Assembly (NCBI GenBank): GCA_907165275.2
Contig: OU015660.1
Coordinates: 10,604,501 to 10,668,500 of the forward strand
DNA length: 64,000 nucleotides
Reading direction: 5' to 3'
From: Zygaena filipendulae
Taxonomy: Eukaryota; Arthropoda; Insecta; Lepidoptera; Zygaenidae
Part shown: one piece after another, positions 1 through 64,000 of the stretch
Layout: every line of letters starts with the position of its first letter
Position numbering within the stretch: the first letter of the stretch is position 1
Position numbers and translations under genes: made by a program
Notes under the pieces: model-generated
Told to the model about the DNA's origin: nothing
The model's database searches: none
Seen by the model: the letters and a program-made list of their open reading frames with translations, nothing else

Positions 1-397
1 GTATTTCCGCCGACGCGCCGAATATACAGGTTATTCATAGTTAAATTTTCCTTAATTGTAAGTCGTAAAGACGGATCCCCAGATTCAGGCTTGACTTATT
101 GCGGGATCCAAAGCTCGATGTAAAACTTCAACAAAACTTCTGGTAATAAATTTATTCTTAGATCACAAACCCGCATAAATCCGCGTTTTTAGATTTTTCT
201 GTTATTTATCAATATTTTCTAGATACTGTAAGCATGAGCTATCGAGACTTTGAATAGGCCCCTCGTTCGACCTTACACCCACTATACTAATGCACATTTG
301 CACTTTGGGTCACGTCATAGATCACAAGTCATGAGCGCAAGTAAAAATATAAAATACACATATAACAAAAACTTTATATCAACACACGGAGTCCAGC

Positions 398-624
398 GGA
401 GCTAGGATGCGCAACATGATATGTTTATCGAACGAAAGATAAAATTGTCGACACGACAAATATTTGTGGGCGTCCAAGCAAAAAAGTGCAGTAGTGGGGT
501 ATTGAGTTAAGACTAGATTCGGTTTAACATTTTTTTACCACTGGTAGACAAAACGATATATTATGTCGACGAGAATCGATAAAATGGCTCGATAAAATTT
601 TATCATGTTGCGCATCCTAGCTCC
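398..624. mobile_element. TIR element (MITE), 227 bp
   Basis: Perfect 24-bp inverted ends (GGAGCTAGGATGCGCAACAT...). The interior has no ORF. Three bases separate it from the next inverted-repeat element. Confidence 0.65.
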
Positions 625-627
625 ACA

Positions 628-796
628 GGGCCCTTATTCAGTGACCATAACGCGTCTCGTTAAGATAAGGCGCTACTTAAATTGCTTTTCCCTCGTGTTC
701 AAAGAAGTTTCACTTTAAAAAAATACATTCACGTTTCGTTTGTGATAAAGAATATAAATTTCTTATATTTTTGTTGGTCATAGTGAATAAGGGCCC
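628..796. mobile_element. TIR element (MITE), 169 bp
   Basis: Ends GGGCCCTTATTCAGTGACCA and TGGTCATAGTGAATAAGGGC are inverted, with one 2-base difference. Interior AT-rich, non-coding. Confidence 0.6.
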
Positions 797-989
797 TCCT
801 CTCGTACGGCAACGTCCGTTATTGGAGTTTTCCTTTTGATAAGACTCAAGATTTGGTAGTATTTATTTAGGGGTATAAGATTTATATTCTCATGCACGAA
901 GCTCGATTTTAATTCGCCTGGTTGCTCAGTTTTAATAATTACATATTATACTTTAGCCAAAGAACCAGACAATATTTAATACCCAAAAA

Positions 990-1175
990 AGTAACTGTCA
1001 GTTACCTTTTCACGCCCTAACTGCTCAACTGATCATCATGAAATTTAGCATACCTACACGTTGTCACTTGTCAGGAGTATAAAAAAGTAAGTACATAGGG
1101 TACTTTTAATCTCGGAATTTCCGCGGGAACTTCGAAATTAACACGGGCGAAACCACAGAGAACAGGTAGTTGGGT
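990..1175 (+). mobile_element. Degenerate Helitron-like copy
   Basis: Contains the family sentence: ...CGCGGGAACTTCGAAATTAACACGGGCGAAACC... near its CTAG-type end, and a GATCATCATGAAATTTAGCAT-like core. No TC start is clear, so it is an eroded copy. The rest of 1-1486 holds only the two MITEs and featureless AT-rich DNA. Confidence 0.45.
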
Positions 1176-1486
1176 TTCGTTTCAAAAAAATCAAAAAAAT
1201 ATAGGGATTAAAATTTGGTATTGGTATTAAATTTTATAGGGAGTGATTCACCTGCCAACAAACTGATATGCAGTTTTGGCGCATGTAACTTAGAAATAAT
1301 ATTGATGTTTTAATGAAAAAAATATTGTTATTATGATTTTTTTTTGTATTTTTTAATACTAATGAGTTAAAAAAGTCGATTTAATCGATTGATTTATTGA
1401 CAATCTTATTTTATAGTCAACCATTGGAATATTACTTACAGTAGGAGTATAGCATAATAATTCAAGTGTTTAAGATGCTAACTCAC

Positions 1487-4020
1487 CTAGATCCTTGAAT
1501 ATTGGTGTGTAAATGAGATGCATGGATGGTATCCACTAATGGATCCTTTTCTCCATACAATATCATGGTTTGGCATTTAATATCCTTCAGAATATGAGAA
1601 CAAATGTTGCCATCATTGGCTTGGAATACTTTGGTCATACTCTCCGTCCATTTGCTCCAGTATTTGGCAAAGAACTCCTCACCATACACATCAATCATTG
1701 GTTGTTTCATTCTTTGAGACCAAGTGTTTATGTCTTTGGTTTCTGTAAGAGGTTTTTAAAATTTTTGTCTATGGTCACAGTTTTTTAAGAGTAGGAAATA
1801 AGAAATTTTGTCACCAATATACAACGTGTTAATGAATTAACTGAAAACCTGAAACACCCCATTTAAAAAAATAAACAATAATATGATTAAATTATATTTT
1901 ATGTCGAAAAAATGTATACTTTAAAAGTTATTCAACCTTAGTTTGGAGGTGACCTATCTAAGAAATTCCAAGCGCTACGCCCGGCCGCGCGGTTCGAATT
2001 TTTTTGCTGCCGGCGGCTGACGTGCCAAATATTGTATTATAAATAATTTAGACATGGACTAGTGAAAATGAAAAAATATAACCTATATTAAAACATAGTG
2101 CGATCGATTCGCTTGTCGATTCTGAGCAAACTATTTATTTATTTATTTAAAGAACTTTATTGCACATTTACGTACAAAAGGCGGACTTAATGCCTAAGGC
2201 ATTCTCTACCAGTCAACCTTTTGGCTAGGGGATAGTTTCTAGTTTCGTAAACTACTTTCTAGTTTTTAGTTAATTCATTAACACGTATAAAAAACCTGTT
2301 TACTATGAATAATATGATGTTTTTGAATTTTTGGAATGGTAAAGTAACAGATGTCTAGAGCCAATTTTTGTGTCAGTCTAGAGCCAGATGAAAGATTTTG
2401 CAGATTGCAGAACTGTGTGGTTGTGGCTGTTGCTGTTGCAAATGCATTTTACTGCACATTATAATATAGATAGAAAAAGAATAGATAATAGCTATAGCCT
2501 ATAGAGAAGAGTCTATGTCATAGATTCAACGTTCAAAATTTATTTTATTCTTACTCTGGATAGCTTCTAGTTCTCTGGGCAGCATAAATGCATTAGCTCC
2601 CCATACAACCAGTTTGTTCATTACAGATGGGTACTTGGCTGCCAGGATCATGCCAGTTATACCACCATCACTCCAGCCAAGAAGTGAATATTTTGGTAGG
2701 TCTAATACCTGTAAAAGAAATATTATTATTATGTAATTATGTAACAAGAACATCATTATCTATTTCACATTAGTTGTAAAATGCATAGTACCTAACATTT
2801 GTGTGTACAAAGGTGACAGAAACTCGAATGTCATCCAAAGAGGTAGCTGGTAGAAAGAACACTGTACCTTCACTTATTAAGATCTTTGAATAAATATGAA
2901 TGACTTGTTTGCTTTATGTTTATAATGATGTTTTATAGAGGATATCTTTGGCAAAATTGTAAGTTTTGAACTGAGTAAACCAAGATTCAATAACAAAAGT
3001 ACCTATACCTACATCCAAATTATTTACACACCCTCATAAAATCATGGGCTGCCACAGCATCTTTATCATAGAAATCCAGTGCAAAATCTTTGTCAGGAGG
3101 TCGACTCTTGCCATAGCCTGGTGGGTCCCACACAATTAATGTAAACTTTTCTCTGTCAAACCCCTCTATTTGAGGTTTAAAGTCGGTCCATATGCTTCCC
3201 AGAGCACCAGGCAAGCATAAAACATTATGTGGTCCATTACCAATTTTCAGGTAATTTATATTCCACTGACCAACCTTTACTTTTTCTTCCTGAAAAATAA
3301 ATAGCACAGTTTGTATTTTGGTGATTATGTGTTTTTTTGGTCTAGATTTTTGAGCACATATTATTATCTAGGTAGGTAGGTACTAGGCTAATACAAATAC
3401 GCTCAATCCTTTTTGTGACATCACTGATTATAGAATCGTATTTACGACGCGGTCTTCTCGCGAAAACCAACATTAATTGATTTATATTTTACTAGCTGTG
3501 CCCCGCGGTTCCACCCGCGTGAGTTTCGGAGTTCCCGCGGGGATTCCGGGATGAAAATAGATAGTAGCCGATTCTCAGACTTACTGAATATGCATAAAAA
3601 ATTTCATGAGAATCGGTCAAGCCGTTTCGGAGGAGTATGGGAACGAACATTGTGACACGAGAATTTTATATATTAGATCTAATTTTGTACCATAGGCCTA
3701 TATATGATACGATACGATTCTATAATCAGTGACGTTAGTGCTCAAGAAGTCTGAAGTCCTTCCATAGAACTAGCAAAGAGTATATTAATATAAAATAACC
3801 ACTACGTCTGAAATCGAAAGGCACCAAGTTGATAACTGTACACTCAGACGAAATCTTTTTATTTCGTCTGAGACTGTACATAGGTACCTACCTTATCAAT
3901 ACTCGCGGGGGATGCAGTTATCGTAGTAGAACTAGAAAACCTATTGTATATCTTCAAATGATTAAAATTGCGATTTGGATAGAATTTCAAAATAAAACTT
4001 CTAGATGTGAATAACATCAT
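1487..4020 (-). CDS. BPHL: Valacyclovir hydrolase / biphenyl hydrolase-like protein (mitochondrial alpha/beta hydrolase), 3'-partial in window
   Basis: Serine alpha/beta hydrolase of the BPHL family, which cleaves amino-acid esters and probably acts in mitochondria. I read four coding exons: 3892-4020, 3032-3289, 2555-2708 and 1487-1742. All borders are GT-AG and the phases agree (0, 0, 1, then two bases left over). Exon 1 opens with two ATGs in an A-rich context and gives a 43-residue N terminus rich in Arg, Lys, Ser and Asn with no acidic residue until near its end, which suits a mitochondrial presequence. Exon 2 has the strand-turn residues LPGALGS and WDPPGYGKSRPPDKDF. Exon 3 has the nucleophile elbow LLGWSDGG (Ser about 142). 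Exon 4 has GEKDPLV (catalytic Asp about 247) and ends at GS. By homology the next segment should carry the catalytic His (GKHN motif in the human enzyme). I do not find it before base 1, so the last exon lies outside the window. About 265 residues are present, against about 291 for the human protein. A small palindromic insertion sits in intron 1. Confidence 0.93.
1821..2286. mobile_element. TIR element (family with 11702-12053) interrupted by a retroposon
   Basis: Ends ACAACGTGTTAATGAATTAA and TTAATTCATTAACACGT are inverted. The interior matches the element at 11702-12053 in the opposite orientation. It lies in the last visible intron of the BPHL-like gene, between exons 3 and 4, and is split by a 116-bp insertion at 2133-2248. 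Confidence 0.65.
2133..2248 (-). mobile_element. Short retroposon inserted in a TIR element, AAACT target duplication
   Basis: Minus-strand copy with an (AAAT)n tail at its left end, then the shared body ...AGAGAATGCC...GGCATTAAGT... Flanked by AAACT at 2128-2132 and 2249-2253. Comparison with the uninterrupted relative at 11702-12053 shows exactly this segment as extra. Confidence 0.65.
3491..3679 (-). mobile_element. Helitron-like non-autonomous copy
   Basis: Minus-strand copy reading from CTAG with the hairpin CCCCGCGGT...ACCCGCG to a GATCTAATATATAAAA start. Sits in intron 1 of the BPHL-like gene. Confidence 0.65.
3843..3872. mobile_element. Mini-palindrome element, copy 1 (30 bp) with 8-bp target duplication
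   Basis: Arms CTCAGACGAAAT and ATTTCGTCTGAG, perfectly complementary, around a 6-base loop CTTTTT. Flanked by ACTGTACA on both sides (3835-3842 and 3873-3880). It lies in intron 1 of the BPHL-like gene, with its right repeat about 11 bases from the splice donor at 3891. Confidence 0.8.
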
Positions 4021-4402
4021 AATTATAGTAGGATAGTAGGTATACAGTAGGCACCAGAGAGAAGGTAATCACTACGCACAAACTACTTAGTAGGGTACCT
4101 TATCTTTATTTTTAGTAGGTAACACAAACTACATAAGTGCTCTCCACATTGTGGTATCATGGTTCGCGGGTGTTTCGCGGCTGTTTCGCGGCTTCGCGCG
4201 CGAATGTGGAGCGCGCTTTAGAGATACTGTAGGTAAGTACCTACCTACTTCACAGATGCGAGAAATATTTTATTTTATAGAAATTCGTACGGAATTTTCA
4301 ATATTGTCAAATAATTAATTAGAAAGACCAGAAAAAACCTTGAGAATTACCAGAAGAAATAAACAATTCTGCATTCGCATTTCGCACCATATATTATCAT
4401 TA

Positions 4403-4601
4403 TGCTACTGCTGATACTGCTCCACCTGCGTGTTAACGCGTAAATTAGTGCGCTAATTTAGATGTGGCCAACATTTTAACGCGTTAACTTACTAACATTA
4501 CCACGTTAGACATTAACATCAACGTTAACGTTAACGCAGGTGGAGCAGTAGCATTAGACATTAACATCAACGTTAACGTTAACGTAGGTGGAGCAGTAGC
4601 A
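4403..4601. repeat. Foldback element with 48-bp direct duplication
   Basis: Two direct 48-bp copies (4506-4553 and 4554-4601) differ by one base and contain AACGTTAACGTTAACG and GGTGGAGCAGTAGCA. An inverted version of their end (TGCTACTGC...CTCCACCTGC) lies at 4403-4427. The block is bracketed by CAGAGAGAAGGTAATC at 4054 and 4612 and its inverse at 4761. Confidence 0.6.
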
Positions 4602-4839
4602 TTAGAGTAACCAGAGAGAAGGTAATCACATCTCTAAGTAGTTTGTGGGTAAACACATCAGAATTGGCAGTATGGGCCCTGTACTCTTAGCCTTTCCTAC
4701 ATAGGATAAATAAACGAAAAAAAAAAAGTTTGTGGGTAATCACTACTTAACATGGCTACCAGATTACCTTCTCTCTGATGGCTACTTACTAACTTTATAA
4801 TATGTCTAGTTAATCTGAGACTTATTTTATTTTCGCACT

Positions 4840-5560
4840 GCTGCATACAGATTGACAAGCACCGGAAAAACGCGACCTCAAAGGCGACACCGGAATGCAC
4901 GACACGAGAATCAAGATTGTACGACACGGGAATTGGTGACACCGGATTTCGTGGCCTAGCCGGCTTCGTGCTCCGTTTAGTAGTATTCAATACAATGCAG
5001 GTAGTTTTTAGTAATCACTGTCTCAAAATATGACGAAATTTTAAAAGCAATCAGTCCAAGTTTCATATTTACTAACGTAATTATTATTTATCACTTTAAT
5101 GAATTGTTAAAATTGATTATTTTTTAACATTATGTATTGGGATGTCGTGACTACATCTAAGAATTGATCAAATAATTAATGGCACCATATTTTGTCTTTA
5201 GCGCATCACCGGCCGCTACCAGGGCACGCTCACTGCGTTCGCTCGGCTCGCGAGACCTGGTAATCAGTACGAACCTAACCTAATCAAGAATGTCCGGGGT
5301 AGACTACCTTGTAATCAGTTCATGAGACCCCGACAATAATGTTGTCATTACTTTTTTTTTAATAAACAGATCTAACATAAAATATTTGTGCCCTATTTGA
5401 CAATAACTTGACCCAGTCAGTATATTAGTAAGTAACGTAAACGAGCACAAAGGAGGCGTGATTTCATCGACCAATAGGAGTGGTATCACCAATTCCGGTG
5501 CTGTGCATTCCGGCGTCTTACAATCCAGAGTCGCGCATTCCAGTGCTGTATATTCATTAG
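4840..5560 (-). repeat. Long dispersed repeat, copy 1 (inverted to 52330-53010)
   Basis: Extended similarity on opposite strands to 52330-53010, for example CAATAACTTGACCCAGT, AAACGAGCACAAA...GGAGGC and TTCAATACAATGCAG. The ends carry degenerate units of the type CATTCCGGTGTCGTGCA. No ORF of note. Confidence 0.55.
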
Positions 5561-7628
5561 GATCAAAGAGTAGGTACCTACTTGGTACCTATAGTAGTAA
5601 TTTTACTATACCAAAAGTGACCAAAAGGAACCTATTTATTTACTAGGTACCTTAGAAGAATAACTGTTCTGAGCTAGGTACCTAGTTTAGTATATTTAGA
5701 TTAATTGTTTTTTTTATAAATTTACCCCTTTTAGAGAAGGCAAAGGAATCTAAGTCCATACAGTCAATTCAGTTGTATTTTTTCTTTTTCTTCTAAAGTT
5801 ATTTACATCGAAATGCATTGATGAGATGCATTTCGATGCTTTTCCGGAACTTGTGGCAGCAACTCTTCACAGCTGAACCTTAAAAGACACTCTGTGGGAA
5901 GTTCTTTTAAAACAATAAATTCATCTTATTTCACTGTTTCCACACACTGTTTATCACTAATGGATCACTATTATGCAAAATCCACCATTTTTACAAAATA
6001 TTAATCATGATAAAGTAATTTGTAAAATAAAGACATAAAACTGCCATCCATTTAACTGGTAAGATCCCGCCAAAAGTTCGTTCGAAAATTGATTTTTTTT
6101 AAATAATTTTACCGCCCGGTACCTACGTACTAAGTCAAACACGTAAACTGGCTAAGTCAAATCTAACCTACTATAAGATCTCACATTTTTAAATAACAGC
6201 AATTGTTATAGATATCCAATAAAGCAAAGAAATAGAGTTTAATACTTGTTCATAATGTTATTTTGTTCCTATAAATACATATTTCGATTTTGCATAGAAC
6301 TTGGCACTCATTTAAATCTCCATTCTTTTTGCGGCAAAGCCCATAGCCAAGCATAATTTTTTTATTTAACTTGACTCTCCTTTTTTACATTTATATTTTT
6401 GGTGGGATATCATTACTTTTTGTAAAGAATATAAAAAATACGCGCTAAACAACACACCGTTGGCCGATTGTTTAGTTGTGCGTATTACAAGTTTTTTGTA
6501 TGGGGACACCACTTATTTTTATTTTTTTTCCTAAGCTTACACACAATTACCGAGCTGGATTCCAAATTTCATCCTTCTAGGTCATCTGGAAGTAGGTTAG
6601 ATTTAGGTACTATATGTCAGTACCTAAATCTAGTAGTTAGTAATAAAATTTTACTTTTTGACCTTCGTATCTTTATAACCATTTGAGCTAGCTCCATGAC
6701 ATTTGGGCGTCTACATGTCCTTATGGATATAATTAAACACACGTAGTTTTGTGTTTACGTTAAAGAGGTTTTGAGTTATAGAAGGGTCAAAAGGCACCAA
6801 GTGATTCGTGTAATATTACACTCGGCGCTGGCTAGCCAGTTCCTTTGCTTGAACTTGGCTTGACACGCTGCCGCGTGTCTAGATGTTTTTATCCTTTGAA
6901 CGGCAAAAAACTGTGGGAACCCTAGTCTAAACACCCAAAGAGTATATAACCACTACGCCGTTGATCGAGAAAACCAACAGTCCCAAGATATAATTTTTTT
7001 TATTTAAAGAGCCTAAGAATAAAACAACTTGTATTTGTATTAAAACTGTATTTACGTAAGTAAGCATTGGCTAGAAAGTTTAATCACTAGACATTATGCT
7101 TGTGTCAATGTTAAGTAAAAGCAAAGAACATAAAATTAAACTGTTACTCTGGGTACTAATGACCAGCAGCTTATATTTTTTGGAAAAATAAATAAATTTT
7201 ACTGTGGAATCATGTGGGTACCAACCAACCAATCAACTCTCAAAGGTAGGGTGAAAATAGTGAGAACACGCGCTTACTGCTCCAACTAACAACAAAAGAG
7301 AAAATTACGTGTTTTATAGCTGGGGGAGCCAATCTTTCCGTACATTTAGAAGTAGAAGATATTTTTGTTTACCAAGACGCTGTAAACGGTTGAATTATAA
7401 TAATAAATGCCACGACTAAAGAAAGTTAATCTACCTTTTTTCTATGGTAGAAGCCATAGACTTGTGGCTTATTTACCTAAAATCATACGAAATGTTAAAT
7501 TACATTCTTGGGTTAAATGCTTCAAAATATAATCCATTAGCCACCAAGTATCACTTGTAAAGACATTTTAAAATATTCTCATTTCACAAAACTTGATCAA
7601 GTTTCATATATTTAATTCCTTAGTAAGG

Positions 7629-7802
7629 ACCTATGCACACCACGTTTTTTAAACGCACCGTCGACGCGCGTTTGTAGCGACATAGACGCGATACGAACGC
7701 GAGTCAGACGCATGTAGACTTTTGTAGGATAAAAGCGCGCCGTCGCGCGTCTCTAAAACGCGCGTTGACGGCGCGTTTAAAAAACGTGGTGTGCACAGAC
7801 CC
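7629..7802. mobile_element. GC-rich palindromic MITE
   Basis: Inverted ends near GCACACCACGTTTTTTAAAC and GTTTAAAAAACGTGGTGTGC. The interior is full of CGCG-containing words (GACGCGCGTTT, AAACGCGCGTTGACGG). Distant look-alikes occur at 48610-48800 and 54556-54750. Confidence 0.6.
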
Positions 7803-7972
7803 TTACATGTAACATGTGGTTCAAAATCGTGTTATTTCCAGAAATTAGGTGCGGATTGTTTTGTTACTGATTTATAATCTATAATACTTTGATCTCAGTA
7901 CATTGTTTGAATGAGTACCTCATTATTTGTTATTCTATGTGACAAGAAAACAACGTACCGTACATAAATATA

Positions 7973-7978
7973 TTTATT
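7973..7978 (-). terminator. Candidate poly(A) signal of CCT1
   Basis: AATAAA on the minus strand, about 230 nt past the CCT1 stop codon. It is the most plausible cleavage signal nearby, but AATAAA is common in AT-rich DNA, so this is inference from position only. Confidence 0.35.
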
Positions 7979-8206
7979 TATGGAACACCATATTCAAATA
8001 ACAAAGTACCGAGATCTGTGCTAAGCATTTTTCAAACTGTCACAATAGACCGGTGGGCCGAATGCGAGACACACAGTTCGCCTTCGCTCGAGAAAACCTA
8101 AAAAATAAAAATGTTGTTTTCTTTTTCGGGCAAGACGCAAAGGCAATCGACCGGCCTTTGTGCAAGTTTGAATACAGCTCCAAATGTTTAAGGCCACAGT
8201 TGCACA

Positions 8207-11200
8207 CTAGTCTAGTTCGCCGGCGTTGCACGCGTCCTCATAGCTCTTGCCCTTCTGCTCGGGGTCCAGTTTGATCATGTCATCGATGCGTAGGATCGTG
8301 ATGGCCGCCTCTGTGGCGAACTTGAGCGACTTGATCTTGGAGATGGCCGGCTCCAGGACGCCGGCGGCGACGTTGTCGCGCAGCGTGCCCTCTTCCAGGT
8401 CCAGCCCCACCCATTTGAGCTGCGCGTGCTCAGTCTGACGACAAGATTACATTACCTACATTGTCTTTTTTTCTCGGCAAAACATCTTAGTCCAAGGGGT
8501 GCATTGAAAACCAGCGCTGGGTGAACATCTGGATTAAGGATGTTCATCCAGCACACGCTGAATACTCGATTACATATTGCTGTGCAGTTTTCACTGTTTT
8601 GATGGGAACTGAAGGTAGCCGGTTCGTTAGTTCAAATTTAAAAAGTGGATTTTTTTTTGGTGTAGTTTTGGACTGTATAGCGCGCTTTTTTGTGCGAATT
8701 AAAATATGTATATGTGGGGTCCTCCAAGACCGCTAGTTAACTAAATATTTTTTACTCCGACACGTAGATAAATAAAAAATTGGACACGTGTTTTTTTAAT
8801 TTTTTACATAATCATAAAATGTCGCCTGACGTCACGCCATGCTACAGTTTATAGGACGTTATGACGTCACGAACCCCCACTCTAAACTTTTGATGCGCTT
8901 TATCTAAGTATTTTTTTCATTAATTTGTAAAACAAAAATATTCGTGTCTATTATTTTTTTATTATCAAACTGACGAACTAAATAGAAATTTGATTTTCAT
9001 GCCCCGGAAACGTGCCTTTTCGATACTACAACTATACTGCAGTTTCAATTCAAAATTAGCTAAAAAAAACGATTTCCGAAAAAGCGACCTTTTTATGTGA
9101 TCCCTAATATCCGGCCTCACCTTATCTTATTTTAGACAATGGGGTGGGCAAGTAAAGCCTCGGCACTTCGACCCTTGGCATCGTTTGTACCATCCCCATC
9201 CTGTGCGCCTCCCTCTACTCCCTGAAAACCTCGACGGCGAAGGCAAGCGTGCAGTGGAGGGGTGAGAGCCTCTAGGCTAGTTGGACATAGATAAGCAATA
9301 GTGTGTTAACCCACGTTGGAGAAATTTTGGGTAAATCGTGTTTTAAAATCATTGCGTCATTTTGTTTCAGCATTTTTTTATGTTTAACATTTTTTTGGTA
9401 TTTAAACAATGTAATAAGGTAAACACATAATTGAAAAACGTTCTATAACTCTCAATAAGGCGTTTTGAATCAATAAATTAACATTGTGGGTTAACATGTT
9501 ATTGCTTATCTGCGTCCAGTTCTGGGTAAGCCGTCCCCAGTAGGGTCCGTACGTTTACGAGCCGAGGCACCGCACTCGCGCATAAGATGTGCCATTGTTG
9601 GCACGTCTACGCCGCACTTCCTGCAGCGGCCTCACCTTGGTCTGCGAGGAGTTGTGGTAGGCGCGCAGCTTGGCCACCAGGTCGGTGGCGTCGCGCGCCG
9701 CGTTCACCGCCAGCGTCTTGGGGATCACGAGGAGCGCCTGCGCGAACGCCGCTATCGCCAGCTGCTCGCGGGAGCTCTGTCGGTTGTAGCACATATTTCT
9801 CTTTGGGTTTGTTCTCAATGCAATGTTATTAGTACACACTCGGCTCCACTTTTACTCTCGAATCGTCGTGAGTCATAACCAACATTACGCACTCGTATCG
9901 TAATCCATACTAATATTATAAGGAGGTAAAGTTTGCGTGTTTGTGACGTTGTAGGGGGTAATCTTTGGATCTACTGAACAGATTTTGAAAATTCTTTCAC
10001 TTACGGTAGTCCCGAGTGACATTGAGTACTTTTTATCCCAAAATTCCCACGGGAACTCCGAAATTACCGCGGGTGAAACCGCGAGATACAGCTAGCAGAA
10101 TCTCGGAAACGGCTCCAAAGATTTTCATGAAATTTAGTATGCAGGGGTTTCGGGGGCGATTAATCGATCTAGCTAGGTTTCATTTTTAGAAAACGTCATT
10201 TTATCCGTGTTTTTAGGCAATGAAAATGAGTGGAACTGCTTTTTTACTTAACAGCAGAGGGCGCTGCGTGCGAAGCTCGGTCGCCTAGATATTGTACTAC
10301 TAGTTGTGCCCCGCGGTTTCACCCGCGTTACTTTCAGAGTTCCCGCGGAAATTACGGGATAAAAAGTACCCTATGTGTTAATCTGATGTATAAGCTATAT
10401 TATTGTAAAGTTTCATTTAAATCCATCCAGTAGTTTTTGCGTGAAAGAGTTTGGAGTTTGGTTTATCCATCCATACATTCTTAAAAACTTTCGCGTTTAT
10501 AATATCAGTAGGCTAAAACACGATTCACACAAAATAGCTGCAGTGTGGGTTGCAAGTTGCCACACTGTCGCTTATCGGTGTGCGCGGTGGTGACCGCTCA
10601 CCAGCGTGGTGGCGAAGTTCTCCAGGTAGATGGAGAGCGCCGCCTCCACGGCGCCGCCGCCGGGCGCCAGCCGGCCCGACTCGAGCACGCGCCGCACCGC
10701 GCACAGCGCGTCGTGTGCCGAGCGCTCCATCTCGTCGCAGTACGCGTCCGTGGGCCCGCGCAGGATCAGCGACGCGGCCGTGCGCGCCGACGGCCTGCCG
10801 ACGCGACAGGTACACCATTATTATACTGGTACTAGCTGTCCCCCGCGATTCCATCCGAGGTAATTTCGGAGTTCCCGCGGAGGTTGCGGGAAATAAGTAC
10901 TCTTTGTCCTTCTTTGTACCCCGACAGTAGTTTGTGCCGGAGTTCCCGCGGGAATTCCGGGATTTAAATTATCCTATCTTTTAAGTTGGACCATATTATA
11001 AATGGTTACAAAATTTTATCAAAATCCGTTCAGTAGTTTCGGAGTCCATCGCGGACAAACAACGTGACACGTGATTTATATATATTACTAAGATAAGATG
11101 GTATCTATTATTTAATTATACTGCGAACAAATTATTATGTATCTATTTCCCTGCGCCGCACTCAGGGACGCTGGTGGGACTACTGGCGCTGACTGAAAAC

Positions 11201-14200
11201 CCGCGCTGAGGGTTCCCATCCTCAGCATATGCCGAGTCAGGTGCCATTTGCAGCAGCAGAGACACACCGCGACCAAAACCAGCCAACCAATCATATGCCT
11301 GTCGTATGCAGGCGTCTCCCATGTTAGACGCAGCGCGAACGTCCGTCCGTTGTATGCGGGCGTCTAACATGTTGACAGAAACACGCTGTACCAAAAAAAC
11401 CGTATATTCTAACTGTCAAAATTGATGATAATGAAGCTTAGTCATCTAACTCATCATAACAAAACCCCAGAGCGGATCCATTGAGAAATATAAACACAAG
11501 AGGCAATAAACATATTAAGTTCCAAGAGCACGCGTTTCACCCGTGTAAGTTTCGGAATTCCGCAGGTACTCCAAAGTAGCCAAATTTACGTCTTAAACCT
11601 TCCCTGAACTTCCACAAATATTTCAAGATCAAAATAAGCCAAATCGGTCCAGCCATTCCCGAGTTTTAGCGAGACAAACGAACAGCAATTCATTTTTATA
11701 TGCAACGTGTTGATGAATTAACTGAAAACTAGAAAGTAGTTTGCTCAGAATCAACTAGCGAATCGATCGCACAATATTTTAATATAGGTTATATTTTTTC
11801 ACTTTATCAGCCCATGTCTAAATTATTTATAATACAATATTTGGAGCGTCAGCCGCCCGCAGCAAAAAAATTCGAACCGATAGGCGCGGGCGTAGCGCTT
11901 GGAATTTCGTAGATAGGTCACCTCCAAACTAATGTTGAATAACTTTTAAAGTATTAATTTTTTCGACATAAAATATATTTTAGTCATATTATTATTGTTT
12001 ATTTTTTTAAATGGGGTGTATCAGATTTTCATTTAATTCATTAACACGTTGTGTAAGTCTTAAGCTGTCCCGCACGGTTTCACCCGCGATAATTTCGAAG
12101 TTCCCGCGGACTTTGCAACTTCTTTTTATCCCCTTAGGGGTTGAATTTTCAAAAATTCTTATCGGATGCTTACATCATTCAAAGAACACACCCTCCAAGT
12201 TTCAGGTCTCTACGATCAGCGGTTTAGGCTGTGCGTTGATCCATCAGTCATTCAGGATAAAGCATTTTATATATTGTATAGATAACCGGCGGCAAATAAT
12301 GAACTTACCCCTTGATCAAGATGAGCTGATCGTCACAGATCTGCTCTTGAACCACTTCAGCCGCCTCGCCAATCATGCTCGCGTCGAACACTTCCTCTCC
12401 TGAAATGACAATGGAAATGTAATAATTGACAATGAGATGGTAAATGGTATAAAATCTAAACAAAACATTGCAGGTTTTGTTATGGGAAATAGCTTATTTT
12501 CACCCTGACATAAGACGTGACGTGGGGGAAACCGCTGGGGGAGAATCATAATAACTAGCTGGTTATATCAAAGGTAGGTAGGTACTGTGGCGACCCCTAC
12601 GCCACAAGTCACGAACTACAACGAAGCGACGAGTACTAAGTTCTGAATCGCGCTAACGAAGTTTTCACACTGCGCTGCATATATACGACCTCCGACGATC
12701 TACTCGGAGCCGCGGTTCCCCGGGCACACCACCTCTCCCGGCGGGAAGCTTCCCTAATGGTGGCGGTCGAGCCATATCACCCATCCTGCTCCCGCTACAG
12801 TACCGAAAAAGATATACGGTAGAAAGTGCTTTTATCTCGGAATACTCGCGGGATCTCCGAAAGTGACGCGGGTAAAACCACGGGGAAGCTAGTATAGATA
12901 AAATAACTTAGAAAGTATAACTAACCCTCCATGTTGGTGAGCGAGGTGAGGAAGGTGGCCCCGGTGGCCTTGGCGATCCGCTTCAGGTCGGCCTTCTTGC
13001 AGCGGCGCACGCCCATCGCGCCCGCCTCCACGAAGTACTTGAGGCAGAGGTCGTCGATGCCGCCGGAGCAGAGGATCACGTTGACGCCCGTCGCCAGGAT
13101 CTTCTGCAGCCGCTCCTTGGTGATGTCCAGCTCGCGGGCGCGGATCGCCTCCAGCTTCTCGGGGTCCGACACCAGCACCTGCGAATGTTGACATTCCAAT
13201 GTCGCTTTGTGATCATCACTACATAGTATAAAATAAAGTCGCTTTCTCTGTCCCTATATCCCTATGTATACTTAAATCTTTAAAAATACGCAACGGATTA
13301 TGATGCGGTTTTCACCAATGGATAGAGTGATTCATGAGGAAGGTTTATAACTATATTTTATCCTGGAACCGCGGGAACTCCGAAATTACCGCGGGTGAAA
13401 CCGCGCGGGTCAGCTAGTAAATAATAACAGAGAAACACAAGAGCATGCAATCTATTTTTGTGTGCCAAAATGTATTCAGATCTTTACTAGAATGATAAAA
13501 AGCATGTCCTTTATAAATAACAGAAAATAGGCTATTAGACTAAACTTTTGTTTTTAGTCAGCTCTGTGGATTTATAAAAAAATATTTGACACGTATATTT
13601 TCTCGTTTACGAAAGTAAAAAATAACGGAGATACGTTGAGTCGGAATATCGCGTGACGTCATAAGCAGGTACAGTTTCTACTTGCATAATGATGTTATTA
13701 ACCCCACTCCTAGACTTTGATGTGCTTTATCCAAGTATATTTTCATTTGAAAAAGCAAAATATACATAAGTGTCTATTATTTTGTATCTAGCTGACAGAC
13801 TAAATAGAATTTAGAAAAAAAAAGTCAAACAGCATTGTTAATTGTTATGGAACTATGAAAATTAAAAAAAAAAGCTTTACCATAAAATTTAATTCAAATC
13901 AACATAATATGATGTTTTGAGTTGGATTCGATAGCATTTATTATGTTATGTTACTAATACATATTAGAGAGTAAAAACGAGTGGTTATAATATGTGTTAG
14001 AGAGCAAGGTCTACCTGAACACCCATCTTCATTTTCGTCTTCTGCAGCGAGAAGTCCAGGCAGGCGATCTTCGCGTTGACCACCTTCTTGGGCATGGCCT
14101 GCGAGGCGACGGTGCAGTTGAGCGCGTAGCCCTTGACGAGCACGCTCTCGCGCGCGCTGCGCCCGTGCGCCTTCAGCACGTTCACCGCTTTGATCGGGTA

Positions 14201-17200
14201 CACGGCGTTGCCGCGGCCGTCGCTCGTCTTGATCGCCTGCGCCGCGTTCACCACCATCTCGGCGAAGAAGTCTGCGTCACTGTTGTGTTGTTTTTGTTAA
14301 GGAATTTAAAAAAAAAGAGCAAATTGATAAAAGCTTTATCTGTCATGGACTCATGACACACAAATATTACAACGCACATATTATTGTCGAGGGTGCATCC
14401 CTCCAGTCCAAACTGATCGGACATAAAATGACTCACTATTGCCATTGCTGACTAATTTTAAGAATTACTCAGCAATGGCCTAGATAACTTTTTAGTTTTA
14501 GTCCGTCTTGTAGATTAGGTACTTAATAAATGAGCTCAGAGTATCAATGCAATAAGCATTCCAATGATGGTTGGTAATGCCTCAAACACACAAAAAAGCT
14601 GCTTATGGTCCTTGGACCGATCACAAACTTTAAAAGGGTAAAAAAAATTATGCAAGTCTATCGATAATAAAAATAATGAATTGAAATATCGTGTAACGTC
14701 ACACCTAGGTAACTTTTTTCTTGCATAAAAAATTTATACTTAGTATTTTTAGAATTTGAAAAATGAATTAGAAAAGATTTTTACAATATTACTGACAGAC
14801 TAAATAGATCATCATGCCCATTCATATTCTAGATCAGAAATAGTGGCTAATACTTACAATGTAAGTTACATGCTAATGTTAGGCCTCCAACATTCTGAGT
14901 CAAAATTACATTGACCCCGTTGCTAGTTGCTACCCACAAAAAATTAGACACCTCACTTATTTTATTTTAATCACCTATCACACTCACACCAGTTGGATAT
15001 TATATTTAAAAGGATACGCTCCAATAAGCTTGGACGACATGGTGGTTTTGGCGGCGTTCACAACAGATGCCTTGCCCAACGACTCTACAGTAATTGTGAG
15101 GTTGTCCTGAATGTACTTGACGGCCTCCTTACACGCTAGACGGTATCCAGAGATAACGCTGGTCGGGTGGATCTTGTTCTTCACTAATTCATCAGCATTC
15201 TGGAGAAAAAATGCACATTAATAAGGAATAACATGTTAAGGAAACTTTAGCTAATACAATGACCTACAAATAAAGCCCAAAGCTTTGATTAGTAATGAAT
15301 CTTTTAAACAGGCGCACATCAATAACATCTCGTCGCAGAGACACAAGAAGTCAAAACATTTAAGTGCAAGTATAATAATTCTAGAATTTGGTAAAAAAAT
15401 ATATTTTGCTTAATTATGATTGTACCACTATCAAAGATAATTACTAAATATACATTTATTTATGATGATGATTCGAACACATGGAGAACTGAGAAGTATC
15501 CTGTGTGCAACTTATGATCCTTCCATCATCATTATGTTTCCAAAAGTAACCGCCACACTCAGAGTCGACTTTAATGATTACTTAGTTAAGTATAGATTTT
15601 TAAAACAAAACTGCCGCAATCAGACAAGTTTAATAAATTAATGTTAATTGGCATTTAACTAATTAAGTTACATCTCATTAAATGCCAATTAACATTAGTT
15701 TACTGAACGTCTGATTGCGGCAGTTTTGTTTTAAAAATCTATACTTAACTAAGTAATCATTAAGGTCGACTCTGAGTGCGGCCGTAAGTGGAGTTTTGAG
15801 ACGTTTTTATGTGTGCTGCCTAAGAACTAAGTGGACCAATACCTTTAATAGTTCAGCAGCAATAATAACAACAGATGTGGTGCCGTCTCCCACTTCCTCA
15901 TCCTGGAGTTGTGCCAGCTCCACCAGCACTTTGGCAGCAGGGTGCTCAACCTCCAGCATTCTATTGCACAATAAGTAAAATTTGTTCTGTTCTATGTCTT
16001 GGAATGCTCCAATTAGGTTTTGTACTTGCAAATCTTAAGATATATAAATCACGTGTCACGTTGTTTGTCCGCAATGGACTCCTAAACTACCTAACGGATT
16101 TTGATAAAATTTTCTAACCACTTATAATATGGTCCAACTTAAAAGATAGGATAGTTTTTATCCCGGAATTCCCGCGGAAACTCCGAAATTACCGCGGATG
16201 AAATCACGGGGGACAGCTAGTTATTAATTATGTATTGAGTGAGCATCTTACATAATTCCAAGTGACAGAAATACTTTTATTGGTTTATAGTCTGGAATCA
16301 CCAGAGAAGCAATTTTTTTATGTAGTGACTTCATTAATAGAATCATTGCCAAAACAGTAGATTCATGAAATACTATATTGGGATTGGAATTCCACCAGGA
16401 ACTTTTAGGTACACAGATTTATGATAATAATAATTTATTTCGGACCGTGATCCATATCGTGTTAGTAACAATAGTAACTTATATGCTAGTGTTAGTGTGG
16501 TACATTTTTTTTTATCTACTTATTCTATTGTGGAGCTTCATCCATCTTTGGAAGAGTTGGGAGTCCCAACCTCCCCGCAAACACACTTAGGATGACATTG
16601 GAGCATTAATATAAGCATTAATTGTTTTATTTGTCAACAGCTAAGAGTTTAATTTTCGGAAGAGGACTCACTTGAGGATGGTAGCACCATCGTTAGTGAC
16701 AGTGACATCACCTATGTCATCCACCAACATTTTGTCCAAACCCACAGGCCCCAATGAACTCTTGACAATATTTGCAATTGTAGCAGCAGCCATGACTGGA
16801 AAAAACAAAATATGCTTTTTATATCATAACTTTACATAGATACCAATTGAAATTTTGCTTCACAAAACTATAACACTGCGAGGGTCATGGGGTCTTTGTA
16901 CAAGGAGATTGATGTAATATTTTTTTTTACTAAAAATACCTAATTGTTGGATTTTTTTTTGTTCTAGATATGAATTAATTTTATTGAGGAAAATTGACTG
17001 GTAAGAATTCTTTCATATACCTGTTTACATTGTGTAATAAATTTTTTTGAGAAAAATTGACTGGTAAGAATTCTTTCATATACTTATTTACATTGTGTAA
17101 TATCTGTAGCAATTAAATTTCTGCAGTTTAGATGAGTACAATTTCCCTATACATGAAGTAGGTACCTACCTAGGTATCAATAGAAAAAATCCAGTAAATT

Positions 17201-17636
17201 CCTACCTAGATCTAAGGAATTTTCTTACTTTTTAGTAGATACCAGTTTTGTGAAATTGATTATTAAACTTGGGAGTTGGGACAGTTATTTTTGCTTTTTA
17301 CGACTAAATCTTATTGTGAAATGAGTAGGTAGATACCTAGGTTATTTTGCGTTGTGTATAAATACAAAAACCAAAATTCATACGATAACTTTATGTAAAA
17401 ATAATATTTAACTGGTATTTTCACTTAAAAGACAACTTTTAAATGATAATTTTATAAACTGTAGGAAACATACGTAAAATAAAAAACATAAGTGTAGATG
17501 CATGTGATCTACCGGGGTGTACACCATGTGAGACCAAACATGGAAAGGATCGGCAAAATTTACCATTTTGGGTCCTGACTGGAGCTCCTGAGGATCTGGT
17601 CCCAGCTACGGACAAAGGTGCTGCGATTGTAGACAT
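8207..17636 (-). CDS. CCT1: T-complex protein 1 subunit alpha (CCT1), complete, ten exons, 555 aa
   Basis: ATP-dependent subunit of the cytosolic chaperonin TRiC/CCT, which folds actin, tubulin and other proteins inside a double eight-subunit ring. Exons: 17564-17636, 16672-16795, 15843-15960, 15018-15199, 14015-14279, 12926-13178, 12309-12399, 10602-10794, 9636-9776 and 8207-8434. Every join is GT-AG and in phase, and the total is 1668 nt, that is 555 codons plus TAG (human 556 aa). The start ATG has AAAC before it, a good insect context. Visible hallmarks: [15 protein letters not shown] (about 37-51), the nucleotide loop GDGTTS (90-95), [11 protein letters not shown], the apical-domain segment [29 protein letters not shown] with the catalytic Asp near 397, [11 protein letters not shown] (413-423), [15 protein letters not shown], and the C-terminal [18 protein letters not shown]. 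No broken or missing key residue. Exons are clearly more GC-rich than the introns, which hold MITEs, Helitron-like copies, a snap-back element and a solo LTR. Confidence 0.98.
8740..9001. mobile_element. MITE family S (GTGACGTCA core), copy in CCT1 intron 9
   Basis: Member of a ~275-bp family with TTAGTCCGTC-type ends and an interior rich in GTGACGTCA and ATTGGACACGTATTTTTT. Other copies: 13553-13815, 14494-14830 (disrupted), 23752-24035, 33843-33955 (truncated), 43430-43690 and 44775-45060. Confidence 0.6.
9281..9518. mobile_element. TIR element family P (GGACATAGATAAGCAATA ends)
   Basis: Ends TTGGACATAGATAAGCAATA and TATTGCTTATCTGCGTCCA are inverted. Further copies at 25705-25943 and, reversed, 37564-37803. 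About 240 bp, non-coding. Confidence 0.65.
9904..10095 (+). mobile_element. Helitron-like copy in CCT1 intron
   Basis: Starts TCCATACTAATATTATAA and ends with the hairpin CCGCGGGTGAAACCGCG then CAGCTAG. Single-orientation, no inverted ends, no target duplication, as in Helitrons. Confidence 0.65.
10300..10511 (-). mobile_element. Helitron-like copy in CCT1 intron
   Basis: Same family as 9904-10095 in the opposite orientation (CTAGTTGTGCCCCGCGGTTT at left). Confidence 0.6.
10832..11090 (-). mobile_element. Helitron-like copy close to CCT1 exon 8
   Basis: Begins CTAGCTGTCCCCCGCGATT only 37 bases from the splice acceptor edge of exon 8 (10794) and extends to ...CACGTGATTTATATATATTA. Contains the longer subfamily core with GGACAAACAACGTGACACG. 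Confidence 0.65.
11702..12053. mobile_element. TIR element, intact relative of 1821-2286
   Basis: About 350 bp in a CCT1 intron, with inverted ends CAACGTGTTGATGAATTAAC and the reverse near 12030-12050. No coding capacity. Confidence 0.6.
12586..12799. mobile_element. Solo LTR, 214 bp, GTAC target duplication
   Basis: Begins TGTGGCGACCCCTACGCC and ends CTCCCGCTACA (TG...CA termini), flanked by GTAC at 12582-12585 and 12800-12803. GC-rich, unlike its surroundings. No internal retroviral-type sequence remains. It interrupts a Helitron-like piece continuing at 12800-12893 in the intron between CCT1 exons 6 and 7. Confidence 0.7.
15550..15783. mobile_element. Snap-back element with ~70-bp arms
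   Basis: Left arm from CACTCAGAGTCGACTTTAAT and right arm ending ATTAAGGTCGACTCTGAGTG are almost perfectly inverted, with AAACAAAACTGCCGCAATCA inside each arm. In the intron between CCT1 exons 3 and 4. A second copy is at 47289-47566. Confidence 0.7.
16032..16221 (+). mobile_element. Helitron-like copy in CCT1 intron 2
   Basis: Plus-strand member of the long-core subfamily (CACGTGTCACGTTGTTTGTC...), ending GGGGGACAGCTAGT. Confidence 0.6.
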
Positions 17637-18282
17637 GTTTATTTAAAATTCAACACAAACGCAAGAATTAATCTGCAGTCACTCTTTCTTTTTTCAATCC
17701 AGGAAAGTGACTTTAATGTAAAATGTTGCCAGTTTCTGCCTACGAATAAAAATTGAGTTTGACAGTATCGCAGACTTGCCATTCGCCTATCGGCGTATTG
17801 CCAATGACAATGTAATAAAAGTATAATAAAATTAAGTAAGTTAAACCTGGGAAAATAAATTAATAGTGGGAAAATGATAATTTAAGATTGTTCCCCAAGT
17901 TATACACGGTTCTCTCTCGAATACTCGTTGTTTTTTTATGTAAGTAACCAAATTGGTTATTGATTGTTATGACACGCGTGCACTCGGACCTCCAGTCTCC
18001 ACTCTCTAGTCTCTACCCAACAAAAAGCAAACTACATACCTACCTATTACCTACTTTGTGCTCGAACTGCTCATATTGTTCTATTTCGTAGACGGTTCCT
18101 ACGTTCTATTTACTCTCAACTCTAATTGCTTTGGGAACTGAGAGCTTTAATATTCTAGCGTTAGGTATACAAAATACACTTAAAAAGTGAATTAGATACA
18201 GGAAAAAAAAATATTTATATAGGTACCTACCTAACCACAATAGATAACTTTAATAATGACATTTTTTGTTATATTTTATGAC

Positions 18283-18312
18283 CTCAGACGAAATTTTTTT
18301 ATTTCGTCTGAG
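18283..18312. mobile_element. Mini-palindrome element, copy 2 (30 bp) with 8-bp target duplication
   Basis: The same 12-bp arms as at 3843, loop TTTTTT. Flanked by TTTATGAC at 18275-18282 and 18313-18320. Located in AT-rich intergenic DNA upstream of CCT1. Confidence 0.8.
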
Positions 18313-18373
18313 TTTATGACTAGGTATCTCTTGAAAGAGTTTTCTTCCAGCGCTACATAGGTATACGTATACT

Positions 18374-18824
18374 AGAGATGAAACGGATAGTGGATATTCG
18401 GCAAGCTACAAGGCCGGAGCGCCGGATATCCGGCTATACCGGATATTCGGCCCTTTATCGCGTTACATGACGCGATTAGTTTGATTTGAATATAGGCGCG
18501 GTGAACGAGACAAGAAATATTCGAGTGCGTATTATCGCACGTGAGCGGAGATCGGAATCACTCGAGGGGCGTTCAAGTGTTATCACGCGTGTCAGTTTGT
18601 ATCTCAGTTCGTTTGTTAATTCCATTATTTCTTCACTTGTCACCGTGGTTTTATGTTGTTGTGGTATGATTAGACTTGAGTAAAATAATGAGAAATGAGA
18701 ATTATTTCGCTATCCGGCCGGATACTGAATCACTATCTGATAGGTATTTAGCCAGATGGTGAAAACAAGGCTAGATAGGCCGGATACCGGTACCGGATAG
18801 TTACCGGATATCCGTTTCATCTCT
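18374..18824. mobile_element. TIR element, hAT-like ends
   Basis: Ends AGAGATGAAACGGATA and TATCCGTTTCATCTCT are inverted. The interior has repeated CCGGATA words and no transposase frame. I see no perfect 8-bp flanking repeat, so the superfamily is a guess from the ends. Confidence 0.55.
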
Positions 18825-19749
18825 AACGTAGCCTGTATATATATCTAACCCGTTTTTTAAAGTTTAGAGTGAAAGAGTGAAACATCCTCGGTGGGTTTTT
18901 TTATAAGTTCGCATTACAAAATTACACATAGGTAGGTATGTACCTACCTACTGTTATATAATTATGATAGGTAGGTACACTCACTGTCAATCATAAAAGT
19001 AGGTAGTTATCGTTTGGGCGCTAGTTCCAGACTTAGGGCTTTTTCATGTTTTTTTGAGAAATCTCAATATCTCAAAATCAAAATAGGGGCTCTTTGTGCA
19101 CAGAAAGTTTAGGTACCTACCTATGGCTTGACATACGAAGACGTACAATACATTAAACGAAGACGTAGGTATCTTGGTAGGTAGGTATATGCAAGGTATG
19201 ATATGGGTGTTAGCATGTTAGGTACTTAACAGCTAGTATTTTTTTAAGACGTGTGTTTTTTATTTAAATTTATAAATGGCGATAGACGAATTTGAAAACT
19301 AACTGTGCAAACATTTTTCCGTTACCTATGTACCTAAACCTTCGTAACATAATATACCTACGTACCTAATTGTAATTGTAATAGATCCCATAGGTATAGC
19401 CAGCCCTTCTGTAGTAGGTACGCAAAATAGGTTCAAACTTAGCAAACAAACAAGAAGTTCCCAAATATGCCAAGAATTATGTGAAGATTCTTACCCATAT
19501 ATTTATGTTACTGAGTGGCGTATACCTACATTAGAATTCATGTCAAGCCGACCTTATAAAAGCTGGCTACAACACAGCCGCGGACCTCCAGTCTTCATTG
19601 GAATGCTTGGCGGCGCGTGCTGTATCTATACGGGAGAATAATCTTGTTTTCTGCGGCTGTTACTAAAGCCAAAAGGTGCTTTTATATTGACAAGACAAGC
19701 GACATACCTATGGCAAAGACAAGTTAATCTTTCTCTTTTTACCGCAGCC

Positions 19750-19761
19750 CTCAGACGAAAT
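19750..19761. mobile_element. Solo 12-bp arm of the mini-palindrome with 8-bp duplication
   Basis: CTCAGACGAAAT lies exactly between two copies of CCGCAGCC (19742-19749 and 19762-19769). It interrupts the terminus of a neighbouring MITE (19764-19952). Either the second arm was lost precisely, or a single arm was inserted. Confidence 0.65.
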
Positions 19762-19763
19762 CC

Positions 19764-19952
19764 GCAGCCTCCTTAGCCAAATTGACAATCTAAAACCGTT
19801 ATCGCTATATAAAATATATCGTCATGTCACGCTGTCACGTAAAATTGTCCAATCAAAATTTCATCTATTTGCGTGACCACGTTGCGTGATACGTTCCTTA
19901 GTTTTCTATAGCGACGATTATAAATTGTCAGCATAGCTAAGGGGGCTGCTAT
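19764..19952. mobile_element. MITE with 28-bp imperfect terminal repeats
   Basis: Left end GCAGCCTCCTTAGCC...TTGACAAT and right end ATTGTCAGCATAGCTAAGG...GGCTGC are inverted. The interior is short and non-coding. Confidence 0.6.
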
Positions 19953-20243
19953 ATTCATTATTTCAAACAACTATTGCTGTTTTGCAATAATTACACTTTC
20001 ATACAAAACGAAAGCGTCTTCAGAAATGATTGTCACTCTCCCCGCCCCGTTTATGAATATAGACGCGGCTGCAACGGCAAACTCTACTTTTCGTAGTGGT
20101 AAAGTAGAATCGCGGGTAGTTTGCACATGCGCGGGGCGGGGATACGCACGCGCTCGGCGGCGGGTGGCGGTAGTAGCGTGCCGCGACCCGCTCCGAGCGC
20201 ACCGCCGCGCTTCCTTCCACGCCGCGCAACTTCCACGCGTCAA

Positions 20244-20275
20244 ATGGCGTCCCAACCGAGACCTCACCCGCGCGG
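20244..20275 (+). CDS. Possible first coding exon of an unidentified plus-strand gene
   Basis: A GC-rich block (about 20030-20275, rich in CpG) ends in CGCGGGTAAGT, a perfect consensus 5' splice site. The last ATG before it (TCAAATGG, a good insect start context) gives MASQPRPHPR plus two bases, GG. The CpG-rich DNA upstream looks like a promoter and 5' UTR. The two-base remainder fits the phase of the membrane-helix exon starting at 59787 (GG joined to C gives Gly), so both could belong to one small tail-anchored protein with a 39-kb intron. Direct joining to 31640 also stays open, but not in the signal-peptide frame. I do not recognise the product. The reading rests on splice signal, composition and phase alone. 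Confidence 0.28.
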
Positions 20276-20316
20276 GTAAGTCATTACATAAGATTCAGAT
20301 CCATAGCATTAGATAA

Positions 20317-20640
20317 TCACAGACGTACAAAACTTTGGTCCATGGCGCAGCATCCACGAGGTCGGCGCGAGGGCGTGGTGAGCCGGTGGGCCATCGTCCG
20401 GGGTGGGGGCGATATCGCGCCGTATGATAAGGATGCGGTCCCATTCACTGTCAACAAACCCCCTAAGTTATATAAAACATTTGTAGCATCTATAAAAGGC
20501 GGTTCGACCTTAGCCAACTGCTGAGATACGTCTCTCAAGATGTGCTTATTGATTTTCGTGACGCGTTTCGGAATCAGCTCTCGGTTTGCCGCTCGAGTGA
20601 CTTGGTCGAACACTGTCGCAAAAGACTTCGTTATAAGAGT
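20317..20640 (-). other. Unrecognised open segment
   Basis: Minus-strand frame open for about 98 codons (…RVTKINKHILRDVSQQLAKVE…PPFIDATNVLYNLGG…). Composition is richer in GC than the flanks. No domain recognised and no strong splice sites. It could be a remnant of a transposon gene. Confidence 0.2.
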
Positions 20641-21289
20641 ATTAGGTATATTGAGAAACCAAAGCGTTTGTTTGCAGAGCCAACACTTGGCGCGATACTT
20701 TATTTGGCAATTACTCTTCGTGACGTGGTATCTAGTTTCGAGATCGGTTCGTTTCGCTGCTGCGGTAGAATGTTATCAAAATTTCCCACGCCTTAAATGT
20801 ACTTACCTACTTACTTTAAACTTATAAGACCATACCTAAATAAAAATGTAAAAACGTATGGAAACTTAAAGTGAGACACGTATATTATTATTATGTCGGT
20901 CTACAGTATTTTTCCTTTATTTACTTATTTGGTTCCGGAATGGAGGTTCAAGTGAGAGTAAAACCTCAGAGTAATAAATATACTAGTAAATCCGTGAAAA
21001 GGGTCAATATATACTTATAATTTCAAAGTCTATAATATATTAGGTACTCGTATCTATAAAGCTAAGTTTTTGTGGCACCAAGAAGCGATTGCTATCTTAA
21101 TTATATGATAATTTCTTCGCGGAAGTAGGCAAGTCAAGTAACGAACGCGAGCTGAAACTCCGCCGGATATTAATGGACCTTTCCCGAGTCAAATACGCGC
21201 TATTAACTATTTAGTTAGTTAGAAATTAGTAACTTAATTATTATAAAATTGGGTGTTAATCATGACTTATCTATGTATATCTGTACCAA

Positions 21290-21491
21290 TATTATAAACA
21301 GGAAAGATTTTATTTTTTGTTTGTTTGTTTCTTACGATATAACTCAAAAACTACTGGACAGATTTCAAAAATTCTTTCACCATTAGAAAGCTACACTATC
21401 CCTTAGTAACATTATTATTATTATTATATTGTATCCCGAAATTCCCGCGGGAACTCCGAAACTACCGCGGGTGAAACCGCGAGGTACAGCT
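21290..21491 (+). mobile_element. Helitron-like copy
   Basis: From CCAATATTATAAACAGG to GAAACCGCGAGGTACAGCTA; the final G is not preserved. Confidence 0.55.
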
Positions 21492-21579
21492 ATTTTATGA
21501 TAACCAAGACAAGTCATCCACGTAAAGGTTTGGGACGGAGCTCATTTATATTACGGCTCAATCTCTTTTTACATACTAC

Positions 21580-21800
21580 ACATTGTCAGGGGTACAGAGG
21601 AGGACATAGAGCTATTTTGTTCCGGAATTGCCGCGGGAACTCCGAACTGTTTGCACACCCCATCTTCTATATCTCTCCGTCTACCCAATGGTTAACTGGT
21701 AGAGAATGCCGCAAGGCATTAAGTTCGCCATTTGTACTTATCGTGCAATAAAGAATAAATAAATAAATAAATAAAATTTACGCGGGTGAAACCGCGGGGA
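21580..21800 (+). mobile_element. Helitron-like copy split by a retroposon
   Basis: The family sentence CCGCGGGAACTCCGAA stops at 21646 and resumes as ATTTACGCGGGTGAAACCGC after about 130 bases. The insert (about 21647-21776) is a retroposon 3' end with GCCGCAAGGCATTAAGTTCG and an (AATA)n tail. Confidence 0.65.
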
Positions 21801-22439
21801 ATATAATCGGAAGTGATACTGATATCACTTCCGATTCCAATCCAAATGCATTTGATTCTTCAAGGCTACATTCAGAGAGTATAGCTGTATACAAATAAAC
21901 ATTTTTGCTACAAAATTGCAAAGTAGGTACCTAGGTACGAAGAATCCGTGGAATTTAATTCGCTCTGAGATACGTAGATAGGTACCTAATGATTAGTATT
22001 CCTTGTAAGATGAACTTCGTCTTGGCTCATCGTTCGAAAATGTTCAGTTTCAATGAAAAGGGTATATAAAAATCGTAGCCGAGGAAACTAAACTCCGAGG
22101 AGGACTTTGAGCAACTTTATCTAATTTAAAAAGCTCAATAACCAACATAATATATTTGTGCACGTCGTGTCTAAACTTACATTATTGTTACTGAGTAAAA
22201 GCTCTCACTGATTTGAGGTACCTACTCACATTGCTTTTACTCTTTACGGAACATGCCAAAGTTCTTTCTCTGGCGGTCAAACCCACGACCTTCTTTTGTA
22301 ACTGATCACTTAATCAGTCGCAGTAGTGTAGTTGTCCGCGATGTGCGTAGAGTTACTGTGATAAAAACTGCAAGAAAGAAACATAAGAACATACATAAGT
22401 TTATTAGTAAGTATTTATTTTAATATAATTCTTATTCGA

Positions 22440-22725
22440 ATTTTCGTTGGTTGCACACCTCATCCTTTATACCTACTGTTAGAGATTGCCGTAAGAGCCT
22501 GTCCAGATGATGCGTCTTACGCTTGAGTCGAGAACGCGCGTGTTCCCGAGATACTAGAGTCACATAGATCCCGTCGCGCGTAAAACGCTTACAACGCGTC
22601 CGACTCTCGAGTCTCGACTCGCGCGTTCTCGACTCGCGCGTAAAACGCGTCATCTGGACAGGCTCTAAGGCATTAAGTTCTCCATTGTACCTTTTTGTGC
22701 AAAAATAATAAATAAACAGATAAAC
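22440..22725 (+). mobile_element. Retroposon 3' end interrupted by a Harbinger-like MITE
   Basis: Same short retroposon as at 21647 and 48867. Its GCCGTAAGGCATT motif is opened by a 171-bp MITE at 22495-22665. The right end has ...TTTTTGTGCAAAAATAATAA. Confidence 0.6.
22495..22665. mobile_element. PIF/Harbinger-like MITE, TAA target duplication
   Basis: Inverted ends GAGCCTGTCCAGATGA and TCATCTGGACAGGCTC, flanked by TAA at 22492-22494 and 22666-22668. The interior has many CGCG words (GTCGAGAACGCGCG, GACTCGCGCGTAAAACGC). Confidence 0.7.
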
Positions 22726-23611
22726 ATAATTTCAAGTCCAATTTCACAAATATAAAAAATATAAACAAATTAATCGACGTCAAGCCAGAACCAGCTGTGA
22801 TAGGCTAAGTCATAACTTAATAGAAAAACGTAAAAAAATAATCTTTAAAATTTATAAAATTTTGTATTAAAATTCCAAGTTTCCGCCTTACTTAGTTTTC
22901 GAGATAAACCTCTGTGACAAACGGAGATGGAGGGACGGACAGCGGAGTACCAACGGACACTAAAAGAGGTAAAAAACATACATACAACCGAATGCAGAAT
23001 CTCCTCCTTTTTGGAAGTCGGTTAAAAAATGATATCCTTCTCCTAATCCTAATCGTTACAAATACCTACTACATGTTATATAATGCGAATATTTTTGTTA
23101 GTTTTTAACGCTTTCACTTATTAACTACTCAATTGCAATGTAATCAATCAATCAATGCTGTAAATCTTTGTGTTGTAACAAATAAAGTTTATCAATTCAA
23201 TTCAATTAACAAACAATCATGCAATATTGCATACACATTGTCAGGTGGGCACAGGGTACTATTGGTCGAAGACTTCCTGCGAGAACTCCGAAAATAACAC
23301 GAGTGAAACCAGGGGGAACAGCTAGTATCATACTCGTGGATAATTTTATAAAATATGCACATACTGCACTGCACATATCTCTCATGCATGCAGTTGTGTG
23401 TAATCTTTAAAAACATTTGTTCTTGAGTTAACTCGTAGGTATTCTTCTTATTTTCGACGCCATTGCGCTCGGATCCTGCCAGGATGGTATCGCGTATGAA
23501 TTTTAAATAAACGTTTATTTTGCTTGTATAGAGTGCGCCCATTACACGTCGATGGGGGAGTTGAGTAACAAACAGTACACGGCTTTAAAAAATATACCCA
23601 TCTATATTTTA

Positions 23612-24133
23612 ACTAGCTATTCCCCGCGGTTTCACCCGCGCTAGTTTCGGTGATCTCTCAGGAAATCCGGGATAAAAGCACCCTATGTCCTTCTCTGTAC
23701 CCCTGACAATATGCATGTATGCAAAATGGGCATGTTGACTAATTTTTATTTTTTAGTCCGTCTTGTAGATTATTAAAAAATATTGGACACGTATTTTTTC
23801 TTTTTTTACGTAATCAAAAAATAACGGCGATATATTGAGTTGAAATTTCGCGTGACGTCACTATTCTGACAATTTGTATGGCGGTTTTGCGGTTAGTGAC
23901 GTCACGACCTCCTTATCCTAAACTTTAATGCGCTTTATCTCTGTATATTTTAATTTATTTAAAAAAGCAAAAAATACGTGTCTATTATTTTTTTATTTTC
24001 TAACTGACGGACTAATTAGAATTTTGATTTTCAATAGTAGTCAACATCCCTATTTCAGCTTGATCGGTTGAGCTGTTAAGGACTGAAAGCGTAACAGACA
24101 GACAGAGTTACTTTCGTATATTTTATAATATTA
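23612..24133 (-). mobile_element. Helitron-like copy split by MITE family S
   Basis: Left part CTAGCTATTCCCCGCGGTTT to about 23750 and right part from about 24036 (CAACATCCCTATTTC...GATCGGTTGAGC...ATAATATTAGTA) form one copy. The MITE at 23752-24035 lies between. Confidence 0.6.
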
Positions 24134-24359
24134 GTAAGAATTCGCACTAATATCTATCTATATACTTATAATAAAACTGTAGAGAGGTCAATTCTGTACA
24201 TTGTATACTATATATTCAAAATTAATATTGGAGGATGAATGGTGATCGATACTGATGCCAATAATGCAATCAGTTTTATATAACATAACGCTAAGACACA
24301 TAGGAGCTGAAGTGACGATAAATTTGAAGCAAGTCGGATGAAAATGCGCTTTCGAGCTC

Positions 24360-26479
24360 TTATCCTCGCATACGTTTACTCAATCACGCAAAAACGGCTG
24401 AACGGATTTGGATGAAATTTGGCATGCACGTTGTCAGGGGTACAGAGAAGGATATAGGGTACTTTTTATCCCGGAGTTCCCGCGGGAACTCCGGAATTAC
24501 CGCGGGTGAAACCATGGGGCACAGCTATTATAAAATAAATGTGAAAGTAAAATTTATTCTGCCTGTCTATCTGGCTGTTACATGTTTCACGACGTAACTA
24601 TAAAACCGATCATCATAGGTAGATAATGTACATACACGTTGTCAGGGGTACCGAAAAATATACAGGGCACTTTTAATCCCAGAATTTTCGCGGGAACTCC
24701 GAAACTGTAAGGTTTAAAATCGCAATTAAAAGTGCTATAAAGATTGCAAAATGTTTCTCGCAGCACTCGGCGGACACCGACGGAATCATCTGGAAACGAT
24801 AAAGTGTTTAAGTGCACATAAATACCACTGCTATACTGCGAAACTTATTGTCAAATACAGCACCGTAAAAAGCAAATTGATCCTTGTAACAAACCTTTAA
24901 CCATTTTTGACGACACAAAATTTTATTCGTATAAAACGCTGTCCCCCGCGGTTTCACCTGCGGTAATTTCGGAGTTTCCGCGGGAATTCCGGAATAAAAC
25001 GTACCCTATGTCCTTCTCTGTAACCCTGACAACGGGTATGCAAAATTTGATGGTGATCAGATGGTGACGACTTAAGATAGTTATGTATCCGGTCAAAACT
25101 AGGTGCAGCAGTTGCATGATAAAAAGATAGTCGTAGTGCGAGGAATAAAAATATTATAATCCTACTAAACTACTATTATACTATATTATATTATTACTAA
25201 ATTACTATTCTAAATGTAAAAGTGTAGATGTTTGGACGTTTGTTACTCAATAACGCAAAAACGGCTGAACGGATTAGGATGAAATTTGGCATGCACGTTG
25301 TCAGGGGTACAGAGAAGGACATAGGGTACTTTTTATCCCGGAATTCCCGCGAGAACTCCGAAATCACCGCGGGTGAAACCGCGGGGCATAGCTAGTATGA
25401 TATAATATTGAAACCCGTATGAAAATTAGCCCCGATACAATCGGCTATCGAAGGAGAAGATCGAGCAATCGGAGCCACAGACTTAAGCTAGTTACGATAT
25501 AGGTAGGTATATGGGACGACCTTTGCCTAACATAATACTCAACATAATACAACAGGTTCACACGTACTTACAAACATCCTCCACACCTGTGACGACCCTG
25601 TAAAGTACATAAGACCAAAATGTGCCTTATGTGTTAGAGGTGTGGGAAAAAATATTTCGTCTGGTGAACTTATACAAATTTTGGAGATACGTCGCTCATC
25701 ATATTTGGACATAGATAAGCAATAGTGTGTTAACCCACACTGGAGAAATTTTGAGTAAATCGTGTTTTAAAATTAGAAGTGCCATTTTGTGTCAACATTT
25801 TTTATGTTCTATATTTAGTTACATATTTAAGCAATGTAGTAAGGTAAACACATAATTAAAAAACGTTCCTTAACTCTCAATAAATCGTTCTGAATCAATA
25901 ACTTAATTTTGTGGGTTAACATGTTATTGCTTATCTGCGTCCATTTAGGTATACGTACATAGGCACTTTGATCGCGAGTTACCCTTTTTGTTACACACTC
26001 TATACATAGCACCTGGTACCTAGGTACCACTCTTACCAGGCGATGTTTTACATTTTTGTCAAAGACTTAAATACCCTTAATTATATACATAGGATAAAAT
26101 TGTGCTGAAACCAGTCCTGGGGCCGTATTTTTGAATCGCCCGAATTACTTTCGCACACGGAATCGCGAATTTACACATGAATGCTCATACATTTTTTAAG
26201 TATTCATGTGTGAATTTTGCGATTCCGTGTGCGAAAAGTAATTCGAGCGATTCAAAAATATAACCCCTGGAGAATATAATCCTACTAATATTATAAATGT
26301 GAAAGTGCGGATGTTTGGATGTTTGTTACCTCGATCACGCAAAAACGGCTGCACAGATTTGGATGAAATTTAGCATGCACGTTGTCTGGGGTACAAAGAA
26401 GGACATAGGGTACTTTTTATCCCGGAATTCTCGCGGGAACTCCGAAATTACCGTGGGTGAAACCGCGGGGCACACCTAG
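24360..26479. mobile_element. Cluster of Helitron-like copies
   Basis: Separate copies at about 24360-24527 (+), 24600-24712 (+, truncated), 24940-25060 (-), 25195-25396 (+) and 26280-26479 (+, TC start and CTAG end both clear). Also in this stretch: TIR family P at 25705-25943 and a palindromic MITE at 26119-26270. Confidence 0.55.
26119..26270. mobile_element. Palindromic MITE, ~150 bp
   Basis: Arms GGGGCCGTATTTTTGAATCG... and ...CGATTCAAAAATATAACCCC are inverted over about 60 bases, including CGCACACGGAATCGC. Confidence 0.65.
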
Positions 26480-27325
26480 TCCACATATAAAGGAACATCA
26501 CTAAGCTATGGTATATTATTTCATACCAGATGTTCTCCTTGTGGCTTTACCCGCGGCAGTTTAGGAATTCCCATCGGAGCTCTTTATGGTATATCAGGAT
26601 GGACTAAGGTCCATATAGGTCTCCTATTTTATTTATTTATTTATTTATTCTTTATTGCACAGTGTGTACAAATGGCGAACTTAATGCCTTAACTACACTA
26701 TCTACTCATAACTATATAGATACACCATAGCTTCACCCGCATGAATTTCAGTATTCCCTCGAGAACTGTTTGTTCCAACTATAGTATAATTTTCTATTAC
26801 TATGATTTGGTCTTTTCTTTATAATATTAGTGTAGACAAACTGTTTTATGCTTGGATTTTCGAGATCTTGAAACAGACGTCCATTTTAATGCATTTAATG
26901 ATTTCGTACAATACGTCTCTAATGGAGCTTGAGTGAACTGAAAAGTCTGCTACGCGGCGGGCGCGAGGCACTCGTGTTGTGGTACTTTATTATATGTATA
27001 GCTAGAAAGTTGTTAATTAAATTCTCCACAATGCGTGTAGAGTGGAATACCTGTCTGCTTTCCGAACATTAATTTAAGCGTTTTCCGATAGTTACCTACC
27101 TACCTATTGTAGACTTAGAGATGACTTTCCACAAGTAGGTTTGTATAAAACTGACAATAACGGCTTCTCAAGGTAAAAACAGTTTTGATATTTACATTTT
27201 GCTGGCAAGTTTATGTGCTACAGAAGTATTGTGACAAAATATCATAAAATAAATTGTCGTATATTTATGTTTCAATCGTTTTTTTTTTAATTCTAATATT
27301 ATAAAATACTAGCTGTTCTTAACAG

Positions 27326-28170
27326 TAGTGTTGCCACCTTTTTTTGGAAAAAATATAGTATTTTTCCGAAAAAAATGTGCAAAAATATGGTATTTTTGGG
27401 AAATGCAAGGAAAAAATAGTACAAAAATATTTCGTAATCCTTATGTATTGGGCAGCATTCATCCACAAATTATTGCTAGTTTGACAGTTGACGTTTTGTT
27501 GCCGGGTATGCATTTCGTTCTTAAACTTGCCCGTGCTGCGCTGCGGGTGCTTTCCAGACCAGTCACAGCTGTTAATATAAAAAAGCGGGACAGTCATACA
27601 AATATAGTATGTTTCGTACTATATTATTTTTCTATAATATATAGTACAACTAGGTGTCCCCCGCGATTTCATCCGCGGTAATTTCGGAGTTCCCGCGGAG
27701 GTTGCGGGAAAAAGTACTCTATGTCCTTCAGTTCCCCAGGGAATTCCGGGATAAAAACTATCCTATCTTTTAAGTTGGACCATATTATAAACGGTTGCAA
27801 AATTTTATCAAAATCCGTTCAGTAGTTTCGGAGTCCATCGCGGACAAACAACGTGACACGTGATTTATATATATTAGACTAGCTGTCCCCCGCGATTTCA
27901 TCCGCGGTAATTTCGGAGTTCCCGCGGAGGTTGCGGGAAAAAGTACTCTATGTCCTTCAGTTCCCGAGGGAATTCCGGGATAAAAACTATCCTATCTTTT
28001 AAGTTGAATCATATTATAAACGGTTGCAAAATTTTATCAAAATCCGTTCAGTAGTTTCGGAGTCCATCGCGGACAAACAACGTGACACGTGATTTATATA
28101 TATTAGATTAACTGAAATATAGTACGATACTATATAATAGAGTACGGGTGGCAACCCTTATGCTAGTGAT
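27326..28170. mobile_element. TIR-type element carrying two Helitron-like copies in tandem
   Basis: Outer ends AGTGTTGCCACCTTTTT and GGGTGGCAACCCT are inverted. At 27650-27877 and 27885-28108 lie two nearly identical minus-strand Helitron-like copies, head to tail (period about 233 bp). Confidence 0.55.
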
Positions 28171-28180
28171 GAGTAGGTGC

Positions 28181-28345
28181 TGAGACGTGGTCGCTCGTTA
28201 TGCCTGGGTCTGGCATGAGAAAGCTCAAGGAGTTTAGTTGCGGGATGGTATCAGAAATGAGGAAATCCGCAGGCAAACCAAGGCTGCCGACATAGTCCGA
28301 AGAATAGCAAACCTCAAGTAACAGCAGACGGGGCACATCGCTTAA
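28181..28345 (+). pseudogene. RTE-type LINE reverse transcriptase C-terminal relic
   Basis: The frame reads ...TKAADIVRRIANLK, stop, QQTGHIA. This matches the C-terminal pattern (RxKxADIxRRxxxLKWQWAGHI) of RTE-like ORF proteins, with the two Trp codons lost. Decayed and without function. Confidence 0.5.
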
Positions 28346-30667
28346 ATAACTGATGATTAATAAATTTGTGTAACTATATTGGTTGAAATATAACGATAAT
28401 TGTTGGGAGTATCAGAAAAAGTCAAGCCGCCAGGGGCATTGTCAGGGATTACAGAAAAGGACACAGGGTAGGTTTATCCCGGAATTCCTGGGGAAACTTC
28501 GAAATTAACGCGGGTGAAACCACGGGCAACAGCTACCTAATTTAAAACAAAAGAAATATTTAAAAATCACAAGTATAGTATTTCATTATCTGTTACAGGT
28601 CACACCTCACAACCGATAGATTGTGTTTGTGCAAAATATCGCTTCGCAGTTTGTGCATTGTTATTTGCCCGACCTGATTCCGTTTTATACCAATTTTCGC
28701 AAGTATTCCTTGCAGCTATTTATTGACTGTATTTTGCCTAGAAACATTTACCCGACTGAGAGTTATTCGTATCTATTAGCTGCTGGTGAATATTTTATGC
28801 ATAAAATAAAGTAGAAGCAAGATTGGATACGTAGTACGTACCTGTATATACGACAGTGACCTATCAAACAATGATTTTAATTAACACCAAATATAATCAC
28901 TCTACTAGAGGAGGTTGCCTATGAAAAATAGCTTTCAGCAATACTTATAGGTCACCTCATTGTAAATACGTATCCATATGTTTTGTGTTTTTCTAAATAT
29001 GTTTTTTACTGTGTGTGTGCGCAATAAAGTATATTTGAATTTGAATTTCAATAATATACTGAGTATTCACCTCGGTTTTTATTTTATTTAATTTATTTAA
29101 CATAATTAACTGCATGAAATTTGAGACTGCCTCGGGAATTTTTTAAACAGTAATATAACACTCAGGGATACTGTAGCTTCGTATCAAAGTATGGAAGAAT
29201 TTTTAGAATTGGTTTAGTAGTTACAAAAATACTCTACGTATATATATATCCAAATCTACAAATTTTATCTTTTTATAATATTTAGTAGCTCCTAGAAACT
29301 CCACAAAACAAAACTTACTATGTTTATTTTTTTCTACGGGACCGATTGTGAATTTGGTCCGAACCCTGTCAATCTCCTTCAAATTGTGTAAGGTACATTG
29401 TCATTATTATTTAAAATGATTACCTACATTTTTAATTTTATTCACTAGTCCACGTAAACACCATATTATTCAAAGCTGATGCGAGAACATTGTTTACATA
29501 CAAATACCATACTAAGAATTTCGTAGCGTGAATGCTACGAGCGCGTAGCTACGTATAACCTGCGTAGCACCGCGTAGCCTGCCCTCTTAATATAGGCAGT
29601 ATACTCAACTGTCAAGTGGTAGGTATTCAGAGTTATTCACTCCATGACGCGTATTGCAAGCTTTCATAATTTATTAATCGTCAATTTTACACCAATAAAA
29701 AAATGTTATGTTCTAATTTCCCTTTACCTATATTACCTATTATTTTATTGGAGTAGTCTAGTATATGGTATCCTACTTATTCCGAAGAAATAATCCTCTT
29801 AATATTATGAATGCGAATTTGAGTTTATTTGTTACGTTTTCGTGGCTCTACCTACTCAACCCTGGAAAATGTCATGGACATAGGTTATTTTTTATCCCGG
29901 AATTTTTGCGGGAACTCCGAGACTACAGGGTAGGTAGGTAGTATTTAAATAGGTCAAATTTTGGTGATGAAATCAGAGAATTCTGAGATTTTAATTTCGT
30001 CTATTTTTTTATTTTTTATTTTTTACACAAACGTCGTATTCGAACCGCAGTTGACGCTCTGGCTACTCATGACGTATTCCGGGACGTTACAGAGAGGGCG
30101 CCACCCCGTCTTTTAGCCCGCGTTTCCTCTCGGTTATTTGTCGCGTGCCATTAGAACTTAGCTAAGTGTTGTTAAATTCACTTTTATTCCAGACAACTGA
30201 CAAGTATTATAATTTTCTAAACACTCTTTCATAATGTACATCTAAAATCACTGGTTTTATATAGATAAAGCAGCTGTTAACAACACGCGTGCGCTTTAAG
30301 CTAAAACCCACTAGTTGGTCAGTTTTCCTCATTATTTTAGATATTACTATCTAGTACTACTTTATAAATTTTTATCTACTTTGTGACCGTTTTCCGCAAC
30401 CTACGTTTCGGGAAGTATTATAATATTATCTGTGGTTAAGGACTAAGGTAAAGTACCGACTCAAGTAGGTACCTACCTTATCTTAGCGCCCTCACAAGAG
30501 TGTGTTTAAAAACATCGTATGATGCACGCGCATTATGGCTATACACACTCGGCTACACTACCGCGTCCTCGCTTCCGGCTCAGGCGCTAATTCCGCCTCG
30601 TGAGTTATAACCAAAATTACGCATTTGTATCGTAATGTAGGTACTATTATTATCACCTGTGTTTCAG

Positions 30668-30723
30668 GTGATCTGTTGTGGGCAGCAGACGGCCACGTCG
30701 CAATCACACATGCTGACGATATG
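30668..30723 (+). other. Splice-flanked 56-nt segment, possible small or untranslated exon
   Basis: Preceded by a pyrimidine-rich acceptor (TATCACCTGTGTTTCAG) and followed by ATG then GTTAGT, an acceptable donor. The segment is GC-rich relative to its surroundings. It could be a 5' exon of the signal-peptide gene whose start codon lies about 0.9 kb downstream, or a coincidence. Two reading frames are open and neither is recognisable. Confidence 0.2.
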
Positions 30724-30881
30724 GTTAGTTTTAAATATAATATTATAATACTTAAATAAATAATTATTAAGTATCTAGGTAGATAGGTCTTATTCATTTC
30801 TTCACGAGCTTGTTTGCTTGATTGAACATGTCTTGTAATTACATACTTTTCGGACTCTGTTTTCTTTAAGAAAGCCACATG

Positions 30882-31150
30882 CATAATCCTTACCAATATT
30901 ATCAATGCGAAAGTGAGTTTATTTGTTTGTTACGCTTCCATGCCTTAACGGCTCAACCGATCCTCATGAAATTTTGCATACACGCTTGTCAGGGATACAG
31001 AGAAGGTCATAGGGTACTTTTTATCCCGAATGGAACCGCGGGAAACAGCTAGTAATATTATAAATACGAAAGTCTTTAACTTTTTCAACCACTACTCAAC
31101 CGATCGTTATGAAATCTGCGTACAGGGATACAGAGAAGGATAAGTACGTC
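30882..31150 (+). mobile_element. Two Helitron-like copies head to tail
   Basis: The first runs from AATCCTTACCAATATT to GGGAAACAGCTAG (31052), lacking part of the usual hairpin. The second begins at once with TAATATTATAAATACGAAAG and is truncated near 31145. Confidence 0.55.
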
Positions 31151-31639
31151 AAGCTTTTAGAACTTTTACACTAGCGCCATCTGTTATTTTTTTTTCGACT
31201 ACGTTAGTATCCAGGAAAATGTGTTTTCACAAGTCGTTCGAGGTTTGTACGTAAAGTTCAGTCACCACCCGTTTGATGGCGCTGATCAATTTTTCAGTCT
31301 GATTATTAGCGGATGATAAATAATTTTGATGAAAAGTGGCCAAAGTTGAGTTCTGACTTGAAATAATAAATTTTATATTCATTCGTTTATTCGGAAAAAC
31401 AAAAATTACAGTTATTTACTATGAAAAGATGACATTATTCAAATAGTAACACATTATCCAATGTGTTTATGTTATTTGAATAAAATAAAATAAAATTAAA
31501 CAAAGTTACGGTCTCTATGATCTAATAAAATAAAATGTGGCAAAGATCAATAAAGTTTAATTTTGTTTATTAATGTATACCTGGGGAACTAAATGAGTGG
31601 TACTTATAATAAATTACTATATACCTTTACAATACGCAG

Positions 31640-31735
31640 GACACAGTATGGCCGCGGCACATTGGCTCAACTCGCTGGGATGCCTGTCGCTGTTGCTGTT
31701 ATGTTTCTTCACCACTACTCTTCAAGTCACAAGCG
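31640..31735 (+). CDS. Signal-peptide exon of an unidentified secreted or membrane protein (partial gene)
   Basis: The exon follows an acceptor (TTTACAATACGCAG at 31626-31639). The ATG is at 31648-31650 and the exon ends at 31735 before a consensus donor GGTAAGTAG. Translation begins MAAAHWLNSLGC, followed by a hydrophobic core LSLLLLCFF and a polar TTTLQVTS, a textbook secretion signal with a likely cleavage site near the end of the exon. Third codon positions are mostly G or C, unlike the AT-rich flanks, so this frame looks coding. One base (G) is carried over the junction. An intron-bearing 5' UTR is implied by the upstream acceptor; a candidate piece lies at 30668-30723. The mature protein cannot be identified from this exon. 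Confidence 0.5.
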
Positions 31736-33300
31736 GTAAGTAGTAGAAATAAGATTTTTTTTTTCTATTAATGTTTTAAAAAGGTCAAATTAAAGAAAGT
31801 ATAAAATCCGACCAAAAATATTTTTTACGTAAAATATTGCCAAGACGAGACCATAATTATGACTCGCCCTGTCAAAAAGTTATCAGATCACATGTAGAGC
31901 CAAGCTTCTAACTCTAAACACCCTAACTCTACAAGGCCTAACTTCATAAACTCTACACCTTAGTCAAAATATGTGACTTGGACGGCGGTAGGTACCCTCA
32001 GAATCAGTGAGTCGGTGATGAAATCAGGGGTTTTTAGATATCAAAAAAATTTAAAGTGTAAGAGCTATGCAATTACAACTTTATGATTAATAAGTTCGCT
32101 ATTGACAACATATCCCTATAATTTTGTTTATCCGATCTAATCCAAACCCAAGTTATACCTAAGGGTTCAAAAAACGAAGAAGCGCTTCGAGAAATTCTAG
32201 AGCCCTTGCGCTTCGCTTGGCTCGTCTTGGCGGGGGCACTACCGTGGCCTAAGATAACATTCCGTCTGCGTTCCGAAACACACTTCAAAACATATACTAA
32301 TTTTGGGTGAGAATTGTATCTTCACCACAAATTACGACATATCCATATATTTCTGGAGTATCTTTTAATAATACAATATTTATAGGATGACACTAAACTC
32401 TCAGTCAGTCAGTATGTAGTGTTAAAAGTGATAAAATAATGTAATATTAGATTAGATCTATAGAAGAAGAAGAAAGCAATGACATTATATTTCAAACTCC
32501 AATTTTCATTGTTTATGACGATTTTGTGTGGCACTTTTCGCGTAACACACGTCCGCTCCCACGTCTCTAATGATGATAGGGTGGGTACTTATAACAAAAG
32601 AGCCTTTGAATCTTTTATCCGCCACTCGAGCGAATGCATTTCGGCTACATAATGACTGCTCTTAGTGTGTAAACGTAGCGATTATGCTGTAATATTTTAA
32701 GACGCTCAACTTTTAATTCACCTCTGAGTACGTTTTAACTGAAATGTTGGTTAGAATATACCATGTCTCATCAGGTTTTTACACCACTTTTAGACTAAGT
32801 AGCAATTCAATTCGGAAAATAATAACAGTGTCAGTGAAGTAAGTGACAGACGTTTTATTTCACGCAATTAAGAGATGATAAGATAAGCTGACCACTGCTT
32901 AACAGATGTGTACATATTACATAGGTACATCACTAGCGTCAAACATCTTCCAAATGAGTATTAAGTGGAGTTAGGCACAGATGTATGTATATGGGTAATA
33001 TGCGTATCTATTGATAGGCATTTCCCTACACAAATCCAGTTCAACTGAACATTTTTAAACTGTCGTCGATTACAAATTTTATCAATTTCATTCGATTTTA
33101 TAGCTTTTTATTTGCAACTGTTCAAAATTAAAAAACACAATTATCACAGTAGGTACTTCTCATTATGGTTTACTTTAGGTATTTTTGGATTATATTTTTT
33201 AAATAATTTTTTTTATCGGATTTTTTTCAGTGACTTTTAGTGTGTCAATGAGTGCTATCTATCACAATTTTTATCTGAATCATAATAACATACATTTTAG

Positions 33301-33465
33301 TGTATAGATATCCCAGAGGTACGATTTTATGGTATCAGAAATTCATCTGCGAAGTGTCTACATCGCATGGCACAAGGATACCCTCTTCGGGACTGGTGTC
33401 CTGCGAGATGGATAGCGGTGTACTGCTTTCGTGCGTTAAAATTGTATTTTCCGTCCCACTCCGAG
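33301..33465 (+). CDS. Possible second coding exon downstream of the signal peptide
   Basis: 165-nt open segment between TACATTTTAG (acceptor) and GAGGTAGGA (donor). The G left over from 31735 plus TG gives Val and continues an open frame of 55 codons, again leaving one base over. The frame contains three or four Cys, with FICEVSTSHGTRIPSS and GLVSCEMDSGVLLSC readable, as expected for an extracellular domain. I do not recognise the family. Phase agreement has a one-in-three chance of being accidental, and no third exon with matching phase was found, so the assignment is tentative. Confidence 0.3.
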
Positions 33466-34446
33466 GTAGGAAAAGCGATCAATAAGGATTCAGATTGTAA
33501 ATTCGAGTAAGACTACTCTACTTTAAAATATTAATATAGTGCAACAGAAGTTGGTTAAAATGAGCAAGCTTCGTTGTATTTTTGGGTCCATGATCGACCA
33601 AAATAAGTAGGAATGTAAAATTAAAATACCTACCCTATCGTTTATGCCTAATGAGTGTCTCATGACATTTTAAATTTGTTGTGTATTTGTTAGTCTATGG
33701 CATTATTATAACGCTCAGAACAATATTAGTTATTCTTCTGAGTTTAGACAATGAGTTTTACTCTGAGGTTTTAGTCGAGAGTCGAGAGTGATTTCAAGTT
33801 CAAATAAAAAAAACACTTCTATATAATGTTAACTGAATTTTTTTTAGTCCGTCTTGTAGATTAATAAAAAATATTGGACACGTATTTTTTCTTTTTTTAC
33901 TTAATCAAATAATAATAACGGCAATAATTGGGTTGAAATTTTTTCCAAAATGACCTAAGTGATCTTTCATATTTCTTTCTCTAATATTTGAAATTAAGCC
34001 CAGTCACTCATTTATTTGAGATTGTTTATCGCTTTGTCACGGATTAAAATATTATTATAGAGGTATAACGTAGCTCCTTCTAAATATACGTAGGTCCTCA
34101 AAGTCACTGACTTAAAATGCGATGTGCTTTGTCCCGCGGTTTCACCTGCGTGAGTTTCGAAATTCCCGCAGGAACTCCAAAGCAGCTTAAACTTTTTATG
34201 ACATCAGCTAATTAGCAGTGAAAGTCCCGTCAAAATCGGTCCCACCGTTTCCTTGATTCACCCGCGCGAGTTTCGGAATTCGCGCAAGAACTCCAAACTT
34301 CTTTCATAAGAACCTAAGAATAACAAACACAAAAAGAACAGAATTACCGAAAATGGTCGCGCGTGATGCCGTGTCCAAGAGGAGTAGGAATTTATGTTTA
34401 TATACTTATACCTACTTAATTTTATTAGACTCGATTTTAGAATATA

Positions 34447-35041
34447 AAGGGTCTTTCAATAGGGACGGGTCGATGTTGGCAGCCTGTGGCGGCCATGTTG
34501 TTTTAACGTCGTCTTTCTAACCTATATTTTTTTATTCAGTTAGTAATGCCAAATCACCATGGCAAGTTACACGGTTGAGCAACACGTCCAAATGTTAAAA
34601 ATGTATTACCAAAATGAGTGTTCGTTAGTGCAAACGTTACGTGCATTGCGCCCATTTTACGGCAGACGAGGTGGTCCTTCAAAGTCGACTCTCCAACGTT
34701 TGGTGGCCAAATTCGACTTATCACCTTTAGACTTTTTTTTGTGGGGTTTTCTTAAGTCGCAGGTCTATACCAATAAGCCACAATCGACCGATGCCCTTAA
34801 AGTCAACATAGCTCAGGCTATCGCTGAAATTCAACCCGAACTATGCGGCAGAGTTGTTGAACATTGGACAACTCGAATTCGTGCCACCGTGAGAAGCCGC
34901 GGCGGACATTTAAACGATGTGATTTTCCACACATAATGGCATATATAGCTCTTTCAAATAAAAAAAAAAAATCGTTAAAATCTCACACACGGCCTTTTTT
35001 ATTTCATGTCAAAATCGACCCGTCCTTATTGAAAGACCCTT
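34447..35041 (+). mobile_element. Mariner-like element with internal deletion, TA target sites
   Basis: Ends AAGGGTCTTTCAATAGGGAC and GTCCTTATTGAAAGACCCTT are inverted and flanked by TA (34445-34446 and 35042-35043). It carries the shortened transposase frame 34559-34936. Too short for an autonomous Tc1/mariner element. Confidence 0.8.
34559..34936 (+). pseudogene. Internally deleted mariner-family transposase, 125 codons, frame intact
   Basis: Residues 1-56 are an N-terminal helix-turn-helix (YTVEQHVQMLKMYY...SKSTLQRLVAKF), as in DUF4817-type mariner transposases. At residue 57 the frame jumps to the C-terminal end of the catalytic domain (DLSPLDFFLWGFLKSQVY..., INRATVR-like tail). The catalytic Asp residues and more than half the protein are missing, yet the frame across the deletion stays open, so a DNA-binding-only product is conceivable. 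It has an ATG start and a stop before the right TIR. Confidence 0.75.
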
Positions 35042-35580
35042 TATATAGTAGAATTATTTTATGTTTTAACCCAAGATAAGCTCGGAGAACCGGCGCGTCA
35101 GCTGAAATCACACATAGATTAACATAGATTACACGGAACGTGAGCAAATGTTATTCTAGATGCTTATAATTTATGATTTAAGCCTCGGGGTGAATAAAAA
35201 GCCTATGTGAGATTACTTACGTCACCATTAGGGTACGGTGTGAAATGTGTTATAAAAAAAACACATTGCCAGTATTTATTGAAATAAAATGTGCGTGCAT
35301 ATAACATGATGTTTATAAAAAATATTATAGTGGTATCCCAGCGACTTCACCCGCGTCAACATCGAGATAATTTGATTATAATTTTCAAAATTCTTTATTA
35401 GGTAATAATACATTTCATCACAAATTAATGCTAGACTTAATTGTACTGAACATAAAAACTATTTAGTTATCACAGGCTGCAACACCAAATAGAACTTTTG
35501 AACAATGCAATTCAAATTCAAAAGCTATTTAAAGCATATATTTTAAGATTAAATCAATTATGAAATGCACATAGACCAAC

Positions 35581-35729
35581 TGCGAATTGGACCATTTGCG
35601 AATTGGACCATTTGCGAATTGGACCATTTGAGAATTGGACCATTTGCGAATTGGACCATTTGCTAATTGGACGGTTTGCGAATTGGACATTTTAAACCCT
35701 CTGGACCATTTGCGAATTGGACCATTTGC
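35581..35729. repeat. 16-bp tandem array
   Basis: About eight or nine copies of TGCGAATTGGACCATT with few substitutions; one unit is interrupted by ...ACATTTTAAACCCTC... The unit is not a multiple of three. Not CRISPR (no spacers). Confidence 0.85.
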
Positions 35730-35784
35730 GCCTAAACGACCTAAAAGTTTATTGTTACTTCATGTACAAACTATATCCATGGCA

Positions 35785-35980
35785 ATACCTACTAATATTA
35801 TAAATGCGAAAGTAACTCTGTCTGTCTGTCTGCTTTCACGCTTTAACAGCTAAACCGATCATCATGAAATTTTGCGTACACATTATGAGGGGTACAGAGA
35901 AGAACATAGGGTAGTTTTATCCCGGAATTCCTGCGGGAACTCCGAAATTACCGCGGGTGAAACCGCGGGGCACAGCTAGT
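35785..35980 (+). mobile_element. Helitron-like copy, well preserved
   Basis: ACCTACTAATATTATAAATG start, (CTGT)n stretch, core GATCATCATGAAATTTTGCG, hairpin CCGCGGGTGAAACCGCGG and CAGCTAG end. Confidence 0.7.
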
Positions 35981-36152
35981 ATAATATAATATCGAGATAA
36001 AAGTATCCTATGCCATGCCGGAGACACAGTAGCATTCTATCAGTGAAATACTTTTTTAGATTCGGTTCAGTTGTTCCAAAGAATCCAAAGATTATACCTA
36101 TTCCGTATGGCCATGCAATGATTGTAAAATATCATGGTTTGCGGTGAAATAA

Positions 36153-36540
36153 ACGCTATTATTCGGTCGTGAGAGCTGGTTCCGCGCAGCTTCTGCAGAG
36201 TCCCTCAAGCGGCGCAAATATGGGTCCTTTAGTGGGGACTTTATGTTTGAGTCATTTGGGGTCGAAACCCATGGGCATTGGGGTCCAAGCGCCCGCCAAC
36301 TATATAAAGAGCTGACGGTGCGACTGGTCGAGGCGTCGCGTGACCAGAAGGCTGGTGTTTACTTCGCCCAGCGCGTAAGCCTCGCTATCCAGCGGGGTAA
36401 TGCCGCCAGCCTTTTGGGCACGCTTCCAGCTGTGGAGCACCTAGGTCAAATTTTTTATTTGTAAATATAGTTTTTATTTTAAGTTTTCCATAAGTTGTAT
36501 TATAAAAACATTTTTTTCCTATGAATAAATAAAATAAGGT
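36153..36540 (+). pseudogene. 5'-truncated LINE: C terminus of reverse transcriptase ORF plus 3' UTR
   Basis: The frame is open from 36153 to the stop at 36462-36464: SWFRAASAESLKRRKYGSFS, then GDFMFESFGVETHGHWGPSA, RQLYKELTVRLVEASRD... and VSLAIQRGNAASLLGTLP. The tail SLAIQRGNAASLLGTLP is typical of the last residues of non-LTR retrotransposon ORF2. An AT-rich 3' UTR with AATAAATAAAATAAGG follows. Dead-on-arrival truncated copy. Confidence 0.7.
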
Positions 36541-36665
36541 TGGACTATTATAGATGCAATATTTTGCCCGGGACAGCGTACACCGAATTCCTTATACTCG
36601 TCTACTCTAGAATCCTTTGCTCCGTTCTAAATTCGAAATAGCGCCCTCGCCGTAAAACATTAGTT

Positions 36666-36880
36666 TAAGAAACAGAAAGAAAGAAAGAAAATACATTTAT
36701 TTGGAAACAGAAACATAACACAATTGATTTAACTATAAGTAAATCTAAATACATACATGAAAATTTGAGAACAGATGACAGAGGTGTTGATGTGGTGCGT
36801 GTTGCTACGAGTGCGGGCACTCCTATTAACTCCTAGTATAGCGCTGATTTTCAGTCAGGACCAGATTCACAACTATAAAT
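36666..36880 (-). mobile_element. LINE 3' end with (TTTC)n tail, minus strand
   Basis: (GAAA)n at 36670-36690 followed by a retroelement 3' UTR on the minus strand (AATAAATGTATTTTCTTTC read in reverse). Confidence 0.45.
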
Positions 36881-39599
36881 ATACAGATGTCGCAATCTAC
36901 ACACACATATTGCATTGATTTTTTTAATTACATAATAAACGTACTTATTAACTAATTCACAGTAGTCTTATATTAAAAAACAGTAGTGGCAAAGTTATAA
37001 TTATAATATTACATGAAAGTATCTATAAGTGTGTTTTCCCTTTTGGCAGAGCATGCAAGATAACTTGGGTTTAGATTGGGTACTTCTTCAATGTTTGTTT
37101 ATTATTCTTGTGTGTTTTGCAGAAATAAATATTATTCTATTCTATTCTAAATGTATGTAAATGGTAAGTTTGCCATACAATCTATTATTTTACTATTTAA
37201 AAGCATATAAAGATTTATTTAAGTATGAAACTTAATGTTACGTATAAAACCCACACCGAGACATTCAATAGAAACTTATTGACCCGATTGCGCTGCCATG
37301 TAAAGATGACGATAATACTTTTAACCCTTCCTTTTACTCGTAGGCAGATAAAATGTTTTTCCTTTGCACGCCGTGAAATTCACTATTTCAGCTACATTTA
37401 TCCCGAACGTCGCGTCGCGCTGTTTTATCGTGTAGGCGATATAGCGAAGTCAGGAACGTTCAGGCGCATTTTGTCCAATTCGCAACGACTCGCCAATGGC
37501 TGTAATATCCGCCGGGGCGCTTATTTAAATAGGGAACTATTTCGGCAATCGTCGATCTATAAAATAGACGCAGATAAGCAATAACATGTTAACCCACAAA
37601 ACGAAGTTATTGATTCAGAACGATTTATTGAGATTTAGAGAACGTTTTTTAATTATGTGTTTACCTCATTACATTGTTTAAATATGTAACTAAATATTGA
37701 ACATAAAAATTCTTGACACAAAATGGCGCTATAATTTTAAAACTTTAGTTTACTCAAAATTTCTCCAGTGTGGGTTAACACACTATTGCTTATCTATGTC
37801 CAAATTACACGTCAAAAGTTCAAATGCCGCGAGTTACAGATATACCCATAGTTACCTACTCGAATGTCTATAAAGATTAAAGAGGTAAAGTTTGTGAGTT
37901 TGTGAGGTTGTAGGGGGTAATCTCTGGATCTACTGAACCGATTTTAAAACTTCTTTTACCAATAGAAAGTCACGTTATTTGTGAGTGCCAGAGGCTATAT
38001 CGTAACCCGGAATTTCCGCGGGAACTCCGAAATTACCACGGAGTTATTACTACGCGCGGTATGTTTTGTATACATATACTGTAGGTATAGAATATTTTAC
38101 CGTTCGCCTATCGTTTCAGGGTGGAGTCAATTGCGTGTGAGGTTGTTTGTTATTTTGATGATATACCAATGGCAAAAACATAACATGGGTACGTATACCA
38201 CGGAGATATTTTTGGAACGAAGTTCCTGAACGTACCTAACTGGTAGGTACCTATATAGTTAATCATTACGCGTTATGTTAGGAAAAAGCGTTATGCCAAT
38301 GTCCATGAAAATCGTGACGTTTAGTTCCGTCTATGGACCAATGGTCCATAGTTCCGTCCGGCGTAGGTTGAGTATTTATCGTCAAGCGCTTAGGTTTGTT
38401 TATTAAGTGTTAGTTAAATGTGATTATTTTCAGTATTTTTAAATGAAATTCAGAGTTGAAGAAAAGAAGCGGGGAACTTCTGTCCTGAAGGGGGTTTTGT
38501 TATAATTAAACCTTTTACCGCTATGTTTTGGTAGTTTTACTTACCTCCAGCGCCACAAATTTTAGGCATGATTTCTCCTGGTGCCGCGGCGTCGTCAGTC
38601 AGTCGTCAGTCAGGAAATCGTATCTTCGTCAGTATAAAAGCGCTCACTGTTTTGTATTTTGCGAACACATCTGATGTGAAGAAGGCCTACGGATCTGTCA
38701 GCTAATCCACTCGTATATTATGATGGTATAAAGAAAAAAAAAGTATTTTATTTTATGTAAGTTACAATAGATTTAAATACAAATCCGTACTTAGTTAGGT
38801 TCGTGGTAAATACTCACTTTCGATGATAATTCTGCAGTAGGTATTTAAAATTAATATCAAAGAGTACATATTATTAGGGCTTTTCAGTTCAAAAAAAAAA
38901 AAATTTTTTGATATTGCAATTATTGCAATACTGCAGATTTACCATAATAATAAAAAGTATTTACCCTACTATTCTACTATCGATTTCTTTAAATGGATTA
39001 TCTTAAAAGATGATTTTTATAGCGAATGACGCTAGTATTACTTTTGTATGCCTCGTAGGAGTGAAAAAGGGTCAAACGCGGGTGATACCGCGCGTACCTA
39101 CTAGCTATAGTTAGCGATATGTGTTTACGGCGTCTAAGAAGAAAATCACATTTGTCAACGTCCTTGTAATCTATCCCTTAATTTAAAGGGAAGCGTCGGA
39201 GATAAATTTCCATTAGAAGCACGTTCCAGACCAACGTTAATAAGCTAAATCAAACAGAGACGTTTCCAAATACTGAAACTTCAATTTACCAGCGCTGGGC
39301 AATTTCCTAAATCCTTCAGCATCGTTCCCTCCAATTTAGGACTATTCCTGCCCTCTGTTAATTCAGATTCAGTGAATGATGTGCTTTGGCAACTCTAAGG
39401 GGAGCTTTTTCAGTAGTTTGTACACTTTACTTTTTATAGCAATAATGTTTTTTATAGCAGTTCACCTCAGGGGTTGAATCAACAAAAACATGGAAACACA
39501 AACAAAAGACGCAAAGAATAAGGAAATGCAAATTAATATACTTGACATTTGATAATCAAGTTGATAATAGTAAAACCACAGAACAGAAAATAACAGATA

Positions 39600-39960
39600 G
39601 AAGGGACATCAACTTAGTTTAGTATGAAAACCATTGATTTACTACTAGCCGGTAGTACTGGTGATTTTCGCACACAAAACTATTTATCACGCACTAAAAC
39701 ATTCATTAACGTAAAGAAATGTATTAAACGCTTTATGGTTAGTCACGCTTAGTCACTGTTTTCAATATTCACAGTTTTGGGAATATATGTGGTAAATATA
39801 CTTGGGATGGCAGCAAAAGAAGTTTTGAATAAGTTAGTGCTCTAACTTCCTTTGCGACGCGCGACGGTAGCGCGCCTGTCCCGCCTACATGTCCTCTCTA
39901 GTTAATTTATTCGCTCTGTGGGTAGGACAGTCAAAGAGCTATTTTTGTATTGTTGTCATG
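39600..39960 (+). repeat. Dispersed repeat, copy 1 (inverted to 63660-63935)
   Basis: Shares GCGACGCGCGACGGTAGCGC-region text and GTAAATATACTTGGGATGGC with the reverse complement of 63660-63935. Function unknown. Confidence 0.5.
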
Positions 39961-41377
39961 AGTAACATTACACCATGGTAAAGATCGTTTTTAAAAAAAA
40001 ACTTTTCTTAAAAAAAAAACGATCTACTAATCTACATTCTACCGCAAAGGGGGTGAAAAGGGGTGAAAGTTTATTTCATTTTCATTTAATTTCATTTAAT
40101 TTTCAAAAGGGGGGGGGGCAAAGTTTGTATACGGAACAATTTCGCGGGAACTCCGAAATTATTGCGGGTGAAACCGCGCGAGTCAGCTAGTCGATAATAA
40201 AAACAGATTCACAGATTTCAATTTACTGGTTATATATATTATTGAGGGCGTTTTCACATCGATGATGAGTTTATGTAGGTATATCTTGGGTAAATTGTTA
40301 ATGATTTAACAGCTAATTTTAGTTTAAGAAACAAAAGTTACGATGACACAGCATTAGATAACTACATGACATCTTGTTGATGACTCAAAAAAAGTTCCTT
40401 ACTTTTGCGCCCCTATCTAGCCTTTCGCAATTTGATTGATTACGGCTTGATTGGATGATTGATACGACTGATTTTAAAAGATGTGTAACGGATATAACCA
40501 CTGCCAGCCTGCTGTTAGCGGATGTCGATACCTACTCCTCCTACTTACGGCTGTGTACTCATTGTACAAATTAATTAAATTTATATTAGTTATTTATATG
40601 TCAAAATGTATGATAAATCATACTACTACTAAGATATCTAAATATAAGATTTTATGTTTATTTTTTACATTTTTTTCTAAGTATCATAATAGCTATTACA
40701 GCGATAAATATTGAAACATTGAATGTGAACTTTAAGTAGGTAGATAGGTATATTAGAGACGAGATCTATACCTACTCATAAACCATAAGTAACGTATATA
40801 TTATAATTTATACGAATTAATGACTATTTTTACTAACAATAAGAAAAACTATAAAAAAAAATACATTTTCAATGTAGGTATTAAACAAGATTACTAATAT
40901 GTCTGCAAACGTTTGCTGAAGCAATATATTTAGCTTAACATTGGCATTAGCTTAACATTAATTTATTTTTTCAACATAAATGGAAGAATCAGTTACTTGG
41001 CAAAATACCTATTGGGTAAAAATGCGAATAGTAAAAAACCCAATTGTATTTTTGTCGATGTGTATATGTCATATGTGCCTCGAGGTTTCACCCGCGTGCG
41101 TTTCGGAATTTCCGCAGGAGCTCCAAAATAGCCTAATTTACTCCTTATAATATCAACTTATTAGCAGTCAAAGTCCCGTCAAAATCGATCCAACAGTTTC
41201 GGAGATTAACCCCGTGTGAGTTTCCCGCAGGAACTCCTAACTTATTATATTCTTCTTCTTACGATAAAAAACACAACAAAAAAAGAATTAGCGAAATTGG
41301 TCCAGCCGTTCACGCGTGATGCCGTGACCAAGGAAAATATCAAATAGGGATTCATTATTTACAATATCGGTAGGGGG

Positions 41378-41564
41378 AGCACGAATTTTTTCGCTCTCGT
41401 CCTTTCAATATCGAACGTTTTTTTGTATGGAAAATGAACAACGCCATCTATCCAGTGTTGTTCATTTTCCATACAAAAAAACACTTTGGCATTACGACAA
41501 CGTAGTGATTACCTTCTCTCTGATTACGACGATATCGAAAGACAAGAGCGAAAAAATTCGTGCT
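41378..41564. mobile_element. Doubly nested palindrome
   Basis: Outer arms AGCACGAATTTTTTCGCTCT and its inverse at 41530-41564. Inner arms TTTTTTTGTATGGAAAATGA and its inverse at 41457-41482. The inter-arm DNA includes AGTGATTACCTTCTCTCTGA, also found near 4054, 4612 and 4761. Confidence 0.65.
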
Positions 41565-41777
41565 ACTGACCGAGCTTCGCTCGTAGCGCCATCTGTTGTG
41601 AAGTAGAAAAGCAGTACCAAACCCTCATTTTTCATTGCCTGAAAACATGGATAAGACGACGTTTTCTAAAAATGTAACCTTAGCTAGGTTATCAATTAAT
41701 CGCCCCCGAAACCCTCTGCATACTAAATTTCATGAAAATCGTTGGAGCCGTTTCCAAGATTCAGATTATATGCATAT

Positions 41778-42004
41778 ACTAGCTGTCCCCGCGATTTCAT
41801 CCGCGGTAATTTCGCAGTTCCCGCGGAGGTTGCGGGAAAAAAGTACTCTATGTCCTTCAGTTCCCGAGGGAATTCCGGGATAAAAACTATCCTATCTTTT
41901 AAGTTGGACCATTTTATGAATGGTTACAAAGTTTTATCAAAATCCGTTCAGTAGTTTCGGAGTCCATCGCGGACAAACAACGTGACACGTGATTTATATA
42001 TATT
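41778..42004 (-). mobile_element. Helitron-like copy
   Basis: Long-core subfamily, CTAGCTGTCCCCGCGATTTC to GTGATTTATATATATTA. An older relative with the CAAAGTCCCGTCAAAATCG core lies at 41075-41345, and another at 34130-34330. Confidence 0.6.
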
Positions 42005-43429
42005 AAGAAAGATATTAGATTAGATATTAAGATAAGAAAAGATAAGATTAAGATATTTATATACAAGAATATAAATATATACAAGATTTGCTCGTTTAAA
42101 GATAGTAGATATTATAGGTATATGCTGACCGAAAATGATTCAGCACTTGACCAGATTTTTTTAATCCATTCCAGTATCCAAGCATAATTAAAGAGATGCC
42201 TTTTTCGCCATACGCCCCCTCGTCCTAGTCCCGATAGAAACAGTGTCGCCCTGCGCCCTCCAGTTTCCCACTTTCCACTCGTAACCAGTGGACGCTTGAG
42301 TTTCGAGAGGGTTGCACGAATCGAGCGTGCGATATAATCATTGCCGCGTGGAAAAAAATATTATTATAAATTCTCGTACAATTTCTCGATTTTCCCGCCA
42401 AAGCAATATTGTCAACGTTGAAATATTTTTTTTTACTGTTTTTTTTAAATAAAATTTTCATAAAATAGTTCTAAAATTTGTTCTATTAGATAGATGTTAT
42501 CCGATTTTATTAATAACATACCTATTATGAATAAGTGAAATTTACATATTTTAAAATAGTTGTTGTGATTTACAAATAAAAACAAACAATTATACTAAAT
42601 GTTAGCTGTGGATTGAATAATAATTAATTAATAAGTGAAAAATGTTGTTGAAGTGATATTATTATAAAGTGAACAAGCGTGCCTAAATTGTGTTATGAAA
42701 GCGCTGTGAATGTGGCAAGATATTTAATTTAATTAATTTTTAATAAAACTAATTGGGTTATTTATTGGTGATAGATATTTCTAAACGACTCTGTAAAGCA
42801 ACTTTTATTTTAGAGATCTCTATACTTACCTATTCGGAAAATGTTAGCTGAGCTTTTTTAATTTTGAATAGTAAAATTATAGCCTACTAAACGAAAAATT
42901 AAATTAAAAAGACCTAGGTAGATATCTATCTTTGGCAAAATGAACTTTAGTTCGATTTTCACGTAGGTAAGGGTACCTACCATTTTTAAATTTTCTGCAC
43001 TAATGCACTTGTTCCTCGGTTGAAAATTCTTAGACTTTCGTCACCCAAGAAAGTACCCATTTTTTCAATTCTATAGGTACCTTAAAATACTATACTTTTA
43101 ATGACGTCATGACACCAGTGATTAAAAAATAAGAAACGGCACCTTTTTAAAACAATAATTTATTAATATTTTACTTATATACAAATATCATAGCGGCTTA
43201 GTCACGGGCAAATATTCGCCAATAAAAAAATGTATACTAGCTGGCCCACAGTTTCACCCGCGTGAAAATCGGGATTCCTTTGGGAACTCCAAACATTTTC
43301 CACTATCTCGATCACGTCTTGACACAAAAAATATTACTCTTTGTTGTAAATGTGAATAAGAATATGGGTGGAGTCATCGAAGATCTTAGATACACAGGGA
43401 TGTTGACGACTTTTGAAAATCAAAATTCT

Positions 43430-43521
43430 CATTAGTCAGTAAGGATATAAAAAAACCATAGACACGTATTTTTTGCTATTTCAAATTAATGGAAATATAC
43501 AGAGATAAAGCACATTAAAGT

Positions 43522-43553
<32 letters not shown>

Positions 43554-43690
43554 TCGTGACGTCATTAACCGGTCACGCGAAATTTCAACTCAATGTATCG
43601 CCTTTTTTTGATTAAGTAAAAAAAGAAAAATACGTATCCAATATTTTTTATCCATCTATTATAAAACGGACAAAAAAAAATTAACTAGCC
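43430..43690 (-). mobile_element. MITE family S with 29-base poly-G tract
   Basis: Minus-strand family member. At 43524-43552 the usual G-rich box next to CGTGACGTCA is replaced by 29 consecutive G. Confidence 0.6.
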
Positions 43691-44220
43691 CATTACCACA
43701 AATTATACAGAGAAACTATACAGTTACTAAAACACCCACCTCCGATTTAATAAGAAAGATTCTATCATAGTGTAAACATTTGTTTTTTCTTAATTTAAAA
43801 ATAGAAGAGTAAAAATTACCTGGCCAGTTACCTTGTAGGTGAAAAGATTATAGTAAACAGAGATGAAGTTTATTCGCTATCGGAACGCAATGACGTCAGT
43901 GATTGGTTATTTTTCGCGTTCTCGACCCACTCACACTACGTGATATTTATTGTTAATAAAATAACTAGGTACTGCCCACGGTTTCACCCGCGCTAAATTT
44001 GAGTTTCCCGCGGAAAATTTAAATCCGCGTTAAAATGTACTTATCATCATTCAAATACATATATTGTAATCCGTATAAAATAATAGGTTTCGCACCATGC
44101 GTGGGGAAATCGACAGGCTCGTTATAATTTGAGTATTTTAGTATATTTTATGTGTAAACAACATACATACGGTCACAATTAGATAACTTACACAATTTTA
44201 TACTAGGTAGTTATAATTCC

Positions 44221-44395
44221 GAAGATGGGGCCGGAATCCTGTAACACGGGGTTTCCTAGTACGGATTCCGATCTCTCACTTTGGCTTAGCTACATGTTTC
44301 ATATAGTTTGTGTCCTTAAGTCTAGTTATTGCTGTAGTGTATAAGTCACTGTGATTGGAAATAAATGGTTTATTATTATTATTATTATTAATTTA
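44221..44395 (+). mobile_element. LINE 3' end with (TTA)n tail
   Basis: A 3' UTR-like sequence ending GGAAATAAATGGTTTATTA then (TTA)n, directly abutting the tail of the SINE on the other strand. Confidence 0.5.
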
Positions 44396-44396
44396 A

Positions 44397-44680
44397 CAAT
44401 ATTTAATAATGATAATAATCCACTTCACAACACACAAATCTACTTGATCCTACAGCAAGCTATTATTAGCTTGTGTCGAGGAAACCAAGCAACACGTGGT
44501 ATATACTACATAGAAATACATAATATAATATATTATACTATAGATATACATATAAATACACCCAGACTGGAAAGTGGAACCCTGTGTTCACCACACAAAG
44601 TGAACCCCGACCGGGAATCGAACCCGGAACCTCTTGATTAGCGGACAGGCATGGTGACCTACTACGCCAATCGGGTCGAT
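44397..44680 (-). mobile_element. tRNA-derived SINE, minus-strand copy
   Basis: Read on the minus strand: CGACCCGATTGGCGTAGTAG (A-box region), then GGTTCCGGGTTCGATTCCCG (B box), a ~200-bp tRNA-unrelated body and an (ATT)n tail. Same family as 62357-62622. Confidence 0.75.
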
Positions 44681-44774
44681 ACGTCTTTGTATTGGTCCTA
44701 CATGTAACGTATAGGGCATATAATATCTAAAATGAAAAACTAAATTCCAGCAAGCCGAAAATCTCAACCGGGAA

Positions 44775-45060
44775 TAGTCCGTCTTGTAGATAATTAAAAA
44801 ACATTAAATACGTATTTTTTATTTTTTTATGTAATCAAAAAATAACGGCGATGAGTTGAAATTTCGCGTGACGTCACTATTCGGACAGTTTGTATGGCGG
44901 TTTTAGCGGTTAGTGACGTCACGACCCCCTCACCCTAAACTTTAATGCGTTTTATTTCTGTATATTTTAATTTATTTGAAAAAGCAAAAAATACGTGTCT
45001 ATTGTTTTTTTATTTTCTAACTGATGGACTAATTAGAATTTTCCAAAAGTAGTCAGCATC
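44775..45060 (+). mobile_element. MITE family S, full-length copy
   Basis: From TAGTCCGTCTTGTAGAT to TGATGGACTAATTAGAA, with GCGTGACGTCAC and TTAGTGACGTCACGACC inside. Confidence 0.65.
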
Positions 45061-45696
45061 CCTATTTGACCATAGTATTTAGCTCAAAAATCTTACTTTA
45101 AAGTTTTATAATCAAAATAAAAAAAAATATAGACCACTCCCGCAATAAAATAAACATGTCACATTACTGTGTAGGATATGAACTGGTTACAGGTAACGAG
45201 TTAAGATCATTTAACGCAATTTATCACCGTTACAGAGACAAGTAAATAACAGAAAACCGAGCAAATTTTAGGAAAGTTTATTTCATGATTACCGGTCCAG
45301 TTACCAGTGTCAAATCATTGCTGACGAAACCGTGAATACGATCGTGAATATGACTACACCTTTATGTAATACCCTGTATAATATATGAAAATTTGTATCT
45401 TTCTTTCCTATATACCCATCGCCGAATGGTTTTTATGAGAATTGACGAAAGCAGCGCCTCTTCAAAATCTAATTAAAAACCTAAAGATTATTTTTCGCGC
45501 AGGTTCACGCATCTGCTTATATCATTATACTATAGATCTCTAAAGTAGTAGTGGAACTTTTCAATATACTAATATTGAAAACTTGGATAAGATAGAAGGA
45601 GGAGGAGGATAGGAGAGGATAAGAGATAAGATATGAATAAAAAAAAACTTAATACATAGGTAGTAATTATAAAAGGATATTTAGTTAAATCGTAGC

Positions 45697-45729
45697 CTCA
45701 GACGAAATAAAAAGTCTATTTCGTCTGAG
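45697..45729. mobile_element. Mini-palindrome element, copy 3 (33 bp) with 8-bp target duplication
   Basis: The same 12-bp arms with a 9-base loop AAAAAGTCT. Read on the other strand the loop is AGACTTTTT, that is the CTTTTT loop of copy 1 with AGA added, so the copies are related beyond the arms. Flanked by ATCGTAGC at 45689-45696 and 45730-45737. Confidence 0.8.
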
Positions 45730-46869
45730 ATCGTAGCATACAAAGTTGGTATAAATACACGTTCTCAAGTTGGAATATTTTAAATCATCTATCAAAAAAT
45801 GTTATTACACCAGTCACCAGCAACGTAATACACGTATAATACGTCTTGTTTGTATAAAAATATGTATTTCGAGTAGGTAATATAATAAGAAAGCGCTCGT
45901 CATGGCATTTATTAAAAAATTCTAAGAGGAAAACATGATGGAGCAATTAAAATATTCTCAAGTATTCCTGAATATCCAACATTTTTTTAGTAATAATAGA
46001 ACCACGGCTATTATCGTTTCGAGCTATATAATTAGGCATCACCCATTATTTTGGAAGCATCACGTTCTTTGTGCTCTATCTTGTTTTGGTTTTTCGTTCA
46101 CATTCTGCTCCTAAATACAGAAATATGTACCTACATATAATATTATGTAAATGTATCACCGAAACTGTATGATACTCATCATAATATACCTAACTGTTCA
46201 GTTTGAAAATCGTATCAAAATAATATTATATCTCGTAGATACTAAAAAAAAAAAAGAAGAAAGGCTCTTAGAATATTTTTTAGAGAGGCAGCTGTCATTC
46301 CTAAAAAAAAAAAACAAATTAACATAGGCATAGCATAGAGCGTAAGTAACGAGTAAAGATTTCCGCTTAAAACCATTGATTTACTACTAGACGCTTAAAA
46401 CCCACTACAGAAACCTCTTGCCATAAAATAATAAAAATATTGAGATAGGAAGGATGACAAAAAAATATTTAATGCTTTAGCTCAGATAGCGATGGCCCAG
46501 CTGTAGTACCTGTTTTTGCTGCTTATTCGTAAGTGGGAGGTCGATCTTGGGTTCTATGGGTCATTTCCGATCGATGACCGAACTTTATACTGAAGGAAAA
46601 CATCAGGGGAAACCTACTCTACCTGTCTAATACCTACCTGTGTATTGGAAGCGATTTGACCACACATCCTCAGAGGTTCTGTGGCTCTGCTTATAATGAA
46701 AGCTTTGGTAATGAGAGGTACCTATATGAAGAATATTAACTAAGTTTTTAAAATTATTTTAATTGGAGTCAAAAATCTTACCACCTGTTTCGACTTAAAT
46801 ACTATTACGTGCCTATGAACATATTTAATCTTGTTAAATTTTCTATACATGGTATTACATTATCTGTGT

Positions 46870-47950
46870 CTATATATAATATTATAAAGCTGAAGAGTTT
46901 GTTTGTTTGCTTGAACGCGCGAATCTCAGGAACTACTAGGAGCGGAGCAGCAATAAAAATGTTGCTAAAATAGTATAAAAAATATTCCTTCTGAGAACTT
47001 CCAATGCGTTTAGTTGTGGAATACGTTTTAATTAGTTTTCTCCTCAAATTAACACTGGTTAAACCGCGGGGCACAGCTAGTGATTGTATATAAAGAAACC
47101 GGTTTCATTATGTTTAAAAAGATCATTGTTATTTGTTATGTTCGTTGGGTCCCATTAGTTCTCCTGGTCAGAGAGATAAGAGGTGGATACTTTCAGAAGC
47201 GCTGGTCACAATCAACCGCCGGCCGTCCGCCATTCACAAGTCACTGCTCGCAACAGTAGCTCCGGGACCCGTGCTAAATAAGCTTACGGCCGCACTCAGA
47301 GTTGACTTTAATGATTACTTAGTTAAGTATAGATTTTAAAACAAAACTGCCGCAATCAAAACTTTCAGTAAATTAATGTTAATTGGCATTTAATGAGATG
47401 TAACTTAATTAGTTAAGTGCCAATTAACATTTGGCGAACACTGTAAGCCTTTCTTGTTTTAAATAAATAAATAAATTAATTCATTAAACTTGTCTGATTG
47501 CGGCAATTTTGTTTTAAAAATCTATACTTAACTAAGTAATCATTAAAGTCGACTCTGAGTGCGGCGGTTAGTGATTTATCCTTGTTTTTATGATTACGTA
47601 CTTTGTCTAGAGTTTTGATTTACAAAAACTTGTCATTACTGGTTATAGCTACTCAGAAGCGGAACCCAATAATGACAAGTTTATTTTAATTAATGTTAGC
47701 ATATATAAATGATTTTATTTGTTTCTTAAGTCAGTCCTTACTCATTTTTGTTAATTCTATAGGTACTGATATATTATAAAGAGCTAAAGTTTGTGAGTTT
47801 GTCACGTTGTAGGGGGTGAACCGATTGTGAAAATTCTTTCACTTATAGGAAGCTACGGTAGTCCTGAGTGACATAGGGTAACTTTTTATCTCGAAATTCC
47901 CATGGGAACTCCAAAATCACCGCGGGCAAAACCGCGGGGAACAGCTAGTT
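46870..47950 (+). mobile_element. Helitron-like copies at 46870-47082 and 47770-47950
   Basis: Both are plus-strand and end GGGGCACAGCTAG and GGGGAACAGCTAG. Between them lie the snap-back element and a GC-rich fragment (47200-47285) with an open frame EALVTINRRPSAIHKSLLAT of unknown nature. Confidence 0.5.
47289..47566. mobile_element. Snap-back element, second copy, with internal insertion
   Basis: Same arms as 15550-15783. Between them is an extra TGGCGAACACTGTAAGCC... segment ending in (AAAT)n, which looks like a short retroposon insertion. Confidence 0.65.
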
Positions 47951-48866
47951 TTTTATATTAGATAATCATTTCTAAAGAAGAACATGCTGAAAGAACCACG
48001 TTTTATGTTCAATAACATTTTTGAACTTATTTTCAATTTTTATTCTATTTTGTACCTATTTAGGTAGGTACAAAAAGGTGATTCAAATATTTTAGATAAC
48101 TTTATTAGTCTTTTTAATTTACGCTCCGAGACTAGGTATAATCTCTACAACAAAAGGATAACTTATCTCTTTTGTGCAGATACACTTGAGGCTTTGAGGT
48201 TTTCGTGTAATTTATTAATTATTATGTACGTATATAATGCTATTCCTTTCATCTAAGTAATTCCGAAAATTTTACATCGTTGGTTTTCAAATAATATGTA
48301 AAGAGTATTAGTAGCTTCCCCTCTTGATTATAATAAAGGGAGAAAGTATCTATTTTATACAAATTTATTTTTTACCGGTTCTCCAGTTAACGTTGGTAAC
48401 TCCGTATTAGTACCTATTCCGCATTAAAATCCGTTGCGTTACTTTAGAAGTACCAAACAGATGCATAGTTTTGTACTATTTAAAAAACAGGTGCACCAAA
48501 ACACTTATCCCTAGAAAAGAAGACAACTTATATAAATGTATTAGCCGAAGATTTTTTAATATACACTTTCTAGCAAAAGTTTAATATTCCATTCATAGAA
48601 TATAAATATCATACGACCCCTTGCACACGGCGTATTTTAAACGCGCAGAAGACGCGCTGGTAACGCACGTATATGCGCTTCAAACGAGATTTGAATGTAA
48701 ACTTGTAACTTAAGCACACGAGGTGATCGTGAAAGGTGCGTCTACTGCAGCGCGTATACGCGCAGATACAGTGATACAGACGCGCGGTAGTCGCTCATAG
48801 CTTCCGCGTTTTGGTCAGAGAATCGTCATCAGTTTTACAATGGTTTCGGTTCAGACAACACTGCAT

Positions 48867-49020
48867 CCCTACATTTATTTATTTATTTATTTATTTATTC
48901 TTTATTGCACAGTGTGTACAAATGGCGAACTTAATGCCTTGCGGCATTCTCTACCAGTTAACCATTGGGTAGACAGAGAGATATAGAAGATGGGGTGTGC
49001 AAACAAAACAATAATTAATA
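48867..49020 (-). mobile_element. Retroposon 3' end with (TTTA)n tail
   Basis: Minus-strand copy of the short retroposon also seen at 2133, 21647 and 59572. The body includes GAGAATGCCGCAAGGCATTA and GTTAACTGGTAGAG when read in sense. Confidence 0.6.
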
Positions 49021-49954
49021 TACTTAATACTAGACACTAATAATTAATAACTAAAACATAAAGATGCAATTTACTCACAATACATACTAAAACACATGCA
49101 TATCCTACACATACCTACACAATAAAATACATACACACATAGTTACATAGTATATATACAGCCTGTTACCGAAAGGTGTGGTCATAATAAACGATCGTGT
49201 AATGTTAATGGTAAAGAATGATTGAACCATGATGGCAGTGCTGATACGAAGAAATAAAATACGATAAAATTTTATCGACTTTGCTTTTTTAACTTGCCTC
49301 TGTACATCACTAGCAATCAATTGAATCGGTCTGATAACAAGTCAATGACCCCGGCCCTGACCCCTGGCCCGGCGCACCGTACCGCCGCACTCTTCGACTT
49401 CTGCCGTCTTAGTATTTTTACACGCGACAATGTTAGTAAATAATAGGGTAAGGTACCAGTATTCATCCTACTAACGACTTTTTGACGTTTGAGTTGGCAG
49501 GATTCGTCTGATAAAGAAACTAAAAGATAAACTCTGAAAGATAAACTAATAAATAAATCAATCGTAAATAAAAACAATAAATTTTACCATTACTTATAAC
49601 ATTATTTTTTTTACATTTGAAAAGAAAACCGCGTGTAGTAAAAAACATTTCAGACATAACAGCTCATACAGCTCTTGTTGACAGACAGCACCTGCATAAA
49701 ATAGCTAATTTTTCCCTTAATTACGCATCGCTCCTGTCACGTGAAGAACTAGAGCAATTTGGGAAATCGTGATTCGTTTATTCCAATTATGACTTAATTT
49801 AAATATTTATGACTTATGACCAATTAATAACGCTGACCACTGGTCCTTTTACCCGATACCCCCTACCCCTATCTGATTTTGAGCACGCGGCCATTATGAA
49901 ATGGGCGTGGTTCCTTTCAAAATGGGTTGCGCCCCCGCACATCGTCTTGAACCT

Positions 49955-51140
49955 TTTCTAGGGTTGCCGAATGTTCAATGACTACCATTACTTCGCAATA
50001 ATTTTTTGTACTTAGAAACGGATGGTCGCGGGTTCAAGAATACCATTACGTCATATTATTATGTGATGATATTTTTCAAATACCCCATACGATACGTACG
50101 TCTTCAATAGCTTAGCACTCATTATTGAAGTCAATTAATGAAGCCCTTATTTTGTTAAGTAACCGCCGCACTCACTCACTCTTTAGTTAAATTTAATTAA
50201 TCATAAAAACGAGTCTAAGTGCGACCGTTAGTATTGTTTTAGTAACGGATTGTCGTGGGTTCAATTTCCACATCAATCTCAGACCATTACATCATATTAT
50301 GTGATGATTTTTTTTTAAATACCCCATTACGATACGTACGTCTTCAATAGCTGCTCACTCATTATTTATTGTAGTCAGTTAATGAAGCTCTTATTTTGTT
50401 AAGTAACCGCCGCACTTACTAACTCTTTACTTAATTTTAATTAATCATTAAAACGACTCTAAGTGCGACCGTTAGTATTGTTTTAGTAATTAGTAGGCGC
50501 CTAAATAGCAAAGGAACAGCTTGCATGGAACATGAAATGATTTCGTGAAAAAAGCTCCTAGGACAGTAGAAGTATGAAGGAGCTTAGATAAATGTTAACA
50601 AAAATAATTGAGACTGCCAGCCCTATTTACGTAGAATCAATAGAAATATGCGTAGGTAGCTACCTAACGCTTCGTGCGTTCTTTTCTTTTAGTTTTCTCT
50701 GTCTTTCTTCTGCCTAGGGATCTAGGGATGTCAATTGTTCAATGATTAGGTACCATTACTTCGCAGTTTTTTATTCTAAAACAACTGGTCGCGGGTTCAA
50801 TTCTCACATCAACACCAAATAAATCAGACCAAATAAATCATTACCTAAACCTACCTAAAAAATTTGTGATATCTTTTTAAACACTTCATCATAATTCACA
50901 GCCCCGTCTTCGATAGCTTAACTCATTGTTGATGCTCTTATTTTCTTATTGTTTTACACTTTACGTGCCTAAATAGCGAAGAAACAGCGTATACACGAAA
51001 TTATTTAGAAAAAAGTTACTAGGAGAGTAGAAGTAACTAGGAGTAAAATAGTTTGAAACAAAAATAAATTGGCAGCCCTATTTACGTTGCGGTGTCAATA
51101 AAAACATAGTATAGCTACCTACCTGATGCTTACTGCATTT
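49955..51140. repeat. Duplicated block with tRNA-like B-box motifs
   Basis: A segment of about 750 bp (49955-50720) is followed by a shorter diverged copy (50721-51140). Within the first, a ~227-bp unit is repeated (GGTCGCGGGTTCAA near 50024, GTCGTGGGTTCAAT near 50251; a third near 50787). Each unit ends with CCGCCGCACT...AAGTGCGACCGTTAGTATTG, an inverted pair. Confidence 0.55.
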
Positions 51141-51901
51141 AGTGTTACCAACTCTCAAAAATATTTACCCCTAAAGGTTAAGTTGAAAACCCTTAAATTC
51201 CCATAAATAAAATAATATTACTAAAAAGTTTATAAATAATAAATAGCGCCAAGATTCAAGCTTTGGTTTCAAAATTATTATGATTCATAATGATTCAAAT
51301 TTTTGCTAATTATGAAAATCTTTTGAAATTATGGCTTTCTTATTAATCCTAGAAAAAATTATAAGAGACTTTATTTTTATAAATTTTTTTTATTGAACTT
51401 CGGACAACTTGTTTAAAAAAAAATTTGTACAACCAATATTTTCGCCGTAATATCAAAAATTCGACAACATTAATAATTACTATTTTGAAATTTCAGCAAA
51501 AACCTGGTTCTAATAAAAATTATTATTTTTATTAACAAAAAAAATAAGAAATAAAATATGAAAAAAAAAACAACCGAAAAACCCCTAAAAATGTAATACC
51601 CCTAAAAAACCCACCGCATTCATTTACTCCCTAAAAGTTGGGGGGAAACTCCCTAAGTTGGAAACCGTGCCCGCATTCTTTTCTTTTGGTTTTCTGTGCC
51701 TGTTTTTTATCTTTGTTATCTAGTGCCCCGTATTGTACAGCACGCATTTGATGTCCTGTACACGACTTCCGGTGTTGTGCTTTCCGCCCCGTACAAGTTG
51801 GGCATCAAAATAACAGACAGTACCGAGAATGTTCGTCACTGCAATGTACATTGGAATTGGTGACACCACTCCTCGGCTGCCTACGGTTAAAGAAAGTAAT
51901 T

Positions 51902-52335
51902 GCAGCTGAATAAATACAGGAGGAACAAAAAACCGGCAATCGCTTTGTTTAAAACAAATTTTTCGTAGTTTAATAGTTCTTAATTTTAATTTCTTTGAAA
52001 CTAAAGCCTTTTTGATGGTTGTTGCAGCTGAATAAATTTTACAGGAGGAGAAAAAAACCAGAAATCGCTTTAAAACAAATATTCCATAGTTTAAGGATTT
52101 CATTAATTTTAATTTCTCTAATACTAAAGCGCTTTTTGGTGGTTGTGACTTGTGAGTATGTGGCAACGTCCGTTATGCGTAAAAAGCAGCAAAAACACAA
52201 AAATCATCCATTTTGAAAAAAAAAAAAAACAGTTGCTTAAAAATTTTAAATTAAGAAAATCGTTGAACTATGGAAGGTGTGTAAAGCGATTTCCGGTTTT
52301 TTGCTCCTTCTGTAAAATTTATTCCGCTGCAATTT
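51902..52335. repeat. Two tandem and one inverted copy of a ~120-bp unit
   Basis: Units start GCAGCTGAATAAAT...CAGGAGGA at 51902 and 52024; an inverted one ends TAAAATTTATTCCGCTGCAA at 52312-52333. Shared interior: ...CGGCAATCGCTTT... and TTAATTTTAATTTCT. Confidence 0.6.
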
Positions 52336-53010
52336 GTTTTACTGTGGGGCAGTCGAGCCGGTCGATGAAACTATGCCTCCTTTTTTTGTGCTCGTTTACA
52401 CTACTTACCCAAATACTGGGTCAAGTTATTGTCAAAAAAACCACTAATTATTTATGTTTGATCTGTTACAAGGACTTTTTGCCTTTAGGCAGGGCGTAGA
52501 GCACCCCGACATTCTTGGTTTGTACTGGTGACCACTGACCAGGTCACGCGAGCCGAGCGAGCTTTGAATAGTTCATGATGTGGTCGACCATTTATTTTCA
52601 TGAAATGCCACCATCTCATGAAATGGTCGGCCACATCACATCATTACTTGATCAAATCTTAGATGTGGCCACGAAAATTTGCGATGAATAATAATTACCT
52701 TAGTAAATATTAAACTTCGACTAATTGTAATTTGAATTTACGCCATATTTTGAGAAAATAATTACTAAACTCTATCTGCATTGTATTGAACACTACAAAA
52801 CGGAGAACCAAATAGACGTCATAATTCTTCGCCAATAGCAGAACAATACTTTACGTACCGACAGAATGCACGACACCGGAATAATACAGCACAGCATATC
52901 AAGGCCGGTGATTCGAAATAAGGTGTCAGTAATTCTGAACTGTACATTCCAGTGTCGTAAAATCTTGGGTCGTGCATTCCTGTGTCGCGGATTCCGGTGT
53001 TGTACATTAC
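52330..53010 (+). repeat. Long dispersed repeat, copy 2
   Basis: Inverted partner of 4840-5560. Includes GATGTGGTCGACCATTT and its inverse (52574-52640), and an array of degenerate ATTCCGGTGTCGTGCA words at 52860-53015. Confidence 0.55.
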
Positions 53011-54381
53011 AGGGACTGGGTAGCCAATAGCCATTATTATTAGTATTATCAGGTACGGGGGCGGGCGGTGCAATTGGAAAAAAAACAACAATATGTCGGG
53101 ATTGTTATTAATTCATAAAATATCTTTAATAATCAACAGTCAACACTACGAAATAAAGCTGTGTGTCGGTGCAGGTGGAATTAGCTTGCGTAAGGTTCGA
53201 AAGTTGGTCTAGGCTAGGATAGATTTTTGAAGGTAAATAAGTGGATGAACGTCGCGTCGTCTGCCGTGCTGAAGCACTTAGAGGAGAACCCAAGAACCAG
53301 TATACGTAGTGCTGCAGTGGAGTAATTCATGTAAAAGTTTGGTGTGTACTGCGGCACGATCGTCACCATCCGTGCCACTTCCATTGTACCCACTGGCTTT
53401 GTTCTTCATGTGTTTCTACCAGTGTTACCAAAATCAGGTCGACATATGATTGACGAGAAGAATTGCTGGATTGAATATGAAACGTGAATAATTCCAGTGA
53501 TAGTGATACCATGTGCGGTGTGCCGCGTGCGCACTACCTACCTACTCGTCCTTGAAAGAAAAATATGTTCTAACGTCAGTTCTTTGAAGTGAGCCGCCCC
53601 GCGGTTGCGGTTGTCACTTCTTTGATAACGCCGCCTGCTAATGTTGCTACTACGCCACGCCGGCCACCGCACATCACCTACTAGGAAATAATAAATGAGA
53701 TGGAGTTGGAGACAAATTAAAGATTTGTAAACACGAGTTATAATAATCTTATGTTGTGAACATTGAAATTTGTGATTCATGATCATTCAAGTTTGCGTGT
53801 TCTTCGAGACGATAAATAATCAAAAGTCAACATACTTGAGTGTTGTTTTGTTATGTTACCAGAACCAGCGATATTACCTACTCTTAGCATCGACGATGTT
53901 GTAGGATCAAAATAATATGAACCCAACATTGCCATCAAATTTTAATAGTGCAGTGTATTTAAAGTATTATTTGGCAAGTGGAAGATTTCATTCAAAATCC
54001 AATTATGTTTACGTACGCAACACGCGACATTGTTGAAAACAACTCCCAATGAAACCGGCCCTTTGAAGTTTGCCGCCGCGTTGTGTCGCGTCGGCCCGCT
54101 ATGCCGGCCGCCAAAGTTAGGCGTACGCGCCTACCAGGCTCTCATGGCAAATCGGGGGGTAAGTCGTAAGTTCGTAAAAACCGGGTCGGCGAACTCGTTA
54201 TCTGTGAGCGGTTCATGACCCCACTAGTGAAGTGACCTTGTTCGTATCGATGCCAAAAATATGTTTTTTTATTGGTGTGAATTTCTAAAGTTGGATTTTT
54301 GTGTTAAGTACTAGTGGCTTATTGTTCTATACCATTAACACTGCACGATCCTTTAATATGACTACACCGTTCTGTAACAGG

Positions 54382-54384
<3 letters not shown>

Positions 54385-54430
<46 letters not shown>

Positions 54431-54500
54431 TACACATACCATATATACATACATCATACATACATACACACATATACATACATACATACCATACATACAT
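54385..54500. repeat. (TA)n then (CATA)n microsatellite
   Basis: About 37 bases of TA repeats followed by CA/CATA repeats to about 54500. The dispersed motif ATGACTACACCGTTCTGTAA precedes it; relatives are near 45350 and, inverted, 49160. Confidence 0.85.
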
Positions 54501-57500
54501 TGACTTTAGTACTGCTTTTAAAAGAAAAACACTTAAAAATAAGCGAATCTATTGTTTATTTCGCGCCCCTCTACCCTTGCTCCGGCCCTTTGTACGCGCA
54601 TCAAACGAGTTTCGAACGCGCGTTTGTATCGCGTTTTACGCGCGTTCGAATCTATAAAAACGCAAAAATCGGCATCTACGGCGCAGAAAACGCGCGTTCC
54701 TGAAACGCGCGTCGCCTACGCGTTTAAAATACGCCGTGTGCTAGGGGCCTAAGATATCATAAAATAGGTATCTATATACCTACTCGAAGGTATGTTTTTT
54801 AAATATCCTCACGATAATATCATAAAAGGTATTTATTTATTTTTTATTTTATTTATTTACTAATTTACAAACATTGTAACAACTTGAAATATTAGTTGTA
54901 ATTGATGAAAGTATATTATATACCTTCATACCTGTATAAAGATATAAGTAATAATATGATGGAAAGGCCTCGAATTAAAAATAAAACTTAAAAATCTCGA
55001 TAAAAAAAAACAAAAAAAAAACTTTTTATAAAACAAGTTGTTATTCAAATGCGCTGAAAAAAATAAACCATGCATGCATTGTCACATAATAATAATTTCA
55101 TCATCATAATAATTTCAGCGCGACCGATTGAACATAATATCTGCTTAAAAATTGAGTTGCAATTTACCACCCTGCACCCGTACCTACAAACATAGTTAGG
55201 TAGGTACATACATACATTGCATGTCAAACAAAAGCTTTAAAAATATCCCCTATAAGGACCGTAGTTATGTACCTAACCATAATATTTAGGAATGATATAC
55301 AAAGTTTTACTTTAACGTGTAGCGTTTACAATCACCATTCAGAATTAACAATAAATGTGTTTAAATATTTTAATGTAAATTTAAAACAAGGGCATTGTTA
55401 TTAAATATTTAACTACCAACTATTATAGGTACCTCGTTGAAGACAATTGCTGTTTACATTATGTTGAAACAAAACAATACATTCGTCAAAGTTAAGAAAT
55501 CTTACGAAGAATTTAAAGCAAGCAATTTGTTTTGTGTTTGGTAAGAATGGTCATTGACCTCATGAAGTGCCATCGTATTTCACACAAATATATAAAAATA
55601 AACATTAAGAATTAATTAAACTTCATCACAGATAATATAATAAACTATTAATAAAAAAACATACATACAACCGAACATAGAACCTCCTCCTTTTTGGAAG
55701 TCTGTTACAAAATGCGTGACTAATTAATTAGAACGATGTTGTTTCCATATTAAAACTGAGTCCATTATGCGTGAAAAGAGGCAAAAATACAAAACAAACT
55801 CATCTCGAAAAAATTACAGTTTGTTTTTCTGTAGAGCCGCAATGACGCGGACGTCGTGACGGAAAATGAATTTTTACTCCCATCCGTGCCGTGCCATAAA
55901 GAACTTCGTTCCAAAAACAATTCATCTAACAACTACTTGTATCTAATATTTAGAAAAGAATAGACAACAAACAATATAATATTATTTATATTTACTTGCA
56001 TATAATCAATACAATACACGATATTTATATTTTTCTAATTAATTAAATTGATCTACGCGTCTATTGAGCAAAGAAATAAATAGATAATAAAATAATTTAT
56101 TACCAGCGTTATAACTCATAATGGTAAAATAAAGCTTTGAAAAAATTAAGAACGATTATCAGAATATGCAGCCTTTACTGCGAATGATGGAGGCGGAAGA
56201 CGCAGACCAAGATATTAATTAAGGTCACGGAAGCTTTTATGGAATGAGACTAAAAGGAAAAACGCAGCACGAGTTTTGAAGAAAATTCACCCTTATCTCC
56301 TTTGATTATCACCGACAATTGCTTAAATATCTCGTTTAGTTGATAACTGTGTTATAGCCTCATGGCCACGCATTATTGGATCCCATATTTTGTATGCATA
56401 TGTATGTAAATAAAGCGCTCATAGGAATACATATAATCGCTTTATGTAGTGAACGTGCGTATAATTTCGGTAGTAGGTATAATATGTAAACAGGACCACA
56501 GCATGGACCAATAAAACTAGTTTTATTTGTTTTTAGTTAACTATAGTTTTCTTGTTTAATTGCTCCCTGACCACAGCTAAAAATTTTAAATGTCACTGAA
56601 ACTACAACGACGATGTTTTTATGCTGCTACTTACATATTATACTCCAAGTAGAAAATGCAAAACAACCTAAAAATTGAATTTTCTCCTTACAATTTTCTT
56701 AATGATTTGTCGCCAGAAAACTCCACTCTACAGCACTTAAGCATTTTTCGCTTTCATGCATTTTGTCAACACAAAAAAATGTGTATAAGTTTTTATTACT
56801 TTAAAACAATTTGCCTATGAAAAATCATTTATAATTTTAACCAACTTCCAAAAAAGGGAGGATTTGTATCTTTCTTTCGCGATTACTCGAAGACGGCTGG
56901 ACCGATTAGGAAATTATTTTTTGTTGTTTGATACGGTACACTTTTCTCCATTTCAAACAAAAACAATGTTCTTAGATTGTCATATAATAATTTATAATAC
57001 ATGGAATATGCTAACTATACCAAAAATATACTCAGGCTACCAGTAGGTATAATCACTTTACATTTACAAGATGAAATAAACGAACTGCTGAATGTTGGTA
57101 TATATATATCAGTAATATATCAGTTAAACTATATCAAACAATCAGCTTTCATCGCCAAAGAAACATACCTTTATATTAAAAAAAAAGGGTAACTGCATTT
57201 ATCGGTTTTTAAAAAACCCTTTCCCTCACCAGGGATTCGAACCGACTAAAATCTAAAAAGATTGTACCTACTTTTATGACACCAATTAGTAAGGTCAATC
57301 GTAAGGATCAAATGTCTCTAAATAAACATTTCACTTCACCTTGTATGTCTCCGTCGGTCTACAAGTTAACCTCTGAGCAGTAATTACGTATACTTTTTGC
57401 CGTCTTTGTCCACACAACTATTGGGTTTATGAAGCTTTTGTTAGCCCACGCGCTAATTACCCTGTGGCTGACATTGGACCCGTTTAGAGTGACAGCCACC

Positions 57501-58852
57501 TCAGGGCACCCACCTCCCAATGACTAACAGTGTACGGGACCCGATGAACACACATTTTGAGATACGAATATGCCTGTTTAAATGTCTGATTTATAGCTTA
57601 AACAAACAAAAATTACTTGTACTAACATAGTTTTAAGCACAATTTTACTAACAATATTGGACTAAAAAAGCGTCTGAATAAATGAATTTTATTATTATTA
57701 TATTATAGCTCTATGGGATGGGTTAGCTAGTAGGTATTCCCGCTTTTTTCGTTTCCATCGCAACATAGTAACTATACGATATGAACATATTAATCCTAAC
57801 TAATATCCTATTAATATTATAAATGTGAAAGTGTGGATGTTAGGATGTTTGTGGAAGTGTGGATGTTTGGATGTTTGTTACTCAATCATGCAAAAACGGC
57901 TCAACGGATTTGGATGATATTTGGCATGCACGTTGTCAGGGGTACAGAGAAGGACATAGGGTACTTTTTATCCCGGAATTCCCGCGGGAACTTTGAAATT
58001 ACCTCGGGTGAAACCGCAGGGAACAGCTAGTAATATGAATAAAATACGTTGGAGCAAATTATAATCAAATATTTCAGAGGAAAAACTATGGTCAATATCA
58101 TCTAATATAGAAACTAAAGGGTAAGTACTAAGTAAGGTACAGTCAATGTTAGGCAGATTCATAATATGAGTGTTTAAACAGAGAACAAATTATATCTTGT
58201 GGCTCTTGCCCTTTGTCAGAGGTACGCAAACTCAAATTTCCGTCGTGAATTTAACGCCTGAGTCCGATTTCTGTTCAAGAATTTCTCGTTTCATATTCGA
58301 ACCACGTTTTAGTCTGCCACCTACAGTTTGTCAGCCGATAATTTATTGATTTTTCACTGCCATCCAAAAAATAGAAAACAAAGCTTGAATCACGAGCTGT
58401 ATTAACATAAAAATGGCTGATGAGATCGATCCCTTGCGCCGAGATTAAACGCCTTAAACTGTGAATAGAAAAAAATGTAAAATGGCTGATAATTTTCTGC
58501 AGCACGCGGTTTTTTCGCAATCATAAATCATGGTAGAGCGAGCCCTTTCAGTGATACGTAATCATCTTCAAAAATGGAAAATATTCTTCTTTTGATTTGG
58601 TTTTTTCTTTTTCGGATGTTTGGTATCCTTGCAATGATTAAAGAGACAGTTTAAGATATTACAGGTGACCCGATGTTTTCCGCTCAGATAACTAATTGGG
58701 GAAGGTACTGAATTTAAATCATCGAGCATATCCCCCGAGCGGGGTAGACAAAGAAAAGCAATCGAAATTGAAGACGCCACATGAATTTGAATTTCGGGTG
58801 CGTTCATTGTTCAGTTTAAAAAAATAAAGGTTACAGTCACATTTATTTATTT

Positions 58853-59037
58853 GACTAGCTGTTCCCTGCGGTTTCCCCCACGGTAATTTCGGAGTTCCCG
58901 CGGGAATTCCGGGATAAAAGTGCCCTATTTTCTCTCTCTGCCTGATAACGTGTATGCAAAATTTCATGAAGATCGGTTGGGCCGTTGAGGTGTGAAACTG
59001 TAAAAAACAAACAAACTCACTTTCACTTTTGTAGGAT
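58853..59037 (-). mobile_element. Helitron-like copy
   Basis: CTAGCTGTTCCCTGCGGTTT at left, core GAAGATCGGTTGGGCCGTT, end near TTTGTAGGATAAC. Confidence 0.6.
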
Positions 59038-59407
59038 AACGTTGTGTTTTCGCTTGACAAAAAAGTAGGTTAATATTTGAGGATAAGTTTTATATTTTGT
59101 GATAGGTATATAGGTAGGTTTATATTAATTAAAGTGTCTACTAATCTTTAAAGTGAAAACAACTGTTGACAATATTTTACGCAAATAAAATAAGTACGTT
59201 ATTCCATCGGAAAATATTGAAAAACACGCAAAAGAGCGTTCAAGATATTTGCATTTTTAAATGTAATAAATAAATAAACTTCAGAAATTCATTAACTGAA
59301 CACTAAATAAATAATTAGCTTGATTAAAGTGAAACCGTGAGTTCATACAGACAGCGTTATCGCCAGTAAATTAGGGAGTATAGTGTCCTTATTGAATATT
59401 CTTACCG

Positions 59408-59770
59408 ATTGTGTGATATATACAGTATTATACAGTATACAACAACAGTGTTACAACAACAGAAGCTGGGAGTGTCTACAACCATGTATGTGATATACAG
59501 CGTGTAAGAATAACAGTATTGCAAAAAAACTGAACTTTGAGCACAACCCTGTGTCACGTATGTGATATACAGTTCGCCATTTGTGCGTACTATGCAATAA
59601 AGAATAAATAAATAAATATACAGTGTGTAACAACAACAGTTTTACAATACCTTGAAACGTTACAACTACGTGTTTTATACACAGCGTGCAGCAATAACTT
59701 TATAACAAAAAAGAGAACTGTGACTATAACCACGTGTGTGATATACAGCGTGTAACGATAACAGTATTAA
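59408..59770. repeat. Degenerate array of GTGATATACAGYGTGTAA units
   Basis: At least five imperfect units (GTGATATACAG followed by CGTGTAA(C/G)AATAACAGTATT). A short retroposon tail (GTTCGCCATTTGTGCGTACT...AATAAATAAATAAA, 59572-59627) is inserted in one unit. The array runs straight into the membrane-helix exon at 59785. Confidence 0.55.
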
Positions 59771-59784
59771 ACGTGTGAACTGTG

Positions 59785-59997
59785 AGCGGGCACCCCGGCC
59801 GCGCCATCATAAGCGCGCGCGTGGTCGGCGTGACGCTAGGCGGGGTTGGGACGCGCACCGCGCGGGGCGTCGCCAAGCTGGGCGAGCACGCGGCGATGCT
59901 GGCGGTCGCCATCTGCTGCATCCTGGTGCTGCTGCTGGTCTTCATCATACTGATCATCGTGGTCGGACAGAATATCGACGCCAAAGGCGGCTCATAG
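59785..59997 (+). CDS. Terminal coding exon with single membrane helix, unidentified small protein
   Basis: Open frame ending in TAG at 59995-59997. Third codon positions are about 85-90% G or C over some 70 codons, in a genome whose non-coding DNA is AT-rich, which is strong evidence that this frame is translated. The product has a Gly/Arg/Ala-rich stretch (TRTARGVAKLGEHAA), then one hydrophobic helix (MLAVAICC followed by ILVLLLVFIILIIVV, 59896-59964) and a short polar tail GQNIDAKGGS. It resembles a tail-anchored or type I small membrane protein. A TGA at 59776-59778 closes the frame upstream, with no ATG before 59896. So either the exon is spliced in (AG at 59785-59786, weak pyrimidine tract) or translation starts at 59896 and makes a 33-residue membrane micropeptide (GCG before the ATG). 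Family not recognised. Confidence 0.42.
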   Translation, partial: SGHPGRAIISARVVGVTLGGVGTRTARGVAKLGEHAAMLAVAICCILVLLLVFIILIIVVGQNIDAKGGS

Positions 59998-60106
59998 CGG
60001 AGGAGGAAAGGTATTAAAAATAGATGAATAGAGATGAACTTTTCGTAGACACGTTGGTAATTGATAATGAATGATTAGAGGGTAAGAGTTCATAATTTTT
60101 ATAAGA

Positions 60107-60238
60107 CTTAAAAGCTCTTGATTGCGAGAACGCGAGAAAATCACAAGAAAGTGAATGTGGAGCCGATGTTTTCCGCCGTTTCCCGTGGTTTTCTTGCGTT
60201 CTGGCAAGATTCTCGCGTGAATTTGGAGCGGGCTTTAA
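60107..60238. mobile_element. Palindromic MITE, copy 1
   Basis: Inverted arms related to TTGCGAGAACGCGAGAAAA and TTTTCTTGCGTTCTGGCAAG, with GTGAATGTGGAGCCGATGTT in the middle. Same family as 62175-62318. Confidence 0.6.
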
Positions 60239-60486
60239 AAAACTGCTCCTCTCCTCCATTGACTAGAGAAAACATATTGTGTATAATAAATTTTGGTTTT
60301 GTATCCAAAAACTCCTAATTGAGTTTGGTTGCCAAAGAGAACATCACGATAATTACGTTGAGTTTTCTTACTGATGTAATTACAAAAAAGTTGAACACAA
60401 AATTTTCCTTAAGCACCTATGTAGATACCTAACTCGTTAAAATAATATTAAGTGCTGTGGATTATGTTGAATAATTACAAAAAATC

Positions 60487-60600
60487 AAATCAAATATGCT
60501 TTATTGCCCCAGAAGAGAAAATAAAAACTAAGACAGATAAAAAGTAACACAGAGCAAAAGGCGGCCTTATTGCTAGAGGCAATAAAAAATATTTTAGGCA
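60487..60600 (-). mobile_element. LINE 3' tail, minus strand
   Basis: (AAATC)n followed by ATATGCTTTATTGCC, the reverse of an AATAAAGCATATTTGATTTG-type tail. Confidence 0.45.
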
Positions 60601-61811
60601 CATGTTTAATTTTCATACAAATTGCCTTCATTATTTGCTTGCATTACGGCTGATTTTGCCTCATTATTTTAAACACAGACGTTAAAGAAATCCACATGAT
60701 GCAGTTTTTAAAGTTGCCTAATTATAAAATTAGATAATATATAGAAGCTTCGTGCCTTAATTATTATTTAAAGTAGCATTAAACTGTTTAAAGAAGTTTA
60801 TTTCAGACTTGAACGGATAACTTCGAGGGACAAATTAAATAATGAAAGGAAACTTAACTTCCCTAATTATGGGTTCAAAATGTTTTATATGAAAACTTTC
60901 TGTATGTCAAATCTCAAATACCTACCTTGATCCTGTGACGAGATAATCTATACATCTATTATACATATCATATAAATAAAATTGAAGAGTCTGTTTGTAA
61001 TTCAAAATTAACAGCTTTTCACTAAATGCATATGAAACTGTATAATATGGTACTTACATAAAAAAACAATTTTTAAGTTTTTGTCTCTCTGTCTCTGTCT
61101 GTTTGTTCCGGCTAATCTCTGAAACAGTTGGAATGATTTTAACGGGACTTTCACTGGCAGATAGCTGATGTCATAAGGAGTAACTTAGGCTACTTTTACT
61201 TTAGAACAAAATATTTCCTGCGGGAGTACCGAAACTCACGGGTAGTTTCTACATACCTATGATATTATTCGATGCTTTTGATTCTTTCAGAGCAGAATAT
61301 TTGCTGGAATCTCGACACTATTTGTCTATGTACCTATGTCGGTTTGTTTGTACAGGCAAACTAGTGGATGGATTTGAATGAAACTTTTAGCAACTAGGTA
61401 GCTAATGTTGTGACTGAAATATAGAAATATCGATTATTTTTGTTATTATTAACAACTTTTTTGTGGAAACCCAACGTATTTACTACTAAATATAAACAGG
61501 GTGAATGTATCGGAAATAATTACAGCCAATTTACATGTATAATGGAGACTACAAATCATTAGGTAGGTATTTTGGCACTAATATAGAGTCGGACAGCCTA
61601 CGTCATAGAATAGATAAATAATAAGTTTACTTTACGCACCTGTAGGTACCTTTAGTTTACCGACGTACATACATAATGGAGTTTTAATAAATTGTATTTT
61701 TTCTTACTAGTCGTTGCCAGCGGCTCTGCCCGCGCGTTTGGGAGTGCTTGCCACCATTGCTCCCGCGAAACAATGTAAATAAAACTCACACACTCGGAGA
61801 TTGTATAGAAA

Positions 61812-62038
61812 TATCCTCCTAACTAATATTATAAACGCGAAAGTTTGTAAGAATGTATGGATGGATGGATGGATGTTTGTTACTCTTTCACGCAAAAACT
61901 ACTGGATGGATTTAAATTAAACTTTACAATACCTAATATATAGCTTATACATCAGATTAACACATAGGGTACTTTTTATCCCGGAATTCCCGCGGGAACT
62001 CTGAAATTAACGCGGGTGAAACCGCGGGGCACAACTAG
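61812..62038 (+). mobile_element. Helitron-like copy with (GGAT)n stretch
   Basis: TCCTAACTAATATTATAAAC start, (GGAT)4 microsatellite near 61857-61873, hairpin CGCGGGTGAAACCGCGG and CACAACTAG end. Confidence 0.65.
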
Positions 62039-62174
62039 TATTCTATTCATATGTTATTTCTTTTGCAGCCTTTTTACTCGTGATCCTTTTTCACCGACTT
62101 CAAAAAAGAAATATTTAAACGGTGAAAAATTAAGGCTGTGTTTAGATAAAAAGCACCCTAAATTTTGAAGTTTT

Positions 62175-62318
62175 ATGCCCGCTCCACACTCACGCGAGAA
62201 TCTTGCAAGAACGCGAGAAAACCATGAGAACGTGAATGTGGAGCCGATGTTCTCCGCCGTTCTTGTGGTTTTCTCGAGTTCTCACAAGATTCTCGCGTGA
62301 ATGTGGAGCGGGCTTTAA
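62175..62318. mobile_element. Palindromic MITE, copy 2
   Basis: Arms GCCCGCTCCACACTCACGCG and CGCGTGAATGTGGAGCGGGC. A clearer palindrome than copy 1. Confidence 0.7.
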
Positions 62319-62356
62319 GTACCTAACTATAGGATATTACAATACCTACCCGAAGT

Positions 62357-62622
62357 GACGACCCGATTGGCGCAGAGGTCACCATGCCTACCCGCTAATC
62401 AAGGGGTTCTGGGTTCGATTCCCGGTGGTGGTGGACTTTGTGTGATGAACACAGGGTTCCATTTTTCTGTCTGGGTGTGTTTATATATCTATAGTATATT
62501 ATATAAGTAATTCTATGTAGTATATACCACGTTTGCTTGGTTTCCACGACACAAGCTAATAATAGCTTACTGTGGGATCAAGTAGATCTGTGTCTTGTGA
62601 TGTGGATTATTATTATTATTAT
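62357..62622 (+). mobile_element. tRNA-derived SINE, plus-strand copy
   Basis: Head CGACCCGATTGGCGCAGAGG, B box GGGTTCGATTCCCGG, body with CTGTCTGGGTGTGTTTATAT, tail (ATT)n. About 265 bp. The head folds like a tRNA but lacks a full acceptor end, so it is a SINE, not a tRNA gene. Confidence 0.8.
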
Positions 62623-63659
62623 ACTTAAAAATAACATAGTAACTTAAACTAAAAGAATGGAATTAGGTACTAGTCCAAAAATACTAAATTGTTACATTAT
62701 TAAAACCTTGATGATAACTAAAATAAATAATATAATTGACTTATTTAATTTTTAAAATACTTTCAAATGAGACCCATTTGTAAAGTCAATACGCAAGTCC
62801 TGTTATGAATTGGTTTGAAAACAGTTTGAAAACTGAATGTTACGTTCTATTCATGAAATCGTTGATGCCGTCTCACTTATTTTTGAATTAAAATCAACTT
62901 TTCATTTTAGTTAATATAATTGTTAACTTCAATATTATCTACTTATTTCTTACCCTCCAATCAGAGCCTTTCGCCTTGTAGTTGTATCCTATTCTCTCTG
63001 CATGTGAACAATTGATTCAGTAACAAGGTTTGCAAACGATAATGATAGTAGAGTGCTCCGATAGTGGATACGACAGGTACTTTCAATGCCACTTTTAAAT
63101 TGAAAGTAAAATAAATTTCATTATAAGTTACGCTTTATTTCTATACTTAATTCGTTTATTTTACAAGAGTACCTAATAGGTACTAGATATTTGGAAACAG
63201 TGATATGACGGTGCCTTCTACAGTGGTTCTGAATTGAAATTCCTCGTTCGTAGGTAATATATTCTATGAAAAATACCTAAATACCTAAAAATACCTAATA
63301 TGAATGAAAACAAAATTTACTACATACGTTATATTGATGTAAAGAAAGACGGCATAGCATACAATAGTGACCTACACAGTCGTAAACCTTGCAGGAACTC
63401 CACTCAGACCAAGTTTAATCGCAATTAATTTTTAATACGAAAGTTGGTTCTCTTTACAATAGCTTTTTGGAAGTTACCTTTTGTGTTTTTTTTTCCTTAT
63501 TCTTCAACAAAAATTTGAGCGTAGGAGTTTCAGAGGTAACTTCTTATTTCCAAGAGTTTCATTAACAAAACAAGTTCAAAGATTTAATCTTTTAGTAGGT
63601 ACTCAAACTGTAGTGCGTTTAAAACCGCTGAAGTTTTTCACGTTATTGTGATAATATGA

Positions 63660-63935
63660 GTTTTACAAAAGAGGAAGTTTTATTTTTACTGTTCCTATTT
63701 TAAAACTTCAATAACATTTCAAAAACCGAATTGCTGTTAATCATATTTTTATGCGTGGTCTACGCCACAGAGCAAATAATTAATTTAAAAAACAGAGGTC
63801 ATGTAGGCGGGGCAGGCGCGCTACGTTGCAAAGAAAGTTAGAGCAAATGCTCTAACTTGCTCAAAAGTCAAAACTTCTTTTGCCGCCATCTCAAGTATAT
63901 TTACCACAATTATTATTTACATAATTGGTTGTCGG
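63660..63935 (-). repeat. Dispersed repeat, copy 2 (inverted to 39600-39960)
   Basis: Contains GCGGGGCAGGCGCGCTAC and GAGCAAATGCTCTAACTTG, matching the earlier copy in reverse. The remaining DNA of 59998-64000 shows no gene. Confidence 0.5.
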
Positions 63936-64000
63936 GAAGAGACCGCAACTATGCGATAAGGCCGCCATTTGCTTTCTCCTTTTTCTTTAGGTACTGTAAT

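Follow-up and report, generated by a model that had tools for sequence, protein, structure and literature searches.

Hairpins flanked by 8-bp target duplications are best read as P-superfamily excision footprints

The closest described systems come from P elements and their relatives. Excerpts of PMC7776569 place the 5'-strand cut of the Drosophila P transposase 17 bp within the terminal inverted repeat (TIR), and they call this long staggered cut unusual, unlike that of other known cut-and-paste transposons. End joining of the 17-nt 3' tails gives, according to excerpts of PMC2895639, a product consisting of a target duplication (TSD), up to 17 nt of TIR, a junction or filler, up to 17 nt of TIR and the second TSD; Table 1 of that paper concerns Rad51-deficient (spn-A) flies and not the wild type. 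THAP9 and the zebrafish P-like elements, as far as PMC7776569 is excerpted, combine a THAP-type transposase with TIRs, 8-bp TSDs and internally deleted copies, and the same excerpts make no mention of footprints. Miniature transposons (MITEs) likewise have TIRs, TSDs and many copies, and lack coding capacity.

Here we describe a family of tiny palindromes which, with high confidence, we interpret as excision scars of larger P-superfamily transposons rather than as miniature transposons. These scars resemble the Drosophila P footprints in the excerpted part of PMC2895639 in their flanking 8-bp TSDs, in a capped number of nucleotides from each TIR and in blunt, microhomology or filler joins. A probable P-type transposase and the 8-bp target stagger are further likenesses to Drosophila P (PMC7776569, in excerpt). 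The two systems differ in TIR sequence and in the limit itself, which is 17 nt in Drosophila and about 20 nt here; moreover, the Drosophila footprints are experimental products of one site, whereas those reported here are natural and genome-wide, about 1,800 by extrapolation. Compared with THAP9 and the zebrafish elements, whose TIRs measure 13 bp in the same excerpts of PMC7776569, the TIRs of this family are long, at about 54 bp. Unlike MITEs, finally, its small copies look like repair scars with a variable centre and not like copies of a fixed element.

Hairpins and a lone arm in the window

The window, that is, the whole 64-kb stretch of DNA that was analysed, corresponds to positions 10604501-10668500 of contig 11 in an assembly of 365,880,709 bases and has a GC content of 36.5%; its repeats look lepidopteran in style. 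A preliminary description of this DNA had reported three hairpins with identical 12-bp arms, each enclosed by perfect 8-bp direct repeats, and all three were recovered at their positions (Table 1). With up to 2 mismatches allowed, the arm sequence CTCAGACGAAAT had 14 occurrences in the window where 4.53 were expected, and none of 100 shuffles reached 14. Exact copies of the 12-mer amounted to seven, namely the six arms of the three hairpins and a solo arm that the preliminary description had not listed. This solo arm also lies between perfect 8-bp repeats; lacking a partner in inverted orientation, it is no palindromic element. Once the third hairpin is reverse-complemented, the variation among the three is confined to one junction between two end pieces.

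Table 1 Members of the family in the window, read as footprints, with their target duplications
Feature	Position	Strand	Remark
Target duplication, left, 8 bp (ACTGTACA)	3835..3842		Flank of footprint 1
Footprint 1: 12 nt of one TIR end (3843-3854) and 18 nt of the other (3855-3872), no filler	3843..3872	+	
Target duplication, right, 8 bp (ACTGTACA)	3873..3880		Flank of footprint 1
Target duplication, left, 8 bp (TTTATGAC)	18275..18282		Flank of footprint 2
Footprint 2: 12 nt of one end, 1 nt of filler and 17 nt of the other end	18283..18312	+	
Target duplication, right, 8 bp (TTTATGAC)	18313..18320		Flank of footprint 2
Target duplication, left, 8 bp (CCGCAGCC)	19742..19749		Flank of footprint 4
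Footprint 4: one TIR end alone, 12 nt, the other gone (12 + 0)	19750..19761	+	
Target duplication, right, 8 bp (CCGCAGCC)	19762..19769		Flank of footprint 4
Target duplication, left, 8 bp (ATCGTAGC)	45689..45696		Flank of footprint 3
Footprint 3: 20 nt of one end (45697-45716) and 13 nt of the other (45717-45729), no filler	45697..45729	+	
Target duplication, right, 8 bp (ATCGTAGC)	45730..45737		Flank of footprint 3

The solo arm falls within an older inverted-repeat element (19764-19949), six bases into its left terminal repeat; the left repeat (19764-19814) and the right repeat (19902-19949) of this element are 76% identical. The right repeat aligns over the joined site through 6 + 45 bases and lacks the extra 20 bp; it serves as an empty site for footprint 4 within the window itself. 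A search for trimmed footprints in the window, covering 547 pairs of 8-mers, yielded beyond the four members a weak case at 5643 as its best candidate. There, CTTAGAAGAATAACTGTTCTGAG stands between two copies of CTAGGTAC (5643-5681) inside a repetitive AGGTACCT stretch; this may be the footprint of a different P family whose terminus is CTYAGA.

The window holds several further features. A second family, hAT-like in its terminus CAGAGAGAAGGTAATC and in its TSDs, has also left end remnants between target duplications; these measure 18 and 24 bp and lie at 4752-4785 and 41491-41530 with the TSDs ATGGCTAC and ATTACGAC. More of its termini occur at 4055 and 4612. Both TSDs fit the hAT rule, nTnnnnAn. 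At 38322-38358, the palindrome TATGGACCAATGGTCCATA, with 9-bp arms and one central base, lies between GTTCCGTC repeats; the direct repeat around it measures 10 bp (TAGTTCCGTC), and the arrangement suggests a small insert from some other family, bounded by a TSD. Exons of the TCP-1/cpn60 chaperonin family (8207-16034) and of the alpha/beta hydrolase family (2526-3367) are present on the minus strand. The string CGTCTGA suggested a Neisseria-type DNA uptake sequence; this candidate was dropped, as the window looks eukaryotic and the copies carry TSDs.

Genome-wide abundance and junction anatomy

Searching the assembly for the arm pair within 30 bp, where the preliminary description had proposed 40 bp, gave 574 matches in 366 Mb and none for the pattern read backwards; hairpin density in the window is above this genome average. 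The arm alone occurred 3368 times in 366 Mb (1666 forward and 1702 reverse), compared to 17 occurrences when read backwards. We inspected 53 hairpins, comprising 50 among the matches listed of the 574 (contigs 1 and 2) and the three of the window. A perfect 8-bp TSD enclosed 43 of the 53, and another 4 matched at 7 of 8 positions, while at most 5 of 8 flank bases agreed in the remaining six (L011, L020, L036, L041, L049, L051). Pairing left and right flanks from different sites produced no perfect match in 2756 combinations. The preliminary description was right to take the 8-bp repeats for duplications of target DNA made by a mobile element; complete elements carry them too (see below). Two of the six hairpins with poor flank agreement, L020 and L051, are 51-nt hairpins with near-identical centres and near-identical flanks on opposite strands and have no 8-bp repeat at their edge; they probably represent a scar within a duplicated or mobile segment.

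A census by hand-labelling covered the first 100 among the matches listed of the 3368 arms (C1:1-9.54 Mb), which fall into 77 loci. Footprints with a TSD of 7 or 8 of 8 made up 53 loci, 32 of them with only one intact arm. A further 10 of the 77 loci were ends of six complete elements, 4 were one-ended elements and 10 were arms without a TSD. Footprints thus stood to complete elements at about 9:1, or at about 5:1 when one-ended elements were counted as well, and scars outnumber transposons in the examined part of the genome. Extrapolating from 53 footprints per 100 arms in this one stretch of one contig, the genome would hold roughly 1,800 footprints.

Six of 87 footprints lie in repeats of which another copy, within the set of sequences compared, aligns over the joined site without the insert; these alignments contain 0-2 gaps for L068 and L081 and 4-21 for the other four. 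Target sites of 47 footprints, symmetrised, favoured T as the second and A as the seventh base of the TSD (0.56). The same sites are also biased nine bases outside the TSD, to A on its left and to T on its right (0.62), which places this bias ten bases from T2/A7.

Among 157 arms examined, 83 cases were bounded by a TSD at 7 or 8 of 8 positions. Four of them (L020, L036, L049, L051) were left out as their repeat does not lie at the element edge, leaving 79 clean cases, 65 with a perfect TSD and 14 with one mismatch; since an intact 12-nt arm was needed for a site to be picked, scars trimmed more severely escaped the count. A TSD partner was absent within 75 bp for 21 of the 157 arms, of which 12 are element ends, 4 belong to hairpins L011 and L041 and 5 are unexplained (L063, L066, L075, L089, L092).

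In the clean cases the retained sequence follows the element TIR to about nt 20 and then ends. The longer retained end measured 20 nt or less in 76 of 79 cases. Its lengths were distributed as 11 nt (1 case), 12 nt (9), 14 nt (6), 15 nt (7), 16 nt (8), 17 nt (10), 18 nt (2), 19 nt (20), 20 nt (13), 21 nt (2) and 22 nt (1). In the two 21-nt cases (L010, L017) the last base is compatible with the other end too, and in the 22-nt case (L069, TSD 7 of 8) this holds for one of the two extra bases. The shorter retained end ranged from 0 nt (14 cases) up to 19 nt (6 cases). Joins without microhomology or filler accounted for 27 of the 79, six of these being single-end; 24 showed 1-3 nt of microhomology and 28 contained filler.

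These data bear on whether the hairpins could be palindromic MITEs of only 30 bp, each transposing as a unit, close to the preliminary description, which had treated them as mobile elements. Such a reading would account for the same arms and 8-bp TSDs at many sites and for identical sequences at several of them, five hairpin sequences recurring 5, 4, 3, 3 and 3 times among the 53. Against it, there were 35 distinct sequences among the 53 hairpins and 61, up to strand, among the 79 clean cases; neither a fixed length nor a shared internal sequence was found, the variation sits at the junction, truncated arms occur and single-arm forms are common. There are also full-length elements that share these ends and the 8-bp TSD, and the retained TIR sequence ends at about nt 20. 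We therefore regard transposition as 30-bp units as highly improbable and find the description of the hairpins as mobile elements unsupported.

Junction variety, the complete elements, the limit of about 20 nt and a THAP exon (see below) together make P-superfamily excision footprints the best reading of the hairpins. A complete element would insert and duplicate 8 bp of target, a duplication that the complete copies display. The transposase would then excise the element with a long stagger, leaving about 20 nt from the outer end of either TIR on the donor chromosome as 3' overhangs; from the retention limit in the repair products, together with Drosophila P, we infer a staggered cut about 20 nt inside the TIR. 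The two non-complementary overhangs would be trimmed and joined with little or no microhomology, at times with filler, to give a TSD, part of one TIR, a junction, part of the other TIR and the second TSD. Where both ends survive a hairpin would result, and where one end is lost, a solo arm. Over the generations such scars may accumulate until they exceed the elements in number.

A staggered cut as the source of the 20-nt limit has a serious rival, which leaves the footprint reading itself untouched. Following a cut at the element boundary, the remnants of 12-20 nt could reflect protection of the ends by a bound protein, or interrupted gap repair. Excerpts of PMC2895639 describe wild-type P repair products as mostly incomplete synthesis followed by end joining, and the hAT-like family of the window also leaves TSD-bounded end remnants. 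However, a limit of 20 nt in nearly all clean cases is not expected from randomly extended repair synthesis, and the cut made by P transposase is known to lie 17 nt within the element (PMC7776569, in excerpt). Overall, we consider protection or gap repair rather unlikely, and a cut about 20 nt inside the TIR the preferred source of the limit.

The recurrent junctions are explained by end joining, and copying would explain them too. The commonest hairpin (5 of 53) equals the product predicted from AGT/ACT microhomology between a G-type and a C-type end. Scars that keep up to 20 nt of both TIRs might also have been re-mobilised by P transposase as transposons of ~30-50 bp. Such re-mobilisation would explain identical junctions at several sites, and we think it very doubtful.

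Complete elements and family assignment

Six complete elements of 833, 1708, 1942, 1635, 1165 and 1041 bp were identified. The first four are bounded by distant arm pairs in the first 9.54 Mb of contig 1, and the 1165- and 1041-bp elements each have one mutated terminus. All six, that is, every element for which both ends were found, carry a perfect 8-bp TSD, as is expected for the P superfamily. In the first four, TIRs of ~54 bp start with CTCAGACGAAATAAAAA(C/G)TC(A/C)AGACGGAGCGCTGT, and the family termini read CTCAGACGAAATAAAAA(C/G)TC(A/C)AGACGG. The 12-bp arm is thus the start of a longer TIR, of which the hairpins keep only the outermost part. For the one-ended elements L098 and L099 no partner end was found within 8 kb, and the sequence stretches of two further element ends, L101 and L107, are too short to show a partner. 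The earlier advice to look for a larger element ending in CTCAGACGAAAT was right, and no element with these ends and a complete transposase was found.

Coding evidence comes from the first exon. An ATG lies 189-191 nt inside one end in L098, L099 and L060, compared to 176 nt in five P elements of the same genome that start with CTTAGATAAATG, a similar layout. In L060, a complete element with THAP exon 1, this ATG opens MPKCVVKGCKNQSTKNKKHDGITFHT, followed by a splice-donor-like GTAAGT as in the P gene L116. The L060 exon-1 peptide shares 72% identity over 25 aa with the first exons of five P transposase genes in this genome; for two further genes the identity is 58-59%. Pfam aligned it to THAP positions 1-21 with an E of 0.011, which is below the cut-off, and the L098 and L099 copies lack the first THAP cysteine. 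On nine open reading frames of complete elements Pfam found no relevant family.

Matches to the P transposase HTH family number 27 in the genome, and several of them fall in long open frames. According to Pfam, exon 2 of L116 comprises THAP (20-84), P HTH, RNase H and GTP-binding domains, and the GTP-binding insertion PF21788 was detected in a P gene of this genome with an E of 2.4e-41; the PF21788 part was found in no CTCAGAC-ended element. The analysis covered 24 of the 27 P-gene stretches, with about 1.5-2 kb upstream; among these 24, neither a CTCAGAC TIR nor a complete transposase gene with CTCAGAC ends was found, and L109 has a solo remnant only. The P element copies L112 and L116-L119 (C3, C5, C10, C21, C7) are ~99% identical over their aligned stretches and all start with CTTAGATAAATGATTGG; L112 has an internal gap.

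Based on the THAP exon, the P genes and the similar ATG layout, the CTCAGAC-ended family is best filed with the P superfamily. The preliminary description had suggested hAT-type transposases from the 8-bp duplication, and the T2/A7 preference would suit footprints of a hAT-superfamily transposon as well: the hAT TSD consensus is nTnnnnAn, and the P target motif carries the same two bases. hAT termini start with CAG, however, and hAT excision leaves a few bases only, whereas the termini here start with CTCAGAC and the long TIR remnants favour the P superfamily, as does the 72% identity between the THAP exon of a complete element and the first exons of P transposase genes. On these sequence features the hAT suggestion finds no support, and we judge a hAT origin of the footprints to be most improbable.

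Novelty and meaning of natural P scars

P excision scars were already known from experiments; new are their natural abundance and a limit of ~20 nt in place of 17. No description of P-type scars in a natural genome was found among the literature titles and abstracts listed, in which subscription journals are thinly covered, and a text search of published papers for the 12-mer returned none. The exact hairpin was absent from bacterial/archaeal contigs and from viral contigs (0 and 0, the window's own genome possibly being excluded), and the 17-nt terminus had 6 matches in viral contigs, none with a partner arm.

With about 1,800 natural junctions by extrapolation, the likely cut length of about 20 nt can be read from an assembly, and natural scars also show the end-joining habits of the host germline directly. 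P scars can be taken for miniature transposons, as happened in the preliminary description. If scars were indeed re-mobilised, they would constitute very small mobile DNA. Finally, the scars record transpositions of elements that have since vanished, and TSD-bounded TIR remnants can be searched for, for other P families, in other genomes.
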